Below, in pieces: positions 1 to 64,000 of a stretch of 64,000 nucleotides of DNA (the first letter of the stretch is position 1; the number at the start of each line of letters is the position of its first letter). Location: NCBI RefSeq assembly GCF_011947225.1, contig NZ_JAATVW010000005.1:186001-250000 (forward strand), read 5' to 3'. This stretch comes from Planosporangium flavigriseum (GTDB lineage: Bacteria > Actinomycetota > Actinomycetes > Mycobacteriales > Micromonosporaceae). A model generated the notes under the pieces. The model was not told the origin of the DNA. It worked only from the letters and a program-made list of their open reading frames with translations, and searched no databases. A program made the translations under genes and the position numbers.

Positions 1-456
1 GACTCGCTCGCCGACATGTGCTCGTTCGGCATCGCGGCGCCCGTCGTCGTGTACGCCTGGCTCGCCGGTGCGGCGCCTGCCTGGTTAGCGATGCCGGCCT
101 GCGCGATGGTCGCCGTGTGCGCCGCGATCCGGCTCGCCCGGTTCAACGTCTCGCCCAAGGACGGCAGATTCTTCTGCGGGGTGCCGACGACCATGGTCGC
201 CGCCGTGCTCGCCCTGGGCACGCTCATCGAGCCGGCGATCCCGGCGGAGGCGCGGGTCGCGGCGGTTGCCGTGCTCGCCCTGGCGATGGTGTCGAGTTTC
301 CCGTACGCGAAGATCGCCCGTCTGCTGCGGCTCCCCCCGTGGCTACTGGTCCTGCCGGCGGTGAGCGCCTTGATCGACTACCGGCTGACGTTCGCCAGCG
401 TCGTGGTGGCGTACCTGGTCAGCGGCCCGCTCGTGTGGCTGCGCCAGCGCGCCTAG
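1..456 (+). CDS. pssA: CDP-diacylglycerol--serine O-phosphatidyltransferase, C-terminal part
   Basis: The reading frame is open from base 1, so the N-terminus lies outside the window; 151 residues are visible. The enzyme makes phosphatidylserine from CDP-diacylglycerol and serine in the membrane. The fragment begins with DSLAD, which supplies the last two aspartates of the CDP-alcohol phosphatidyltransferase signature (DG..AR...G...D...D); the first half of the motif is missing with the N-terminus. Several hydrophobic segments follow, as expected for this polytopic family. The gene is convergent with the phosphatidylserine decarboxylase gene, giving a two-step phosphatidylethanolamine pathway, although in many actinomycetes the two are codirectional. 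It contains an in-frame rare TTA leucine codon at 85-87 (Trp-Leu-Ala context), so translation may depend on the tRNA-Leu(UAA) encoded at 55788. Confidence 0.9.
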   Translation, partial: DSLADMCSFGIAAPVVVYAWLAGAAPAWLAMPACAMVAVCAAIRLARFNVSPKDGRFFCGVPTTMVAAVLALGTLIEPAIPAEARVAAVAVLALAMVSSFPYAKIARLLRLPPWLLVLPAVSALIDYRLTFASVVVAYLVSGPLVWLRQRA

Positions 457-458
457 CA

Positions 459-514
459 CGGAACGTAAAAGAGCGGCCCCCACCAACTGGTGGGGGCCGC
501 TCTTTTACGTTCCG
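459..514. terminator. Bidirectional intrinsic terminator between pssA and psd
   Basis: Perfect inverted repeat with 27-bp arms (459-485 and 488-514) and a 2-nt centre. The arms contain an A4 tract on the left and the matching T4 on the right, so either strand gives a GC-rich hairpin followed by U residues. It begins three bases after the pssA stop and ends seven bases before the psd stop on the other strand. Confidence 0.9.
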
Positions 515-520
515 GGAGAG

Positions 521-1774
521 TTACCGCCAGCGGGCGATCACGGTGACGCCGCCGACCACCCGGTCACCGGGGGCGACCTCGGGGGTGGCCCGGTCGGCGG
601 GCAGGTAGACGTCGGTCCGCGAGCCGAACCGGATCAGCCCGAACCGCTCGCCGCGGGCCAGTACCGATCCGACGGGCGCGCGCTGCACGATGCGCCGCGC
701 GATGAGGCCCGTCCGCTGGGCCACCACGACCTGCCCGTACGCGCTGTCGAGCAGGGTGTACGCCGCCACGTTGTGCTCGGCGGCGGCCTTCATGGCGGCC
801 GCATACCCGCCGTCCTCGACGAAGTGCTCGACCACCCGGCCGGCGACCGGCGAGCGGTTGACGTGCACGTCCAGCACGGACAGGAAGACGGCGATCCGCA
901 GGAACTCGCCGTCTCCGAATCGCTCGTCGCGCAGGCGCTCCACCGAGAGCACCTTGCCGTCGCTCGCTGCCACGACCGCCTTCGGGTCGTCGGGGGTGTC
1001 GCGCTGCGGGTCCCGGAAGAACGCGGCGACCGGCGCCGCCGCCAGGGCGGGCACCATCCACAGCTTGGACTTGGGCCGGGCGGCCTTGGTCAACGCCGCC
1101 AGGCCGAGCGCGATACCCGCCGCGGCGATGCCGTTGGAGTCGATGTTCATACCGCGGGTCAGCGAAACGCTGGACGGCCGGTACGCCGGGAGGATCCGCT
1201 CGACCACGGCCTGGTCGGCGGCGGTGTAGCGGAGCCGGTGTACGCGTACCGGAGGCACGTTGCGCAGCACCAGGTCGCTGCCGACCCCGTACAGCGCCGC
1301 CTGGCGCTCGATCTCGTCGACCGCACCGTTGGGGAGGGTCGTGGCCGGCACGACCAGGGACAGCACGCCGCCCGAGTTCATCGCCTTGATCAGCTCATCG
1401 AGGCGGGAACGGGTCTCCTCGGCGGTGCCCGACAGCGCCTCGGCCAGGATCACGACGTCGGCCGGGTCGGCCTCGTCGAGGGACTCCGCCACCTGTACCC
1501 GGTCCTCCACCCATCGGCCCTGGCCGGCGAGGTGGGTGCGGAGCGCGGCAGCGGCGTCCTGGTCGGGCGCCACCACGGTGAGCTTGTCGTCCGGCAGCAG
1601 TGCGTCGATGGCGGCCGCGAGAGTCGTCGAGCCGGCGTCGGCGCCGACCAGCAACCCCGTCTTGGGGCCGCCGTGGCGGGCCAGTTCGGCGGCGAGCACC
1701 CGGGCGGCGCGCGGCCCGATCTGCACCGGGCGCCGGAACCCGCCGGACACGGGAAGTGCTGGGAACTGCGTCAA
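521..1774 (-). CDS. psd: Phosphatidylserine decarboxylase with N-terminal methyltransferase-like domain
   Basis: Converts phosphatidylserine to phosphatidylethanolamine; made as a proenzyme that cleaves itself to create a pyruvoyl group. The C-terminal ~230 residues are a short-type PSD; the cleavage motif is FGS near residues 383-385 (Gly384/Ser385) followed by RTDVYLP. The start is taken as TTG at 1774 because AGGAG lies 6 nt upstream; this gives 417 residues, far longer than the 210-290 usual for the family. The extra N-terminal ~180 residues look like a Rossmann/SAM-methyltransferase fold (LLVGADAG near the first strand, then VVILAEAL) but lack a clear GxGxG loop. A hydrophobic segment (about residues 216-250) sits between the two domains. 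Function of the front domain is unknown. The stop is close to a shared terminator with pssA. Confidence 0.88.
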   Translation of the reverse strand: MTQFPALPVSGGFRRPVQIGPRAARVLAAELARHGGPKTGLLVGADAGSTTLAAAIDALLPDDKLTVVAPDQDAAAALRTHLAGQGRWVEDRVQVAESLDEADPADVVILAEALSGTAEETRSRLDELIKAMNSGGVLSLVVPATTLPNGAVDEIERQAALYGVGSDLVLRNVPPVRVHRLRYTAADQAVVERILPAYRPSSVSLTRGMNIDSNGIAAAGIALGLAALTKAARPKSKLWMVPALAAAPVAAFFRDPQRDTPDDPKAVVAASDGKVLSVERLRDERFGDGEFLRIAVFLSVLDVHVNRSPVAGRVVEHFVEDGGYAAAMKAAAEHNVAAYTLLDSAYGQVVVAQRTGLIARRIVQRAPVGSVLARGERFGLIRFGSRTDVYLPADRATPEVAPGDRVVGGVTVIARWR

Positions 1775-1797
1775 AGTCGGCTCCTGAAGTGTTACGG

Positions 1798-1830
1798 ACC
1801 GATCCGCACCCGCGACGGGTGCGGATCGGT
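1798..1830 (-). promoter_or_regulatory. Perfect hairpin in the psd leader, or terminator of the upstream operon
   Basis: Inverted repeat with perfect 15-bp arms (1798-1812 and 1816-1830; 3-nt loop) lying 24 nt upstream of the psd start and 64 nt downstream of the small membrane protein gene on the same strand. There is no U tract on the minus strand, so it is a poor intrinsic terminator. A TATGCT -10-like hexamer (1853-1848, minus) would place the hairpin inside the psd 5' UTR next to the ribosome binding site. Confidence 0.5.
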
Positions 1831-1893
1831 GCGTGGTTCGCCGGCCAAGCATATTCGTCCGAACGGCTGGGTGCCGTGTATCCGGCGGTCGGC

Positions 1894-2136
1894 TCAGACG
1901 TCCGGACCGTCCTCGTCCGGTGTCGTCGCGCTGTCCGCGCGCGTCTTGCGGCCGGCGTCGGAGCGTAGGGCCCCGACCAGGCCCAGCACGCCGAAGATGA
2001 TCAGCACGGCGGCTAGCAGCCAGCCGAGCTGGGGCAGGGCCACGTCGACCGTGCCGCCGAAGAACCACCAGCCGACCGCCGCCAGGAAAACGAGGCCGAA
2101 CGCGAGCGACAGCCCGTCGGTGCGATGCGACTTCAT
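1894..2136 (-). CDS. Small two-helix membrane protein downstream of PspC protein
   Basis: An 80-residue protein with two predicted membrane segments (about residues 9-26 and 38-58) and a charged, acidic C-terminal tail ending in DEDGPDV. Its ATG overlaps the stop codon of the upstream PspC-domain gene by four bases (ATGA-type overlap), so the two are almost certainly translated together. I do not recognise a named family; small partners of this kind are common next to actinobacterial PspC genes. By context it probably belongs to the same envelope-stress or envelope-surveillance unit as the PspC protein and the divergent PspC-kinase. Confidence 0.75.
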   Translation of the reverse strand: MKSHRTDGLSLAFGLVFLAAVGWWFFGGTVDVALPQLGWLLAAVLIIFGVLGLVGALRSDAGRKTRADSATTPDEDGPDV

Positions 2137-3779
2137 CGGTGTACCTCCAGCTTGCCGAGGGAGACGGTCGCGGTCAGCCGCAACTGGCCACCGCCCGGGC
2201 CGTCCGCGCCGTTGTCACGCACCTCGCGGGTCTCGTTACCGAGGCCGTCCCAGCGCTGCCCCAGGACGTCCGCGCTTCCGCCGTCGACCGTGGCCGACAC
2301 GTCCACATCGACGTTGGGTGGCAGGATGACGACCAGGTTGCCGACGTCCACGCTCACCTCCACCGAGGAGCCGGTCTCGGTGCCCGAGAAGTCAAGCTTG
2401 GACAGGTCGAGCGTCCCGTTGCCCACGTCGACGGAGTAGCGACTGTCGAGCGCGGACAGGCTCGCCGGCGTCCACGTCACGTTGCCGCGCACACCGGCCA
2501 TGTCGACGGGCCACGGGCCGATCCGCACCCCGCTGACGTTGTCCACGGCCGCGGTCACGATGAGCGCGACCGTCAGGACCAGGCCCGGGAAGATCAGCCA
2601 GCGCGCCCGGCCCAGCCACGCGCCCACGACCAGGCCGAGCCCGATGAGGCCCAGCGCGACGGCGGCGTAGTCGGTGCCGTTGAACGACGCACCGGCCACG
2701 TCGAGCGCCGCCAGCGCGCCGAGCGCGAGGCAGATCAGCGACAGGACCACCCGGCCCAGCCGCGACCGCTCCCGCGGCGGCTTCGGCGGCGGTGGGGGAG
2801 CCTGGACCAACCCCGGGTACTGCGGGGGAGGCGGTGGCGGGTAGCCCAGCGACTGGGCGTACGGGCTGCTGCTGGCGTACGGGCTGCTGCTGGCGTACGG
2901 GCCGTGCGGCGCGAACGGCTCGCCCGGCGGCGCCTGCGGCGGCACCAGGCCGACCGGCGGCATCGGACTGGCCGAGGGCATCATGACCGTCGGAGCGGGG
3001 CTGCCCGACGCCGGCGGCGTGCCCGGCGGGACGGGGCTGAACGGCTGCGTCGGCCACTCCGACTGCGGCGGCCAGTTCGGCGTCGGCGGCTGCGGCGGTT
3101 GGGTCGCCGGGCGGCCGAAGGCGGCGCCGCCGCGGGACACCAGGAGGGCGGCGCCGATGATGACCGCCGAGCCGAGCAGGGCGCTGCGGATGTTGCCCGA
3201 GAACGCCACGGCGAACATGATCACGGCGACGATCGCGAGGCCGAGGGTCAGTGGCGCGGAGGTGCTGGAACGGCCCCGACCGACCAGGGCCTCCGCCGCG
3301 GAGGCGGAGTCCCCCTCAGCCGGGATGAGTAGCCAGCCGAGCAGGTAGACGAGCAGACCCACGCCGCCGAAGAGCGTCAGGACACCCAGCAGGACCCGCC
3401 ACAGGACCGGGTCGGTGTTCGTCGCCCGACCGATCGCCGCGGCCACACCGGCGAACCAGCGGCCCTGCTGCGGGCGGATCAGCCCGTACCGGGTGGCGAA
3501 CGCCCCACCGGTGGGCTGGGGCGGGGGGAAGAAGCTCCCCTCCGGCGGCGGGAAGCCGCCCGGTGGCGGGGGTGGAGACCCGCCCGGCGGGTTCGCACCG
3601 GGAGAAGAGAAGGGCTCGTCGTGCTCGGTCGCGCCGGCCCCGGCCTCTTGACGCAGCGGCTTCGTATCGCCCGGCAGCGGCACCGTCTCGTCCCGTGACG
3701 GCTGCGGCTCGGCATCCGGCGGCTGCGGCTCGGCACGGGGTGGATCCACGGGCCCGTTCTCGGCAGGCTTCTCGGTCAT
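2133..3779 (-). CDS. PspC-domain membrane protein with proline-rich regions and C-terminal adhesin-like domain
   Basis: 548 residues from the ATG at 3779; the longer frame upstream lacks a good start. Order of parts: a disordered Pro/Glu-rich N-terminus (1-95), a PspC domain (97-156, RYGLIRP...GRWFAGV...LLIPAEG) with a membrane segment, two further membrane helices, a long Pro-rich segment with SPYASS repeats, two to three more helices, and a C-terminal beta-rich domain of the DUF4097/LiaF type (VDVGNGTLDLSKLDF; VEVSVDVGNLVVILP). PspC domains act in phage-shock-type envelope stress; LiaF-like C-termini inhibit LiaS-type kinases in Firmicutes. The divergent gene encodes a PspC-histidine kinase, so I infer that this protein senses or modulates that kinase. 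Confidence 0.85.
   Translation of the reverse strand: MTEKPAENGPVDPPRAEPQPPDAEPQPSRDETVPLPGDTKPLRQEAGAGATEHDEPFSSPGANPPGGSPPPPPGGFPPPEGSFFPPPQPTGGAFATRYGLIRPQQGRWFAGVAAAIGRATNTDPVLWRVLLGVLTLFGGVGLLVYLLGWLLIPAEGDSASAAEALVGRGRSSTSAPLTLGLAIVAVIMFAVAFSGNIRSALLGSAVIIGAALLVSRGGAAFGRPATQPPQPPTPNWPPQSEWPTQPFSPVPPGTPPASGSPAPTVMMPSASPMPPVGLVPPQAPPGEPFAPHGPYASSSPYASSSPYAQSLGYPPPPPPQYPGLVQAPPPPPKPPRERSRLGRVVLSLICLALGALAALDVAGASFNGTDYAAVALGLIGLGLVVGAWLGRARWLIFPGLVLTVALIVTAAVDNVSGVRIGPWPVDMAGVRGNVTWTPASLSALDSRYSVDVGNGTLDLSKLDFSGTETGSSVEVSVDVGNLVVILPPNVDVDVSATVDGGSADVLGQRWDGLGNETREVRDNGADGPGGGQLRLTATVSLGKLEVHR
2861..2896 (-). repeat. 18-bp tandem repeat inside the PspC gene
   Basis: Two exact copies of an 18-bp unit (2861-2878 and 2879-2896) encode a duplicated SPYASS hexapeptide in the proline-rich linker. 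It keeps the frame and is typical of slippage in low-complexity linkers. Confidence 0.85.
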
Positions 3780-3814
3780 GTCACGATCGTGCCGCCCACA
3801 ACCGCCGGGCCACC

Positions 3815-3876
3815 TCAGGAATCGACCCTGACACAACCCTGAATTCGCATGTCAGGGGCGGGTCTGGTGGTCAGGG
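3815..3876. promoter_or_regulatory. Cluster of TCAGGG/CCCTGA boxes between divergent PspC genes
   Basis: The 156-bp gap between the divergent starts holds five related boxes: TCAGG at 3815, CCCTGA at 3826 and 3837, TCAGGGG at 3852 and TCAGGG at 3871. Pairs form inverted repeats. A shared operator for the response regulator encoded at 5173 is the simplest explanation, since both transcription units would be controlled from this gap. Confidence 0.5.
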
Positions 3877-3935
3877 CGCGCTATGACGTGTGACGATCGG
3901 TAGGCCCTACCAAGCGTTTTGTGAGGATGTCGCCG

Positions 3936-5180
3936 ATGACCGCGCCCACCCCGGCCCGCCGCCTGTACCGGGTGACCGACGCGCGGGTCGTGGGCGGGGT
4001 CGCCGCCGGCATCGCCGCCCACCTCAACGCGTCCGTCACGTTGGTGCGCATCGTGTTCGTCGTCCTCGCCAGCTTCAGCGGCCTCGGCGCGCTGCTGTAC
4101 GCGGCGTTCTGGGCGGTACTGCCGCTCGCGCCCGGTCAACGCAGCACCCGCCGCGACCGCCGCCAACTGGTGCCGTTCCTCGCGCTCGGGGTCGGCATTC
4201 TGCTCGTACAGGTGCTGTCCGGCATGGGCGGCGTGAAGTCGGTGATCGGCTGGCTCGTCGCGATCGTGGCGGTCGGCGTGGGCATGATCTGGCAGCAGGC
4301 CGATCCGAAGCGGCGGGACCGCTGGACGGCCGCCGTCCCGCAGGCCCCGTGGCTCGGGGTCGTCCTCGAAGGTGACCGGCGCGGGCTCATGCTGCGGCTC
4401 ATCGGCGGCGGTGCGCTGGTGGCCGCCGGCATCATCGGTACCGTCGCCGTGGTCTCCGGCGCGGACCTGTCGGCGCTGATCAACGGGCTGCTGTTCGGCG
4501 GCCTCGCGCTCGCCGGCGCCGGTCTGGCGCTGGCACCCATGCTGTGGCGGGTCTTCGGCCAGCTGCGCACGGAGCGGGAGGCCCGCATTCGCGAGCAGGA
4601 GCGCGCCGAGGTCGCCGCGATGATCCACGACCAGGTGCTGCACACGCTCGCCCTGATCCAGCGCAGCGCCGGAGACTCCAAGAGCGTGCTGCGGCTGGCC
4701 CGGGCGCAGGAGCGCACGCTGCGCGGCTGGCTGTACAAGTCGACCGCCTCGCCGACCGAGCGGCTGCGCGCCGCGCTGGAAGAGGCCGCCGCCGAGGTCG
4801 AGGACACGTACGCGGTCGCGGTCGAGGTGGTCGTTGTCGGCGATCGAGACGTCGACGACCGGGTACGCGCTCTGGTGGCTGCCGCCCGCGAGGCGCTCGT
4901 CAACGCCGGCAAGCACGCGGGGGTGTCCTCGGTGTCGCTGTACGCCGAGGTGGAGCCCGAGCAGGCCAGTGTGTTCGTCCGCGACCGCGGGGTCGGCTTC
5001 GACCCGGAGGCGGTCGACGACGACCGGCACGGCGTACGCGGCTCGATCCTCGGGCGGATGCAGCGCCACGGCGGCCGGGCCGAGATCCGCAGCGAGCCGG
5101 GGAGCGGCACCGAGGTACGTCTGTTCATGCCGACTCCTGGGTGGAGCCCGGCCGAGGAGAAGGAAAACGTCAGTGAGTGA
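3936..5180 (+). CDS. PspC-domain sensor histidine kinase (NarL-type partner)
   Basis: Membrane histidine kinase of 414 residues. It opens with a PspC domain (about 10-63, RLYRVTDARVVGGVAAG), followed by several membrane helices (80-120 and 150-205), a HisKA_3 dimerisation domain with phospho-acceptor His231 in MIHDQVLHTL, and a HATPase_c domain with N box EALVNAGKHA and G boxes DRGVGFDP and GSGTEV. The start chosen is ATG 3936, with GAGG 9 nt upstream; ATG 3927 is also possible. The stop overlaps the start of the response regulator gene, so the pair is one operon. It is divergent from another PspC protein gene, and probably responds to envelope stress. The signal is not known. Confidence 0.9.
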   Translation: MTAPTPARRLYRVTDARVVGGVAAGIAAHLNASVTLVRIVFVVLASFSGLGALLYAAFWAVLPLAPGQRSTRRDRRQLVPFLALGVGILLVQVLSGMGGVKSVIGWLVAIVAVGVGMIWQQADPKRRDRWTAAVPQAPWLGVVLEGDRRGLMLRLIGGGALVAAGIIGTVAVVSGADLSALINGLLFGGLALAGAGLALAPMLWRVFGQLRTEREARIREQERAEVAAMIHDQVLHTLALIQRSAGDSKSVLRLARAQERTLRGWLYKSTASPTERLRAALEEAAAEVEDTYAVAVEVVVVGDRDVDDRVRALVAAAREALVNAGKHAGVSSVSLYAEVEPEQASVFVRDRGVGFDPEAVDDDRHGVRGSILGRMQRHGGRAEIRSEPGSGTEVRLFMPTPGWSPAEEKENVSE

Positions 5181-5823
5181 ATCGGGTCGCCTGAAGGTCT
5201 TCCTGGTCGACGACCACGCGATGTTCCGGGCCGGGGTCCGGGCCGAGCTTGGCGTCCACGTCGACGTGGTGGGCGAGGCCGGCAGCGTGGCGGACGCCGT
5301 CAGCGGAATCAGCCGTACGCAGCCCGACGTGGTCCTGCTCGACGTGCACATGCCCGACGGCGGGGGCCGGGCCGTCCTCGAGGCGATGCGCCAGAGCCAC
5401 CCGCAGGTGCGGTTCCTCGCGCTGTCGGTCTCGGACGCCGCGGAGGACGTGATCGGCCTGATTCGGGCCGGCGCCCGCGGGTACGTGACCAAGACGATCG
5501 ACCCGGAGGAGCTGGCCGGGGCGGTGCGCCGGGTGGCCGACGGCGACGCCGTGTTCAGCCCGCGGCTGGCCGGGTTCGTCCTCGACGCGTTCGCCGCCCG
5601 ACCCGACGCGCAGCTCGTCGACCCCGAGCTGGATCAGCTGACCAACCGCGAGCGTGAGGTGCTGCGGCTGTTGGCGCGCGGGTACGCGTACAAGGAGATC
5701 GCCAAGGAGCTGTACATCTCGATCAAGACGGTCGAGACGCACGTGTCGAACGTGCTCCGCAAGCTCCAGATGTCCAACCGGTACGAGCTGTCGCGCTGGG
5801 CGGCCGACCGCCGCCTGGTCTAG
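5173..5823 (+). CDS. NarL/FixJ-family response regulator
   Basis: 216 residues from the GTG at 5173, which overlaps the kinase stop codon. The receiver domain has the acidic pair Asp13-Asp14, the phospho-acceptor Asp57 in DVVLLDVHMPD, and Lys at KTID. A LuxR-type helix-turn-helix occupies about residues 155-210 (LTNREREVLRLLARG, IKTVETHVSNVL). It is the cognate regulator of the PspC histidine kinase immediately upstream. The CCCTGA/TCAGGG boxes in the divergent promoter gap are the most likely binding sites in this window; this is inference from position and symmetry. Confidence 0.92.
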   Translation: MSESGRLKVFLVDDHAMFRAGVRAELGVHVDVVGEAGSVADAVSGISRTQPDVVLLDVHMPDGGGRAVLEAMRQSHPQVRFLALSVSDAAEDVIGLIRAGARGYVTKTIDPEELAGAVRRVADGDAVFSPRLAGFVLDAFAARPDAQLVDPELDQLTNREREVLRLLARGYAYKEIAKELYISIKTVETHVSNVLRKLQMSNRYELSRWAADRRLV

Positions 5824-5859
5824 CCCCCCGAATCCTTCAGGATCACGGGAGGTGGGGCG

Positions 5860-6600
5860 CTATTCGGTGTGGATGATCGTGAACGCCTCGGCGAGGCGGC
5901 CCTCCGGGAGGCCGTGCGCCCGCGCCACGGTCGCGTGCCGCTCCCGCAGCATCTCCCCGAACCCGTCGAGATGGCTGACCTGCGAGGCGTGCGCCTGAAG
6001 CGCGGCCAGCTTGCGGTCGAACGTGTCGGTGATGTCGACGACGTGGTCCGGGTCGGGGCCGGCCGAGTACCAGACCTCGCGGACGGTCCAGGCCTGCAGA
6101 CCCTGGTCACGCAGCAGCTCCGGGAACGCGAACGGGTTGCGCGAGTCCGGGTAGACGGCGCACGTGGTCGCCTCGCCCACCGCGAGGTGGTCCGGGTGGC
6201 TCGGCCCGGCGATCCGCTCCCAGCGGCGCAGCGGCGAGTTCGTCAGGATCCGGTCGGGCCGGAACCGCCGGATCGCCGCCGTGATGTCCCGGCGAAGCTC
6301 CAGCGACGGGGTGAGCGTTCCGTCCGCGTACCCGTTGAGGAACTCCACCTGCTTGACCCCGATCGCGGCCGCGGCCGCGCGCTGCTCGGCCTCGCGGATG
6401 ATCGGCATCTGCTCGCGGGGTGTGTCGTCGAAGCCGCCCGCGTCGCCGCGGGTGACCAGCAGGTACGCGACCTCGAGGCCCTTTTCGACCCAGTGGGCGA
6501 TGGTGCCGGCGGAGCCGAAGTCGACGTCGTCGGGGTGGGCGAGAACGCACAGCACGCGCTGGACGTCGGGGAGCGGCTCGGCTGAGGGTGGGAAGGTCAC
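5860..6600 (-). CDS. PIG-L family deacetylase (Mca/BshB-like)
   Basis: A zinc-dependent N-acetylglucosaminyl deacetylase/amidase of 246 residues starting with GTG. The zinc motif AHPDDVDFG lies near residues 21-29 and the second metal/catalytic motif SHPDHLAVG near residue 133. In actinomycetes this superfamily includes MshB (mycothiol synthesis) and Mca (mycothiol S-conjugate amidase), as well as enzymes acting on sugars of natural products. The sequence is shorter than MshB/Mca (about 290-300 residues), so I call only the superfamily. The gene runs in the same direction as the chorismate mutase gene, 58 bp downstream of it; no functional link is evident. Confidence 0.85.
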   Translation of the reverse strand: MTFPPSAEPLPDVQRVLCVLAHPDDVDFGSAGTIAHWVEKGLEVAYLLVTRGDAGGFDDTPREQMPIIREAEQRAAAAAIGVKQVEFLNGYADGTLTPSLELRRDITAAIRRFRPDRILTNSPLRRWERIAGPSHPDHLAVGEATTCAVYPDSRNPFAFPELLRDQGLQAWTVREVWYSAGPDPDHVVDITDTFDRKLAALQAHASQVSHLDGFGEMLRERHATVARAHGLPEGRLAEAFTIIHTE

Positions 6601-6642
6601 GGCACCCGATCATATGCCGGGTCGAGCCGGTGCCCGCCGCAG

Positions 6643-6678
6643 CCGGCCGCGGTTTGCCCTACAGCGGGCCGCGGCCGG
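6643..6678 (-). terminator. GC hairpin at the end of the chorismate mutase gene
   Basis: Inverted repeat CCGGCCGCGG (6643-6652) and CCGCGGCCGG (6669-6678) with a 16-nt loop overlaps the stop codon of the chorismate mutase gene. It lacks a U run, so it may be a weak terminator or an mRNA end-stabilising stem. Confidence 0.45.
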
Positions 6679-6976
6679 CGCGGAGGATGAGCAGCGCGAG
6701 CTGGACGCCGTCCTCGCCGAGTTCCGCGCGGAAACGGTCCAGGATCTGGCGCTCCCGGGCGAGGACGAGGCGGGTGCCGCCGGAGGCGACCCGGGTCTTG
6801 CCGACCTCCTGGGACAGGGCGGCGCGCTCCTGCCACAAGCGGAGGATCGTCTCGTCGATCTCGTCGATGCGGGAGCGTAGCGAGGAAATGTGCGCCTCGG
6901 GAGTTTCGGTGTTGGATGCGTTCTCGTTCATGGTGTCCACGGTCATGGCGGTCATCTCTGTCGGTCCCATTCTCAC
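6659..6976 (-). CDS. Monofunctional chorismate mutase (AroQ type)
   Basis: Rearranges chorismate to prephenate, the first step specific to phenylalanine and tyrosine. The 105-residue protein has the short all-helical AroQ pattern: ISSLRSRIDEIDETILRLWQERAALSQEVGKTR, then RLVLARERQILDRF. The Arg, Lys and Glu positions of this helix pair match the active-site pattern of the family. The start is placed at GTG 6976, with GAGG 8 nt upstream; several in-frame ATGs follow, so the true N-terminus may be shorter. No other aromatic pathway gene is adjacent. The striking feature is upstream: a Tyr/Phe-rich leader ORF and an intrinsic terminator (7006-7122), implying control by charged tRNA-Phe/Tyr supply. 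Confidence 0.88.
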   Translation of the reverse strand: MRMGPTEMTAMTVDTMNENASNTETPEAHISSLRSRIDEIDETILRLWQERAALSQEVGKTRVASGGTRLVLARERQILDRFRAELGEDGVQLALLILRAGRGPL

Positions 6977-7005
6977 GGTATGGGCCTCGTCGGAGTCCCG
7001 GAACG

Positions 7006-7039
7006 AAAAACGCCCCGGGGCTTTCGGGGCCCGGGGCGT
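7006..7039 (-). terminator. Leader terminator (attenuator) upstream of chorismate mutase
   Basis: On the minus strand, a GC-only 9-bp stem CGCCCCGGG / CCCGGGGCG (within 7011-7038) is followed directly by five U residues (A run at 7006-7010 on the plus strand). It lies 15 nt after the stop of the YYFFY leader ORF and about 30 nt before the chorismate mutase start. There is no other minus-strand gene it could terminate, so it fits a premature terminator. Confidence 0.85.
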
Positions 7040-7053
7040 CGTCAGGTCTTCGT

Positions 7054-7122
7054 TCAGGCGTGACCTACGGCTGCCGGACTCCCGGAGCCGTAAAAAAAGT
7101 AGTAGCGCACGTCTGAACTCAC
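7054..7122 (-). CDS. Tyr/Phe leader peptide of a chorismate mutase attenuator
   Basis: A 22-codon ORF starting with GTG at 7122, encoding VSSDVRYYFFYGSGSPAAVG then HA and stop. Codons 7-11 are Tyr-Tyr-Phe-Phe-Tyr, exactly the two products of the pathway whose branch enzyme lies downstream. A shorter start at GTG 7110 keeps the five codons. A CATACT -10-like hexamer lies 7 nt upstream of GTG 7122, consistent with leaderless translation. Segments of the ORF (AGGTC near its end, and a GGCTCCGG/CCGGCAGCC stem) can pair with one another or with sequence just before the terminator, giving the alternative folds an attenuator needs. Function is inferred from architecture, which matches pheA- and trp-type leaders. 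Confidence 0.8.
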   Translation of the reverse strand: MSSDVRYYFFYGSGSPAAVGHA

Positions 7123-7287
7123 GCTGCTGAGTATGCCACGCTCGGCGCCGCGCGTGGGAGCTAGTGACCAGTTAGTGAGAAGCAGTACCCAAATGGAGGG
7201 CACGGTCGCCCCTGCCACCCGACAAGATCCCCGCACGCGAGGGGGACCGGCGCGCCTGTCGGTTCCGGTTTCGTCGCACTGCCGGCA

Positions 7288-7293
7288 TAGACT
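7288..7293 (+). promoter_or_regulatory. -10 element of pcrA, near-leaderless
   Basis: TAGACT matches the actinobacterial -10 pattern TAnnnT and lies 9 nt before the ATG at 7303. No ribosome binding site is visible, so the transcript should begin within a few bases of the start codon. Confidence 0.55.
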
Positions 7294-7302
7294 CGCCGAG
7301 CG

Positions 7303-9717
7303 ATGCATGCTCTCTTCGAGTACCCCCAGAACCCGGCCGCGGCCAATGCTCCGGTGCGCCCTACGCACCCCAGCCCCAGCCGCGATCCGCAGCGCCTGCT
7401 CGACGGGCTCAACGATCCGCAGCGGGCTGCCGTGACCCACCGTGGCGCGCCGTTGCTCATCGTCGCCGGCGCCGGGTCGGGCAAGACGCGAGTGCTCACG
7501 CACCGGATCGCGTACCTGCTCGGGGCGGGTGACGTGCATCCGGGGGAGATCCTCGCGATCACGTTCACCAACAAGGCCGCGGGCGAGATGAAGGAGCGGG
7601 TCGCCTCGCTCGTCGGCGGGCGGGCCCGCATGATGTGGGTGTCGACGTTCCACTCCGCCTGTGTCCGGATCCTGCGCGCCGAGCACGAGCACGCCGGCCT
7701 GAAGAGCACCTTCTCCATCTACGACGCCGACGACTCGCGCCGGCTGATGACGCTGGTGGCCCGCGAGCTCGACCTGGATCCGAAGCGGTTCCCGGCGCGT
7801 GGCCTCGCCGCACAGGTGTCCAACCTGAAGAACGAGCTGATCGATCCGGAGACGGCGGCCGCCAACGCGGCCGGCCCGCAGCAGCGCACCGTCGCCGAGG
7901 CGTACGCGCTCTACCAGCAGCGGCTGGGCGAGGCGCAGGCGCTCGACTTCGACGACCTGATCATGCGTACGGTCGACCTGCTCAAGAGGCATCCGCTGGT
8001 GGCCGACTCCTACCGGCGGCGCTTCCGGCACGTACTCGTCGACGAGTACCAGGACACCAACCACGCTCAGTACGTCCTGATCAAAGAGCTTGTGGGGGAG
8101 ACCGGCGAGCTGTGCGTCGTCGGTGACGCCGACCAGTCGATCTACGCGTTCCGCGGCGCGACGATCCGCAACATCCTGGAGTTCGAGCGCGACTACCCGC
8201 AGGCGCGCACGATCCTGCTGGAGCAGAACTACCGCTCCACCCAGATCATCCTGTCCGCCGCGAACGCCGTCATCGACCGGAACACCGAGCGCAAGCCCAA
8301 GCGGCTGTGGAGCGAGGAGGGCGCCGGCGAGCAGATCGTCGGGTACGTCGCCGACACCGAGCACGCCGAGGCCGACTGGATCGCCCGCGAGATCGACCGG
8401 CTCTGTGACGACCACGGGTTCCGGCCGGCGGACGTGGCGGTGTTCTACCGCACCAACGCGCAGTCCCGGGTGTTCGAAGAGTTGTTCATCCGGTTCGGGT
8501 TGCCCTACAAGGTGGTCGGCGGGGTGCGCTTCTACGAGCGCAAGGAGGTCCGCGACGCGCTGGCCTACCTGCGGGCCGTGGCCAACCCCGACGACACGGT
8601 GAACATCCGGCGGATCCTCAACACCCCGCGCCGCGGCATCGGCGAGCGCGCCGAGGCGTGCGTGGAGGCTCTCGCGGCCCGCGAACGGATCTCGTTCGGC
8701 GCCGCGCTCGCCCGCGTCGACGAGGCGATCGGCGTCTCCACCAGGGCGGCCAACTCCATCAAGGACTTCGTGGCCCTGATGGAGAGCGCCCGCGAACTGG
8801 CCGCGACCGCGCCTCCCGAGGAGGTCCTCGAAGCGGTGCTCCAGCGCAGCGGATACCTCGCCGAACTGGAGGAGAGCCTCGACCCGCAGGACGCCGGCCG
8901 GGTGGAGAACCTCCAGGAGTTGGTGAGCGTCGCCCGGGAGTACACCGAGCGGGCTGAGACCGCGGCTGCCGAAGCGGAAGCGGAGGAGGAAGCGGCGCGC
9001 CCGACCCTCGCCGGCTTCCTGGAGCAGGTGGCGCTCGTCGCCGACGCCGACCAGATCCCCAACGACGACCCTGACCACCAGGGCGTGGTCACCATGATGA
9101 CCCTGCACACCGCCAAGGGGCTGGAGTTCCCGGTCGTCTTCCTGACCGGCCTGGAAGACGGCGTCTTCCCGCACCTTCGCTCGCTCGGCGACAAGAAGGA
9201 GTTGGAGGAGGAGCGGCGGTTGGCCTATGTGGGCATCACGCGGGCCCGCCAGCGGCTCTACATCTCGCGCGCGGTGACGCGGTCGGCGTGGGGCCAGCCC
9301 CAGTACAACCCGCCGTCGCGCTTCCTGGAGGAGCTGCCGGAGGACCTGGTGCGCTGGGAGCGCACCGAGGCGACGTACACGAGCTGGTCCGGCGGCGGTG
9401 GCGGGGTCGGCGGCCGGGCGTCCGCAGTGGAACGTGCCCCGCAGGAGCGCAACACTCGCTTCGTGGGCGGCACACCGAAGGCGGCGCAGCTGGCAGAGCG
9501 GCTGGGACTCGACGCCTCCAAGCTGTCGACCGCCAGCGAGCTGGCCAAGGCCGACGTGCCAGCGCTCGCCCCTGGCGACCGGGTCAACCACCAGCGCTAC
9601 GGCATGGGCCGGGTGACCGCCGTCGAGGGGTACGGGGCGCGGGCGCAGGCTCAGATCGACTTCGGTGACCAGGTGATGTGGATCGTTCTCCGCCACGCCC
9701 CGATCGAGAAGCTGTAA
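7303..9717 (+). CDS. pcrA: ATP-dependent DNA helicase PcrA/UvrD
   Basis: Superfamily 1A 3'-5' helicase for nucleotide excision repair, mismatch processing and removal of protein roadblocks; 804 residues. Motifs in order: Q-motif region LNDPQRAAV, Walker A GAGSGKT near 55-61, motif Ia ITFTNKAAGEM, motif II VDEYQDTN near 246-253, motif III GDADQSIYAFRGA, motif IV QNYRS, motif V/VI TLHTAKGLEF and YVGITRARQRL. The C-terminal ~45 residues form the Tudor-like tail with GDRVNHQRYGMGRV that binds RNA polymerase in PcrA. The start ATG follows a TAGACT -10 box at 9 nt and has no SD. It is convergent with the M23 peptidase gene, 12 bp away. Confidence 0.95.
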   Translation: MHALFEYPQNPAAANAPVRPTHPSPSRDPQRLLDGLNDPQRAAVTHRGAPLLIVAGAGSGKTRVLTHRIAYLLGAGDVHPGEILAITFTNKAAGEMKERVASLVGGRARMMWVSTFHSACVRILRAEHEHAGLKSTFSIYDADDSRRLMTLVARELDLDPKRFPARGLAAQVSNLKNELIDPETAAANAAGPQQRTVAEAYALYQQRLGEAQALDFDDLIMRTVDLLKRHPLVADSYRRRFRHVLVDEYQDTNHAQYVLIKELVGETGELCVVGDADQSIYAFRGATIRNILEFERDYPQARTILLEQNYRSTQIILSAANAVIDRNTERKPKRLWSEEGAGEQIVGYVADTEHAEADWIAREIDRLCDDHGFRPADVAVFYRTNAQSRVFEELFIRFGLPYKVVGGVRFYERKEVRDALAYLRAVANPDDTVNIRRILNTPRRGIGERAEACVEALAARERISFGAALARVDEAIGVSTRAANSIKDFVALMESARELAATAPPEEVLEAVLQRSGYLAELEESLDPQDAGRVENLQELVSVAREYTERAETAAAEAEAEEEAARPTLAGFLEQVALVADADQIPNDDPDHQGVVTMMTLHTAKGLEFPVVFLTGLEDGVFPHLRSLGDKKELEEERRLAYVGITRARQRLYISRAVTRSAWGQPQYNPPSRFLEELPEDLVRWERTEATYTSWSGGGGGVGGRASAVERAPQERNTRFVGGTPKAAQLAERLGLDASKLSTASELAKADVPALAPGDRVNHQRYGMGRVTAVEGYGARAQAQIDFGDQVMWIVLRHAPIEKL

Positions 9718-9729
9718 CGGGAGGACCGC

Positions 9730-10464
9730 TCAGCCGAGCTGGTCGAGCACGCCGCCGTTCACGACCTCGATGTGCTTGGCCAGGTCGACGCCGTGCTGGC
9801 GCATGAACGGCATGGCGTCGAAAGGCTTGTCGTTTCGCCGCAGCTCGAAGTGCAGGTGCGGCCCGGTGGAGTAGCCACTGTTCCCGCTGAGCGCGACGAG
9901 TTCACCGGCGGCGACCCGGGTGCCTTCCTTGCAGATCAGCTTGGAGGCGTGGCCATAGATCGATACGACGCCGTCATCGTGCTGGATCTGCACGCTGTAG
10001 CCGTAGCCGCCGTTCCACCGGGCGAGGATGACGGTGCCGGCGTTGGCCGCGTACAGCGGCGTGCCCACGGGGACGGCGAGGTCGGTGCCCGGGTGCAGGA
10101 CGCCCCAACGCGGGCCGAACATCGACGAGACCACGTAGTCGCCCCGTACGGGCAACTGCCAGAGGTCCTGTCCCGGTTGCTGGCTGACGGCGACCGAGGT
10201 GGCGCGGCTGGTCGAACGACCGGCTCGGGCGGCGTTCTGCTGCTCCCGCAGCGGGGCGGCCTCGCTGGCGGAGGCGGCGTTGGTGGTGTCGAGCCAGCGG
10301 GGACTGTCCTGGCTCTTCAGCTCGGGCATCGCGTGGGTGGTCCCCATCGCCACCACGCCAGCGCCCAGAACGGCTGTGGTGACAGCGGTGGCGTACTTGC
10401 CGCGCGACGGTGCCGGAGCGCGCCGACTGCCACGGTAACGCCCACTCGGGACTTGGTGATCCAC
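9730..10464 (-). CDS. M23-family metallopeptidase (secreted cell-wall hydrolase)
   Basis: 244 residues from GTG 10464, which is preceded by GGAGG at 6-7 nt. An N-terminal basic stretch and one hydrophobic segment (about residues 26-42, TAVTTAVLGAGVVAMGT) act as a signal or anchor. The C-terminal ~125 residues are a LytM/M23 zinc endopeptidase domain: metal ligands in HPGTD and in the HxH of GPHLHFE, and a further His in IYGHAS. It should cleave peptide bridges in peptidoglycan or activate other hydrolases outside the membrane. The long 5' region has a stem-loop (10502-10520), and genes of this class in actinobacteria are often under c-di-AMP riboswitch control, which I could not confirm here. 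Confidence 0.9.
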   Translation of the reverse strand: MDHQVPSGRYRGSRRAPAPSRGKYATAVTTAVLGAGVVAMGTTHAMPELKSQDSPRWLDTTNAASASEAAPLREQQNAARAGRSTSRATSVAVSQQPGQDLWQLPVRGDYVVSSMFGPRWGVLHPGTDLAVPVGTPLYAANAGTVILARWNGGYGYSVQIQHDDGVVSIYGHASKLICKEGTRVAAGELVALSGNSGYSTGPHLHFELRRNDKPFDAMPFMRQHGVDLAKHIEVVNGGVLDQLG

Positions 10465-10798
10465 GCAACTCCTCCGACGCGGTCGAAGACACAGGCTGTC
10501 GCTTGCCGGTTAGCGGCAAGGCTGACCAACCCAGTGCTGTCACGGCCCACGGGTGGCAACTGCGACAACGTAACCAACCTGATACCAGGCCACAAGCCGA
10601 CGCGCGGACAGGTCATTAGCATGCGACGGGTCCGCGGCGCAGAGCATGTGACGCGGGTCTCGCCCGCGGAGCCGGCGTGCCGACGTGACGTGTACCGCAT
10701 TTCGGTCAGCGTCCGCTCGGGGTACGTTTCGCCCAGGGCAACGGCGCCCGTTGCGCGTATCACACAGCGCGCGCGAAACTCCGAAAGGACGCGGCACG
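10465..10798. other. 334-bp divergent intergenic region: M23 leader and icmB promoter
   Basis: Contains the 5' region of the M23 gene on the minus strand, with a 7-bp stem-loop CTTGCCG/CGGCAAG (10502-10520) whose minus-strand loop reads GCUAACC followed by GGCAAGCG, similar to the 3' end of ydaO-type RNAs, but without the GGGGACCCA signature. Near icmB a perfect 17-bp inverted repeat lies at 10738-10754. Nothing else recognised. Confidence 0.5.
10738..10754. promoter_or_regulatory. Inverted repeat upstream of icmB
   Basis: GCAACGG (10738-10744), CGC, CCGTTGC (10748-10754): a perfect 17-bp dyad 44 bp before the start codon, where a dimeric regulator or the promoter core could sit. Confidence 0.4.
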
Positions 10799-11203
10799 AT
10801 GAGTTCACGGATTCGGGTTGTTGTCGCCAAGCCGGGCCTCGATGGTCACGACCGCGGGGCGAAGGTCGTGGCGCGGGCGCTGCGCGACGCCGGCATGGAG
10901 GTCATCTATACCGGCCTGCACCAGACGCCCGAGCAGATCGTGGAGACGGCGATCCAGGAGGACGCCGACGCGGTCGGGCTGTCGGTGCTTTCGGGCGCCC
11001 ACATGACGCTGTTCCGCAAGGTCGTTGATCTGCTGCGGGAGCGCGGTGTGGATGACATGGTGGTGTTCGGCGGCGGGATCATCCCCGACGCGGACATTCC
11101 GGAGCTCGCGAAGATCGGCGTCGCGAAGATCTTCACGCCGGGTGCCCCGACCCAGTCCATCGTGGACTGGGTGCGCGCGCACGTGGTCACCCCGGTGGCG
11201 TAG
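10799..11203 (+). CDS. icmB: Cobalamin B12-binding subunit, IcmB/McmB type
   Basis: A 134-residue stand-alone B12-binding domain. The base-off/His-on motif DxHxxG is present as Asp15-Gly-His17-Asp-Arg-Gly20 in [10 protein letters not shown], with the later conserved [10 protein letters not shown] and VFGGGIIP segments. It is the small subunit that pairs with a separately encoded catalytic large subunit to isomerise isobutyryl-CoA/n-butyryl-CoA (IcmA partner) or, in related systems, methylmalonyl-CoA. Sequence and length fit the streptomycete IcmB; the large subunit is not in the window, so the substrate is inferred. AAAGGA lies 9 nt upstream of the ATG. Confidence 0.85.
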
Positions 11204-11216
11204 TACGGCAATAAGG

Positions 11217-11253
11217 GAGGGGCCGGACGTACCCCTCACACGTCCGGCCCCTC
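11217..11253 (+). terminator. Strong hairpin after icmB
   Basis: Perfect 14-bp stem, GAGGGGCCGGACGT (11217-11230) with ACGTCCGGCCCCTC (11240-11253), 9-nt loop, 13 bp after the icmB stop. It lacks a U run, as do many actinobacterial terminators. Confidence 0.75.
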
Positions 11254-11394
11254 ATGCACGATGCCCCGCCGCCACCCCTCGACCGACAGGGCATCGGCCG
11301 TCTTCGTCGCCGCCGGGACGATTCGCCCGTTTAGTGCGCCGACATCACACTCAACGAGGTGCTGCACGGCGGGGTTACGCCGTGGTTCGTCGGT

Positions 11395-11446
11395 TTTTCG
11401 TGTGATTGTGTTTCATGTTTTCGTGCGGCAAGTGCACGTTTTCGTG
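11395..11446 (+). repeat. Three TTTTCGTG direct repeats upstream of sucC
   Basis: Copies at 11395-11402, 11418-11425 and 11439-11446, spaced 23 and 21 bp apart, about two helical turns, in locally AT-rich DNA about 100-150 bp upstream of the likely -10 box. A phased array on one face of the helix suggests a regulator binding site. Confidence 0.45.
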
Positions 11447-11542
11447 GGAGGCGTACTCGTGCGAAGGGTGGTGCCGGACTCGTCGCAATGTGCGATCGAG
11501 CACACGAGGCCCCCGCTCGGCCGGGCGAACCCGAACGCTCGC

Positions 11543-11548
11543 TAGGCT
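11543..11548 (+). promoter_or_regulatory. -10 element of sucCD
   Basis: TAGGCT, the same hexamer found before mfd, eno and the cystathionine beta-synthase gene; it would give a leader of about 45-50 nt. Confidence 0.5.
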
Positions 11549-11599
11549 GCGCCGAAGGCGGCCACACCCGACCGTCGAGATAACCCAGAAGAGGTAGTT

Positions 11600-12778
11600 G
11601 TGGACCTGTACGAGTACCAGGGGCGTGAGCTGTTCGCCCGGCACGGGCTGCCGGTGCTGGACGGCGACGTCGCTACCACTCCGGATGAGGCCGCAGCCAT
11701 CGCCGAGCGACTCGGTGTGCGCGCGGTCGTGAAGGCCCAGGTCAAGGTCGGAGGCCGGGGCAAGGCCGGCGGCGTCAAGCTCGCCGAGAACGCCGAGGAA
11801 CTGCGCGCGCACGCTGAACGCATCCTCGGGATGGACATCAAGGGCCACACGGTCCACAAGGTCATGGTGACCACCACCGCGTCGATCGAGGAGGAGTACT
11901 ACTTCTCCTACCTGCTCGACCGTGCGAACCGGACCTTCCTGTGCATCGCCAGCACCGCCGGCGGCATGGAGATCGAGCAGGTCGCCGAGGAGTCGCCGGA
12001 GAAGGTCGTCAAGATGCCGATCGACGCCCTCAAGGGCGTGGACGAGGCGACGGCCCGCGAGATCGTGACCAAGGCCGGCTTCCCGGCCGAGGTCGCCGAC
12101 CAGGTCGCCGAGATCGCGGTCAAGCTGTGGCAGGCGTTCCTCGCCGAGGACGCCACGCTGGTCGAGGTCAACCCCCTCGCCAAGGTCTCCGGCGGCAAGG
12201 TCCTCCTGCTGGACGCCAAGGTCACGCTCGACGAGAACGCGAGCTTCCGCCACCCGGAGCACGCCGAGTACGAGGACAAGTCCGCGGTCGACCCGCTGGA
12301 GCAGGCCGCCAAGGCCAAGAACCTCAACTACGTCAAGCTCGACGGCCAGGTCGGCATCATCGGCAACGGCGCCGGTCTGGTCATGTCGACGCTCGACGTG
12401 GTCGCCTACGCCGGTGAGGAGTTCGGCGGGGTCCGTCCGGCCAACTTCCTCGACATCGGCGGTGGCGCGAGCGCCCAGGTGATGGCGAACGGTCTGGAGA
12501 TCGTGCTGTCCGACCCGGCCGTGAAGAGCGTCTTCGTCAACGTCTTCGGCGGCATCACCGCCTGCGACGCGGTCGCCAACGGCATCGTGCAGGCGCTGGA
12601 GCTCCTGGGCGAGCGCGGCGAGCAGGTGACCAAGCCGCTCGTCGTCCGGCTGGACGGCAACAACGCCGAGGAGGGCCGACGCATCCTCGACTCGGCGAAC
12701 AACCCGCTCATCCAGCGGGTCGACACCATGGACGGCGCGGCAAAGCGAGCGGCCCAACTGGCCGCAACGGGGAAGTGA
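11600..12778 (+). CDS. sucC: Succinyl-CoA synthetase (ADP-forming), beta subunit
   Basis: Catalyses the substrate-level phosphorylation step of the TCA cycle with SucD. 392 residues from GTG 11600, with AGAGG upstream. The N-terminal ATP-grasp domain begins [12 protein letters not shown] and carries [16 protein letters not shown] (nucleotide binding). The C-terminal CoA-ligase domain carries [12 protein letters not shown] and [10 protein letters not shown]. Length is normal for the family (about 385-395). The gene is followed after 8 bp by sucD. The 396-bp upstream region with three phased TTTTCGTG repeats suggests dedicated regulation. Confidence 0.96.
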
Positions 12779-12786
12779 CCTGACAA

Positions 12787-13674
12787 ATGGCTATCTGGCT
12801 TACCAAGGACTCCAAGGTCATCGTCCAGGGGATGACCGGCTCTGAGGGCTCCAAGCACACCCGGCGCATGCTCGCCGCCGGCACCAACATCGTCGGCGGT
12901 ACCAACCCGCGCAAGGCTGGTACGCAGGTCGACTTCGACGGCACCAAGGTGCCGGTCTTCGCGAGCGTCGCCGAGGCGATGGCCGAGACCGGCGCTGATG
13001 TCTCCGTACTCTTCGTGCCGCCGGCCGGCACCAAGGGCGCGGCGATCGAGGCGATCGACGCCGGCATCGGACTCGCCGTCGTCATCACCGAGGGCGTCCC
13101 GGTGCACGACACCGCCGCCATCTGGGCGCACGCCTGTGCCACCGGCAACCGCACCCGGATCATCGGGCCGAACTGCCCGGGCATCATCAGCCCCGGCAAG
13201 TCCAACGCCGGCATCATCCCGGCCGACATCACCGGCCCCGGCCGGATCGGCCTGGTCAGCAAGTCCGGCACGCTGACCTACCAGATGATGTACGAGCTGC
13301 GTGACTTCGGCTTCTCCACCGGCGTGGGCATCGGTGGCGACCCGGTCATCGGCACCACCCACATCGACGCGCTCGCCGCCTTCCAGGAGGACCCGGAGAC
13401 GGAAGCGATCGTGATGATCGGCGAGATCGGCGGCGACGCCGAAGAGCGGGCCGCGGAGTTCATCAAGAACAACGTGACCAAGCCGGTCGTCGGGTACATC
13501 GCCGGCTTCACCGCCCCGCCCGGCAAGACTATGGGTCACGCCGGCGCGATCATCTCGGGCTCGTCGGGTACGGCCGAGGCGAAGAAGGCCGCCCTCGAGG
13601 CTGCCGGTGTGCGCGTCGGCAAGACCCCGAGCGAGACCGCGCGCCTGATGCGCGAGGTGCTGAGCGGGCGCTGA
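12787..13674 (+). CDS. sucD: Succinyl-CoA synthetase, alpha subunit
   Basis: 295 residues; binds CoA through the N-terminal Rossmann domain ([15 protein letters not shown]) and carries the phosphohistidine in [13 protein letters not shown] near residue 250. [15 protein letters not shown] and SKSGTLTYQ are classical SucD signatures. It is translated 8 bp downstream of sucC and ends before a strong intrinsic terminator, so sucCD is a two-gene transcription unit. Confidence 0.96.
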
Positions 13675-13702
13675 CACGCCTTCTTGCGGTAATTACGGAT
13701 GT

Positions 13703-13738
13703 TGAGCGGCCGGTCGGGATGACCGGCCGCTCACATTT
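13703..13738 (+). terminator. Rho-independent terminator of sucCD
   Basis: Perfect 13-bp stem TGAGCGGCCGGTC (13703-13715) / GACCGGCCGCTCA (13721-13733), 5-nt loop, followed by CATTTTT. Confidence 0.92.
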
Positions 13739-13756
13739 TTGGAAGAGTGGACCTCG

Positions 13757-15160
13757 ATGTCTGCCCCTACCCCGGACGAAGTGCCGACCGAGACCGCCGA
13801 ACCGTCGGCCGTCGCCCTCAGCTCTGCCGCTTCGACGGCCGCCGCTGCTTCGGCGGGCGCCGCGCTGAGCGCCGCCGCCGCAGCGGGTGGTGCGCCAGAT
13901 TTCGAGGCGGCAGCGGGCGCAGCCCGCGCCCGTACCCCGGTCCGCCGGGCCCCGCTGGCCCTGGCGGCGTCGGTGACGACGGCCTGGGCGGCGCTGGTGT
14001 CCCTGGGCCCCGTCCTCGTCGTCGTCTTCCTGGCCCAACTTGTCTCGGGGGCGCACGCCTCGGTCGACACGGTGTTCCAGATCGCGCTCGCCGGCTGGTT
14101 GCTGGCGCACGGCGTCGACCTGCGTACCGCCATCGGGCCGCTGGGCCTGGCACCCCTCGCGTTGACAGCCCTCGCAGCCTGGCGGGTCGCCCGCGCGGGC
14201 GTACACACCACCCGCGCGATCGGCGGCCGGCGCCGGGGCTCGCTCCGGGTGGCGGTCATCGCCGCGGCGGGGGTGGCCGTCGCGTACGGGCTGTTCGGAG
14301 CCGCCGCGGCGGTGCTCGCCAGCATGCCCGGGCTCACGGTCCCGGTGTGGCCGGCCGCGCTGACGCTGGGTGTCTTCGGGTTCGTCGCCGCCCTGTGCGG
14401 GGCCACGGTCGAGAGCGGCGCGCACGTCCGGCTGGCCCGGCGGACCCCGACGCCGGTACGCGACGGCATGCGTACCGGTCTGGTGGCCGCCCTGCTGGTC
14501 CTCGGCGCCGGCGCGGCGGCCGCGGGTACCTCGCTGGCCCTGTCCGGTGGCGCCGCGAGCAAGGTCCTCGCGGCGTACCACGCCGGCGTGGCCGGGCAGG
14601 TCGGGCTGACCCTGCTCTGTGTCGTGTATGGCCCCAACCTCGCGATCTGGGCGGCCAGCTACCTGATCGGCCCGGGCTTCGCCCTCGGTACGGGGACCAC
14701 GGTGAGCGCCGGCTACGTGTCCCTGGGCACCGTGCCGGCGTTGCCGGTGCTCGCCGCCGTACCGACCAAACCCATCTCCGGGTGGGGAGGCCTGCTGCTC
14801 GTCGTGCCGTTGGCGGCCGGCATGGCCGCAGGGTGGCTGCTGGCCCGACGGAGCCTGCGCGCTGATGGCTCGCAACGCGCCACCGGTGCGCAGCGCGAGA
14901 GGGTCGACGCCCCGGCGGGGCAGCCGGTCGGTTGGGGATCCCTGGTGACCGGCGCCGCGCTGGCCGGGCCGGTGGCCGGGGCCGCGCTGGCGCTCGCCGC
15001 GTGGGCGTCGGCCGGGCCGCTCGGCGGCGGTCGGCTCGCCGAGGTCGGCCCGAGCGTGTGGCCGCTCGCCGGCATCGCGGCCGGCCTGGTCGCGGTGGGC
15101 GCGGTGGTCGCCGCGGTGGCGACGAAGGCCTTGATCGGGGTGCGCCGGAGAGGCGTCTGA
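13757..15160 (+). CDS. DUF6350 / PerM-like polytopic membrane protein
   Basis: 467 residues from ATG 13757, with GGAAGAG upstream. After an Ala/Ser-rich N-terminal tail (about 60 residues) the protein is almost entirely hydrophobic, with around ten predicted membrane helices and short Arg-rich loops. Its place between sucCD and purN is the conserved actinobacterial location of DUF6350 ('cell division protein PerM'); in mycobacteria PerM-type proteins support cell division under stress. The match is from context and hydropathy rather than a motif, so function is tentative. It ends at a hairpin shared with the convergent DUF4190 genes. Confidence 0.7.
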   Translation: MSAPTPDEVPTETAEPSAVALSSAASTAAAASAGAALSAAAAAGGAPDFEAAAGAARARTPVRRAPLALAASVTTAWAALVSLGPVLVVVFLAQLVSGAHASVDTVFQIALAGWLLAHGVDLRTAIGPLGLAPLALTALAAWRVARAGVHTTRAIGGRRRGSLRVAVIAAAGVAVAYGLFGAAAAVLASMPGLTVPVWPAALTLGVFGFVAALCGATVESGAHVRLARRTPTPVRDGMRTGLVAALLVLGAGAAAAGTSLALSGGAASKVLAAYHAGVAGQVGLTLLCVVYGPNLAIWAASYLIGPGFALGTGTTVSAGYVSLGTVPALPVLAAVPTKPISGWGGLLLVVPLAAGMAAGWLLARRSLRADGSQRATGAQRERVDAPAGQPVGWGSLVTGAALAGPVAGAALALAAWASAGPLGGGRLAEVGPSVWPLAGIAAGLVAVGAVVAAVATKALIGVRRRGV

Positions 15161-15164
15161 AACG

Positions 15165-15199
15165 CTGATGGGGCGCCCGTGACCGGGACGCCCCATCAG
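15165..15199. terminator. Bidirectional hairpin between convergent genes
   Basis: CTGATGGGGCG-CCCG (15165-15179) pairs with CGGG-A-CGCCCCATCAG (15184-15199), one bulged base and a short loop, five bases after the DUF6350 stop and 15 bases before the DUF4190 stop on the other strand. Confidence 0.8.
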
Positions 15200-15214
15200 T
15201 GTCTGGTGCTTCGG

Positions 15215-15478
15215 TTACTGCTGGGTGCCGCTCATTCCCGACAGCGCGCCGGTGGCGATCGAGATGATGCTGATCACCAGGCTGATCGCGGCGATGGCGA
15301 ATGCGACGTACGCCAGCGTGGGCTTCTTGCCCGCCTTCTTCGCCTCGTTCATCGCCAGGATGGCGAAGACGATGCCGAGCGGCCAGCAGCAGAAGCCGAA
15401 GACGATGCCGAGAACGCCCCACAGCGTGGTCTTGTCGTTACCCGCGGGCTGAGCCGCGGGAGGCATGGGAGCGGTCAC
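15215..15478 (-). CDS. Small DUF4190-type membrane protein
   Basis: 87 residues from GTG 15478, preceded by GGAGGAAACA (strong SD). Two hydrophobic helices (about 17-43 and 56-78) flank a basic NEAKKAGKKP loop, the usual DUF4190 arrangement. The family is widespread in actinobacteria and of unknown function. It is the last of three small membrane-protein genes on this strand (15215, 15598, 16239). A GCGTAAC/GTTACGC inverted repeat lies just upstream. Confidence 0.75.
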   Translation of the reverse strand: MTAPMPPAAQPAGNDKTTLWGVLGIVFGFCCWPLGIVFAILAMNEAKKAGKKPTLAYVAFAIAAISLVISIISIATGALSGMSGTQQ

Positions 15479-15499
15479 TGTTTCCTCCTGACGTTAATC

Positions 15500-15520
15500 G
15501 CGTAACTCCGGGTGTTACGC
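15500..15520. promoter_or_regulatory. GCGTAAC-7-GTTACGC inverted repeat
   Basis: Perfect 7-bp arms (15500-15506 and 15514-15520), 22 bp upstream of the start codon of the 87-residue DUF4190 protein gene; candidate operator or promoter-overlapping dyad. It shares the GTAAC/GTTAC core with the palindrome at 23811. Confidence 0.4.
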
Positions 15521-15597
15521 AAACGCCATGATCGTCGCGGTCGTCCGGGCACAGGTCAAGCACGTAAAGATGTTGAACCCGAGTCGACGCACTCCGT

Positions 15598-16146
15598 TCA
15601 GGGGGCGGTCGGGAAGGTGTTGAGGTTCAGCGCGAAGACGGCGATGAACCACACGATCGCAACGAGGATGCCGGCGCCGCCGCAGATCGCACCGGCCAAG
15701 GCCTGACCCCGGTTGCTCGCCTGGCCCGCGTCCGCTTTCTTGATGCCCAGGATGCCGAGCACGATTGCCGCGATACCCATGGGGATGCCAACAATGGAGC
15801 AGCAGACGGCCATCGGGATCGAGACGATCCCGAGGATCATGGCAACGAGGCCCTGGGTGTTGTTCTGCTGCGGCGGGGCGCCCATCGGCGCGCCGTAGCC
15901 GCCCATCGCGTACGGCGCGGCAGGCGGGTAGGGGCTGCCAGAGGTCGGCTGCGCGTACGGGTCCTGGTACTGCGGGGCCTGTGGCGGCTGGCCGTACGGG
16001 TCACCGGCCGGCGGCTGCGCCCCCTGCTGCTCCGGTTGCGGTTGCTGCGGCTGCTGGGGCTGGTACTGCGGTTGGGCGTAGGGGTCCACGTACGGCTGCT
16101 GCTGTCCGTACGGGTCCTGGCCGGATCCGGGATAGCCAGGCTGCAT
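15598..16146 (-). CDS. DUF4190 membrane protein with Pro/Gln-rich N-terminus
   Basis: 182 residues from ATG 16146, with AGGAG 9 nt upstream. The first ~95 residues are low complexity (many PQ, DPYGQ and AQP units), followed by two helices separated by the DUF4190 loop (AMILGIVSIP..., GIKKADAGQ...). Gln/Pro-rich cytoplasmic tails of this type are common in actinobacterial small membrane proteins and may mediate protein contacts; the function is unknown. The start MQPGYPG is nearly the same as that of the neighbouring gene at 16239, which suggests shared ancestry of the N-terminal tails. Confidence 0.78.
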   Translation of the reverse strand: MQPGYPGSGQDPYGQQQPYVDPYAQPQYQPQQPQQPQPEQQGAQPPAGDPYGQPPQAPQYQDPYAQPTSGSPYPPAAPYAMGGYGAPMGAPPQQNNTQGLVAMILGIVSIPMAVCCSIVGIPMGIAAIVLGILGIKKADAGQASNRGQALAGAICGGAGILVAIVWFIAVFALNLNTFPTAP

Positions 16147-16180
16147 GGTGATCGGCTCCTAGTGTGGTGTGGGCCCCGGT

Positions 16181-16224
16181 CGGGGCGCGCGACTTGAGGC
16201 TACTAAGGCCTGTCGCGCGCCCCG
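16181..16224 (-). terminator. Hairpin after the CD225 gene
   Basis: Perfect 13-bp arms CGGGGCGCGCGAC (16181-16193) and GTCGCGCGCCCCG (16212-16224) with an 18-nt loop, 15 bp after the stop of the 16239 gene and 35 bp before the start of the next gene on the same strand. Confidence 0.7.
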
Positions 16225-16238
16225 TGGGTCGGCGCGGT

Positions 16239-16547
16239 CTACAGGCTGCTGGAGGAGCTGCTGCCTATCGCACCCATGACCAGGAGGGCGCCGCAGCAGA
16301 GGATGCTGACGACCCACAGGCTGATGCCGATGATGATGGCGAGCTTCGACCACTTCTTGGACTCCGCGGCCGCGTTCTGCGCGCCTGCGTAGTCGCCCTG
16401 CTGCAACAGCGGATTGACCTTGGAGGCGTTGATGATCGCGGGGATCGCGAGTGGCCAGAAGAGGAAGATCGACACGATGGACAGTGTCATGTTGTTGTCG
16501 AGGTGCGGTGGCTGCGGCGGCCCCTGCGGCGGGTAGCCAGGCTGCAT
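16239..16547 (-). CDS. CD225/dispanin-family small membrane protein
   Basis: 102 residues from ATG 16547, with GGAG 8 nt upstream. After a short MQPGYPPQGPPQPP tail there are two hydrophobic segments joined by an amphipathic loop with KVNPLLQQGDYAGAQNAAAESKKWSKL; the A..AS.KW..L pattern is the hallmark of CD225 (interferon-induced transmembrane/dispanin) proteins. In bacteria their role is not established. It ends in a Ser run. It heads the minus-strand group of three small membrane proteins and is divergent from purN. Confidence 0.78.
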   Translation of the reverse strand: MQPGYPPQGPPQPPHLDNNMTLSIVSIFLFWPLAIPAIINASKVNPLLQQGDYAGAQNAAAESKKWSKLAIIIGISLWVVSILCCGALLVMGAIGSSSSSSL

Positions 16548-16698
16548 GAATGCGCTCCGAGATGCTTGAGGTCAGCAAGAACGATGGGCAGCGTACTGGC
16601 CGGAAACAAGTTTCGGGGCATCCGCGCGGATGTATCCGCTAGGCGAGACGGGGCCCGCATATTCGCGGGGCGGCACTCTGGGTTGATCTTCCGAAGGT

Positions 16699-16704
16699 TA
16701 GGGT
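16699..16704 (+). promoter_or_regulatory. -10 element of purN (leaderless type)
   Basis: TAGGGT only 5 nt upstream of the GTG start codon; no separate SD is visible, so a leaderless purN transcript is likely. Confidence 0.4.
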
Positions 16705-16709
16705 AAGTC

Positions 16710-17312
16710 GTGGCTCGTCTGCTCGTCCTCATCTCCGGCTCGGGAACCAATCTGCAAGCCCTCCTCGACGCCTGCGCCGATCCCGGCTACGGCGCGGAAG
16801 TGGTCGCGGTCGGCGCCGACCGCGAGGACGCCACCGGGCTGGCGCGCGCGGAAGAGCGCGGTATCCCGACCTTCGTCTGCGGGGTCAAGGACTTCGCCAC
16901 CCGCGAGGAGTGGGACGCGGCGCTGACCGAGGCCTGCGCGCGGCACGCTCCCGACCTGGTCGTCTCCGCCGGGTTCCTGAAGCTGGTCGGGCCGCAGTTC
17001 CTGGCCGCGTTCGGTGGGCGCTACGTCAACACCCACAACGCCCTGCTCCCGGCGTTCCCCGGCATCCACGGTCCGAGCGATGCGCTCGCGTACGGCGTGA
17101 AGGTCGCCGGCGCGACGCTGCACTTCGTCGACGGTGGGATCGACACCGGGCCGATCATCGCGCAGGTCGCCGTGCCCGTCCTCGACGACGACAGTGAGGA
17201 CACGCTCACCGAGCGGATTAAAGAGGCCGAGCGGCGGCAGTTGGTTTCGTACGTGGGCCGCATGGTCCGCGAGGGCTGGACCGTAAATCGAAGAAAGGTC
17301 ACGATCCCGTGA
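16710..17312 (+). CDS. purN: Phosphoribosylglycinamide formyltransferase (GART)
   Basis: Transfers formyl from 10-formyl-THF to GAR, step 3 of purine synthesis. 200 residues from GTG. The N-terminal phosphate-binding segment is [12 protein letters not shown]; the catalytic Asn/His pair is in [14 protein letters not shown], and the catalytic Asp in [13 protein letters not shown]. Length is standard. It overlaps purH by four bases (GTGA), so the two are translationally coupled. Confidence 0.96.
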
Positions 17313-18877
17313 GTGAAGAGTCGCGCCGCCCGATCCGCCGGGCACTGGTCAGCGTCTACGACAAGACCGGCCTGGAGGAACTGGCCCGCGCGCTGTCGGA
17401 CGCGGGTGTCGAGATCGTGTCGACCGGCTCGACGGCCTCCCGTATCGAGGCTGCCGGGGTGCGGGTGACCCGGATCGAGGAGCTGACCGGCTTCCCGGAG
17501 TGCCTCGACGGGCGGGTGAAGACGCTGCACCCGCGCGTACACGCGGGTCTGCTGGCGGACCTGCGGCTGCCCGCGCACGTCGCTCAGCTCGCCGACATGG
17601 GGATCGAGCCGTTCGACCTGCTGGTGAGCAATCTGTACCCGTTCCGGGAGACGGTGGCCTCGGGCGCGAGCGTCGACGAGTGCATCGAGCAGATCGACAT
17701 CGGCGGCCCGGCGATGGTCCGCGCGGCGGCGAAGAACCACGCGAGCGTCGCCGTGGTGATGACGCCGATCGCGTACCCGTTGATCGTCAATGCGCTGAAG
17801 GAGGGCGGCTTCACGCTCGAGCAGCGGCGCTGGCTCGCCGCGCGCGCGTTCGCCGACATCGCCGAGTACGACGTGGCGGTCGCGAACTGGACCGGTGTCA
17901 CGCTCGTCCCGGCGCAGGAGGAGGGCGACGTCTGGCCGGAGTTCGCCGGGCAGGCGCTGCGCCGCTCCGCGGTGCTGCGGTACGGCGAGAACCCGCACCA
18001 GGCGGCCGCGCTCTACAGCGACCCGGACGCGCCGGCCGGCCTGGCCCAGGCCGAGCAGCTGCACGGCAAGGAGATGTCGTACAACAACTACGTCGACGCC
18101 GACGCCGCCTGGCGGGCCGCGCACGACTTCGCCGAACCGGCCGTGGCGATCATCAAGCACGCCAACCCGTGTGGCATCGCGGTCGGCGCGGATGTCGCCG
18201 AGGCGCACCGCAAGGCGCACGCGTGTGATCCGGTCTCGGCGTTCGGCGGCGTCATCGCCACCAACGTGCCGGTGAGCGTGGCGATGGCCGAGCAGATCGC
18301 CGAGATCTTCACCGAGGTGATCGTCGCGCCGTCCTACGAGGACGGCGCGGTCGAGGTGCTCCAGGGCAAGAAGAACCTCCGCATCCTGCGCGCCCCGGAG
18401 TGGGAGCCGGCGCCGGCCGAGTACCGGCAGGTCTCCGGCGGCATGCTGGTCCAGACCCCGGACCGCATCGACGCGCCCGGCGACGACCCGGCCAACTGGC
18501 GCCTCGTCTCCGGTGCGGCGGCGGACTCCGCGACCCTGGCCGACCTGGTGTTCGCCTGGCGGGCCGTGCGGTCGGTGAAGTCCAACGCGATCCTGCTCGC
18601 GGCCGACCGGGCCTCGGTCGGGGTCGGCATGGGGCAGGTCAACCGGGTCGACTCGTGCCGGCTCGCGGTGGCGCGGGCGGGGGAGCGGGCGGCCGGTTCG
18701 GTGGCCGCCAGCGACGCGTTCTTCCCGTTCGCCGACGGGCCGCAGATCCTCATCGACGGCGGCGTCCGGGCGATCGTGCAGCCCGGTGGCTCGATCCGCG
18801 ACGAAGAGGTCATCGCGGCCGCGAAGGCGGCCGGCGTGACGATGTACCTGACCGGTACCCGCCACTTCTTCCACTAG
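17309..18877 (+). CDS. purH: Bifunctional AICAR formyltransferase / IMP cyclohydrolase
   Basis: Catalyses the last two steps of IMP synthesis. 522 residues. The N-terminal MGS-like cyclohydrolase domain has [16 protein letters not shown] and the conserved [13 protein letters not shown]; the AICAR transformylase domain has the catalytic Lys-His in IIKHANPCG and a C-terminal DAFFPFADG and [10 protein letters not shown]. It follows purN with a 4-bp overlap and ends 9 bp before a palindromic repeat element. Confidence 0.96.
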
Positions 18878-18885
18878 GTTTGCCC

Positions 18886-18939
18886 CGCGATCTTGGACAG
18901 TTGGACCGCTTATGGCCGGTCCGGCTGTCCAAGATCGCG
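18886..18939. repeat. Palindromic repeat element, copy A (purH 3' end)
   Basis: 54-bp palindrome. The outer 15-bp arms are perfect (CGCGATCTTGGACAG / CTGTCCAAGATCGCG); an inner 6-bp stem GGACCG/CGGTCC surrounds a short variable loop. It lies between convergent purH and the serine hydrolase gene. The tail CTAA supplies the hydrolase stop codon (TAG on the minus strand, 18940-18942). Related copies are at 38358 and 40640. It may also serve as a bidirectional terminator. Confidence 0.85.
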
Positions 18940-19947
18940 CTAAGTGGGTAGGGAGACCTTCGCCGGCGTCCGGGCGCCGAAGAGCGTCGCCACCGCGTCG
19001 CTGACCGCGTGTACGCCCTCGTCGAGGGTGCCGCCGGGCGGCAGGCTGTACATCACCACCACCACGTACCGTTCGCGCGGCCCGGCGAAGCCGGCGGTAT
19101 GGGTGACCCAGTGCTCGCCGCCCGGATCCGGTTTGACCGCCCACCCGTCCTTGTTGCCGGGGCGTAGCTGCGGCCCCGCCGCCCACACGCCCCAGTGCTG
19201 GTTGTCGGCCACCCCGCGCAGCGTGTCCACCAGGTAGGCGCGGTCGGCGGCGTACAGGCGGTCACTGAGGATGTAGGTCATCAGGTGTTCGAGGTCCTCG
19301 GCGGTGCAGCGCAGGTTGCGCCAGTACGTCTCGCGGCCGTCCACCACCGACAGCGAGCCCATGCCGTACCGGGTGCGGAAGCCGTCGAGCAGCTGCGGCC
19401 CGTCGTAGCGGTCCCACAGCGCGTCGGTGGCGTCGTTCGACGACATCCGCAGCATGTCGGACATGACCTGCCGGTCGGTTTCGGTGAGGTGGATGTCGCC
19501 GGCGCGGTGCCGTTCGAGCAGCGTCGTGGCGATCGCCACCTTGATCGTGGAGCCCGTCCACATCGGCTCGGCAGTGGCGCCGGTGCGCCAGATCGCTCCC
19601 GTCTCGCGGTCGCGCATCACCAGGCCCATCCGGCCGCGGCGCTTCGCCGCGTACGCCGCAGTGGCGTCGAACCGGGCCTGCTGGGCGCAGTCCCACCCGT
19701 CCGGGCAGGCTGGTGGGGCGCTGTCGGCGGCCATCAGGCCGGCCGGAGGTGCTGCCGGGCCGGCTGACCGCGTCGCCGGCGGATCCGGCGCGGCCGGGGC
19801 AGGGGACCAGTCGCTGGTGGTCGTGATCACCACGCGGTCCCGACCGCAGCTCGCGAGCAGCAGTAGCGCGGCGAGGGCGGCGGCAAGCAGGCGGGTACGC
19901 ATGATCCATGGCACGGTACCGGGGACGCTCAACTTCGTCGATACCAT
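18940..19947 (-). CDS. Serine beta-lactamase-like lipoprotein
   Basis: 335 residues from ATG 19947, chosen because GAGGGG sits 6 nt upstream; an in-frame ATG at 19902 would shorten the signal region. The signal peptide ends in the lipobox LASC, so the protein should be anchored on the outer face of the membrane. The class A beta-lactamase/DD-peptidase fold is suggested by SxxK (GSTIK), SxN (SSND) and, in place of the usual KTG, the sequence HTAG. It may be a penicillin-interactive or carboxypeptidase-like enzyme rather than a resistance enzyme; the altered third motif makes activity uncertain. Its stop codon lies in the tail of the palindromic element. Divergent from mdh. Confidence 0.82.
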   Translation of the reverse strand: MVSTKLSVPGTVPWIMRTRLLAAALAALLLLASCGRDRVVITTTSDWSPAPAAPDPPATRSAGPAAPPAGLMAADSAPPACPDGWDCAQQARFDATAAYAAKRRGRMGLVMRDRETGAIWRTGATAEPMWTGSTIKVAIATTLLERHRAGDIHLTETDRQVMSDMLRMSSNDATDALWDRYDGPQLLDGFRTRYGMGSLSVVDGRETYWRNLRCTAEDLEHLMTYILSDRLYAADRAYLVDTLRGVADNQHWGVWAAGPQLRPGNKDGWAVKPDPGGEHWVTHTAGFAGPRERYVVVVMYSLPPGGTLDEGVHAVSDAVATLFGARTPAKVSLPT

Positions 19948-20144
19948 CGCGGGCCCCTCGATCGTCGCGACCTCCCGACGTGGTGGTACCAGCCGGGCGC
20001 CATGACCACAAGCGCGCGGGCCCAGCGACGATCAAGGTGCCGTGCGGCACATCTGACGACCCGGGGCCACCACCGGTCGGCGTCCGCGTTATGGTGCTGG
20101 TCGCGTCGGGATTACCCGTTCTCACCGGGGAGAGCTGAAGATTC

Positions 20145-21095
20145 ATGGGCAAGAAGGTCACCGTCGTCGGAGCCGGTTTCTACGGTTCGACGACCGCACA
20201 GCGCCTGGCTGAGTACGACATCTTCGAGACGGTCGTGCTCACCGACATCGTTGAAGGCAAGCCCGAGGGCCTGGCGCTGGACATGGGCCAGTCCCGAGCG
20301 GTCGAGGGCTTCGAGACCAAGGTCGTGGGCCAGACCACCGGGCCGAACGGCGAGGGCTACGAGGCCATCGCGGGCTCGGACGTCGTCGTCATCACCGCGG
20401 GCCTGCCCCGCAAGCCCGGCATGAGCCGGATGGACCTCCTCGAGGTCAACGCGAAGATCGTCCGCCAGGTCGCGGAGAACATCGCCAAGCACGCGCCGAA
20501 CGCCGTCGTCATCGTCGTGAGCAACCCGCTCGACGAGATGACCGCGCTCGCGCAGCAGGCGACCGGCTTCCCGAAGGAGCGGGTCATCGGCCAGGCGGGC
20601 ATCCTCGACAGCGCCCGCTTCACCACGTTCGTCGCCGACACCCTCAACGTGCCGGTGCGCAGCGTCAAGACGCTGACCCTCGGCTCGCACGGCGAGACGA
20701 TGGTGCCGGTGCCGTCGCAGTCGACGGTCGACGGCAAGCCGCTGTCCGAGGTGCTGCCGGCCGACAAGATCGACGAGCTGGTGACGCGTACGCGTAACGG
20801 CGGCGCCGAGGTCGTCGCGCTGCTGAAGACCGGCTCGGCCTACTACGCTCCGTCGGCCGCCGCCGCCCGTATGGCGAAGGCCGTCGCGGAGGACGCCGGT
20901 GTGGTCCTGCCGGTGTGCGCGTGGGTCGACGGCGAGTACGGCATCGCCGGCGTGTACCTGGGCGTCCAGGCCGAGATCGGCGCCAGCGGGATCAAGCGGG
21001 TCGTGGAGACCCCGCTGACCGACGGCGAGCTGGCCGCGCTGCAGGAGGCCGCCGAGGCCGTACGCGCGAAGCAGGCGGACGTCGCCAACCTGTAA
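20145..21095 (+). CDS. mdh: Malate dehydrogenase (LDH-like type)
   Basis: Oxidises malate to oxaloacetate with NAD. 316 residues with the glycine-rich nucleotide site VTVVGAGFYGSTTA, an Asp at the end of strand 2 (VLTDIVEG) indicating NAD preference, the substrate loop Arg in GLPRKPGMSRMDL, and the catalytic His in TLGSHGETM. This is the lactate-dehydrogenase-like MDH found in several actinomycetes. GGGGAGAG lies upstream of the ATG. It is followed by icd, in its own transcription unit. Confidence 0.95.
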   Translation: MGKKVTVVGAGFYGSTTAQRLAEYDIFETVVLTDIVEGKPEGLALDMGQSRAVEGFETKVVGQTTGPNGEGYEAIAGSDVVVITAGLPRKPGMSRMDLLEVNAKIVRQVAENIAKHAPNAVVIVVSNPLDEMTALAQQATGFPKERVIGQAGILDSARFTTFVADTLNVPVRSVKTLTLGSHGETMVPVPSQSTVDGKPLSEVLPADKIDELVTRTRNGGAEVVALLKTGSAYYAPSAAAARMAKAVAEDAGVVLPVCAWVDGEYGIAGVYLGVQAEIGASGIKRVVETPLTDGELAALQEAAEAVRAKQADVANL

Positions 21096-21109
21096 GTGAT
21101 CGCTGACAG

Positions 21110-21139
21110 CGGCCCCGGGTGTTCATGCGCTCGGGGCCG
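21110..21139 (+). terminator. Hairpin after mdh
   Basis: 8-bp stem CGGCCCCG (21110-21117) / CGGGGCCG (21132-21139) with a 14-nt loop, 15 bp after the mdh stop, then TCGTCGTTTG. Confidence 0.6.
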
Positions 21140-21190
21140 TCGTCGTTTGTGTGACGTGAGACCCGTCCGGGGCTTCGGTTCCCCGGCATC

Positions 21191-21206
21191 CAGTACGCTC
21201 GTACTG
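21191..21206. promoter_or_regulatory. Perfect palindrome in the icd promoter
   Basis: CAGTACG-CT-CGTACTG, a perfect 16-bp dyad 28 bp upstream of the icd start and just ahead of GGAGAGGAG. The position next to a possible TAnnnT region suits an operator. The same two 7-mers recur, 22 nt apart, at 22681-22716. Confidence 0.5.
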
Positions 21207-21234
21207 CTAACTTCCGGAGAGGAGTGCCCCGCCG

Positions 21235-22452
21235 ATGGCGAAGATCAAGGTTGAGAACCCGGTCGTCGAGCTCGACGGCGACGAGATGACCCGGATCATC
21301 TGGAAGCAGATTCGCGACCAGCTGATCCTGCCGTACCTCGACGTCAACCTCGAGTACTACGACCTGTCGATCCAGTACCGCGACCAGACCGACGACCAGG
21401 TCACGATCGATGCGGCCAACGCGATCAAGCGCCACGGCGTGGGTGTCAAGTGCGCCACCATCACGCCGGACGAGGCGCGGGTCGAGGAGTTCGGCCTCAA
21501 GAAGATGTGGCGGTCGCCCAACGGGACGATCCGTAACATCCTCGGCGGCGTCGTCTTCCGCGAGCCGATCATCATGCAGAACGTACCGCGGCTCGTACCC
21601 GGCTGGACCAAGCCGATCATCATCGGCCGTCACGCCCACGGTGACCAGTACAAGGCAACCGACTTCGTGGCGCCCGGCCCCGGCACGATGACCGTCACGT
21701 TCACCCCGGACGACGGCAGCGCTCCCATGGAGTTCGAGGTCGCCAAGTTCCCCGGTGGCGGCGTCGGCATGGCGATGTACAACTACGACGACTCGATCCG
21801 CGACTTCGCGCGGGCGTCGTTCCGGTACGGACTGGCCCGCAAGTACCCGGTCTACCTGTCGACCAAGAACACGATCCTGAAGGCGTACGACGGTCGCTTC
21901 AAGGACCTGTTCGCCGAGGTGTTCGAGGCGGAGTTCGCCGAGGAGTTCAAGGCCGCCGGCATCACGTACGAGCACCGGCTCATCGACGACATGGTCGCCG
22001 CCGCCCTGAAGTGGGAGGGTGGCTTCGTCTGGGCCGCCAAGAACTACGACGGTGACGTGCAGTCCGACACCGTCGCGCAGGGCTTCGGCTCGCTGGGCCT
22101 GATGACGTCGGTCCTCATGACCCCCGACGGCCGCACCGTCGAGGCCGAGGCGGCGCACGGCACGGTCACCCGGCACTACCGGCAGTGGCAGAAGGGCGAG
22201 AAGACCTCGACGAACCCGATCGCGTCGATCTACGCCTGGACCCGGGGCCTCGCGCACCGCGGCAAGCTGGACGGCACCCCGGCGGTCACCGAGTTCGCCG
22301 ACACGCTGGAGAAGGTCATCGTCGAGACCGTCGAGGGTGGCCAGATGACCAAGGACCTCGCGCTGCTCATCTCGCGCGACGCGCCGTGGCTGACCACCGA
22401 CGAGTTCATGAACGCGCTCGACGAGAACCTGGCCCGCAAGCTCGGCGCGTAA
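21235..22452 (+). CDS. icd: NADP-dependent isocitrate dehydrogenase (homodimeric class)
   Basis: Converts isocitrate to 2-oxoglutarate. 405 residues. It is the eukaryote-like, type-II-subfamily homodimer: [23 protein letters not shown] at the start, the substrate-binding [12 protein letters not shown], the metal-site YKATDFV region, IDDMVA, the NADP-binding [11 protein letters not shown], and SIYAWTRGL near the C-terminus. GGAGAGGAG lies 9 nt upstream of the ATG. The gene is followed by two successive hairpins. Confidence 0.96.
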
Positions 22453-22467
22453 GTTGTTCATGATCGT

Positions 22468-22503
22468 GAAGAGTCCGAGGGGTTACCGCCCCACGAACTC
22501 TTC
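22468..22503 (+). terminator. Hairpin after icd
   Basis: GAAGAGT (22468-22474) pairs with ACTCTTC (22497-22503), with an inner GGGG/CCCC stem around TTACCG. Confidence 0.6.
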
Positions 22504-22527
22504 GTGACCATTGCGAGGGTTTGTACA

Positions 22528-22570
22528 TCGGCCGATCTGCCGGGCGTTCCCGGCAGGTCGGCCGACTTTT
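22528..22570 (+). terminator. Strong intrinsic terminator between icd and wecG-like gene
   Basis: 17-bp stem (22528-22544 with 22549-22565) around a CGTT loop, containing TCGGCCGA at both outer ends and a single U:G pair; followed by CTTTTG. With the weaker hairpin 25 bp upstream it forms a double terminator. Confidence 0.85.
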
Positions 22571-22741
22571 GTCAGGCGAACGGATGCGTCACCCTGTCCC
22601 GGCATAGTTCGTTGATCTCAACGTAGGCGCGACGTGACGTCGTGGTCTACACGGATAACTCGGGCAGGTCCCCGCCTAGGCAGTACGCCATGGTGTGTCC
22701 GGGTTCGTCCGTACTGGTGATTGCCTGCCGTCCCTTCCCAG

Positions 22742-22766
22742 CGGGGCCCGGTCCAACCGGGCCCCG
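22742..22766 (+). promoter_or_regulatory. GC hairpin in the leader of the WecG-like gene
   Basis: Perfect 11-bp stem with a 3-nt loop, 45 bp before the start codon; could be a leader structure or weak terminator. Confidence 0.4.
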
Positions 22767-22811
22767 ACCCTTGTCCGGAGGGTGGTTGCGGGTGACCGGC
22801 CTGGAGACGAG

Positions 22812-23564
22812 ATGGACCGACACGTCGTACTCGACGGCATCCCCATTGATCGCCGTACCGAGGCGGAGATCGTCGCGTACGTGCGCGACAGCCTCGATCG
22901 GGGGCAGGGCGGGCGGATCGTCACGCCGAACATCGACATTCTGCGGCTCGCCCGCCGCAATCCCGATCTGCGCGCCCAGCTTGCCGACGCCGACCTGGTG
23001 GTCGCCGACGGTACGCCGCTGCTCTGGGCGTCACGGCTGGCCCGAGCACCGCTGCCGGAGCGGGTAGCCGGGTCGAGCCTGGTCTGGTCGCTCGCGGCGG
23101 CCCTGGCGGCCGACGGCCGGTCGCTGTACCTGCTCGGCGGCGCACCGGCGTTCTTCGGCCGGGTGGAGGGGGCGCACCGGGCGGCTCGGCGGCTCGTCCG
23201 CGCGTACCCGGGGCTGCGCATCGCCGGCCACGCGAGTCCGCGCTTCGGCTTCTACCGCGACCGTGCCACGCTCGACGCCATCTGCCGCGAGGTCATCGAG
23301 GCCAAGCCCGATGTGGTGTACCTCGGCCTCGGCGCTGCCGGGCAGGAACGGCTGATCGATCGACTACGCGGGGACCTGCCCGGCACATGGCTGCTGGGCT
23401 GCGGCGCGGCGATCGACTGCCTGGCCGGCGACCAGGTACGCGCACCGGAGTGGATGCGGCGGTCCCGGTTGGCGTGGGCCCACCGGCTGGCCGACCGGTA
23501 CCACGGTCACGACGCCCCGTACGCGCTGGGCCTGCTCGTTCGCGCAGCGATCAGCCGCCAATAG
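22812..23564 (+). CDS. WecG/TagA/CpsF-family glycosyltransferase
   Basis: 250 residues from ATG 22812, with GGAG 5 nt upstream; a longer frame exists but has no SD. The family transfers N-acetylmannosamine-type sugars to lipid-linked acceptors in teichoic acid, enterobacterial common antigen or capsule synthesis. Typical motifs: TPNIDILRLARRNP near the N-terminus, ADGTPLLWASRL, LYLLGG, HG-like HASPRFGFY, and VYLGLGAAGQERLI. There is no membrane segment. It stands alone here, so the polymer it serves is unknown. Confidence 0.88.
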   Translation: MDRHVVLDGIPIDRRTEAEIVAYVRDSLDRGQGGRIVTPNIDILRLARRNPDLRAQLADADLVVADGTPLLWASRLARAPLPERVAGSSLVWSLAAALAADGRSLYLLGGAPAFFGRVEGAHRAARRLVRAYPGLRIAGHASPRFGFYRDRATLDAICREVIEAKPDVVYLGLGAAGQERLIDRLRGDLPGTWLLGCGAAIDCLAGDQVRAPEWMRRSRLAWAHRLADRYHGHDAPYALGLLVRAAISRQ

Positions 23565-23642
23565 CCGCTTCTGGTGCGAAATTGGACATCGATGACAGGT
23601 GACCCGACGACTCCCATCACGAGCCGGCGCGGCTGACTGGTA

Positions 23643-23789
23643 TCAGGGACCCGTCGTGGCCAAGGTGTCCGGCAACGGAGGCTGCGGTAGCTCCGGCTCG
23701 GGTCGGGCCGGCCGGCCGCACGTCGCCGCTACCAGTAGCGCCGTCAGCGCGATGGCCAGCACGCAGCCGATCAGCCCGAAACGCTTCAC
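23643..23789 (-). CDS. Small exported/anchored peptide (48 aa)
   Basis: Too short for most gene finders. GTG 23789 is preceded by GGAGGA at 3 nt. The product begins MKRFGLIGCVLAIALTALLV followed by AATC and a Pro-rich tail (PEPELPQPPLPDTL). One hydrophobic helix (about residues 4-22) ends at AATC, a near-lipobox in which Thr replaces Gly/Ala/Ser, so lipidation is doubtful but membrane insertion is likely. It lies 61 bp downstream of the APS kinase fusion gene on the same strand, and a perfect palindrome (23811-23826) lies just upstream. Confidence 0.6.
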   Translation of the reverse strand: MKRFGLIGCVLAIALTALLVAATCGRPARPEPELPQPPLPDTLATTGP

Positions 23790-23810
23790 GAGTCCTCCCA
23801 CGTACGGTGT

Positions 23811-23826
23811 CCGTTACTGGTAACGG
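23811..23826. promoter_or_regulatory. CCGTTAC-TG-GTAACGG palindrome
   Basis: Perfect 16-bp dyad 21 bp upstream of the small peptide start and 24 bp after the stop of the APS kinase gene; candidate operator or short transcript-end structure. Confidence 0.45.
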
Positions 23827-23850
23827 AGGTAGTCGCCGCAGGTAACTGCG

Positions 23851-25377
23851 TCAGGAGGGCTGGCGCGGATCGATCCAGCCGTTGTCGCCGAGGTGGCGCA
23901 GGACGAGCTTGATCGCTTCACTGATCTTCATGCCGGTGGTGTCGATGACGACGTCGGCGTCGGTGGGCGCCTCGTACGGGTCGTCGATGCCGGTCATGCC
24001 GGTGATCTCGCCGGCCCGCGCCTTCGCGTACAGGCCCTTGCGGTCGCGCCGCTCGCACTCCTCCAGCGGGGTGGCCACGTGGACCAGCACAAAGTCCGCC
24101 CCGGCCTCCGTGGCGAACCGGCGCGTGGCGGCGCGGGACACCGCGTACGGCGCGATGGGGCAGCACAGGGCGACCCCGCCGTGCCGGGCGGCCTCGGCGG
24201 CCACCCAACCGATCCGCCGCACGTTGGTGTCGCGGTCGGCGGCGGAGAAGCCGAGGCCCTTGGACAGGTGCCGGCGCACGACGTCCCCGTCGAGCAGGGT
24301 GACGGTACGCTCGCCGGTCTCCCTCAGGACGTCGGCGACGCCCTTCGCGATGGTCGACTTACCCGAGCCGGACAGCCCGGTGAAGAATACGACCAGACCG
24401 CGGTGTCGGCGCGCCGGGCGGGCCCGGGCCAGCTCCTTGGCCACCGCTGGGGGAGTGTGCCACTCGGGGAGCGCGACGCCGCGGTCGAGCAGGTCGTCGA
24501 TCTCGGCGGTGGTCAGCGGTAGCCGCTGGTACCGCGGTGGGATGTCGTCGCGGGTGCGCCACTGCCCGTCGCGCCCGTCGTAGGCGAGTTCGCGGGGCAC
24601 GAGGACGCGCAGTCCGCCGGACATCATCGACGAGCCGGTGGCGAGCAGATGGGTGACCCCGTACGCGCCGGCGACCCGTGCCCGCAGCAGGGCGTCGCGG
24701 ACCTCGTCACCGTGCGGCACCAGGGGGATCGTGACGATCGTGGCCGGGGGCATGCGGTCGCGCGCGGCGAGAATGCAGCGTACGAGCGCCTCCGGGGCGA
24801 GCCCGTCGGGCCCGGGAGCGGCGACCGGCACCAGCAGCAGGAGATGTCCGGCGAGGGTACGCGCGGCGTGTGCGATCTGGGCGAGCTGGGGGCGGTGCAG
24901 CGGCCGGTCGGCGATGACGCCGAGTACCCGTCCGGGTGGCAGCAGTTCGCGTACCTCCGCCGGAGGGCGGTACAGGCGCCGGAAGGGTCCCTGGTGGCCC
25001 TCGCCGAGGCGGCGCACCATGCCGGCGACGCCGCAGAAACCCTCGCGGGTGGGCCAGACCTCCGTGATGTCGACGGCGGCGACCGGAGCGCCTTCGGCGT
25101 CGGTGAGCAGCAGGATCCGCTGCAACGGGTTGGCGACGTCGATCTGGCGCAGCAGATCGGTCGGGACCTCCAGCGTGACCGGCACCGGCCAGGCCGTGCC
25201 GTCGACGAGCCGACCCGTACGGGCGATGCTGATCAGATCGTCGCGGCCCAGGAATCCGGTCAGCGGCGCGTACACGTCGGTGAGCAGAAGCTCCAGGTCG
25301 GCCAGCTCGTGCACGCGCGGCGCGTACGCCGGCGCGTCGCGCAGCACCCCATCGGGCAGCACCCACCCGTTGTTCAT
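23851..25377 (-). CDS. cysC: Sulfurylase-like / adenylylsulfate kinase fusion
   Basis: 508 residues from ATG 25377, with AGAGGT 3 nt upstream. The C-terminal ~180 residues form a complete APS kinase: P-loop GLSGSGKST, DGDVVRRHLSKGLGFS, RDTNVRRI, and the lid region DRKGLYAKARAGEI. It phosphorylates adenylylsulfate to PAPS. The N-terminal ~310 residues have the ATP sulfurylase layout (PUA-like then catalytic domain), but the QTRNPxHRAH motif reads IADRPLHRPQ and the HFIVGRDHAG segment reads THLLATGSS. The sulfurylase half therefore looks catalytically dead; a separate CysDN or Sat would be needed. Transcribed after ppc on the same strand but separated from it by a terminator. Confidence 0.88.
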   Translation of the reverse strand: MNNGWVLPDGVLRDAPAYAPRVHELADLELLLTDVYAPLTGFLGRDDLISIARTGRLVDGTAWPVPVTLEVPTDLLRQIDVANPLQRILLLTDAEGAPVAAVDITEVWPTREGFCGVAGMVRRLGEGHQGPFRRLYRPPAEVRELLPPGRVLGVIADRPLHRPQLAQIAHAARTLAGHLLLLVPVAAPGPDGLAPEALVRCILAARDRMPPATIVTIPLVPHGDEVRDALLRARVAGAYGVTHLLATGSSMMSGGLRVLVPRELAYDGRDGQWRTRDDIPPRYQRLPLTTAEIDDLLDRGVALPEWHTPPAVAKELARARPARRHRGLVVFFTGLSGSGKSTIAKGVADVLRETGERTVTLLDGDVVRRHLSKGLGFSAADRDTNVRRIGWVAAEAARHGGVALCCPIAPYAVSRAATRRFATEAGADFVLVHVATPLEECERRDRKGLYAKARAGEITGMTGIDDPYEAPTDADVVIDTTGMKISEAIKLVLRHLGDNGWIDPRQPS

Positions 25378-25516
25378 GTCACCTCTCACGCCCGTTCGCC
25401 CCCCGCAGACCAAGCGACAGTCTGTCAGCCACCTTGCCCTGGGTCGAGGGTGCCCGGCTATGCGGTCGCTGAATGGTTCGCTTTGTCGGTTTTATCGGTT
25501 CTGATCCGCTGTTTAT

Positions 25517-25566
25517 GAGGAGGGCGCCCCTGTCACGGGATGGACCGTAAGCGGGGCGCCCTCCTC
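25517..25566 (-). terminator. Terminator of ppc
   Basis: Perfect 14-bp arms GAGGAGGGCGCCCC (25517-25530) and GGGGCGCCCTCCTC (25553-25566) with an inner ACGG/CCGT pairing in the loop, 22 bp after the ppc stop. On the minus strand the stem is followed by ATAAAC, so it has no U run. Confidence 0.8.
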
Positions 25567-25588
25567 GCAGAAGAGGGGAACTCTACCG

Positions 25589-28390
25589 TCAGCCGGTATT
25601 GCGCATACCGGCCGCGATGCCGTTCACCGTCGTCAGGAGCGCCCGCAGCAGCGCCGGGTCGGCCGGCTGCCGCTGCGCGCCGGCCGCCCGGTGGCGGGCC
25701 AGCAACGACACCTGCAGGTGGTGCAGCGGCTGCAGGTACGTGTCGCGTACGCCGAGCGTGCGGGCCAGTACCGGCTGCTTCTCCAGCAGCTCCGACTCGC
25801 CGGTGATCGCGAGCACCTCGGCCACCGTCCGGTCGTACTCCGCGCGGATCTGCTCGAAGATCGGCCGTAGCGACTCCGGGACCAGCGAGTCGACGTACCG
25901 GGACGCGATGTCCAGGTCGGTCTTGGCGAGCGTCATCTCCACGTTCGACAGGAACGTCCGGAAGAAGTGCCACTGCTCGTGCATCTCGGCGAGCACGTCG
26001 GACAGGCCCGCGGCCCGGGCGGCGGCGAGGCCGGAGCCCACGCCGTACCAACCCGGCACGATCTGCCGCGACTGGGTCCAGCCGAACACCCACGGGATCG
26101 CCCGCAGGCCTTCGAGGCCGGCACCCGAGTCCGGGCGCTTGGACGGCCGGGAGCCGATGTTCAGCGCCCCCAGCAGTTCCGTCGGGGTGGAGGCCCAGAA
26201 GTACGCCGGCAGGTCGGGCTGCTCGACCAGGCTCCGGTACGCCTGGAACGCCGCGTCGGAGACCGTCGTCATCGTCGAGTCCCACTTGGCGAGGGCCTCG
26301 GCGGGCTGGCGGGGCTCGGTGTGCAGCAGCGCGCTCTGCAGCACCGCGGCGAGGGTCAGTTCGAGGTTCTCGCGGGCCAGCGCCGGCAGCGTGTACTTGT
26401 CGGAGATGACCTCACCCTGCTCGGTCACCTTGATCGCACCGTCGAGCGTGCCGTACGGCTGGGCCAGGATCGCCTCGTGGGTGGGGCCACCGCCCCGGCC
26501 GACCGTGCCGCCCCGGCCGTGGAAGAGCCGCAGCCGTACGCCGTGCCTGGCCGCGACGTCGCGCAGCGCGCGCTGGGCCCGGTGGATCGACCACTGCGAG
26601 GTGGTGATCCCGGCTTCCTTGTTGGAGTCGGAGTAGCCGAGCATCACTTCCTGCACGTCGCCCCGGGCGCGGACCAACGAACGGTACGTGGGCAGCGACA
26701 GCAGCGCGTCCAGCAGCGGACCGGCGGCATCGAGCTCCACCGGCGTCTCCAGCAGCGGCACGAACCCGATCCGTGCCTTGACCGGCTCGGCGGTGAGGTC
26801 GACCAGCCCGACCTCGCGGGCGAGGATGACCGCCGCGAGCAGGTCGTCGATACCGCGGGTCATCGAGATGATGTACGACTCGACGACGCTCGGCCCGAAG
26901 CGGTCCTGGGCCTGGCGGATCGCGCCGAACACGTCGAACGTCTTCCGCGCGGCATCCGACAGCGGAGTGTCCACGCCAGACAGCGGCCGGTGCGAGGCTA
27001 CCTCGCTGACCAGCAGGGCGGTCCGCTCGGTACGGTCCAGCATCGCGTACTCGACCTCGCCGACCCGCGAGTACATCTCCGCGAGCACCGCGTGGTGCTT
27101 GTCGGCGTGTTCGCGTACGTCCAGCGTCGCCAGTTGCAGCCCGAACGCCGACAGCACCCGGATCGCCGACGCGAGGCGCCCCGCCGCGGCGAGCTGACCG
27201 CCGTTGCGGGCGAGCGACGCTCGGATCAGCTCCAGGTCGGTGATCAGTTCATCGGTACCGAGATAGTCGCGGCCACGCACGTGCGCAGTGCCGGCGATCA
27301 GCCGGTTTCTCGTGTTCGTGAGCTTGAGCCGGATGCAGCGCAGCTTGAGCCGGTAGGGCTCCTCGGCGTTCACTCGCCGGTAGCGGGCCGGCAGTTCGGG
27401 CAGCGCGTCGAGGTCGGCGGCGACACTGGCGGCGAGGTCCAACGAGGTGCCGCGCAGCCGCTTCGACACCGACAGGGAGTCGATCAGGTTGTCGACGACC
27501 CGCTCGGCGGCGCGGATGCCGTACTCGTGCTGGATGAGCAGTACGTCGCGGGTGACGGCCGGGGTGACGAACGGGTTGCCGTCGCGGTCGCCGCCGATCC
27601 ACGAGCCGAACGTGAGCGGACGCGACGCGGGTGGGAGCTTCACACCCAGGTCACGCAGCTTCTCCGCCAGCTCGTCGAGGACCTGCGGCGCGGCGTCGTT
27701 CGCCAGGTCGGCCAGGTAGTAGATCGCGTTGCGGGCCTCGTCGGTCGGCTCCGGCCGTTCCAGCCGCAGCTCATCGGTCTGCCACAGCATGTCGAGCAGT
27801 TCCGCGAGCCGCCGGTCGGTCCGGTTGACCGTCCCGGGGTCGCGCCAGCCGTCGATCGCAGCGGCCGTGGCCTCGGCGTCCAGCTCGTCGGCGACCTTGC
27901 GGAGCTTGGTCAGGATCGACCGCCGGGCCGCCTCGGTCGGGTGCGCGGTGAACACCGGCCGTACGGCAAGGTGCCCGGCGACGGTGCCGACCTCGCGGGC
28001 GCCGACGCCCCGGTCGGCGATCAGCTTGGCGGCCCGGTCCAGCCAGCCGCCCTCGCGCGCCCGGATGCGGCGCAGTTCGCGCGCCCGGTGCACCTGCTCG
28101 GTGATGTTGGCGAGGTGGAAGTACGTGGAGAAGGCCCGGGCGAGCTGCGTGCCGGTGACCAGGTCCAGACCGGCCAACCGCTCGGCTGCGGCAGCCGGGT
28201 CGGAGCGCACCAGCGCGCGTACCTCTTCGACGAGGTCCAGCAGATCCTGGCCGTCCTGGCGGACGAGGCTCTGGCCCAGCAGGGTGCCGAGTCGCCGGAT
28301 GTCGGCCCGCAGGGCAGCATCGGCTTCGTCGGTGTGCGGGGTGTCGCCACTCTCCGGGCGAGGGATGACCTGATCCACCTGCGCGCTCAC
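25589..28390 (-). CDS. ppc: Phosphoenolpyruvate carboxylase
   Basis: Carboxylates PEP to oxaloacetate, the main anaplerotic step. 933 residues from GTG 28390, with AAGGAG 5 nt upstream. Motifs: catalytic His in [27 protein letters not shown], the [10 protein letters not shown] loop, and the [13 protein letters not shown] glycine-rich loop; the C-terminus ends in the conserved MRNTG. Length is at the long end of bacterial PEPCs. Its neighbours icd, mdh and sucCD show clustering of central-carbon genes but separate transcription units. Confidence 0.96.
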
Positions 28391-28530
28391 GCTGGCTCCT
28401 TCGCTTTCAGGTACGCGGGGACAGCGCTGTCCAGGGCAAGCCAAATGCTATCTCGGCTGGTCCGGCCCCTCGTATCGGTCGGCGCGGTGCCACCCAGTGG
28501 GAACGGTCGTCCGACGTCAAGAGCATCTGA

Positions 28531-28560
28531 CGACCTGCTTCTCACTCGAGAAGCAGGTCG
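28531..28560 (-). terminator. Hairpin overlapping the stop of the GGDEF-EAL gene
   Basis: Perfect 13-bp stem CGACCTGCTTCTC (28531-28543) / GAGAAGCAGGTCG (28548-28560) with a 4-nt loop. The stop codon of the minus-strand gene (28542-28544) lies inside it, so the last codons form one arm. Confidence 0.75.
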
Positions 28561-30542
28561 ACGGCGTCCGGAACGAGTGGTCGGGCGAAGTGGAAACCCT
28601 GTGCCTGCCGGTAGCCCATGGTGTGCAGGTGCCGGGCCTGTACAGCGCTCTCCACGCCCTCGGCGACGGTCTCCATCCCCAGACTGTTCGCGAGCTGGAC
28701 CACCGTACGGGCGACGGCGGCGTGGCGGTCGGAGCCCGTGATCTGGTCTACGAAGGACTTGTCAATCTTGATGACGTCCACCGGACAGCTCGCCAGAATC
28801 GCCAGTGACGACTGTCCGGTGCCGAAGTCGTCCAGGGCGATGCGTACGCCCAGTTCGCGGATGGCATGCACGGTCTCTACTGTCGCAGGGTCATCGGTCA
28901 TCGCGGTCTCGGTGAGCTCGATGACCAGGGCGGCCGGGTTGAGTCCGGCGTCGGTGAGCGCCTTGTGCAGGTCGGCGGTGAATGTCGGTTCACGTAGCTG
29001 GTGGGCGGACACGTTCACGTGCATGGTGAACTGTTCCCGCACGGGATCGAGGCGCTGCCAGCGGCTGGCGTCACGGCAGGCTTGGTCGAGCACCCATCGC
29101 CCGAGCGGGAGGATCAGGCCGCTCCGTTCGGCAATGGGAATGAACCGTGCGGGTGGCACGACCCCGCGCGTAGGATCCCGCCAACGCGCCAGCGCCTCCA
29201 CGCCGATCACGGCGCCATCGCTGAGTCGGACGATCGGCTGGTACTCCAGGTGCAGTTGCCGCTCGTTCAGGGCCTGTCGCAGCCCGTTGAGCAGCGTCGC
29301 CTGCTCCACCACCCGGGTCTTCATGCCGGAGCGGTAGTAGGCGTACTGGCCCTTGCCGGAGTCCTTCGCCACGTACAACGCTATGTCGGCGTTGCGCAGC
29401 AGGTCTGCGCCGCGATCGCCGGGACGGCCGTAGGCCACCCCGATGCTGGCCCGCACCACCAGAGGATGGTCGGCGGCCAGGACCGGCGGGGTGAGTGCGG
29501 CCAGGATCCGCTGGACCAGCAGGTCGACGTCGTCAGCCCGGAGGTTCTCCGTGAGTACGGCAAATTCATCGCCGCCGAGCCGAGCGACGAGGCCAAGCTC
29601 GCGTACGTTCTGGCGCAGCAGTTCGGACACGGCCACCAGGAGCTTGTCGCCGATGTCATGGCCCAGGGTGTCGTTGACGATCTTGAAATCGTCCAGGTCG
29701 ATGAGGAGTACGGCCGGCGGCTGATCGGTGTCGGCGTGGGCGGCAGCCTCGTCGAGCCGGCGGGCGAACGACGCTCGGTTCGCTGCTCCGGTGAGGGGGT
29801 CGCTGTCGGCGAGCGTTCGCAGCTTCGCCTCCAGCGCCCGCCGCTCGGTGATGTCAAGGATCGCGCCGGACTGCCCTCGTGCCGTGCCCTGGTCGTCGGT
29901 GAAGACCGCCTTGTAGAAGGTCACGTCACGCACCGACCCGTCCGCGTACCGGACCTGCCCGTCGTAGATCTGGGTGCCCCCAGCCTCCATGAGTGCCCGG
30001 TCCGCCTTGTCGTACATCGCGGCCAGGTCGCTTGACCAGAGGTCGTGAACGGTACGTCCGATGATCTTTTCGCGGGGAACGCCCACAAACGTCTCGAACG
30101 CCCTGTTGCAGGCGCCGTACACCCCGTCGGCGTCCTTACTGAAGATCGGCGCTGGAATGTTGTCGATCGCGACCTGCAGTTGCTGAAGCGTCCGTGCATT
30201 TTGAACGGCGCCGGTACCGGTCAGCAGTACGCTCGACGCTCCGTTGAAGCCGGCCATTGCCAGCTGGGCCAGGGCCGTCGTGGCGGTGTCCAGTTCCGGG
30301 GCGGCTACCACGACGTGCCCCGCGTCCAGGTCGCCGCTGGCCACAAGTCGCGCGGCTTCCGGTGGCGACACCCACTGTCGGACCGGAAATCCGACGCCGT
30401 GGGCAGGGGGGAGGCCATCGGTGCTCACGCCGAGGGGCAGTTCCTGGTTGGACGCCCAGGCGTCGTCGCAGCACCGGTCGGTACCACCTGGTTGGGGATG
30501 TCGCCGGCTCGACGGAACCGCGCCTCGGCCCGTGACGCTCAC
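28542..30542 (-). CDS. PAS-GGDEF-EAL protein (c-di-GMP cyclase/phosphodiesterase)
   Basis: 666 residues from GTG 30542, with AAGGGA 7 nt upstream. Domain order: a poorly conserved N-terminal region (1-~125), PAS/PAC (IDNIPAPIFSKDADG ... GAILDITERR), GGDEF with an intact RLGGDEFAVL, and EAL with EALARW, NVSAHQL, ELTET, IALDDFGTG, IKIDKSF, AEGVES and QGFHFARP. All EAL metal and catalytic residues appear present, and the GGDEF motif is intact, so both activities are possible. The residues ahead of GGDEF (RELG) do not form the RxxD inhibitory site. No membrane helix; probably a soluble, signal-responsive enzyme. A TATACA -10-like box lies about 75 nt upstream of the start. Confidence 0.9.
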   Translation of the reverse strand: MSVTGRGAVPSSRRHPQPGGTDRCCDDAWASNQELPLGVSTDGLPPAHGVGFPVRQWVSPPEAARLVASGDLDAGHVVVAAPELDTATTALAQLAMAGFNGASSVLLTGTGAVQNARTLQQLQVAIDNIPAPIFSKDADGVYGACNRAFETFVGVPREKIIGRTVHDLWSSDLAAMYDKADRALMEAGGTQIYDGQVRYADGSVRDVTFYKAVFTDDQGTARGQSGAILDITERRALEAKLRTLADSDPLTGAANRASFARRLDEAAAHADTDQPPAVLLIDLDDFKIVNDTLGHDIGDKLLVAVSELLRQNVRELGLVARLGGDEFAVLTENLRADDVDLLVQRILAALTPPVLAADHPLVVRASIGVAYGRPGDRGADLLRNADIALYVAKDSGKGQYAYYRSGMKTRVVEQATLLNGLRQALNERQLHLEYQPIVRLSDGAVIGVEALARWRDPTRGVVPPARFIPIAERSGLILPLGRWVLDQACRDASRWQRLDPVREQFTMHVNVSAHQLREPTFTADLHKALTDAGLNPAALVIELTETAMTDDPATVETVHAIRELGVRIALDDFGTGQSSLAILASCPVDVIKIDKSFVDQITGSDRHAAVARTVVQLANSLGMETVAEGVESAVQARHLHTMGYRQAQGFHFARPLVPDAVDLLLE

Positions 30543-30712
30543 TCGACAGTCCCTTCGTCTGATGGCTACCTCCAGAGCGCCCATCGGCAAGATCACGATG
30601 CACTGAAGGCAAATGTATACATCGCGCACTCGTCGACCGTGGCGGGACGGTTGGCGGTTCCACTCGCCGGGCACACAGGGGGGAGTGACACCGGTGAGAA
30701 GGGGATCCCTCC

Positions 30713-31012
30713 ATGGCTGAGGACCAGCACGGCAAGCAGGACCCGCGAGGGCGCCGACGTCCTCATCTCCTACCTGCCGGAGGAGGAAAAAGACGCCCAG
30801 GAGACCGTACGGCTGGTGCGCGACGCCGGCCGCACGGCGGTGACGGTGCCGGGTGACATCCGCGAGGAGGCGCACTGCCAGCGGATCGTCGACCGGGCGG
30901 TGGCCGAGTTCGGCCGCATCGACGCGCTGGTCAACAACGCCGCCCACCAGATGATGCAGCCGGGCGCTACGTGACCGGCGAGGTGATCAAGGTGACCGGC
31001 GGCAATCGGTGA
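30713..31012 (+). pseudogene. Decayed SDR (YghA-like) oxidoreductase gene
   Basis: The start is intact: AAGGGG, then ATG and codons for MAEDQHGKQDPR, which match the N-terminal tail of YghA-type short-chain dehydrogenases. The frame then breaks; in another frame follow EGADVLISYLPEEEKDAQ through VNNAAHQMMQP, which is the middle of the same protein family. A second break is followed by GRYVTGEVIKVTGG, the family's C-terminus. Two internal deletions (roughly 60 residues before EGADV, including the TGxxxGIG loop, and over 100 residues containing the YxxxK catalytic site) leave about 100 codons of an enzyme of about 290. It cannot be active. Confidence 0.8.
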
Positions 31013-31075
31013 GCATGCGCCCTGTTCGTGAGGATCACCGGATTGATCTCTCCCGCGCGTGGGTACGCGAGGGCC

Positions 31076-31222
31076 ATGAACACTGGTAACGAACCGGCCC
31101 GAAGCGCCGAGAAGCAGGACGAACTAGGCCGCGACCATCAGGAACTGGGGCGCAACCCGCTGGAGAAGACCGACACCACCGAGGCACCGGCCGAGGGTGC
31201 GGGTAGCGAGCCCCCGGACTGA
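31076..31222 (+). CDS. Small hydrophilic hypothetical protein (48 aa)
   Basis: ATG 31076 is preceded by GAGG at 3 nt. The product starts MNTGNEPARSAEKQDELGRD and is highly charged and Gly/Pro/Glu-rich with no hydrophobic segment, resembling small disordered stress-type proteins. I do not recognise a family. It lies between the SDR remnant and mfd on the same strand. Support is moderate: codon bias and SD are reasonable but the ORF is short. Confidence 0.45.
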   Translation: MNTGNEPARSAEKQDELGRDHQELGRNPLEKTDTTEAPAEGAGSEPPD

Positions 31223-31249
31223 GGTCGTATCGCCCGGGGCCGGGCGAGT

Positions 31250-31255
31250 TAGGCT
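31250..31255 (+). promoter_or_regulatory. -10 element of mfd
   Basis: TAGGCT about 70 bp upstream of the mfd start, identical to the -10 hexamers before sucC, eno and the cystathionine beta-synthase gene. Confidence 0.45.
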
Positions 31256-31325
31256 TAACGCCGTCACCCCCACCCTCGCCGGTAGCGGGGTTTCTCGTCG
31301 TGCCTATCTGTTGAAAAGGGCTGTC

Positions 31326-34300
31326 ATGAAGCTGTCCGGCCTGCTCCGCGCCGCGTTCGCAGATCCCGCGCTCACCCGCGCCCGTGATCTCGCGCGCGCC
31401 GGACACGTCGACATCCCCGTCGAGGTCACCGCGCCCGCGTCGCTGCGCCCATTCGTGGTCGCCGCGGCGGCTGCTCCAGCCGACCTTGGTGGTGGGCGGC
31501 CGGTCCTCGCCGTCACCGCGACCAGCCGCGAGGCCGAAGATCTCGCGGCTGCGCTCGGCTGTCTGCTGCCCGCCGACCAGATCGCGGTCTACCCGTCGTG
31601 GGAGACGCTGCCGCACGAGCGGCTCTCGCCGCGCTCCGACACCGTCGGCCGGCGCCTTGCGGTGCTGCGGCGGCTGACCCACCCCGAACCCGACGACCCC
31701 GCCCGCGGGCCGGTCAAGGTCGTCGTCGCTCCCGTGCGAAGCGTGCTCCAGCCGCAGCTCAAAGGACTGGGCGAGCTGGAGCCGGTCGAGCTTCACGCCG
31801 GCGGCAGCGCCGACCTCGACGACGTCGCGCGGCGCCTCGCCGAGATCGCGTACGCCCGGGTCGACCTGGTCACCAAGCGCGGTGAGTTCGCCGTGCGCGG
31901 CGGCATCCTCGACGTGTTCCCGCCGACCGAGGAGCACCCGCTGCGGGTGGAGTTCTGGGGCGATGAGGTCGAGGAGATCCGCACGTTCGCGGTCGCCGAC
32001 CAGCGCACCCTGGCCAAGGCCGACCGGCTGTGGGCACCGCCGTGCCGGGAACTGCTGCTGACCCCGGCAGTCCGGGAGCGGGCCAAGGCGCTCGCACAGG
32101 CCAACCCTGAGCTGGCGGAGATCCTCGACAAGCTGGCCGAGGGCATCCCGGTGGAGGGGATGGAGTCGCTGGCACCGGCGCTGCTCGACGGCAGCGACTC
32201 GATGGAACTACTGCTCAACGTGATGCCGGAAAAGACCCACGTCGTGCTGTGCGACCCGGAGCGCATCCGCACCCGGGCGCACGACCTCGTGCGTACGAGC
32301 GAAGAGTTCCTCCAGGCCAGCTGGGCCGCTGCGGCAGTCGGGGGCCGTGCGCCGATCGACCTGGGCGCCGCGTCGTTCCGTACCCTTGTCGACGTTCGGG
32401 CGACCGCCGCCCAGCTCGGGCAGGCGTGGTGGTCGGTGTCGCCGTTCGGCGTGGACGAGCCGACGAGGGCGGCCGAGCCGCTGCCCTGGGAAGTCGGTGA
32501 GAAGTCCGCCGACGTGGCCGACGACGCCGCGAAGATGACGTTGAATGCCCAGCCGGTGCCGCTCTACCACGGCGATACCGGCCGGGTGGTCGAGGACCTC
32601 ACGCGCTGGCTCGCCGACGGCTGCCGGATCGCGCTCGTCTTCGAGGGCTCCGGGCCCGCCCAGCGGGCGGTGGAGGTGCTGCGCGACGCCGGCCTCGGCG
32701 TGACGCTCACCGAGACCGTCGAGGCAGAGCCCGCCACCGGGCTCGTCACCGTCACCACCGGCCCGCTCGGCAACGGCTTCATCGACGAGCCGGGGAAGCT
32801 CGTCATCGTCACCGGCATCGACATCTCCGGCGGCCGCGGCGCATCCACCCGGGACATGCGCAAGATGCCCAGCCGCCGGCGCAACCAGATCGACCCGCTC
32901 GAGCTGCGGACGGGCGACTACGTCGTGCACGAGCAGCACGGCATCGGGCGGTACGTCGAGATGGTGCAGCGCACCGTCAACGGCGCCGACCGGGAGTACC
33001 TGGTCATCGAGTACGCGCCGAGCAAGAAGAACCAGCCCGGTGACCGGCTGTACGTACCGACCGACCAGCTCGACCAGCTCTCGCGGTACGTCGGCGGCGA
33101 GACGCCCACGCTGCACAAGATGGGGGGCGCCGACTGGCAGAAGTCCAAGGCGCGCGCCCGCAAGGCGGTCCGCGAGATCGCCGCGCAGCTTATCCAGCTC
33201 TATGCCGCCCGGCAGAGCTCCAAGGGCCACGCGTTCGGCCCGGACACGCCGTGGCAGCGCGAGCTGGAGGATGCCTTCCCGTACACCGAGACCGCCGACC
33301 AGCTCGCCGCGATCGACGAGGTCAAGGGCGACATGGAGAAGCCGGTCCCGATGGACCGGCTGATCTGTGGCGACGTCGGCTACGGCAAGACCGAGATCGC
33401 CGTACGGGCGGCGTTCAAGGCTGTCCAGGATGGCAAGCAGGTCGCCATCCTCGTGCCGACCACGCTGCTGGCGCAGCAGCACTTCAACACGTTCTCCGAG
33501 CGGATGGCGCAGTTCCCGGTCCAGCTCCGGCAGCTGTCGCGCTTCGTCACGCCCAAGGAGGCGCAGGAGACGCTCGACGGGATGATCGACGGCACGGTCG
33601 ACATGGTCATCGGCACCCACCGGCTACTGCAGGCGTCCGCCAGGTTCAAGAACCTCGGGCTGATCATCGTCGACGAGGAGCAGCGCTTCGGCGTCGAGCA
33701 CAAGGAGCACCTCAAGACGCTGCGGGCGTCGGTCGACGTGCTGGCCATGTCGGCCACGCCGATCCCGCGCACGCTGGAGATGGCGATCACCGGCATCCGG
33801 GAGATGTCGACGATCGCCACGCCGCCGGAGGAGCGCCACCCCGTGCTGACCTACGTCGGCGCGTACGACGACAAGCAGGTCGCCGCGTCGATCCACCGTG
33901 AGCTGCTGCGCGACGGCCAGGTGTTCTACCTGCACAACCGGGTGGAGTCGATCGAGCGGGCGGCGCGGAAGCTGCGCGAGCTCGTACCCGAGGCGCGGAT
34001 CGCGGTCGCCCACGGCCAGATGGGCGAAGAGGCCCTGGAGAAGATCATGGTGGGCTTCTGGGAGAAGGAGTACGACGTCCTCGTCTCCACCACGATCGTG
34101 GAGAGCGGCATCGACATCCCCAACGCCAACACGCTGATCGTGGAGCGGGCCGACCTGCTCGGCCTGTCCCAGCTGCACCAGATCCGCGGCCGGGTGGGCC
34201 GTGGGCGGGAGCGGGCGTACGCCTACTTCCTGTACCCGCCGGAGAAGCCGCTCACCGAGCACGCCCACGAGCGGCTGGCCACGATCGCTCAGCACACCGA

Positions 34301-34940
34301 ACTGGGCGCGGGCATGTACGTGGCGATGAAGGACCTGGAGATCCGGGGCGCGGGCAACCTGCTCGGCGGCGAGCAGTCCGGCCACATCGAGGGGGTCGGC
34401 TTCGACCTGTACGTGCGGATGGTCGGCGAGGCCGTGCAGGCGTTCAAGGGGGAGCGGCCGGAAGAAGAGGTCGAGGTCAAGGTCGACCTGCCGGTCGACG
34501 CGCACCTGCCGCACTCCTACATCGGCGTGGAGCGGCTGCGCCTGGAGATGTACCGCAAGCTCGCGAGCGTCCGGGACGCCGCCACGCTGAACGAGATCGT
34601 CGCCGAGATGCGCGACCGGTACGGGGAGCCGCCGGCCCAGGTCACCAACCTGATCGAGGTGGCCCGGTTCCGGCTGCTGGTCCGCTCCTACGGGCTGACC
34701 GAGGTCTCGCTGCAGGGCAAGCACGTCCGGTTCGGGCCGCTGAACCTGCCCGACTCCAAGCAGCTGCGGCTCAAGCGGTTCTACCCGGACTCGGTGTACA
34801 AGGCGGGCACCGACACGGTGTCGCTGCCCCGACCGATGACCAAGCGGATCGGCGGGGAGCCGCTGCGCGACACGGCCCTGCTGGACTGGGCCGCGGAGCT
34901 ACTCAAGACGGTTCTCGGCGAGCCGGCACTGGTGTCGTGA
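31326..34940 (+). CDS. mfd: Transcription-repair coupling factor
   Basis: Removes stalled RNA polymerase from DNA lesions and recruits UvrA. 1204 residues from ATG 31326, with GAAAAGG 6 nt upstream. Order: UvrB-like N-terminal module (1-~350), the RNA-polymerase interacting CarD-like domain starting at RTGDYVVHEQHGIGRYVEM, then the RecG-like translocase with Walker A GDVGYGKTE, DEEQRFG box, SATPIPRT, and the TRG-type motif GRVGRGRERAYAY; a C-terminal D7 domain follows. Downstream genes (lipoprotein, mazG) follow closely and may be cotranscribed. Confidence 0.96.
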   Translation: MKLSGLLRAAFADPALTRARDLARAGHVDIPVEVTAPASLRPFVVAAAAAPADLGGGRPVLAVTATSREAEDLAAALGCLLPADQIAVYPSWETLPHERLSPRSDTVGRRLAVLRRLTHPEPDDPARGPVKVVVAPVRSVLQPQLKGLGELEPVELHAGGSADLDDVARRLAEIAYARVDLVTKRGEFAVRGGILDVFPPTEEHPLRVEFWGDEVEEIRTFAVADQRTLAKADRLWAPPCRELLLTPAVRERAKALAQANPELAEILDKLAEGIPVEGMESLAPALLDGSDSMELLLNVMPEKTHVVLCDPERIRTRAHDLVRTSEEFLQASWAAAAVGGRAPIDLGAASFRTLVDVRATAAQLGQAWWSVSPFGVDEPTRAAEPLPWEVGEKSADVADDAAKMTLNAQPVPLYHGDTGRVVEDLTRWLADGCRIALVFEGSGPAQRAVEVLRDAGLGVTLTETVEAEPATGLVTVTTGPLGNGFIDEPGKLVIVTGIDISGGRGASTRDMRKMPSRRRNQIDPLELRTGDYVVHEQHGIGRYVEMVQRTVNGADREYLVIEYAPSKKNQPGDRLYVPTDQLDQLSRYVGGETPTLHKMGGADWQKSKARARKAVREIAAQLIQLYAARQSSKGHAFGPDTPWQRELEDAFPYTETADQLAAIDEVKGDMEKPVPMDRLICGDVGYGKTEIAVRAAFKAVQDGKQVAILVPTTLLAQQHFNTFSERMAQFPVQLRQLSRFVTPKEAQETLDGMIDGTVDMVIGTHRLLQASARFKNLGLIIVDEEQRFGVEHKEHLKTLRASVDVLAMSATPIPRTLEMAITGIREMSTIATPPEERHPVLTYVGAYDDKQVAASIHRELLRDGQVFYLHNRVESIERAARKLRELVPEARIAVAHGQMGEEALEKIMVGFWEKEYDVLVSTTIVESGIDIPNANTLIVERADLLGLSQLHQIRGRVGRGRERAYAYFLYPPEKPLTEHAHERLATIAQHTELGAGMYVAMKDLEIRGAGNLLGGEQSGHIEGVGFDLYVRMVGEAVQAFKGERPEEEVEVKVDLPVDAHLPHSYIGVERLRLEMYRKLASVRDAATLNEIVAEMRDRYGEPPAQVTNLIEVARFRLLVRSYGLTEVSLQGKHVRFGPLNLPDSKQLRLKRFYPDSVYKAGTDTVSLPRPMTKRIGGEPLRDTALLDWAAELLKTVLGEPALVS

Positions 34941-34988
34941 GGGGAGTTGGGTGAAAGCAGCGACTGCGGTCGTGAGAGAGTGTGATCC

Positions 34989-35735
34989 ATGCAGCGTGCT
35001 CGTCGTGTGGCGTCCATCGCCGGCTTGGCTCTGGTCGGAACCCTCGCGCTCACCGGTTGCCGTTCGGAGCCGGGCGCCGCGATCTACGTCGGCTCGACCA
35101 CGTACAGCCACGAGTATGTCGACGGGCTGTCTGCGCAGCTCCAGAAGGTGTCGAGCCTCAGCCGGGGCGACGGGCGCCAGACCATCGCCCAGTGGCTGGT
35201 GGTGCGCGACCTGGGCAAGCGGATGGTGGCCGACAACAAGTGGCCCGCGCCGGAGGTCGACGAGCACGGGGCGGAGTCCCAGATCCAGCAGGCCCTGCCG
35301 ACCGCTGAGCGCGGCAGCCTCGAGACACTCCGGCCGCTGATCAAGATATTCGCGGAGTACGAGGCGTACCGGGGCGCCGTCCAGCAGCACGCCACGCTGG
35401 CACAGCCGACCGACGCCGACTATGCCGACCTGTACCAGCGGGCGAAGGTGGCCGGGCTGGTGGGGCCCGGGGTGGACGAGGCGACCTACCGCAAGAGCCT
35501 CGGTGCGCAGAACGACCAGCTGTTCCGGGCCAACGTGAGCCTGCGCCAGCTGTACAGCGAGGCGGTCAAGAAGGCCAACGTCAGTGTCAACCCGAAGTAC
35601 GCCCCGGCCGAGCTGGCACTGCTGCGCGACCAGCAGAACCACGCGCTGGTCGTCGTCTCGCTCAACAGCAAGGCCGGCCAGCCGGTCGTGGTCCAGGCCC
35701 CGGCTGAGCAGAACCAGGACCTGAGTAACGGCTGA
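34989..35735 (+). CDS. SurA/PrsA-like lipoprotein
   Basis: 248 residues. Signal peptide RRVASIAGLALVGTLALTGC with lipobox ALTGC, so the mature protein should be attached to the outer membrane face. The rest is largely helical, as in the N-terminal chaperone domain of SurA/PrsA, but I see no parvulin domain. The gene sits between mfd and mazG, a conserved actinobacterial position. A general role in folding exported proteins is inferred from family only. Confidence 0.75.
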   Translation: MQRARRVASIAGLALVGTLALTGCRSEPGAAIYVGSTTYSHEYVDGLSAQLQKVSSLSRGDGRQTIAQWLVVRDLGKRMVADNKWPAPEVDEHGAESQIQQALPTAERGSLETLRPLIKIFAEYEAYRGAVQQHATLAQPTDADYADLYQRAKVAGLVGPGVDEATYRKSLGAQNDQLFRANVSLRQLYSEAVKKANVSVNPKYAPAELALLRDQQNHALVVVSLNSKAGQPVVVQAPAEQNQDLSNG

Positions 35736-35742
35736 GGACGTC

Positions 35743-36702
35743 ATGGCGCGCCGGATCGTCCTGCTGGTGACCTCGCCCCGACTGCCGGCGGGGTTGTTGA
35801 CGGCGGCGGCATGGGACGTCGTGCGTACCCTGCCGGTGCTGGCCGCGGCCGAGAGCGAGCAGGTCGACGCCCTGCGCGCCGCGGGGGTCCCGGTGCGCAT
35901 CGTGCCGCCGCGGGCCGACGAGGTGCTCGGCATCGCCGAGCCCGAGGTGGTGTGGCTGGCCGGACCGGCCGGTGACCAGGACTTCGCCCGTGAGCTGGGC
36001 ATGCGGCTGGCGCGCGAGCCGGGGCTGGCCGAGATGGAGCTGATGTACGGCTCCTGGGATCCGCAGGGTGCGCGCCTGCTCGACGTCGTCGCCGTGATGG
36101 ACCGGCTGCTGTCGCCCGGTGGCGACCCGTGGAAGCGCGCGCAGACCCACGCGAGCCTCGCCCCGTACCTGCTGGAGGAGGCGTACGAGGCGTACGACGC
36201 GATCGTCGCCGGCGAGCCCACCCATATCCGCGAAGAGCTCGGGGACGTGCTGCTGCAGGTGATCCTGCACGCGCGGCTCGGCGAGGAGGCCGATGAGCCG
36301 TTCGCGATCGACGACGTCGCCGGCGACCTGGTCGACAAGCTGATCCGCCGCAATCCGCACGTGTTCGCCGACACGGCCGCGCACACGCTCGACGAGATCA
36401 CCGAGAACTGGGAGCGGATCAAGAAGGAAGAGAAGGCGCGCGGCTCGGCGATGGACGGGATCGCGCTCGCCCAGCCGGCCCTGTCGCTCGCGGCGAAGGT
36501 GCTCGGCCGGGCGGCGCGCGCCGGGGTCGAGGTCCCGCTTCCCGAGACCGGTGACCTGGGCTCGCAGTTGCTCGCGGCGGTTGCGCAGGCCCGCGCGCAC
36601 GGGCAGGACCCGGAGGGTGCGCTGCGGAAGGCCGCCCTTGACTACGCCGACGAGGTCCGCCGCGCCGAAGGCTCGGCAGCGGGTTCCGCCGAGGGCGCAT
36701 AG
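35743..36702 (+). CDS. mazG: Nucleoside triphosphate pyrophosphohydrolase MazG
   Basis: Hydrolyses (d)NTPs, including damaged nucleotides, to monophosphates. 319 residues, 7 bp after the lipoprotein gene. The N-terminal ~105 residues are an extra domain common in actinobacterial MazG. The MazG core has the metal-binding EExxE in LLEEAYEAYDAI and EELGDVLLQVILHAR, and the C-terminal NPHVFAD ... NWERIKKEEK signature. One MazG repeat is seen rather than the two in E. coli. Confidence 0.92.
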   Translation: MARRIVLLVTSPRLPAGLLTAAAWDVVRTLPVLAAAESEQVDALRAAGVPVRIVPPRADEVLGIAEPEVVWLAGPAGDQDFARELGMRLAREPGLAEMELMYGSWDPQGARLLDVVAVMDRLLSPGGDPWKRAQTHASLAPYLLEEAYEAYDAIVAGEPTHIREELGDVLLQVILHARLGEEADEPFAIDDVAGDLVDKLIRRNPHVFADTAAHTLDEITENWERIKKEEKARGSAMDGIALAQPALSLAAKVLGRAARAGVEVPLPETGDLGSQLLAAVAQARAHGQDPEGALRKAALDYADEVRRAEGSAAGSAEGA

Positions 36703-36733
36703 CGTCGGGTGGTCGGCCGGTCGGCCCCGCGGG

Positions 36734-36739
36734 TAGGTT
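36734..36739 (+). promoter_or_regulatory. -10 element, leaderless DUF885 gene
   Basis: TAGGTT ends 7 nt before the ATG at 36747; no SD is present, so transcription probably starts at the start codon. Confidence 0.5.
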
Positions 36740-36746
36740 GCTCGAC

Positions 36747-38357
36747 ATGCCGCAGCGCTTCGTGCCCCTCGCCGAACACATTGTCGACGCCGTACTGGAA
36801 ACCAGCCCACACCTGGCTGCCTTCGCCGGTGACCACCGCTTCGACGACCGGCTTCCCGACTATTCACCGGGCGCGGTCGCGGGTGACGTCGCGATGCTGC
36901 GGGACGCCTCGGCGGCGCTGTCCCAGGTGGACGTCGACGACCTAGCTCCCCAGGAGCAGGTGGACCACGCGGCGCTGCTCGCGCGGGTCGAGCGGTCGCT
37001 GTTCGAGCTGACCGAGGTACGCGAACACGAGTGGAACCCGCTCGTGCACAACCCCGGCTCGCTGCTGTACGGGCTGATCGCCCGCCCGTTCGCCCCGGCC
37101 GAGGAGCGGCTGACCTCGGTCGCCGCCCGGCTGTCGGCGATCCCGGACGCGCTCGCGACCGCCAAGGAGGTACTCACCGACTGCCCGCGGATTCACCTCG
37201 AGACCGCCGTCGGGCAGTTCTCCGGCACGGCCTCGCTCGTCGCGGGCGAGCTGCCCAAACTGATCGAGCAGGCGCCGGCGCTCGCCGACACGGTCGAGCC
37301 GCTGCGGCAGCGGGCGATCGCCGCGCTCGGCGAGTTCGTCACCTGGCTGTGCGACCGCGCCGAGGAGGCCGGCGACGGCGGCCGGGATCCGCGGCTCGGG
37401 CGGCGGCTGTGGGAGGCGCGGCTGTGGCACGCGCTCGACACGGAGCTACCGGCCTCCGAGATCCTCTCGCGGGCGCGGGCCAATCTGGAGCGGGTAACGG
37501 CCGAACTGCGCGAGGTCGCCACGCAGCTCACCGGTTCTCCGGACATCCGCGCGGCGCTCGATCAGCTCGCCGCCGAGCACCCCGACGACACCACGATCGT
37601 CGACCTGGCGAAGGCGACGTTGGGGGAGGCGACCGAGTTCGTCAGCCAGTACGATCTGGTCACCCTCATCGACGACCCGTGCGTGATCATGGAGATGCCG
37701 GAGTTCGCCCGGGGCGTCGCGGTCGCGTACTGCGACCCGCCGGGTCCGCTGGAGACCGGTGACCTGCCGACGTTCTACTGCATCGCTCCGACGCCGGCCG
37801 GTTGGCCGGCCGAGCGGGTGGAGTCGTTCTATCGCGAGTACAACAACCACATGATCCGCAACCTGAGCGTGCACGAGGCGATGCCGGGGCATTTCCTGCA
37901 GCTCGCCCACTCACGCCGGTTTCGCGGCTCGACGCGAGCGCGGGCGCTGGGCTTCTCCGGCCCGTTCGTGGAGGGTTGGGCGGTGTACGCCGAGGAGCTC
38001 ATGGTCTCCCGCGGCTTCGGTGGCCTGCCCGTCCGCGCCCAGCAGTTGAAGATGCAGCTGCGCATGAGCATCAACGCGATCCTCGATCAGCTCGTGCACT
38101 GCGATCAGATGACCGAGGCCGAGGCGATGGCGTTGATGCTCGACGAGGGCTTCCAGGAGGAGGGCGAGGCGGCCGGCAAGTGGCGCCGGGCGCTGCTGAC
38201 CTCCACCCAGCTGTCGACCTACTTCGTGGGGTACACCGAGGTGGCGGCGATCGCCGCGGCCCGCCCGGCCGACGTGTCGGTACGGGAGTGGCACGACCGG
38301 ATGCTCGCCCACGGGTCGCCCGCCCCCCGCCACATCCGCGGGCTCGTAGGCCTGTAG
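36747..38357 (+). CDS. DUF885-family metalloprotease-like protein
   Basis: 536 residues from ATG 36747 (the leaderless start). DUF885 proteins are distantly related to M2/M32-type gluzincins. The zinc-site pattern is present in SVHEAMPGHFLQ (HExxPGH) and, about 30 residues later, EGWAVYAEEL supplies the third ligand/Glu. No signal peptide is visible, so it should be cytoplasmic. A peptidase role is likely but the substrate is unknown. The gene ends exactly where palindromic element B begins. Confidence 0.85.
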   Translation: MPQRFVPLAEHIVDAVLETSPHLAAFAGDHRFDDRLPDYSPGAVAGDVAMLRDASAALSQVDVDDLAPQEQVDHAALLARVERSLFELTEVREHEWNPLVHNPGSLLYGLIARPFAPAEERLTSVAARLSAIPDALATAKEVLTDCPRIHLETAVGQFSGTASLVAGELPKLIEQAPALADTVEPLRQRAIAALGEFVTWLCDRAEEAGDGGRDPRLGRRLWEARLWHALDTELPASEILSRARANLERVTAELREVATQLTGSPDIRAALDQLAAEHPDDTTIVDLAKATLGEATEFVSQYDLVTLIDDPCVIMEMPEFARGVAVAYCDPPGPLETGDLPTFYCIAPTPAGWPAERVESFYREYNNHMIRNLSVHEAMPGHFLQLAHSRRFRGSTRARALGFSGPFVEGWAVYAEELMVSRGFGGLPVRAQQLKMQLRMSINAILDQLVHCDQMTEAEAMALMLDEGFQEEGEAAGKWRRALLTSTQLSTYFVGYTEVAAIAAARPADVSVREWHDRMLAHGSPAPRHIRGLVGL

Positions 38358-38408
38358 GCGGTCTTGGACACGTGGACCGGTTATAGGCGGTCCACGTGTC
38401 CAAGACCG

Positions 38409-38409
<1 letters not shown>
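38358..38409. repeat. Palindromic repeat element, copy B
   Basis: 52-bp palindrome with perfect 22-bp arms (38358-38379 and 38388-38409) and an 8-nt loop GTTATAGG. It starts at the base after the DUF885 stop codon, and its CTAA tail supplies the stop codon of the convergent lipoprotein gene (38409-38411). Related to copies at 18886 and 40640. Confidence 0.88.
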
Positions 38410-40629
<2,220 letters not shown>

Positions 40630-40639
40630 GGGTATTTAT

Positions 40640-40686
40640 GATCTTGGACACTTAGGCCGGTAGTGGCGGTCTAAGTGTCCAAGATC
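40640..40686. repeat. Palindromic repeat element, copy C
   Basis: 47-bp palindrome: GATCTTGGACACTTAG at the left pairs perfectly with CTAAGTGTCCAAGATC at the right; one G:U pair then CCG/CGG close the inner stem. The tail CGCTAA is conserved with copies A and B. It lies 10 bp after the eno stop and 28 bp before the FtsB-like gene on the same strand, and may act as a terminator. Confidence 0.85.
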
Positions 40687-40714
40687 GCTAATGTACGGCC
40701 GAGGGGAGGAGCGC

Positions 40715-41308
40715 ATGCCGCAGCGGCGCACACCGAGCGGGCAGGGCCCCGGCGCCCGCGGTGGCCGGGACGTTCGCGGCGGTCGGCGGACCGGCGCCAG
40801 GTCGGCGGCCCGGGACTGGACCGTCCGCGCCGAGCCCGCGCGCTCCGCCAACCGCCCGGCCGCGGCGCGGCGCACGGCGGCCGGCGGGACGGCCAGGCGT
40901 ACCCGGGCGCCCCAGCCGCGGCGGCTGACCGGCCGGGCGGCAGTGCTGTGCATGCTGCTGATCGGCCTGCTGCTGGCGTACGCGTACCCGGTGCGGGTCT
41001 ACCTCTCCCAACAGAACGAGATCGACCAGTTGGAGCGCAGCCAGGCGGCCCAGCGTACGCGCATCTCCGACCTCAGCGGTCGGCTGGAGAAGTGGAAAGA
41101 CGACGAGTACGTCAAGGCCCAGGCGCGCGGGCGGCTGCTGTTCACGATGCCCGGGGACCAGCCGCTGCTGGTGATCGACAAGACCCAGCCGCAGCCCAAG
41201 GCCGGTAACGTGGGCGCGGTCCAGACGCCGGACGGCGCCGGTAACTCCGGCCCGTGGTACGGCCAGCTCTGGTCCAGCATCCAGGCAGCAGATCAGGGAG
41301 CACGATAG
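40715..41308 (+). CDS. Septum formation initiator FtsB/DivIC-like
   Basis: 197 residues from ATG 40715, with AGGGGAGGAG upstream (strong SD). A ~75-residue basic, Arg/Gly/Ala-rich cytoplasmic tail precedes one membrane helix (AVLCMLLIGLLLAYAYPV) and an outer coiled coil (LSQQNEIDQLERSQAAQRTRISDLSGRLEKW) as in FtsB/DivIC, then a DDEYVKAQARGRLLFTMPGD segment typical of the family. It should join FtsL and FtsQ in the divisome. The eno - divIC - DUF501 - ppx order is conserved in actinobacteria. Confidence 0.9.
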   Translation: MPQRRTPSGQGPGARGGRDVRGGRRTGARSAARDWTVRAEPARSANRPAAARRTAAGGTARRTRAPQPRRLTGRAAVLCMLLIGLLLAYAYPVRVYLSQQNEIDQLERSQAAQRTRISDLSGRLEKWKDDEYVKAQARGRLLFTMPGDQPLLVIDKTQPQPKAGNVGAVQTPDGAGNSGPWYGQLWSSIQAADQGAR

Positions 41309-41833
41309 ATGGCGGATCCACAGGCGGCCGGCGAACCGACCCGGGAACCGGTCACCGAGGCGGACCTCGCCGCCGTTGAAGCCCAGCTCGGCCGTACCCC
41401 TCGGGGTACCCGGTACGTGGCGCACCGGTGCCCGTGCGGCCGGCCGGACGTGGTCGAGACGACCCCTCGGCTGCCCGACGGCACCCCGTTCCCGACGCTG
41501 TTCTACCTGACCTGCCCGCGCGCGGTGGCCGAGTGCAGCCGGCTGGAGTCGGCCGGGGTGATGAAGGAGATGACCGAGCGGCTGGCCGACGACCCGGAGC
41601 TGGCCGAGGGGTACCGCGCGGCGCACGAGGACTACCTCACCCGGCGCGAGGCGGTGGGCCACGTGCCGGAGATCGCGGGTACATCGGCGGGCGGCATGCC
41701 CGGCCGGGTCAAGTGCCTGCACGTGCATCTCGGGCACCGGCTCGCGGTTGGGCCCGGGATCAACCCCATCGGCGACGAGACCCTCGACCTCGCCGCGGAG
41801 TGGTGGGCCGGCGGGCCCTGTGTGGCCGGATAG
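41309..41833 (+). CDS. DUF501 domain protein
   Basis: 174 residues, starting at the base after the stop codon of the FtsB-like gene. DUF501 features: AHRCPCGRPDVVETTPRL, FPTLFYLTCP, and VKCLHVHLGH with GINPIGDETL. The conserved Cys and His residues (CPC, C, CLHVHLGH) suggest metal binding; the function is unknown. Its fixed position between divIC and ppx suggests a housekeeping role. Confidence 0.88.
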   Translation: MADPQAAGEPTREPVTEADLAAVEAQLGRTPRGTRYVAHRCPCGRPDVVETTPRLPDGTPFPTLFYLTCPRAVAECSRLESAGVMKEMTERLADDPELAEGYRAAHEDYLTRREAVGHVPEIAGTSAGGMPGRVKCLHVHLGHRLAVGPGINPIGDETLDLAAEWWAGGPCVAG

Positions 41834-41836
41834 TCT
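41831..41836 (+). promoter_or_regulatory. -10 element, leaderless GNAT gene
   Basis: TAGTCT overlaps the DUF501 stop codon and ends 6 nt before the GTG at 41843. Confidence 0.45.
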
Positions 41837-41842
41837 CGGTTC

Positions 41843-42349
41843 GTGGACGTCATCATCCGGCGGGCGCGGGCCCGAGACGTACGGGAGATCCAGCGCCTGA
41901 TCGAGGCGTACGCCGACGACCGGATCCTGCTGTCCAAAGCGCCCGTCGCGCTGTACGAGGACGTGCCGGAGTTCCTGGTGGCGGAGCGGACGATCGACGG
42001 GCGGATCGTCGGCTGCGGTGCCGTGCACGTGATGTGGGAGGACCTCGCCGAGCTGCGCACGATCGCGGTGGACCCGTCCTGCCGGGGACAGAAGATCGGC
42101 TACCGGATCGTGTCGGAGCTGCTCAACGAGGCGCGCGAGCTGGGCGTGGCGCGGGTGTTCGTGTTGACGTTCCAGACGGCGTTCTTCGGCTCGTTCGGCT
42201 TCTCCGAGATCGACGGCACCCCGGTGTCGCCGCCGGTGTACGAGGAGTTGCTGCGCTCGTACGACGAGGGTGTGGCCGAGTTCCTGGACCTGGAGCGGGT
42301 CAAGCCGAACACCCTGGGCAACACGAGGATGCTGCTGCACCTGCGCTGA
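41843..42349 (+). CDS. GNAT acetyltransferase, ArgA-like amino-acid N-acetyltransferase
   Basis: 168 residues from GTG. GNAT core: IRRARARDVREIQRLIEAYA at the start, ELRTIAVDPSCRGQKIGYRI (acetyl-CoA pyrophosphate loop, Q/RxxGxG/A form), and FVLTFQTAFFGSFGF, which resembles the short amino-acid N-acetyltransferase (ArgA-type) of actinomycetes. If so it acetylates glutamate for arginine synthesis. No arg gene is adjacent, so the substrate is inferred. The start is preceded by a TAGTCT box and no SD. Confidence 0.82.
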   Translation: MDVIIRRARARDVREIQRLIEAYADDRILLSKAPVALYEDVPEFLVAERTIDGRIVGCGAVHVMWEDLAELRTIAVDPSCRGQKIGYRIVSELLNEARELGVARVFVLTFQTAFFGSFGFSEIDGTPVSPPVYEELLRSYDEGVAEFLDLERVKPNTLGNTRMLLHLR

Positions 42350-42361
42350 GCCGGCCCTGGG

Positions 42362-42367
42362 TAGGGT
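42362..42367 (+). promoter_or_regulatory. -10 element, leaderless ppx
   Basis: TAGGGT ends 7 nt before the GTG at 42375, with no SD. Confidence 0.5.
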
Positions 42368-42374
42368 TGGCCGC

Positions 42375-43289
42375 GTGACGAGAGTGGCTGCGATCGACTG
42401 TGGGACCAACTCAATCCGGCTGCTGGTCGCCGACCTCGACGGCGATCGGCTGACCGAGGTCGTCCGCCGGATGGAGATCGTCCGGCTCGGCCAGGGCGTG
42501 GACCGGACCGGCCGGCTCGCCCCCGAGGCGATCGAGCGCACCCGCGTGGCGCTGGCCGACTACACCGCGCAGATCAAGGAGCTGGGTGCGGATCGGGTAC
42601 GCATGGTCGCCACCAGCGCCACTCGCGACGCCGCCAACGCCGATGACTTCCGGGCGATGGTGGTCGACACGCTCGGCGTCGCGCCCGAGGTGGTCAGCGG
42701 CGACGAAGAGGCCCGCCTGTCGTTCACCGGCGCGGTCCGTGGCCTGCCGGCGGATCTCCCGGCGCCGTACCTCGTCGTGGACATCGGCGGCGGCTCGACC
42801 GAGTTTGTCCACGGCGGGGCAGAGGTCGACGCCGCGCTCAGTGTGGACATCGGGTGCGTCCGGATGACCGAGCGCCACCTGCACGCCGACCCGCCGACGC
42901 CGGACCAGATCGCCGCGGCCGAGGCCGACATCACCGCCGCCGTCGACCGGGCGCTCGAGGCCACCAACGGCGGCGACGCACGTACGCTCGTCGGTCTGGC
43001 CGGGTCGGTGACCACGGTGGCCGCCATCGCGCTCGGGTTGACCGAGTACGACCCGCAAGCCATCCACCATGCCCGGATCAGGTACGCCGACGTGGCGAAG
43101 GTGAGCGCTGACCTGCTGGACGCCACGCGCAAGGAGCGGCTGGAGATCCCGGTGATGCACCCGGGCCGGGCCGACGTGATCGGTGCCGGGGCGATGATTC
43201 TCCGGATCATCATGCAGCGCGCCGGCGCCGACGAGGTCGTCGCGAGCGAGCACGACATCCTGGACGGGATCGCGTACAGCCTCCGGTAA
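42375..43289 (+). CDS. ppx: Exopolyphosphatase / GppA phosphatase family
   Basis: 304 residues from GTG 42375. The ASKHA-type phosphate loops are visible: AIDCGTNSIRLLVAD at the N-terminus and VVDIGGGSTEFV in the middle; between them lie MVATSATRDAANADDF and GDEEARLSF. It cleaves terminal phosphate from polyphosphate or pppGpp. The short, C-terminally trimmed form is the one usual in actinobacteria. Position after divIC-DUF501 is conserved. Confidence 0.92.
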   Translation: MTRVAAIDCGTNSIRLLVADLDGDRLTEVVRRMEIVRLGQGVDRTGRLAPEAIERTRVALADYTAQIKELGADRVRMVATSATRDAANADDFRAMVVDTLGVAPEVVSGDEEARLSFTGAVRGLPADLPAPYLVVDIGGGSTEFVHGGAEVDAALSVDIGCVRMTERHLHADPPTPDQIAAAEADITAAVDRALEATNGGDARTLVGLAGSVTTVAAIALGLTEYDPQAIHHARIRYADVAKVSADLLDATRKERLEIPVMHPGRADVIGAGAMILRIIMQRAGADEVVASEHDILDGIAYSLR

Positions 43290-43368
43290 CGACCGCCGCT
43301 GATGGCGCGGGCGGCCGGTAGCGGATACCGTGCCCTGCGGTCGATCCGTACTGTCCTGGAGGATCCGG

Positions 43369-43767
43369 GTGGCTGATGAGGTGACTCCGCCGGAGCCGGC
43401 CGGGGACCGCTGGGCCCGTTGGCGCCGTCCGCTCCGCGCTATCGGGTGGGGCGCTTTGGCGGTCATGGTGGTCGCCGCCGTGCTGGCCGGCGTACACATC
43501 GCGATGAACAACCGTGCCGATGAAACGTCATTACGGGCTAAACCGGGCGACTGCTTCTCTGGCGAGAGTGACCGGGACCTCAGGCGGGTTCCGTGCGACG
43601 ACCCGGCCGTGCGGTGGATGGTCCTCGGCGTGGTGCAGCGCAGCAGCGAGCACGCGGCCAAGCAGCAGGCCTGCGCTGCCTGGCCGAACGCGGAGGCGTC
43701 CTACTGGGAGAGCCGCAACGGCACCGACGGATTCGTCCTGTGCCTGGGCTCCGTGATCGCCGGTTGA
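43369..43767 (+). CDS. LppU/SCO3897-like membrane-anchored protein
   Basis: 132 residues from GTG 43369, with GGAGG 6 nt upstream. One membrane helix (AIGWGALAVMVVAAVLAGV) followed by an extracytoplasmic domain with four Cys residues in the pattern PGDCFSG ... RVPCDD ... QQACAAW ... FVLCLGS, as in LppU/SCO3897 proteins. Function is unknown. It contains an in-frame TTA codon at 43531-43533 (Ser-Leu-Arg), rare in this genome, and local base use around it (ACGTCATTACGGGCTAAA) is less GC-rich than its surroundings. Confidence 0.72.
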   Translation: MADEVTPPEPAGDRWARWRRPLRAIGWGALAVMVVAAVLAGVHIAMNNRADETSLRAKPGDCFSGESDRDLRRVPCDDPAVRWMVLGVVQRSSEHAAKQQACAAWPNAEASYWESRNGTDGFVLCLGSVIAG

Positions 43768-43880
43768 GGCATACCCCACGTCGCCGCCCGCTTTCGCTCG
43801 TGCCCGCGTCATGGTTGGCTACCGTGCACAACCCCCCTGGTGGAACAGCCAATGACGACTGAATGACAGGAGGCCGGCCG

Positions 43881-44564
43881 ATGGGTGAAATGGTCAGCTA
43901 CCCCAGCAACGGTGGGACCAGTGCGGGCTACCTTTCCCTGCCTGCCGGCGGCAGCGGCCCGGCGGTGATCGTCATTCAGGAGTGGTGGGGCCTCGTGCCG
44001 CACATCAAGGAACTCGCCGACCGGTTCGCCGAGGCCGGGTTCGTCGCCCTGGCGCCCGACCTGTACCACGGCGTGCAGACGACCGAGCCCGACGAGGCGG
44101 GCAAGCTGATGATGGGCTTGGCGATGGACCAGGCGGCCAAGGACATCGCGGGCGCGGCCGCGTACCTGGCCGGCCGCGAGGAGGTCACGGGCCGGGTCGG
44201 CTGCGTCGGTTTCTGCATGGGCGGCAGTCTCGCGCTCTGGTCGGCCACGCTGTCCGAGCACGTCGTGGCGACGGTCGGCTTCTACCCGGCCGTGCCGTGG
44301 GAGCGGATGAGTCCGAAATGGAACAACTACAGCGGTAAGGCCGCGATGATCCACGCCTCCGAGGAGGACGGCACCTGCGCGGCGCCCGGCATCCAGCAGG
44401 CCGTGCGGGCGATCGAGGCGGCCGGCGGCGAGGTCGTCTGCTACGACTACCCTGGCACCCACCATGCGTTCTTCAACGACGACCGGCCCGAGGTCTACAA
44501 CCGGGAGGCGTCGGCCCTCGCCTGGGCCCGTACGCTCGAGTTCTTCCGTACCCGGATTGTCTGA
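43881..44564 (+). CDS. Dienelactone hydrolase family protein
   Basis: Alpha/beta hydrolase of 227 residues from ATG 43881, with AGGAGG 7 nt upstream. The nucleophile Cys is in GFCMGG, the catalytic His in GTHHAFFN, and a conserved Glu in IQEWWGL, which is the DLH arrangement. The family opens dienelactones in aromatic degradation but many members have other esterase roles. No catabolic genes are nearby, so the substrate is unknown. Overlaps the start of the uracil-DNA glycosylase gene. Confidence 0.88.
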
Positions 44565-45294
44565 GTCGGTCGTCAGCGGCCCGGCCGAGCTCGCCCCGGC
44601 CATCGCCGAGCTGGGCGAGCTGGACGCCGCGGTCTCCGAGTGCCGCGCGTGCCCGCGGCTGGTGTCCTGGCGTGAAGAGGTAGCCGCCACCAAGCGCGCC
44701 GCCTTCCGCGACCAGGAGTACTGGGGCCGTCCGGTGCCGGGCTTCGGGCCGGCCGACGCGGAGATCGGCATTCTCGGCCTGGCCCCGGCCGCGCACGGCG
44801 GTAACCGCACGGGACGCATCTTCACCGGCGACCGCTCCGGCGATGTGCTGTTCGCGGCGCTGCACCGGGCCGGGCTGGCCAACCAGGCGACGAGCGTGAG
44901 CCGCGACGACGGCCTCACGCTGCACCACACCCGCGTGTTCGCGGCGGTACGGTGCGCGCCGCCGGACAACAAGCCGACGCCGGCCGAGCGGGACACCTGC
45001 GCGCCGTGGCTGCACCGCGAGATGGAACTGGTCCGCCCGACGATGCGCGTCGTCGTCGCACTGGGCGGCTTCGCCTGGTCGGCCTTTTGGCCGGCGTTGA
45101 CGGCCGTCTACGGGGCACGTCCGCCGGTGCCGCGACCCGCGTTCGGTCACGGTACGCTCTGGCAGGGTCCTGCGGGCTTGCCCGCGCTTCTCGGGTGTTA
45201 CCACGTCAGCCAGCAGAACACCTTTACGGGCCGGCTCACACCCGCGATGCTGGACGACGTGTTCGCCCGCGCGATTGATCTCGCCGGGCTCTAG
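44557..45294 (+). CDS. Family 5 uracil-DNA glycosylase (UDGb, Fe-S)
   Basis: Removes uracil and some other deaminated bases from DNA. 245 residues if it begins at TTG 44557, which overlaps the preceding stop codon; the start is the least certain part. Typical UDGb motifs: [15 protein letters not shown] (first two Cys of the 4Fe-4S site), [41 protein letters not shown] (other Cys ligands), and the C-terminal [15 protein letters not shown]. In family 5 the usual catalytic Asp of motif A is absent, as here. Confidence 0.88.
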
Positions 45295-45310
45295 TTACAG
45301 CAGGGACCCG

Positions 45311-45997
45311 ATGGACCGCCGTGCGCTCGGCCGCTTGCTGCCGCTGCTCGCCGTCGCCGCACTGCTGGTGGGCGGTGTGATGGCGGCGGCGTGGTCGTCG
45401 CCGGCGGTGACCCGCGTGCCACTGCCGGCCGAGCGCTCACCGCAGCAGGTGGAGGCCATGCCCGCGGCCGCCAACCGGGGTGCGGACGTCGCAGCGCCGG
45501 ACGGCCAGCTTCCGTCCTGGCTCGGCAGCGCCGCCGCCGGGCTCTGCCTGGCGCTCGTGGCGGTCGTGGTCGGGATGCTCGTCTGGTACCTGGTCCGCGA
45601 CCGGTTCCGGGTGCGCTCCGCCCCGCTGGCCTCCCGGCCGGCCGAGGCGGCTGCGACGGGCACCGAAGAAGTGGTGGCAGCGCTCGACGCGGGGCTGGAC
45701 CGCCTCGGCGACTCCGACGCCGACCCGCGCCGCGCGGTCATCGCCTGTTGGGTGCGGTTGGAGGAGGCGGCGGCCGCCGCCGGCACGCCCCGTGACCCGG
45801 GGGACACCCCGACCGACCTGGTTGCCCGGCTGCTGGCCGCGCACCACGTCAGCCGGCCGGTCCTCGACGAGTTCGCCGCCGTCTACCGGGAGGCGCGGTA
45901 CGCCACGCACGTGGTCGACGAGCGGATGCGCGCGGCGGCGGTGGCATCTCTCGGTCACCTGCGCGGCGAGCTGGCCGTTCACGCGGAGGTGAGCTGA
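45311..45997 (+). CDS. DUF4129 membrane protein
   Basis: 228 residues from ATG 45311, with AGGGA 4 nt upstream. Two membrane helices (about 8-28 and 72-97) and a C-terminal cytoplasmic DUF4129 domain (RRAVIACWVRLEEAAAAAGTPRDPGDTP ... YREARYATH). It is the first gene of a five-gene operon with MoxR and DUF58 genes. DUF4129 domains commonly appear in transglutaminase-like proteins of MoxR systems; here it stands without the transglutaminase part. Confidence 0.85.
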   Translation: MDRRALGRLLPLLAVAALLVGGVMAAAWSSPAVTRVPLPAERSPQQVEAMPAAANRGADVAAPDGQLPSWLGSAAAGLCLALVAVVVGMLVWYLVRDRFRVRSAPLASRPAEAAATGTEEVVAALDAGLDRLGDSDADPRRAVIACWVRLEEAAAAAGTPRDPGDTPTDLVARLLAAHHVSRPVLDEFAAVYREARYATHVVDERMRAAAVASLGHLRGELAVHAEVS

Positions 45998-46578
45998 TGG
46001 CGCCCGAGCGGGATGTCGGCATCGACGAGTTGCTGGGGGTCCCGGCCGACGCGGAGGTCGAGGTACGGCCGGCGAAGGCCGCGACGCTCGGTCCGCTCCG
46101 GGCCGCGGGGATCGCGTTGATCATCGCCGGCGCGGCGTATGCGGTGTTGCTCGCGGCCGGCTTCAAGATCCCGTACATTCTGCTCTTCGCGATGTCCTTC
46201 GCCCTGCTCATCCTCTGGCGGGCGCTCAGGGTGGTCGAGGCGCCGAGGCTGAGCGTGGGTGCGCCGCCCCGCCCGGCCGCCCGGATCGATCCGACCCAGG
46301 TGGCCGACGGGATGCAACTCGCGCTGGGCCGCTGGGAGACCCGGCTGTCGTGGAGCGAGCAGGACCCGCAGCGGTTCATCGCGGACGTACGACCCCGGCT
46401 GGCCGACATCGCCGACGAGCGGCTGCGCCAGCGGCACGGGGTGACGCGGGCGGACGACCCGTGGCGCGCGCGGGAACTGATGGGTGAGCGACTGTGGACA
46501 TTCTTGTTCGCGCCGCTCGCGAGCGCCCCGAACCCGCGGGAGCTGGCGGCCGTAGTGGACGACATGGAGAAGCTATGA
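45997..46578 (+). CDS. MoxR-operon membrane protein, unknown family
   Basis: 193 residues. Its ATG overlaps the DUF4129 stop by one base. A short N-terminal cytoplasmic segment, two closely spaced membrane helices (about 36-72) and a soluble C-terminal domain of about 110 residues with Arg-rich helices. I do not recognise the family. The tight coupling with DUF4129, MoxR and DUF58 genes indicates a shared role, probably in assembling or maturing an envelope protein complex. Confidence 0.78.
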   Translation: MAPERDVGIDELLGVPADAEVEVRPAKAATLGPLRAAGIALIIAGAAYAVLLAAGFKIPYILLFAMSFALLILWRALRVVEAPRLSVGAPPRPAARIDPTQVADGMQLALGRWETRLSWSEQDPQRFIADVRPRLADIADERLRQRHGVTRADDPWRARELMGERLWTFLFAPLASAPNPRELAAVVDDMEKL

Positions 46579-46591
46579 CACGGGAGGCCGC

Positions 46592-47623
46592 GTGAACGCC
46601 CGAGCAATGCCACCGCAGGAGGTGGGCCGGCTGGGCCGGGCCGTGCTCGACGCGGTCGGCGCCGTCGTGGTCGGCAAGCGGGAACCCCTGGAGATGGTGC
46701 TCGCCGGCATCCTGGCCGGCGGCCACGTGCTGCTGGAGGACCTGCCGGGCCTCGGCAAGACCCTCGCCGCCCGCTCGTTCGCGCAGGTGCTCGGCATGGA
46801 GTTCCGGCGGCTGCAGTTCACGCCCGACCTGCTGCCCGCCGACGTGACCGGGTCGTTCCTGTACGACCAGCGCGCCGGGGACTTCTCCTTCCGGCCCGGC
46901 CCGGTCTTCACCAACCTGCTGCTCGCCGACGAGATCAACCGGACCCCGCCGAAGACGCAGGCGGCGCTGCTGGAGGCGATGCAGGAGAAGCAGGTCTCCG
47001 TGGAGGGCACGACGTACCGGCTCGAAGCGCCGTTCCACGTCCTGGCCACCGCCAACCCGATCGAGTACGAGGGCACCTACCCGCTGCCGGAGGCGCAGCT
47101 CGACCGGTTCCTGCTCCGGGTGTCGTTCGGCTACCCCGACCGCGACGAGGAGTGGGACGTGCTGCGCCGGCGGATCGACCGCCGCCGCGAGGAGGCTGTC
47201 CTGCAGCCCGTCGTGGACGCCCGGACGCTGCTGGCGATGCAGGACGGGCTGGAGAACGTCGCGGTCGAGGACTCGATCGGACGGTACATTGTGGACCTCA
47301 CCGCCGCGACGCGCGCGCACCCACAGGTGCTCGTGGGCGCGTCACCGCGGGGCTCCCTCGCGCTGCTGCTGCTGTCCCGGGCGCGGGCGGCGCTGGCCGG
47401 TCGCGACTACGTGGTCCCAGAGGACGTCAAGTACGTCGCGATCCCCGCGCTGGCCCACCGGATCACGCTGCGGCCGGAGATGTGGCTGCGGCACATCAAC
47501 CCAGCGGCGATCGTGGCCGAGATCGTGGCCAGCACGCCCGCTCCGGCCAGCGGGGCGGTGCCGACCTATGCCGGCGCGCTGCCCGGTGCGGATCCCTACC
47601 GGTACGCCGCGCCGAGAGGCTGA
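46592..47623 (+). CDS. MoxR-family AAA+ ATPase
   Basis: 343 residues from GTG 46592, with GGAGG upstream. AAA_3 core: Walker A in LEDLPGLGKTLAARSFA, Walker B LLADEINRTPPKTQAALLEAM, sensor 1 VLATANPIEYEGTYPLPEAQLDRF. The C-terminal lid ends in IVAEIVAST. MoxR ATPases act as chaperones that help insert cofactors or assemble complexes, together with the DUF58 (VWA-like) partner encoded next. Five consecutive genes in this operon have overlaps or gaps under 15 bp. Confidence 0.93.
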   Translation: MNARAMPPQEVGRLGRAVLDAVGAVVVGKREPLEMVLAGILAGGHVLLEDLPGLGKTLAARSFAQVLGMEFRRLQFTPDLLPADVTGSFLYDQRAGDFSFRPGPVFTNLLLADEINRTPPKTQAALLEAMQEKQVSVEGTTYRLEAPFHVLATANPIEYEGTYPLPEAQLDRFLLRVSFGYPDRDEEWDVLRRRIDRRREEAVLQPVVDARTLLAMQDGLENVAVEDSIGRYIVDLTAATRAHPQVLVGASPRGSLALLLLSRARAALAGRDYVVPEDVKYVAIPALAHRITLRPEMWLRHINPAAIVAEIVASTPAPASGAVPTYAGALPGADPYRYAAPRG

Positions 47624-47625
47624 CC

Positions 47626-48957
47626 GTGGCCGACGGCTCCCTGGGCGGCGCGGGCGACGAAGACGGCTGGGTGCCCACCCGTGCGTTCGGCCGGGCCATC
47701 CTCGTGGTCGGGGTGCTGGTGCTGCTCGCCGCGCTCACCGGCCGGTACGACCTCGTTGTGCTCGCCGCGCCGTTCGCCCTCGGCACCGCGCTCTCCCTGC
47801 GCCGGCGCCCGGCGGCGCTGCCGGCTCCGGAACTGTCCACGATGGACGCACGCATCGTCGAGGGTGACGACTTCGCGGTGCGGGTGAGCGTGGCGAACCC
47901 CGACCCGGTCGCGCTCGACCTGGTCCTGGTCCGGCTGTGGCTGCCGCGTTGGGTACGGGTACGCGACGCCGACCACCCGTACGCCGCGCCGGTGGCGGCC
48001 GGAAGCGTCGCCGAGATCGACCTGTCCGGCACGGCGCTGCGCTGGGGCCGGCACGACGTCGGCCCGCTCTCGCTGCACGGAGTGGCCTGTGACGGGCTGC
48101 TCGTGTCCCTGCGGGTGGAGTGCGAGCCGCTACCGATCAAGGCGTACCCGGCGACCGACCCGTTCCGAGCGGACGAGGCGATGCCGCGCGCCGCCGGCCT
48201 GGTCGGCCAGCACCACTCCCGCAAGCCCGGCGAGGGCGGCGAGCTGGCCGGGGTGCGCGAGTTTTCGCCCGGCGACCGGCTGCGCCGCATCGACTGGCGG
48301 GTCACCCTGCGTACCCGGCGGGTGCATGTCGTGTCCACGCTGTCCGACCGGGACGCGGAGGTCGTCCTGCTGCTGGACGTCCTGCACGAGGCGGGGGAGT
48401 CGGGAGGTACCGGGGGAGCCGCGTCGGTGCTGGACACGACCGTACGCGCGGCCGCCGGCATCGCCGAGCACTACCTGCACCGGGGCGACCGGGTGGCGAT
48501 GCTCGAGTACGGATTCCGGGCGCGCCGGCTGCGCCCGGCGACCGGCCGTCGCCAGTACCTGACCGTGCTCGAATGGCTGCTGGACGCGAAGCCGGCCGGC
48601 GGCGCGGACCAGCCGTCCACCGGTGCCTTCGGCGCCCACCTGCTCAGCGCGAACGCGCTCGTCATCGTGTTGACGCCGCTGCTGGACCAGCGTTCCGCGG
48701 CGATGGTCGCGGGGCTGGCCCGCTCGGGGAGGTTTGTCGTCGCCGTCGACACGCTGCCGCCGAGTCTTCGCCCACCGACGGATGGCGCGTGGGGGCCGCT
48801 CGCGGACCGGGTGTGGCGGATGAGCCGGGAGAACGTGATCGGCCTGCTGCGCGAGCACGGCGTCCCGGTGGTCGGCTGGGCCGGCGCCGGCAGCCTGGAC
48901 CATGTGCTGCGGGACGTGACGCGGCTGGCGAGCGCGCCGAAGGTGGGCAGGCGATGA
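47626..48957 (+). CDS. DUF58 protein (VWA-like MoxR partner)
   Basis: 443 residues from GTG 47626, with AGAGG upstream. Two N-terminal membrane helices (about 20-55), a beta-rich middle, the DUF58 signature GGELAGVREFSPGDRLRRIDWR, then a VWA-type domain with VVLLLDVLHEAG as the first strand; the metal-site DxSxS is changed (DVLHE). DUF58 proteins work with MoxR ATPases. It is followed by a 4-bp overlap with the next gene. Confidence 0.9.
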   Translation: MADGSLGGAGDEDGWVPTRAFGRAILVVGVLVLLAALTGRYDLVVLAAPFALGTALSLRRRPAALPAPELSTMDARIVEGDDFAVRVSVANPDPVALDLVLVRLWLPRWVRVRDADHPYAAPVAAGSVAEIDLSGTALRWGRHDVGPLSLHGVACDGLLVSLRVECEPLPIKAYPATDPFRADEAMPRAAGLVGQHHSRKPGEGGELAGVREFSPGDRLRRIDWRVTLRTRRVHVVSTLSDRDAEVVLLLDVLHEAGESGGTGGAASVLDTTVRAAAGIAEHYLHRGDRVAMLEYGFRARRLRPATGRRQYLTVLEWLLDAKPAGGADQPSTGAFGAHLLSANALVIVLTPLLDQRSAAMVAGLARSGRFVVAVDTLPPSLRPPTDGAWGPLADRVWRMSRENVIGLLREHGVPVVGWAGAGSLDHVLRDVTRLASAPKVGRR

Positions 48958-49505
48958 CCGGATGGCTGGGCTCGCTGCGGGAGCGGGCCGCCCGGATCAC
49001 GCCGGGAACCTTGCTCGTACGCGGTGCGGCCTTCGTGTTCGCGGCCGGCGCCCTGCTGGTCGCGTTCCCCGGCGAGATCCTGCTGTGGCCAGGCGCCGCG
49101 GTGGCCCTGGTCGCCTGCGGGGCCGCACCGGCGCTGGCCCCGCGTACCAGGCTCACCACGATGGTGCTGTTCCTCGCGGTCGGCGGCTGGATCGTCGCGA
49201 CCACGACGTACGCCGAGCCGGTGACGTGGGCCCGGCTGGCGACGCTGGCGTGCCTGCTGTACCTGGTGCACACCACGGCGGCGCTCGCCGCGGTGGTGCC
49301 TTACGACACGGTCGTGGCGCCGGCCGTACTGGTGCGCTGGCTCGCCCGTACCGCCGTGGTGCTGGCCCTGACCGTCGGGTTCGCGGTCGCCTCCGTGGTG
49401 GGGGTACGCGTGGTCTCCGGCCAGGCGTACCTCGTCGCGGCGGTGGCGGGGGTGCTGCTCGTGGCCGCGTTGGCCGGGCTGCTGACGCTGTCGCGCAGGT
49501 CCTGA
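48954..49505 (+). CDS. Polytopic membrane protein ending the MoxR operon
   Basis: 183 residues with four to five predicted membrane helices and few charged loops. Its ATG overlaps the DUF58 stop by four bases (ATGA). I do not recognise a named family. It is the last gene of the DUF4129-MoxR-DUF58 operon, so a role with that complex in the membrane is likely. Confidence 0.78.
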   Translation: MTGWLGSLRERAARITPGTLLVRGAAFVFAAGALLVAFPGEILLWPGAAVALVACGAAPALAPRTRLTTMVLFLAVGGWIVATTTYAEPVTWARLATLACLLYLVHTTAALAAVVPYDTVVAPAVLVRWLARTAVVLALTVGFAVASVVGVRVVSGQAYLVAAVAGVLLVAALAGLLTLSRRS

Positions 49506-49613
49506 ACCGCCCGTAGTCGTTGCCTAACGCCCGGTTGGCGGGGTGGCGGACAGAGCTGCTCTTCGATACGTTGGGGCGCGCTCCACCCCTACTAGTCCCG
49601 GAGTCTGTCCGTC

Positions 49614-50501
49614 GTGCGTCGTGCCGCCCCGCTGCTCGCTGTTGCGATCGCGTCCATGCTGGCCGGGTCCGCGTGTGCCAGGAGCACCACGGTGAGGTTC
49701 GTGAGCGCGCCCTCGGCGCCCTCGGCGAGCCCGACCACGAGCGAGCCGGTCGCGCCGTCGGCTGCCGCGGCCAGCCCGTCGCCGTCAGCATCGCCATCGG
49801 CCAAGGCGAAGCAGACTCCGAGTGTGAAGCCGAGCGCTTCGACGAAGCCGCCCGTGGCCGCCCCGCCCCGCACTCGTAGTCCGGTCACCGCGCCCGGTCC
49901 GGGCGGCTCCATCAAGGGCACCGGCTCGGACGCGGTGGCGTTGACGTTCGACGACGGGCCGGACCCGAAGAGCACGAACGACCTGCTCGACCTGCTCAAG
50001 GAGCAGGGGGTCAAGGCCACGTTCTGCGTGGTCGGCTCCCGGGTCAAGACCCACCCCGAGGTGGTCAGGCGGATCGCCGCGGAGGGGCACACGCTCTGCA
50101 ACCACTCGTGGCAGCACCTGCAGGACCTGTCCGAGCGCGACAACGGGTACCTGATGTGGGACCTGCAGTCCACCAATGACGCTATCCGCGCGGCCGTGCC
50201 CGGCGCCCGGATCGACTATTTCCGGGCGCCGTACGGAAACTTCACGCCCCGGCTCGTCGAGTTCGCGGCCAGGTTCACCATGAAGCCGATCTACTGGGAC
50301 GTCGACGACGAGTGCTGGAAGAGCAGTACGTACGGCGTCGGCCCGGCGATGACGAACCACATGACGACAATCGTGCAGCGGGACACCCGGCCCGGGTCGA
50401 TCATCCTGTCGCACGAAAACCTGAAGCCGCACACGGTCGCTACGTACCGGTCGCTGCTGCCCTGGCTGAAGTCGCATTTCCGGCTCGTCGCGCTGCCGTG
50501 A
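49614..50501 (+). CDS. Polysaccharide deacetylase (NodB domain), copy 1
   Basis: Secreted CE4 deacetylase of 295 residues from GTG 49614, with GGAG 10 nt upstream. Signal peptide ending in a lipobox-like AGSAC; a Ser/Pro/Ala-rich linker (about 25-100); NodB domain with metal-site Asp in TFDDGPDP, His pair in CNHSWQHL, YFRAPYG, and a SHEN near the C-terminus in place of the more usual LLHD. It probably removes acetyl groups from peptidoglycan or other envelope glycans. A close paralogue follows at 50698. Confidence 0.92.
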   Translation: MRRAAPLLAVAIASMLAGSACARSTTVRFVSAPSAPSASPTTSEPVAPSAAAASPSPSASPSAKAKQTPSVKPSASTKPPVAAPPRTRSPVTAPGPGGSIKGTGSDAVALTFDDGPDPKSTNDLLDLLKEQGVKATFCVVGSRVKTHPEVVRRIAAEGHTLCNHSWQHLQDLSERDNGYLMWDLQSTNDAIRAAVPGARIDYFRAPYGNFTPRLVEFAARFTMKPIYWDVDDECWKSSTYGVGPAMTNHMTTIVQRDTRPGSIILSHENLKPHTVATYRSLLPWLKSHFRLVALP

Positions 50502-50697
50502 GACCTCGATGATGTTTGCGCCGCCAGAGCTGTCCAAGGTGGACGGTTGGGGTCATTGAGCAGATCTTGGCCCGTGCGCAAGCCGCTGTGAGGATGTAGC
50601 CAGACCCGGAATCCGAGGGTCCACGGGGCAGCGCACCCTACGTGCATTTCGGTATGTTGACGATGCCCCTGCCCGTACATCCGGGAGTCTTTCTGTC

Positions 50698-51579
50698 GTG
50701 CGTCGCGTCATGCCGTTTCTCGCCGTTCTCATAGTTTCCGTTCTTGCCGCGGCCGGCTGCGGCGAGAACGTTGCCGTTCGGGCGGCCAACGCCAAGCCGA
50801 TCACGCCGCCGAGCGCGCCGCCGTCGCCGTCCAGCACCGCCACGAGTCCCTCCTCGCCGGCCGTGACACACGCACCGCTGCGGGAAGCGGCGCCCGCGCC
50901 CATCCCAGCCGCCGGGCGCGGTCCGGCCGGTTCGCTCACCACGACCGGCTCCGACGCGGTGGCGTTGACGTTCGACGACGGGCCCGATCCGAAGAACACG
51001 AATGACCTGCTCGACCTGCTCCGGGACCAGGGGGTCAAGGCCACGTTCTGTGTGGTCGGCTCCCGGGCGAAGGCCCATCCCGCGGTGATCAGGCGCATCG
51101 TGGCGGAGGGGCACACGCTGTGCAACCACTCCTGGCAGCACCTGTACAACCTGTCCGAGCGGGACGACAAGTACCTGATGGGGGACCTGCGGTCGACCAA
51201 CGACGCGATCCACGCCGCCGCTCCCGATGCAAAGATCGAGTACTTCCGGGCGCCGGGCGGCTACTTCACGCGCCGGCTCGTCGACTTCGCCGCGCGGCTC
51301 AACATGAAGCCGATCTACTGGAGCGTCGATGACCAGTGCTGGCAGAGCAACAAGTACGGCGTCGGGCCGGCGATGACCAACCACATCACGACCATGGTGC
51401 AGCGCGAGACCCGGCCCGGCGGGATCATCCTGTCGCACGACAACGGCAAGCCGTACACCATTGCGACCTACCGGTCGCTGTTGCCATGGCTGAAGTCGAA
51501 GTTCCGGCTGGAAGCGCTGCCGACGAGCGCACCACTACCTGATCTGCCGAGCCGGGCGAAGGACCTGCGGGACCGCTAG
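50698..51579 (+). CDS. Polysaccharide deacetylase (NodB domain), copy 2
   Basis: 293 residues from GTG 50698, with GGGAG upstream. Layout is the same as in the preceding gene: signal peptide with lipobox-like AAAGC, Pro/Ser-rich linker, then NodB domain with TFDDGPDP, CNHSWQHL, FRAPGGYF, SHDN. The two NodB domains are very alike over their full length, and even the bases just upstream of the starts (GGGAGTCTTTCTGTC versus GGAGTCTGTCCGTC) match, so this is a tandem duplication including the ribosome binding region. The linkers have diverged. The metal-binding residues are retained in both. Confidence 0.92.
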   Translation: MRRVMPFLAVLIVSVLAAAGCGENVAVRAANAKPITPPSAPPSPSSTATSPSSPAVTHAPLREAAPAPIPAAGRGPAGSLTTTGSDAVALTFDDGPDPKNTNDLLDLLRDQGVKATFCVVGSRAKAHPAVIRRIVAEGHTLCNHSWQHLYNLSERDDKYLMGDLRSTNDAIHAAAPDAKIEYFRAPGGYFTRRLVDFAARLNMKPIYWSVDDQCWQSNKYGVGPAMTNHITTMVQRETRPGGIILSHDNGKPYTIATYRSLLPWLKSKFRLEALPTSAPLPDLPSRAKDLRDR

Positions 51580-51658
51580 ACGTGAGGTGGCGTCGCTCGG
51601 CGAGTTGCACCGGCCGCGGGACGGTGCAGCGAGAGATGAATTACATCCGCTGCAAATC

Positions 51659-51679
51659 TGCAGGTAGGGCATAATCTTG
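51659..51679 (+). promoter_or_regulatory. Promoter motif shared with the BI-1 gene (copy 1)
   Basis: TGCAGGTAGG, three bases, then TAATCTTG. The same 21-bp motif, differing only in the three middle bases, lies at 55900-55920. TAATCT is a good -10 hexamer. Confidence 0.6.
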
Positions 51680-51725
51680 CCGATGTGAGCCGCTGTTACG
51701 TTCCGTAGTGAGAGGCTCAGTTGGC

Positions 51726-53357
51726 ATGTCCCATCCTCGTTCGTCCGTGCCTGCCCCCCGAGGCGGCAAGCTGCTCGCGACTTTGCTTCTTGATCGCAAG
51801 CTCAACACCAAGATTCTGCTGGCCATCGGGGTGATGGCGTTCGTCGCGATCGCCGTCGGCGTCCTGTCGATCTCGCGAATGAGCAGCCTGAACGCCGCCA
51901 CGCACGACGTGTACGACAGAGGGATGGTCCGCCAGCGGGCGCTCACCGAACTCTCCTCCAACATGGACGTCGTACGCCGCAATGTCCTCAATCACGCGGT
52001 GTCGAGCACGCCGGAGTCAATGGCCAAGCAGGAGAAGGTGATCGAGGGGAACTTCGCCGCGGTCGCCAGCGGTCTCGACGCATACGAAAAGGGGACCAAG
52101 CAACTCGAGCTGGTCAGGCAGTTGCGGACGGCCTGGACGCAGTACGAAAAAGAGATCAACGAGCAGATGCTGCCGGCCAGCCGGCGCGGCGACAAGGCGG
52201 CCGTCGAGCGGATCCGCGACACGGTAACCGCGCCACTGGCCACCAAGGCTGATGAGGCTATCAAGAAAATCATCGATAACCAGCGAGCGGACGCTCAGCA
52301 GACGTTGGCCGACGCTGAGAGCTCCTACAACTCCGCTCGCACGCTGATCGTCGTCCTGCTGGTTGCCGGTGTCCTGCTGGCGCTCGGCTTCGGCGTGCTC
52401 GTGGCCCGTTCGATCGTCTCCGCGGTGGCGAAGGTGGCCAACGTGGCCGCCGGCCTGGCCGTCGGGGACCTCACCCGGAGCGCGGGTGTGACCAGCCGCG
52501 ACGAGGTCGGCCAGATGGCCGCCGCGCTGGATTCCGCGACCGCGACGCTGCGCGAGACCGTGCAGAAGGTCGGCGGCAGCAGCGAGGCGCTCGCCGGCGC
52601 CTCGGAAGAACTGTCCGCGGCCAGCCAGCAGATCGCCGCCGGCGCGGAGGAGACCGCCGTGCAGGCCGGCGCCGTCTCCGCGGCCGCCGAGCAGGTGTCC
52701 CGCAACGTACAGACCGTCTCCGCGGCGTCGGAGGAGATGAGTTCGTCGATCCGGGAGATCGCCGGCAGCGCTGCCGAGGCCGCGCAGGTGGCCGAAAGCG
52801 CCGTGGCGGTCGCGCAGTCGGCCAACGGCATCGTGTCCCAGCTGGGGCAGTCCTCGGTCGAGATCGGCAACGTGATCAAGGTGATCACCTCGATCGCCGA
52901 GCAGACCAACCTGCTCGCCCTCAACGCCACGATCGAGGCGGCGCGCGCCGGCGAGGCGGGCAAGGGCTTCGCGGTCGTGGCCAGCGAGGTCAAGGACCTG
53001 GCTCAGGAGACGGCGAAGGCGACCGAGGACATCTCGCGGCGTATCGATGCGATCCAGTCCGACACCGAAGCGGCGGTGCAGGCGATCGCCCAGATCACCG
53101 AGGTCATCGAGAAGATCAGCAACCACTCCACGACGATCGCGTCGGCGGTGGAGGAGCAGACCGCCACCACCGGCGAGATCGGCCGGAACGTCACCGAGGC
53201 GGCTACCGGCTCGACCGAGATCGCCTCCAACATCACCGGGGTCGCCAGCGCGGCCCAGACCACCACCACCGCGGTCGCGGATTCCCAGCGCTCGGCGCAG
53301 GAGCTGGCGCGCATGTCGACCGAGCTGCAGCAGTTGGTCGGTCAGTTCCGGTACTGA
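51726..53357 (+). CDS. Methyl-accepting chemotaxis protein
   Basis: 543 residues from ATG 51726. First membrane helix near 34-54, a four-helix-bundle type sensor domain of about 150 residues, second helix near 200-222 ([20 protein letters not shown]), HAMP domain, then a long cytoplasmic coiled coil with the hairpin tip [24 protein letters not shown]. It lacks a CheR-binding pentapeptide at its end. No che or flagellar genes are in the window. In actinomycetes with motile spores such receptors feed the chemotaxis array. The promoter shares a motif with the BI-1 gene. Confidence 0.93.
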
Positions 53358-53378
53358 CACCGATCTGAGTCCGATCAG

Positions 53379-53412
53379 GGGGGCGTCGACACCAGTATGT
53401 GTCGACGCCCCC
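53379..53412 (+). terminator. Hairpin after the chemoreceptor gene
   Basis: Perfect 14-bp stem GGGGGCGTCGACAC (53379-53392) / GTGTCGACGCCCCC (53399-53412), 6-nt loop, then TATTCC. Confidence 0.85.
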
Positions 53413-53522
53413 TATTCCGTCAGTGCGGTCCCGGTAGATGTGGGTTTGTTGGACGCGTTGATGCAGCTGGCGGGTGAGGTGGTGCGCCGCGTGCCGTGGC
53501 AGCGGATTTTAAGGAGAAGAAA

Positions 53523-53849
53523 GTGCGATTCGCTCATTCGGTCGGCCATGCGCACGGCGAGATCGTCATCGCTGTTACCGGAGAAGCCGACTTGATGAGC
53601 GCCGAGCAGCTACGCCAACTCTTGTTCGACGCGATGGTCCAGCGACCGACGAGGCTCACCGTCGACCTCGGTGGGTTGACCTTTATCGACTCTGCCAGTC
53701 TCTATCCCCTGGTCGCGGCACGGCGAGCAGCAAGGCGTCACGGGTGCGTATTCCGCGTCGTCAAGCCACAAGGGCAGGTGCTACGTGTTCTCATCCTGGC
53801 CGGACTGCTTGCCACTCTCACCGGAACCGACTCGGCCGGCGAGGCGTGA
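53523..53849 (+). CDS. STAS-domain anti-sigma-factor antagonist-like protein
   Basis: 108 residues from GTG 53523, with GGAG 6 nt upstream. A STAS domain covers most of the protein: ITGEADLMSAEQLRQLL-like strand-helix, then VDLGGLTFIDSASLYPLVAARR, with the Ser of the FIDSASL loop at the usual phosphorylation site. Such proteins free sigma factors by binding their anti-sigma kinases. No kinase or sigma gene is adjacent. It lies between the chemoreceptor and a membrane glycosyltransferase gene. Confidence 0.85.
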   Translation: MRFAHSVGHAHGEIVIAVTGEADLMSAEQLRQLLFDAMVQRPTRLTVDLGGLTFIDSASLYPLVAARRAARRHGCVFRVVKPQGQVLRVLILAGLLATLTGTDSAGEA

Positions 53850-53862
53850 AGCCGAGCCCCAC

Positions 53863-55707
53863 CTAGGCCCCGTTGAACCGCCACACCGTCACGTCGGCCG
53901 CCTGCCGGCCCGGGCCGAACAGCGCCTCGAGGGTCTGGCGTAGCTGGACCCCGTTGACCTGGTCGCGGTCGGCCAGGACCAGGCACGACGCCCCCCAGTA
54001 CGCGATATCCTCGCGGGCCCGATCCTGGTCGGCCGCCGTGATCTCGGGCACCATCCCGGTGCGCTCGACGGCGTTGAGTAGCTGGGAGGTCGGGCGCGAG
54101 TAGATGCCTATCGACGCCCGGCCACCGGCGGCATAGGGCCCGATGAAGAAGCCCTCCGGGATGGCGAAGGCGGCGTTGGCCGCTGTCGCCCAGCGCATTT
54201 TGTCCGGGTTGCCGGGGTTGGGCAGCGGTGCCGGTACGAGGACCCCGCCGGGCCGTACGCACTCGCGCCACTGACCCTCGGTGAAGAACCGGGGGGCCGG
54301 GGCCCGCTCGATGGTGGGCAGCGGTTTCGGCACGAGCGGCAGCAGGGCCAGGGCCGCGATCGCCGGCACGAGCAGGCGCAGGTCCCGGCGGTCGTCGCGG
54401 AGTGCCCGGTCGATCATCATGGCGAGCACGATCGCGAAGACCGGGATGAGGACGAGGGCAAACCGGGTCGGCAGCGCCCCGTCGATCACCGGTAGCCCGT
54501 GCAGCAGCCGGTACGGGCCGCTCTGTCCGGTCCGCGTGCCGTTGACCACGATGCGGGGCCCGAGCGCGAGGGCAGCCATGATCAGGCCGGTGACGGCGCT
54601 GGCGAGGACGACCGGGCGCCGCCACAGCCAGCCGACGGCCCCGACGATGACGAGCAGCAGCGGTACGCCGAAGAACGTGTTGTACTCCGCCGGGCCGCTG
54701 ACCAGCCGGGCCGCCGCCGGGATGCCGAACCAGGACAGCGGCGAGAACGACCAGAATCCCCGCAGGTCGGCGGAGAAGAAATCGGGCGAGAACGGCCCGT
54801 TGGGCACGTGCTGTGGTCCGGAGAACTGGACCGACAGTGGGTAGGCCAGCACGAGAACGGCGAGCGTGGCGCCGACGGCCAGGCCACTCGCGAGCGGCCG
54901 GAACGCCCGGCCCGCGCGCTTCGGGGTGATCAGCGCGTACACCAGGCAGAACAGTGCCAGCGTCGCCGCGGTGAGGAACAGGACCTCCTCGCCCAGGAAC
55001 AGTTGTACGCACACGATCGCGCCGAGCAGCGCGCCGGTGCCGGCGACGCGGCGCATCCAGCGCAGGCGGGGGAGGTCGCCCGGCGTACGGGCGAGCCGCA
55101 CCACGCACCACACGACCGCGGGGACCAGCCACTGTGCCGTGATGTGCAGGTGGGCGTTGGCCTGCGAGACCATGCCCGGGGCGTATGCGCAGAACGCCGC
55201 GCCGGTCGCGGCGGCGGCCCGGTGCAGCCGCAGCGTACGGGAGAGCAGCAGGTACCAGGCGATGCCGGTGGCCGCGAGGTTGCCGGCGACGGCGATCGCG
55301 AAGCTGACCGGAGCGCCCAGCGTGAACGTCACCGGGGCGAGGATCACGCCGAGGACGACCATGGACGCGTTGCTGAGCAGGTTGATGCCGTCGGGCGCGT
55401 TCAGCAGGTGGCTGACCAGGTGCAGGTCGCCGGTCCAGAAGCGGCCCCCCTGCGCCAGGAGCCATTCGACGAGCGCCTGATCATGGGGATTAAGGGCCAA
55501 TGCCCGGTTTGTTGGGCTTACTAGCAGGCGGTGCGTGAGCGCTACTCCTGCCAGGAGCAGCGCCGCGCAGACCGACAGGTCTGCCAGACCGGGCCCGCGC
55601 CTGGCAGAAACAGGTGTGTGGGGAGTGGACGACTGAGCCGGTCGGTCGGTGTTTTTCGGCTGCTCAGCGCCCTCGGAGTTCTCAGCGGCCGACGGCAGGG
55701 TAGTCAC
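53863..55707 (-). CDS. Polytopic GT-C-type membrane protein
   Basis: 614 residues if it starts at GTG 55707, which follows a TACCGT box by 7 nt (leaderless type); the frame is open up to GTG 55746 (627 residues). About ten membrane helices with large outer loops and a C-terminal soluble domain. The layout and an early acidic/His loop resemble GT-C glycosyltransferases or DUF2079/DUF6311-type proteins, but there is no motif strong enough for a specific call. If the longer start is used, codon 5 is a TTA. The gene is divergent from tRNA-Leu(UAA). Confidence 0.72.
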   Translation of the reverse strand: MTTLPSAAENSEGAEQPKNTDRPAQSSTPHTPVSARRGPGLADLSVCAALLLAGVALTHRLLVSPTNRALALNPHDQALVEWLLAQGGRFWTGDLHLVSHLLNAPDGINLLSNASMVVLGVILAPVTFTLGAPVSFAIAVAGNLAATGIAWYLLLSRTLRLHRAAAATGAAFCAYAPGMVSQANAHLHITAQWLVPAVVWCVVRLARTPGDLPRLRWMRRVAGTGALLGAIVCVQLFLGEEVLFLTAATLALFCLVYALITPKRAGRAFRPLASGLAVGATLAVLVLAYPLSVQFSGPQHVPNGPFSPDFFSADLRGFWSFSPLSWFGIPAAARLVSGPAEYNTFFGVPLLLVIVGAVGWLWRRPVVLASAVTGLIMAALALGPRIVVNGTRTGQSGPYRLLHGLPVIDGALPTRFALVLIPVFAIVLAMMIDRALRDDRRDLRLLVPAIAALALLPLVPKPLPTIERAPAPRFFTEGQWRECVRPGGVLVPAPLPNPGNPDKMRWATAANAAFAIPEGFFIGPYAAGGRASIGIYSRPTSQLLNAVERTGMVPEITAADQDRAREDIAYWGASCLVLADRDQVNGVQLRQTLEALFGPGRQAADVTVWRFNGA

Positions 55708-55787
55708 CCGGACGACGGTAACCCGGACCAGTAAGCCGGTGTGCACTCAGTCCCTCACCCGTTACCGTGAACGCATTCGCCTCACCG

Positions 55788-55871
55788 GCCCGGGTGGTGG
55801 AAAGGCAGACACGGCCGCCTTAAAAGCGGCTGCCGCGAGGCGTGCGGGTTCGACCCCCGCCCCGGGCACCA
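55788..55871 (+). tRNA. bldA: tRNA-Leu(UAA), bldA type
   Basis: Acceptor stem GCCCGGG (55788-55794) pairs with CCCGGGC (55861-55867), followed by discriminator A and an encoded CCA. The anticodon stem GCCGC/GCGGC encloses the loop CTTAAAA, giving anticodon UAA. A long variable arm (TGCCGCGAGGCG) identifies a class II leucine tRNA, and the T arm GCGGG-TTCGACC-CCCGC is regular. In high-GC actinomycetes this is the only tRNA reading UUA codons; in Streptomyces it is bldA and controls development and secondary metabolism through rare TTA codons. A T6 run (55885-55890) follows as a terminator. Confidence 0.93.
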
Positions 55872-55899
55872 TGTCCCTGTAATCTTTTTTAAGCCTTAT

Positions 55900-55920
55900 T
55901 GCAGGTAGGCGGTAATCTTG
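55900..55920 (+). promoter_or_regulatory. Promoter motif shared with the chemoreceptor gene (copy 2)
   Basis: TGCAGGTAGG-CGG-TAATCTTG; 18 of 21 bases equal the copy at 51659. It lies 32 bp before the BI-1 start codon. Confidence 0.6.
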
Positions 55921-55952
55921 TGACGTCCTAATTCGTGGGTGGGAGGCCGCCA

Positions 55953-56699
55953 GTGCAAAGTTCCAATCCGGTTCTGACCCGGCTCGGTGAGACCGCTTCA
56001 CGGGAGCGCCTGTCCGCCGGCCGCATGATGACCCTCGACGACGTCGTCGTTCGTACCGTCGGGCTGCTCGCCCTCACCGGTGTGAGCGGTGCCCTGAGTT
56101 GGAACCTCATTCCCGAGTCGCCGGTCATGTTCCTGGCCATGGTCGGCTCGGTGCTGGCCGGCCTGGTCCTGGGTCTGGTCATTTCGTTCGCCCGAATTAC
56201 CAACCCGTTCGTCATCGGCGCCTACGCCGTGATCCAGGGCATCCTCCTCGGCGTCGTCAGCCGCTACTACGAGCGAGCCTTCGACGGCATCGTGATACAG
56301 GCGGTCATCGGCACGTTCGGCGTGTTCGCCGGCATGGCCGTGCTCTACAAGATGCGGGTGCTGCGGGCTACTCCCAAGTTCACCCGGTTCGTTATCGGTG
56401 CCCTCATCGGCGTCGTGGTGATGAGCCTGGCCAACTGGATCCTGGCGATGGTCACCGGCGAGTCGCCGCTGCGGGCCAACAGCGCCACGGGCGAGGTCGG
56501 CTGGCTGCCGATCGTCTTCAGCCTGGTCTGCATCGGGGTCGGCGCGCTGACGTTCATCCTGGACTTCGACATGATCGAGAAGGGCGTGAATTACGGGCTG
56601 CCGGAGAAGTACTCGTGGTACTGCGCCTTCGGTCTGCTTGCCGGCCTGGTCTTCCTGTACTGGGAGATCCTGCGACTGCTGAGCTACCTGCGCCGATGA
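55953..56699 (+). CDS. Bax inhibitor-1/YccA-family membrane protein
   Basis: 248 residues from GTG 55953, with GGGAGG 6 nt upstream (a GTG at 55935 is in frame but lies ahead of the SD). Seven predicted membrane helices; after a 30-residue N-terminal tail with MMTLDDVVVRTVGLLAL, the family signature DFDMIEKGVNYGLPEKYSWY is present near the sixth helix. BI-1-like proteins conduct calcium or protons in bacterial homologues; the role here is unknown. Overlaps the next gene by four bases. Confidence 0.92.
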   Translation: MQSSNPVLTRLGETASRERLSAGRMMTLDDVVVRTVGLLALTGVSGALSWNLIPESPVMFLAMVGSVLAGLVLGLVISFARITNPFVIGAYAVIQGILLGVVSRYYERAFDGIVIQAVIGTFGVFAGMAVLYKMRVLRATPKFTRFVIGALIGVVVMSLANWILAMVTGESPLRANSATGEVGWLPIVFSLVCIGVGALTFILDFDMIEKGVNYGLPEKYSWYCAFGLLAGLVFLYWEILRLLSYLRR

Positions 56700-57016
56700 C
56701 CACCGAGTTGAGCCGCGCGGTCGACCGGCTGCTCAACCATGTATCGCACTGGACGCCGCCCCGGTGGGCGGCGTCCGCTGCGTCGGGGGCCGGTACGCGG
56801 GCGGACGTGATGTACGCGCTGCTCCAGCGACTCGCCGATCTCGCGGCCGACACCGAGGGGCAGCCGCACCGAGTCGTACCGCGCCTGGACAACCTGCTGG
56901 GCCTGCCCGACCAGCTACGGGTGATCGTGACCGACCTGGTCGTGGCGAACCCCGACGAGGCGACGCTCGCGACCGCGACCCACCTCGTCAACGAGACGAA
57001 CACGTCGATCGACTAG
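56696..57016 (+). CDS. Hypothetical soluble protein coupled to BI-1 gene
   Basis: 106 residues. ATG 56696 overlaps the BI-1 stop (ATGA), so it is translationally coupled. The sequence is soluble, mainly helical, with RAVDRLLNHVSHWTPPRW at the N-terminus, a DVMYALLQRLADLAAD helix and a C-terminal DLVVANPDEATLATATHLV. I do not recognise a family. It ends before a perfect palindromic terminator. Confidence 0.75.
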   Translation: MTTELSRAVDRLLNHVSHWTPPRWAASAASGAGTRADVMYALLQRLADLAADTEGQPHRVVPRLDNLLGLPDQLRVIVTDLVVANPDEATLATATHLVNETNTSID

Positions 57017-57021
57017 TAGAA

Positions 57022-57059
57022 CCAATGGCGGCCCGGGAGATCTCCCGGGCCGCCATTGG
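57022..57059. terminator. Bidirectional palindromic terminator
   Basis: 38-bp perfect palindrome, CCAATGGCGGCCCGGGAGA (57022-57040) with its exact complement (57041-57059) and no unpaired loop beyond the turn, between the convergent hypothetical and thiolase genes. Confidence 0.88.
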
Positions 57060-57073
57060 CTTCAGGACCGATG

Positions 57074-58321
57074 TCAGGACAGGCGCTCGATCACCATGGC
57101 CATGCCCTGGCCACCGCCGACGCACATGGTCTCCAGGCCGATGCTCTTGTCGTGCCAGTCGAGCGCGTTGATCAGGGTGCCGGTGATGCGCGCCCCGGTC
57201 ATGCCGAACGGGTGGCCGACGGCGATCGCCCCGCCCATCACGTTGAGCTTCTCCAGCGGAATGCCGAGCTGCTGGTACGAGGGGATCACCTGCGCGGCGA
57301 ACGCCTCGTTGATCTCGACCAGGTCCACGTCGTTGATGCTCATGCCGGCGCGGGCGAGGGCCTGCTTCGACGCTTCGACCGGGCCCAGTCCCATGATCTC
57401 CGGTGACAGGGCGGTCACGCCGGTGGACACGATCCGGGCCAGCGGCGTGATGCCGAGCTCCCGGGCCTTCGTGTCAGACATGATCACCACGGCGGCGGCG
57501 CCGTCGTTGAGCGGGCAGCAGTTGGCGGCCGTGATCCGCCCGTCGGGCCGGAACACCGGCTTGAGCCCCGCTACCGCCTCGTACGTGACGCCGGCGCGCG
57601 GGCCGTCGTCGGTCGACACGACCTCGCCGGACGGCGTCGTCACGGGCGTGATCTCGCGGGCCCAGAAACCGTCGGCGATCGCCTTCTCGGCCAGGTTCTG
57701 GCTGCGGACACCGAACCGGTCCATCTCGTCGCGGCTGACGTCGTACACCTGCGCGAGGTTCTCGGCGGTCTGGCCCATGGAGATGTAGATGTCGGGCCGG
57801 TCGCCCTGGTCCCGCGGGTCGGTCCAGGTCGGCGCACCGCCCTGGGAGCGTTTCTCGGTACGGGCGCCGGCCTCGGCGAACTTCGGGTTCTCCCAGCCCC
57901 CGCCCACTGCGGCCTGGGCCTCCGGCGGCAGGCCGTCGGAGTTGCCGCGGACGTACCGGGAGACCATCTCCACGCCGGCGGAGATGAACACGTCGCCCTC
58001 ACCGGCCTTGATGGCGTGGAACGCCATCCGGGTGGTCTGCAGCGACGAGGCACAGTACCGGGTCAGCGTGGCGCCGGGTAGGTGGTCGTAGCCGGCCAGC
58101 ACCGATACGACGCGGGCCATGTTGAAGCCCTGCTCGCCCCCTGGCAGACCGCACCCGAGGTAAAGGTCGTCGATCTCACGCGGGTCGAGCTGGGGCACCT
58201 TGCCGAGGGCGGCGTTGACAATGGTGGCGGCGAGGTCGTCGGGACGGACCTCCCGCAGGGATCCCTTGACCGCCCGGCCGATGGGGGAGCGGGCGGTCGC
58301 GACAATGACGGCTTCGGGCAT
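57074..58321 (-). CDS. Acetyl-CoA C-acyltransferase (thiolase)
   Basis: 415 residues from ATG 58321; TAACGT lies 7 nt upstream (leaderless type). Thiolase active-site residues are present: nucleophile Cys in YCASSLQTTRMA near residue 90, His in GHPFGMTGAR, and the second Cys in CVGGGQGMA. It is most like FadA/AtoB-type enzymes of actinomycetes. It may work in fatty-acid degradation or acetoacetyl-CoA formation; no other beta-oxidation gene is nearby. It is convergent with the BI-1 unit. Confidence 0.92.
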   Translation of the reverse strand: MPEAVIVATARSPIGRAVKGSLREVRPDDLAATIVNAALGKVPQLDPREIDDLYLGCGLPGGEQGFNMARVVSVLAGYDHLPGATLTRYCASSLQTTRMAFHAIKAGEGDVFISAGVEMVSRYVRGNSDGLPPEAQAAVGGGWENPKFAEAGARTEKRSQGGAPTWTDPRDQGDRPDIYISMGQTAENLAQVYDVSRDEMDRFGVRSQNLAEKAIADGFWAREITPVTTPSGEVVSTDDGPRAGVTYEAVAGLKPVFRPDGRITAANCCPLNDGAAAVVIMSDTKARELGITPLARIVSTGVTALSPEIMGLGPVEASKQALARAGMSINDVDLVEINEAFAAQVIPSYQQLGIPLEKLNVMGGAIAVGHPFGMTGARITGTLINALDWHDKSIGLETMCVGGGQGMAMVIERLS

Positions 58322-58379
58322 GCCGGTCACGTTACCCGTGTTGCTACCCGCCGGTAAGTTGACTTCGTCACTGATGTCT

Positions 58380-59159
58380 TTACCGCGGGACCGCGGCGGC
58401 CTCGGTCACCGCGGGCAGCAACGCATGCGCCCAGACGCGGTACCCGTCGGCCGACGGGTGGTAACCGTCGTGGCAGTAGGTGCCCGCGTCGGCCCGGAAC
58501 ACCGCGCCGGTCTGTCCGGCCAGGTCGACGGGGACCGCGCCGAAGGCGATGACCGCGGCCGTCTGCGCCCTGGCCAGTCGCCGCGCCTGCCAGCCGACCA
58601 ACTGGCGCAGTGGCGGCGGGAACGCTCGCGCAGAGCCGAGGTCGGGGCAGGTGCCGACCACGACCGCCACCCCGGCGGCGCACAACCGACGCACGGCCGA
58701 AGCGAGGTCGTCGGCGGCCTCCTCTGGTGGGGTGAAGTGGATCGCGTCGTTGCCGCCCACGAGAATCACCGCGACATCGGGTCGGGTGCCGACCAGCGCC
58801 CGCGCCACCTGCGTACCGAGGTCGCCCGAGCGGGAGCCGGAGACCGCCACGCTGGACAGTTCCACCCGCCGGCCGCCGGGGGCGTCGGCCAGCAGCCTCG
58901 CGAGTTGGCCGCCGACGGTGTCGGTGACGCGTTCGACGCCGACACCGAGCGCGGTCGAGTCGCCCAGGAGTACCAACCGCAGCTCAGGCGCCCCGGAGTT
59001 GCCCAGCGACGCCCGCATCGCCAAGCGCAGATCGGGCTGCGCGTATCTGCGGCTGCGCGCCAGCATCGCCTGTCCAGCCAGGACCGCCGCGCCGCCGACA
59101 GTACCGGCGATCACCGTGACCGCGGCCGCCTGCCCGAGACGCCGGATGACGCTGCTCAT
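58380..59159 (-). CDS. SGNH/GDSL hydrolase, copy 1
   Basis: 259 residues from ATG 59159 (an alternative GTG at 59183 overlaps the upstream gene). One membrane anchor (AAAVTVIAGTVGGAAVLAGQAML) precedes the hydrolase domain. SGNH blocks: LLGDSTALGVG (Ser), SGSRSGDLG (Gly), VGGNDAIHF (Asn), and DGYHPSADGY (Asp/His). It is probably an extracytoplasmic esterase or acetyl-hydrolase. Adjacent to and related to the upstream SGNH gene. Confidence 0.88.
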   Translation of the reverse strand: MSSVIRRLGQAAAVTVIAGTVGGAAVLAGQAMLARSRRYAQPDLRLAMRASLGNSGAPELRLVLLGDSTALGVGVERVTDTVGGQLARLLADAPGGRRVELSSVAVSGSRSGDLGTQVARALVGTRPDVAVILVGGNDAIHFTPPEEAADDLASAVRRLCAAGVAVVVGTCPDLGSARAFPPPLRQLVGWQARRLARAQTAAVIAFGAVPVDLAGQTGAVFRADAGTYCHDGYHPSADGYRVWAHALLPAVTEAAAVPR

Positions 59160-59172
59160 GCTGCCTGCTCGC

Positions 59173-60222
59173 TCATGTGCCACTCCACTCGGACGCCTGC
59201 TGCTCTTGCTGCTCCTGCTGCAAGCGTACGTGCGACGGATCGGTGGGATGCTCCGTGCGCCGCCACACCCGGCGGCGCAGCTGCGCCCACGCCCCGGCCG
59301 GTCCGTGGTCCCGACCGGCGACCTGGACGGCGCTCAATTCGGTACCGGCGCGTTCGACGGCTTCGATGGCCGCGGCCGGCAGGCTGCGCACCCCTTCGCC
59401 CCGACCGAGGTGGGAGCGGCTGGTGTGGTCCTCATCAGTCAACGCCGCGATCACGGTTGTCAGGAGCGCGGCGGCGGCCACCGCGTACCCGTCGCCGGAG
59501 GGGTGGAACCGGTCCCAACTGAACATCCGGTCGGGCTCGGCCGCGAACGCGGGGCCCAGCAGGTCACCTAAGGAGACAGTGCGCCCGCCAGCCTGGACCA
59601 CGGCCACCGTCTGGGCCGCGGCCAACTGCCGGCTCGAGCGGCGCGCCACCCAGCGCAGCGGCGGCTGGATCGGCTGGATCGTGCCGAGGTCCGGGCAGGT
59701 GCCGACGACGACCTCCGCGCCGGCCTCTTTCAACGCCCGTACGGCCTTGACGAGATGGCGGACCGACTCGTTCAGTGGCTGGCGGTGGGTCACGTCGTTG
59801 CCCCCGACCAGGATGATCGCCACGTCGGGTCCGATCTCGATTGCCCGCTCCACCTGGGGGCCGAGGGTGCGGGATTCGGCACCGACGACGGCCAGGCAGT
59901 GCAGGGTGACGGGGCGGCGTAACTCTTCCGACAGCCCGGCCGCGATCAGCGCACCGGGGGTGTTGCGCGCCACATCCGCCCCGTACCCCGCGGCGGTCGA
60001 GTCACCGAGCACCGTGATGGTGATCGGCTCGCCGTCGTGCTCGGTGCCGTACCGGCCGTCACAGCGTGGCGGCGGCGCCTCGGCCATCGGGATCACGCGC
60101 CGGGCCCGCATGGCCTGACCGACGACCAGCCCGGTCAGTACGGCTCCGACCGCGGTCAGGCTGCCGGCGCCGTAAGCGCCTGCCGTGGCGATTCGGCGTA
60201 CGTGACTGCTCGTCTGCGCCAT
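59173..60222 (-). CDS. SGNH/GDSL hydrolase, copy 2 with C-terminal extension
   Basis: 349 residues, with GGGAGG 4 nt upstream of ATG 60222. Membrane anchor near residues 13-37, SGNH blocks VLGDSTAAGYG, VGAESRTLG, VGGNDVTHR and DRFHPSGDGY. Beyond the catalytic domain it has an extra ~95-residue C-terminal tail that is charged and ends in a Gln-rich run, absent from copy 1. Two in-frame TTA codons (59922-59920 and 59571-59569) are present; both are rare in this genome. The gene is a tandem paralogue of the downstream one and likely cotranscribed with it. Confidence 0.88.
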   Translation of the reverse strand: MAQTSSHVRRIATAGAYGAGSLTAVGAVLTGLVVGQAMRARRVIPMAEAPPPRCDGRYGTEHDGEPITITVLGDSTAAGYGADVARNTPGALIAAGLSEELRRPVTLHCLAVVGAESRTLGPQVERAIEIGPDVAIILVGGNDVTHRQPLNESVRHLVKAVRALKEAGAEVVVGTCPDLGTIQPIQPPLRWVARRSSRQLAAAQTVAVVQAGGRTVSLGDLLGPAFAAEPDRMFSWDRFHPSGDGYAVAAAALLTTVIAALTDEDHTSRSHLGRGEGVRSLPAAAIEAVERAGTELSAVQVAGRDHGPAGAWAQLRRRVWRRTEHPTDPSHVRLQQEQQEQQASEWSGT

Positions 60223-60366
60223 TGGTCCTCCCGCACGGTGATGCGTCCAATGATCGCTCAGCTTCGCCCGGGTTGCCGGTCGGAAACTGACGTCTTAGGT
60301 ACATACCAACCACAGGAGTACCGCTCGCGCGGTGCGGTTCAGGAGCCAAAGCGCGTCATCCGGGTG

Positions 60367-60777
60367 TCATCCCGAGCGGTCGGGGCCGGCCCGGGTCGGT
60401 TCGATGCGGATCAGTACCCGCTGCTCACGCTCCATCGCGGCGCGGTAGTCGGCCCAGTCCGGGTGCTCGCCGGAGACCCGCCGGTAGTAGTCGACGAGCG
60501 GCTCCATCGCCTCGGGCAGGTCGACGATCGTGGCCCGCCCCTCCACCTGAATCCAGCGTCCGAAGAAGGTGTCCGGCAGCACGCAGACGTACGCCTGCGG
60601 ATCGCGGCGCAGGTTGCGCACCTTGTACGCGGTCTGCCGGCTGCTGATGACAATGTATCCGTCGTCGTCGACGGCGACGGTGACCGGTGACATCTGCGGC
60701 GAGCAGTCGGCACGCCGGGTGGCGAGTACGGCGCGGTGTTGCTCCGCGACAATCGCGCGGGCGGCATCGAGATCCAT
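60367..60777 (-). CDS. PPOX-class F420-dependent oxidoreductase family protein
   Basis: 136 residues from ATG 60777. A split-barrel flavin/F420-binding fold: VLATRRADCSPQMSPVTVAVDDDGYIVISS, the KVRNLRRDPQAYVCVL segment and WIQVEGRATIVDLPEAME are the typical TIGR03618-type pattern. Likely uses F420 (common in actinomycetes) or FMN; the substrate is unknown. It is divergent from the DUF1232 gene. Confidence 0.85.
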   Translation of the reverse strand: MDLDAARAIVAEQHRAVLATRRADCSPQMSPVTVAVDDDGYIVISSRQTAYKVRNLRRDPQAYVCVLPDTFFGRWIQVEGRATIVDLPEAMEPLVDYYRRVSGEHPDWADYRAAMEREQRVLIRIEPTRAGPDRSG

Positions 60778-60933
60778 GACCCGATTCTTGCGCCTCGGGC
60801 GCCGCCGCGCCTGCTCCCATCGTGGCGCTCTCGTCATCCGTTCGGGTGGCCGCGGTGGCGCGCACCGGGCACCATGGAGGGCGCCCGGCCCATTCGGGTC
60901 GGCGAATGCTCACCGAGGGCGATGAGGTACACC

Positions 60934-61314
60934 ATGGTGGGAACCTTGCGACGGCGAATGGCCTGGACGGCGCTCCTCCGTGTCTTCAAGCCCGGTACGC
61001 CGGGCCTGGGCAAGCGGATCGCGGCAATACCGCGAATGATCGCCGCGACGATGCGGGGCCAGTACGACGGCAAGTCCCGGCTGGCCATGACGGCGGTCGC
61101 GGGGATGTATATCGTCTCGCCGGTCGACGTCGTACCCGAGGCGGTGTTCCTGCTGCTCGGCCTCGTCGACGATGCCGCGGTGGTGGCGTGGCTCGCCGGG
61201 GCGATCCTGGACGAGACCGAGCGGTTCCTGGAGTGGGAGCGCCAACAAGCGATGACCATTCCGGGTCAGAGCGTTCCTGGCTTTCCATCTGACGGTCGCG
61301 GTCGACCGGCATAA
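60934..61314 (+). CDS. DUF1232 (YkvA-like) membrane protein
   Basis: 126 residues from ATG 60934, with GAGG 6 nt upstream. The DUF1232 motif is clear: MYIVSPVDVVPEAVFLLLGLVDDAAVVAWL, in which SPVDVVPE and GLVDDA are the family's conserved elements flanking a membrane helix. Function is unknown across the family. Precedes the cystathionine beta-synthase gene by 29 bp; the latter has its own promoter. Confidence 0.85.
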   Translation: MVGTLRRRMAWTALLRVFKPGTPGLGKRIAAIPRMIAATMRGQYDGKSRLAMTAVAGMYIVSPVDVVPEAVFLLLGLVDDAAVVAWLAGAILDETERFLEWERQQAMTIPGQSVPGFPSDGRGRPA

Positions 61315-61330
61315 AGGTCGATCACGGCGC

Positions 61331-61336
61331 TAGGCT
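61331..61336 (+). promoter_or_regulatory. -10 element, leaderless cystathionine beta-synthase gene
   Basis: TAGGCT ends 7 nt before the GTG at 61344; there is no SD. Confidence 0.55.
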
Positions 61337-61343
61337 GGCGCCC

Positions 61344-62708
61344 GTGCGCTACTACGACAACGTCGTCGAGTTGATCGGCAACACGCCACTCGTCCGGCTT
61401 CGCAACGTCACCGAAGGCATCTCCGCGACGGTGCTCGCCAAGGTCGAGTACTTAAACCCCGGTGGAAGCGTGAAGGACCGGATCGCGCTCCGCATGATCG
61501 ACGAGGCCGAGAAGGCCGGGCTACTCAAGCCGGGCGGCACGATCGTCGAACCGACCAGCGGCAACACCGGCGTCGGACTCGCCCTGGTCGCCCAGTTGCG
61601 CGGGTACAAGTGCGTGTTCGTCTGCCCCGACAAGGTCAGCGAGGACAAGCAGAACGTGCTCCGGGCGTACGGCGCCGAGGTGGTCGTCTGCCCGACGGCC
61701 GTCGCGCCCGAGGACCCGCGGTCGTACTACAACGTCTCCGACCGGCTCGCCCGCGAGATTCCGGGGGCGTGGAAGCCCGACCAGTACTCCAACCAGAGCA
61801 ACCCGCTGTCGCACTACGAGCAGACCGGGCCGGAGATCTGGGAGCAGACCGAGGGGCGGATCACCCACTTCGTGGCCGGTGTCGGCACCGGCGGCACGAT
61901 CTCCGGGATCGGTCGCTACCTGCGCGAGGCGTCCAAGGGTGCCGTGAAGATCATTGGGGCGGACCCGGAGGGTTCGGTCTACTCCGGCGGCACCGGCCGG
62001 CCCTACCTGGTCGAGGGCGTGGGCGAGGACTTCTGGCCGGAGACCTACGACCGGGACATCTGCGACGGGATCATCGAGGTCTCCGACAAGGAGTCGTTCC
62101 TGCTCACCCGGCGGCTCGCCCGCGAGGAGGGCCTGCTGGTCGGTGGCTCCTGCGGCATGGCCGTCGCGGCGGCGCTCAAGGTTGCCCGCCGGGCCGACCC
62201 CGACGACGTGATCGTTGTGCTGCTACCCGACGGTGGCCGGGGATATCTTTCCAAGATCTTCAACGATGCGTGGATGACCCGGTACGGCTTCCTGTCCAGC
62301 CATCAGGACGGCGCGACGGTCGCCGACGTGCTGGCGCGCAAGGGCGGCAAGATCCCGGAGATGGTGCACGTACACCCGAGCGAGACGGTGCGCGAGGCCA
62401 TCGACATCATGCGCGAGTACGGGGTGTCGCAGTTGCCCGTGCTGAAGGCCGAGCCGCCCGTGGTGACCGGCGAGGTGGCCGGCTCGATCGCCGAGCGGGA
62501 CCTGCTCGACGCGCTGTTCACCGGCCAGGCCCACCTGCACGACATGCTCGACAAGCACATGGGCGACCCGCTCCCGATGATCGGCGGCGGCCAGCCGGTG
62601 GCCGAGGCGGTCGCACTGCTGGAGAAGTCCGACGCGGCCATCGTCCTCATCGACGGCAAGCCCAAGGGCGTGATCACCCGCCAGGATCTGCTGAGCTTCC
62701 TGAGCTAG
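61344..62708 (+). CDS. cbs: Cystathionine beta-synthase
   Basis: 454 residues from GTG 61344. PLP-fold type II domain: PLP lysine in GGSVKDRIA near residue 45, phosphate loop GVGTGGTISG, and TSGNTGVGLA. A C-terminal pair of CBS domains (about 325-454) may bind nucleotides or S-adenosylmethionine. It condenses serine with homocysteine, linking methionine to cysteine. An in-frame TTA codon occurs at 61452-61454 (codon 37, Tyr-Leu-Asn). The start is of the leaderless type. No partner cystathionine lyase gene is visible. Confidence 0.93.
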   Translation: MRYYDNVVELIGNTPLVRLRNVTEGISATVLAKVEYLNPGGSVKDRIALRMIDEAEKAGLLKPGGTIVEPTSGNTGVGLALVAQLRGYKCVFVCPDKVSEDKQNVLRAYGAEVVVCPTAVAPEDPRSYYNVSDRLAREIPGAWKPDQYSNQSNPLSHYEQTGPEIWEQTEGRITHFVAGVGTGGTISGIGRYLREASKGAVKIIGADPEGSVYSGGTGRPYLVEGVGEDFWPETYDRDICDGIIEVSDKESFLLTRRLAREEGLLVGGSCGMAVAAALKVARRADPDDVIVVLLPDGGRGYLSKIFNDAWMTRYGFLSSHQDGATVADVLARKGGKIPEMVHVHPSETVREAIDIMREYGVSQLPVLKAEPPVVTGEVAGSIAERDLLDALFTGQAHLHDMLDKHMGDPLPMIGGGQPVAEAVALLEKSDAAIVLIDGKPKGVITRQDLLSFLS

Positions 62709-62714
62709 CTACTG

Positions 62715-62858
62715 CTACGGCTCGGGTACGGCGATCACGTCGACCAGGGCACCCCGGCGCAGCACCGTGATCGGCAGCCGGGTGCCGATCGCCGGCCCGA
62801 GCGCGTCCGCGTCGTCGAGGGCGTCGGCGTCCGCGGCGGGGATGTTCGGCGGCTCCAT
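62715..62858 (-). pseudogene. Possible PDZ-domain 3' remnant
   Basis: A minus-strand frame ending at TAG 62717-62715 reads DADALGPAIGTRLPITVLRR then GALVDVIAVPEP, which resembles the last strands of a PDZ domain at the end of a trypsin-like serine protease. In-frame sequence continues upstream to about 62915 (GINRRYGEVVTGMEPPN) but there is no good start codon, and the neighbouring aminotransferase gene runs directly into it. I read it as the tail of a truncated protease gene; a 47-codon ORF from ATG 62858 is the only alternative. Confidence 0.4.
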
Positions 62859-62919
62859 GCCGGTGACAACTTCCCCGTACCGACGATTGATGCCCGTCGC
62901 GGTTACGCCGACGGCGTAG

Positions 62920-64000
62920 TCACTGCAGGCACTCGTCGGGAAGTTCGAACCAGCGCAGCTCCTCGAACCCCGGCGACACCGCCGATCCGGCGTGCCCGTC
63001 GGTCCAGGGCCGCTCCGCCAGCCTCAGGCACAGCGCACGCGCCTCGCGCAGGTAACCCTCGAAAGCCGCCTCGCCGGCGCGCTCGTGATGCGCCGGCCAG
63101 CGCAGGTTCCCGTCCGCGTCGTACGAGAGCTGGTCGAGCCGCAGCGGCGGCTCCACCAGCCCGCCCTTGTGGCGCCACAGCCCCGTGTACGGGTCGAACC
63201 GGTACTCCGGCAGCAGCGCCCACCCGCTGGTGGCGACCAGGTGCACCGCGTCGATGATGTACCAGAACACCGCAGGCGAGACGAAGTAGTTGAAGCTGAC
63301 GCGTACCCAACCGGGTTTGATCCCCTCGCAGCCGGCCACGATCTCCTCCTCGAAGCGGTGCGACCGCTCGATGTCGATGCCGAGCAGGCGGTGCCCGTAC
63401 GGTCCGGCACACGAGCAGCCGCCCCGGGACTGGATGCCGAACAGATCGTTGAGCAGCGCCACCACGAAGTTGTGGTGCAGATAGCGACCGCTCGGCCGGC
63501 GCACCACGAACGACACGATCGACAGCCGTTCGGCGTCGAGGTTGCCGAGGATCTCGATCGCCGGGTTGGCCAGCCAGGACTCGACGGCGTGGCGCAGGAA
63601 GTGCTCCTCTTGCGCCCGAATCACGTCGATCCCGACCGCCTTCTTGAGCTGGAACACCAGGCCCGCGCGGACCGACTCGATGATCGCCGGCGTGCCGCCC
63701 TCCTCGCGGTGGGCCGGGTCGGAGATGTAGTGGTGCTCGGTCGGGTTGACGTAGTCGACCGTGCCGCCGCCGGGCACCGTCGGCACGCGGTTGCGCAGCA
63801 GTTCCCGGCGCACGATCAACACCCCGGGGGTACCGGGGCCGCCGACGAACTTGTGCGGCGAGATGAACATCGCGTCCTTGCCGCGCATGGTCATATCCAC
63901 GTAAGGCGCCGCGGCGGCGAAGTCCCAGAACGACAGCGCGCCGTGGCGGTGCAGCACGGCCGAGATGGCGTGGGTGTCGGTGACGATGCCCGTGACGTTC
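62920..64000 (-). CDS. Class V aminotransferase / cysteine-desulfurase-like enzyme, C-terminal part
   Basis: The N-terminus lies beyond the window end; about 359 residues are visible. PLP-binding features: DTHAISAVLHRHGALSFWDFA with Asp for the pyridine nitrogen, and the Schiff-base lysine in FISPHKFVGGPGTPGVL. The C-terminal half is longer than in SufS and includes a GIQSRGGCSCAGPYGHRLLG loop with a Cys at the position used as the persulfide carrier in desulfurases. It belongs to the group of large class V enzymes related to SufS/Csd. The substrate is uncertain. Its stop codon abuts the PDZ-like remnant. Confidence 0.82.
   Translation of the reverse strand, partial: NVTGIVTDTHAISAVLHRHGALSFWDFAAAAPYVDMTMRGKDAMFISPHKFVGGPGTPGVLIVRRELLRNRVPTVPGGGTVDYVNPTEHHYISDPAHREEGGTPAIIESVRAGLVFQLKKAVGIDVIRAQEEHFLRHAVESWLANPAIEILGNLDAERLSIVSFVVRRPSGRYLHHNFVVALLNDLFGIQSRGGCSCAGPYGHRLLGIDIERSHRFEEEIVAGCEGIKPGWVRVSFNYFVSPAVFWYIIDAVHLVATSGWALLPEYRFDPYTGLWRHKGGLVEPPLRLDQLSYDADGNLRWPAHHERAGEAAFEGYLREARALCLRLAERPWTDGHAGSAVSPGFEELRWFELPDECLQ

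Follow-up and report, generated by a model that had tools for sequence, protein, structure and literature searches.

A putative phenylalanine/tyrosine attenuator upstream of stand-alone chorismate mutase in Micromonosporaceae and other Actinomycetes

In the pheL/pheA and trp leaders of Escherichia coli, the gene for a pathway enzyme is preceded by a leader ORF that contains codons for the pathway's end product. (According to the available passages of PMC11802643, E. coli pheA encodes chorismate mutase-prephenate dehydratase.) Among the actinobacteria, the accessible portions of two papers describe AroR of Corynebacterium glutamicum, a leader with a Phe-Tyr-Phe run (PMC11802643, PMC4046766). 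Short leaderless peptides with regulatory codons, several with terminators, are described for ilvB, leuA, leuS, and trpE of Streptomyces lividans and corynebacteria in excerpts from PMC8079986 and PMC5784534. In Mycobacterium tuberculosis, a uORF attenuator controls ilvB1 and senses branched-chain amino acids; the passages of PMC13236596 available to us report ribosome footprints and a codon-swap test. Further predicted attenuators appear in Extended Data Fig 5 of that paper, with loci that its text passages do not name.

The leader that we describe here resembles all of these. As in E. coli, a leader ORF with end-product codons precedes the gene for a pathway enzyme, but here transcription is predicted to begin at the start codon itself, the run mixes Tyr and Phe codons, chorismate mutase is encoded as a stand-alone enzyme, and none of the Rfam leader models matches. 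Like AroR, it is an actinobacterial leader before an aromatic-pathway gene, but AroR precedes aroF (DAHP synthase) and this leader precedes chorismate mutase. It shares the short, probably leaderless peptide and regulatory codons of the S. lividans and corynebacterial leaders, and the uORF/antiterminator/terminator logic of ilvB1.

This kind of attenuator is already known, but our search of open-access papers turned up no account of an actinobacterial member that controls chorismate mutase. A 2005 comparative survey, in the sections available, reported no conserved RNA structures upstream of actinobacterial phenylalanine/tyrosine operons (PMC1262725). The leader-peptide table of S. lividans has eight entries (two Leu, two Trp, and one each for Ala, Ilv, Met, and Thr), and in the available part of this 2021 reannotation, Table 4 has no Phe/Tyr or chorismate mutase leader (PMC8079986). 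The word chorismate is absent from the main text, as available, of PMC4046766, PMC5784534, PMC11133741, PMC4633059, PMC9094748, PMC10937400, and PMC13236596. (In the last of these, the term pheL, where it occurs in the available text, seems to stem from the surname of an author, Phelan.)

We analyzed a 64-kb stretch of DNA ("the window") from contig C45 of a 5.72 Mb genome. In a second genome of this genus (L002), every one of 275 25-mers tested from the leader region is also present in Planosporangium thailandense (L144), which puts the organism in that species' genus (Micromonosporaceae); L003, from another member of the genus, matches a MAG titled Dactylosporangium sp. (L115). An initial annotation had described a 22-codon ORF with a GTG start and five consecutive Tyr-Tyr-Phe-Phe-Tyr codons, followed by a hairpin, five U residues, and the start of chorismate mutase. 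When we re-read the sequence, we found each of these features (Table 1). The terminator stem (7038-7011) consists of G and C only and begins 15 nt past the stop codon of the leader. It had also been proposed that the terminator could serve no other gene, and we saw none: the gene upstream, for a PcrA/UvrD helicase, is divergent (7303 onward, plus strand). Two features were absent from that annotation, namely the -10-like element CATACT and the lack of a Shine-Dalgarno sequence before the leader's GTG. Because of that lack and the spacing from the -10-like element, the leader message is probably leaderless, with a predicted transcription start at or beside the GTG. A run of five consecutive TWY codons occurs once in the window, considering both strands and all frames, and was absent from all of 30 first-order Markov shuffles.

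Table 1. Features of the leader region and the downstream gene, in window coordinates.
Feature	Coordinates	Strand	Comment
-10-like promoter element CATACT	7130..7135	-	7 nt upstream of the leader GTG; read from the sequence
Leader-peptide ORF VSSDVRYYFFYGSGSPAAVGHA (then stop), 22 codons	7054..7122	-	GTG 7122-7120, stop TGA 7056-7054
Regulatory codon run Tyr-Tyr-Phe-Phe-Tyr, TAC TAC TTT TTT TAC	7090..7104	-	
P1 hairpin, UACGGCUCCGG / CCGGCAGCCGUA	7066..7092	-	Predicted to sequester the antiterminator strand if there is no ribosome
B', antiterminator strand GGGAGUCCGG	7074..7083	-	Within the leader ORF
C, GUAGGUC	7062..7068	-	5' strand of the inner antiterminator helix
D, GACCUGAC	7041..7048	-	3' strand of the inner antiterminator helix
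E, 5' arm of the terminator	7028..7038	-	Alternative partner is B'
F, 3' arm of the intrinsic terminator	7011..7021	-	
U5 tract of the terminator	7006..7010	-	
Chorismate mutase, 98 aa, PF01817	6659..6955	-	Probable ATG at 6955; presumed regulated gene

We think it very likely that this region is a ribosome-mediated transcription attenuator, of the trp/phe type, that controls the stand-alone chorismate mutase. The initial annotation had read it in the same way, and that reading is supported by conservation, by covariation, and, in silico, by folding that depends on the modeled state of the ribosome. We propose that RNA polymerase would start at or beside the GTG and that a ribosome would load on the leaderless message. 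With Phe-tRNA (and perhaps Tyr-tRNA) in the charged state, the ribosome would reach the stop codon and cover B' and C, which are in the 3' half of the ORF; the terminator (E:F) would then form and transcription would stop near 7006. If charging is low, the ribosome would stall within YYFFY and B' and C would stay free. B' could then pair with E, and C with D, before F exists, so that the polymerase would continue into chorismate mutase. In an untranslated leader, P1 would lock B' and termination would follow. The leader would thus probably shut chorismate mutase off when Phe and Tyr are plentiful. For this attenuator, we infer the start site, the translation of the leader, the response to amino acids, and the kinetics from sequence.

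We then examined the downstream gene. The protein matches the chorismate mutase family PF01817 (E = 3.3e-11), and a search of the source genome up to E = 1 gave a single match to it. The profile for the mutase family matches PDB entries 2qbv, 2vkl, 2w19, 2w1a, and 5ckx at E = 1.8e-24, so its nearest relatives of known structure, by profile, are intracellular mutases such as 2qbv. Some of these five entries are presumably complexes with DAHP synthase. Enzymes of this subfamily of chorismate mutases are known to bind and modulate DAHP synthase. In the order, 244 of 248 genomes gave a mutase of this type, and in the class, 90 of 295.

The association of the RNA with this gene can be seen without reference to gene context. 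From the Streptomyces-type and Micromonosporaceae leaders we made a pattern of the RNA core and scanned it over named genomes, which gave at least 119 matching stretches in the collection. The 80 matches listed are all from Streptomyces (one is titled [Kitasatospora]) or from Micromonosporaceae, judging by their titles, although the restriction to those two groups is partly by design. Chorismate mutase follows every one of the 72 listed matches that have 450 nt or more of DNA downstream; of the eight with less, four reach it and four end too early. An in-frame leader and a -10 box are present in 78 of the 80 listed, and the other two end with the stored DNA.

The leader is strongly conserved in the Micromonosporaceae. 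Twenty leaders, the window's among them, went into a covariance model (R1). At E ≤ 0.001, R1 has a match in 352 of the family's 354 genomes, among them every one of the 335 with a completeness of 90% or more; the two without a match are 69% and 77% complete. (These counts are of leader matches, irrespective of gene context.) The leader model thus bears out the conservation that an attenuator would call for in both the codon run and the terminator. The window's own genome has a single full-length match, besides a shadow on the reverse strand and short partial matches.

The details of the leader are conserved as well. In a sample of 150 genomes of the family, the 30 best loci, the window's included, all have CATA[CG]T 6-7 nt before a leader that starts with GTG or ATG, and 29 of these 30 fit a stricter rule (three or five aromatic residues in the run). 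Another 40 loci from the family were compared with our first regular expression: 25 fit, and the 15 that failed have mostly altered leaders, by eye. These first expressions were too strict and missed leaders with a shifted frame or an unusual -10 element. We gave 86 loci from the family to R1 and used 77 leaders. (L065 had no match to R1, and eight near duplicates were left out by hand: L012, L016, L018, L022, L118, L121, L128, and L156.) Both Tyr and Phe codons are present in 76 of these 77 leaders, the aromatic run is three or longer in 65, and a CATACT-like element lies 6-7 nt before the start in 74. A feature that counts against an attenuator is that the U tracts are short in many relatives.

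Phe codons in the family's leaders are mostly TTT (114/152). In four genes of the window, all 44 Phe codons are TTC and none are TTT. The rare TTT may sharpen sensing or may keep the run unpaired.

A few loci depart from this picture. Genome G030 has two copies of chorismate mutase (L053 and L054) with degraded leaders, either F-only or with scattered F and Y; a terminator-like hairpin is still visible by eye. In four genomes, no such leader was seen before a second copy of chorismate mutase (L065, L307, L308, and L309), and these second copies may serve other pathways. In L057 (88-199), the frame ends early after the aromatic run (FYFTASEVRQP, then stop), which is either a sequence error or a decaying leader.

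To look for covariation, we used 59 of the 63 non-redundant leaders among the 77 (alignment A4). The four left out are L028, L049, L053, and L054; a caveat is that dropping the degraded L053 and L054 favors the attenuator reading. Another alignment (A3), with palindromic matches from the reverse strand, was set aside. Across the 59 leaders, three structures are well paired. P1, in which UACGGCUCCGG pairs with CCGGCAGCCGUA, has 91.9% of cells paired. The antiterminator, in which GGGAGUCCGG (B') pairs with E around the nested helix GUAGGUC:GACCU.. (C:D), has 92.9% of cells paired, and the terminator E:F has 95.3%. If the partners are slid, at most 61% of cells are paired. As these structures share columns, they are mutually exclusive. 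The outer stem around the aromatic run is weak (76% paired).

The antiterminator has 22 cells in which both bases change, versus 5.2 in shuffles, and none of 500 shuffles reach 22. (The shuffles ignore relatedness, so these shuffle counts are not probabilities.) Four of the antiterminator's pairs show a double change, which is not exceptional, as 122 of 500 shuffles reach that number. Similarly, the terminator has nine double-change cells in its real register and 12 when slid by -1. Examples of compensation can be read directly: most leaders have GGAG:CUCC, but L070 has AUCG:CGAU, L034 and L067 have UUG:CAA, L004 has GGAA:UUCC, and L038 has GGGAG:CUCCC. Also, a leader's own B':E duplex has a mean energy of -17.4 kcal/mol, versus -15.9 with swapped partners (0/2000 shuffles). 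There are exceptions: in L036, L048, L052, and L066, B' pairs more strongly with most other E arms than with its own.

The initial annotation had suggested that AGGTC and GACCT, just upstream of the terminator, might be the competing pairing. This pairing does exist, as C:D, but it is merely the inner part of the antiterminator; what competes with the terminator is the pairing of B' with the terminator's 5' arm. We rejected C:D (AGGUC:GACCU) as the sole antiterminator: it folds beside the terminator and leaves it undisturbed.

We then asked whether the position of a ribosome would determine which structure forms. We folded transcripts that end before F and masked 12 nt from the A-site codon, which is an assumption. 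With a ribosome on the middle aromatic codon, the probability of E:B' pairing exceeds 0.5 in all 59 leaders; at the first aromatic codon this holds for 54 of 59, at the last for 56 of 59, and with no ribosome for just 8 of 59. With the ribosome at the stop codon it holds for none, but this is by construction, as B' is masked there. The mutually exclusive structures that had been looked for are present in the alignment, where the antiterminator and the terminator covary, and in this model the folding before F is made depends on the position of the ribosome.

An automatic definition of the arms gave similar results in three groups. In the Micromonosporaceae, E is paired in 59 of 63 leaders with a ribosome in mid-run and in 4 of 63 without a ribosome (shuffled spacers, 90/315). 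For the Streptomyces-type leaders the corresponding numbers are 66/70 and 22/70 (shuffled spacers, 133/350), and for the Mycobacterium-type leaders they are 5/5 and 0/5 (12/25). Because shuffled spacers pair with E too, GC content accounts for part of this pairing. At full-length equilibrium, the terminator is dominant in every state of the ribosome (0.90-0.91), so the switch would have to be kinetic. Classical attenuators depend on kinetic control.

How widespread is this leader? The initial annotation had called the arrangement unusual. Within the Actinomycetes it is not: we found leaders, diverged, in 15 of the 17 families examined that have this mutase (f1, f2, f4, f67-f77, and f99), with f85 negative and f89 doubtful, and with mostly 1-4 hand-chosen loci per family. 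R1 itself matches all 17 Streptomyces-type loci (E of 1.3e-6 or better). It also matches all five Mycobacterium-type loci, but weakly, with E from 1.6e-5 to 0.008 where chance or reverse-strand matches begin at about 0.0016.

For the other families we used one rule: a short ORF, upstream of the mutase, with an aromatic run whose last residues are YG and with a -10-like hexamer 4-9 nt ahead of the ORF. As controls, the rule matched none of 12 f2 loci from other genera, none of 34 opposite strands, and 1 of 254 tiles of 500 nt from the window, where one tile holds the leader itself. All loci follow the rule in f76 (16/16), f77 (4/4), f75 (3/3), f70 (2/2), and in f69, f99, f71, and f74 (1/1 each). 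Some loci do so in f67 (2/4), f68 (2/4), f72 (1/2), and f73 (1/3). Of the seven misses in these last four families, L311, L316, L317, and L319 show an F[FL]YG leader by eye and lack the required -10 element. By the same rule, f85 has a leader at 0 of 1 loci, and in f89 the rule matches 3 of 7 loci, in doubtful forms.

Within f2, genus g45, which we take to be Mycobacterium-like, has the leader in 18 of 20 loci, and the members of six other f2 genera have it in 0 of 12. No leader was seen before chorismate mutase at L294, from a seventh f2 genus. In f4, genus g50 has the leader in 14 of 15 loci by regular expression, and the fifteenth, L094, has MQNAQWFSYG.. by eye. (We take g50 to be Streptomyces because its leader is common to named Streptomyces loci; f76 seems to be Pseudonocardiaceae-like.)

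Two families have leaders of other shapes. At L312, L313, L315, and L318 (f68), the aromatic codons are spread over a longer stretch (..TRLFTGFFYGTPATAP.EEV or FFYR..). At L295-L301 (f89), the upstream region is a variant with the motifs HFYQG or FYGG..RSPL, several with GCATGCT replacing CATACT; this is possibly a diverged leader.

Which amino acid would the leader sense? It is plausible, from the codons in the run, that Tyr and Phe are sensed jointly in the window's lineage. The best alternative is that the same attenuator senses Phe alone: the Tyr codon beside Gly would owe its conservation to the base of P1, which TAY-GGC forms, and the extra Tyr codons in the Micromonosporaceae would be neutral or minor. 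We consider this a strong contender, if a little short of an even chance. All of the leaders have Phe codons in the run, except for degraded or doubtful ones. Conservation of Tyr next to Gly need not mean that Tyr is sensed, as the codon sits in P1 and its third base covaries (the column pair 36:58 is CG in 47 leaders, UG in six, and UA in five). Most of the listed leaders from f76, f75, f70, f69, f71, f74, f99, and g45 have FFYG, with a single Tyr, beside Gly, and the Streptomyces-type leaders have F-x-F-T-Y-G. Furthermore, C. glutamicum AroR is reported, in the available part of PMC11802643, to respond to Phe and not to Tyr. But 69 of the 77 Micromonosporaceae leaders also have a Tyr earlier in the run, and the window's leader has two such codons. 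These additional Tyr codons are less common outside the Micromonosporaceae.

Another alternative is that the terminator is a plain intrinsic one, accompanied by a small peptide or RNA that is non-regulatory or acts in trans. It leaves several things unexplained: the aromatic codons before a gene of the aromatic pathway in many families, the covarying antiterminator, and the chorismate mutase context. We think it very improbable.

The peptide itself might instead matter. Within families its C-terminal half (GSGSPAAVGRA, or in Streptomyces RPAGCHGRAA) shows striking conservation, and this conserved end could stall the ribosome when a ligand is present. The reading frames argue against such nascent-peptide arrest. 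Among the 59 leaders, the nucleotides after the run (..GCCGTAGGTCGC..) fall in frame 0 in 50, in frame 1 in eight, and in frame 2 in one; the eight frame-1 leaders read the same nucleotides differently while the aromatic run stays in frame. Most leaders end in PAAVGRA-stop or the like, but endings among those eight include RPSRRSSR-stop and CPGRRSR-stop. In addition, third positions hardly vary in 10 distinct, closely related Streptomyces-type sequences. The alternative frames and the near-invariant third positions suggest that the 3' part of the leader is constrained as RNA and not as peptide. Given the frames, we disfavor nascent-peptide arrest and regard it as extremely improbable. (L034, L040, L042, and L066-L070 are the leaders with shifted frames, a natural frameshift that separates the constraint on RNA from that on peptide.)

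Finally, the position and the terminator would suit any transcriptional cis-regulator, but a T-box or metabolite riboswitch before chorismate mutase is the most improbable account that we considered, as it would leave the aromatic run unexplained and no Rfam family matches the leader at the gathering score. (The only match in the window at the gathering score was a tRNA at 55788, and permissive settings gave only two matches, with E of about 10.)

Turning back to the attenuator, we can ask how old it might be. Perhaps it dates back to an early ancestor of those Actinomycetes families in which this mutase occurs, and already read the charging of Phe and Tyr jointly through one mixed, leaderless run. 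We offer this tentatively, with clearly less than even confidence. If it were true, the leader would set the flux of the whole aromatic pathway, as this subfamily of mutases is known to modulate DAHP synthase. If the attenuator is confirmed, it would fill a gap with one leader common to Micromonosporaceae, Streptomyces, and many other families, antibiotic producers included. The natural series of runs (YYFFY, FYFY, FFYY, FFY, and FxFTY) would be a way to ask which aromatic tRNA is sensed, and the leader would offer a compact leaderless system for studies of coupled transcription and translation in high-GC bacteria.

Two other features of the neighborhood are worth recording. A gene of the PIG-L (GlcNAc-PI de-N-acetylase) family begins 58 nt past chorismate mutase (5860-6600, minus strand) and could be co-transcribed with it. 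Farther along, at 3921-5823 on the plus strand, a histidine kinase with a PspC domain is followed by an ORF that, by eye, resembles a response regulator.
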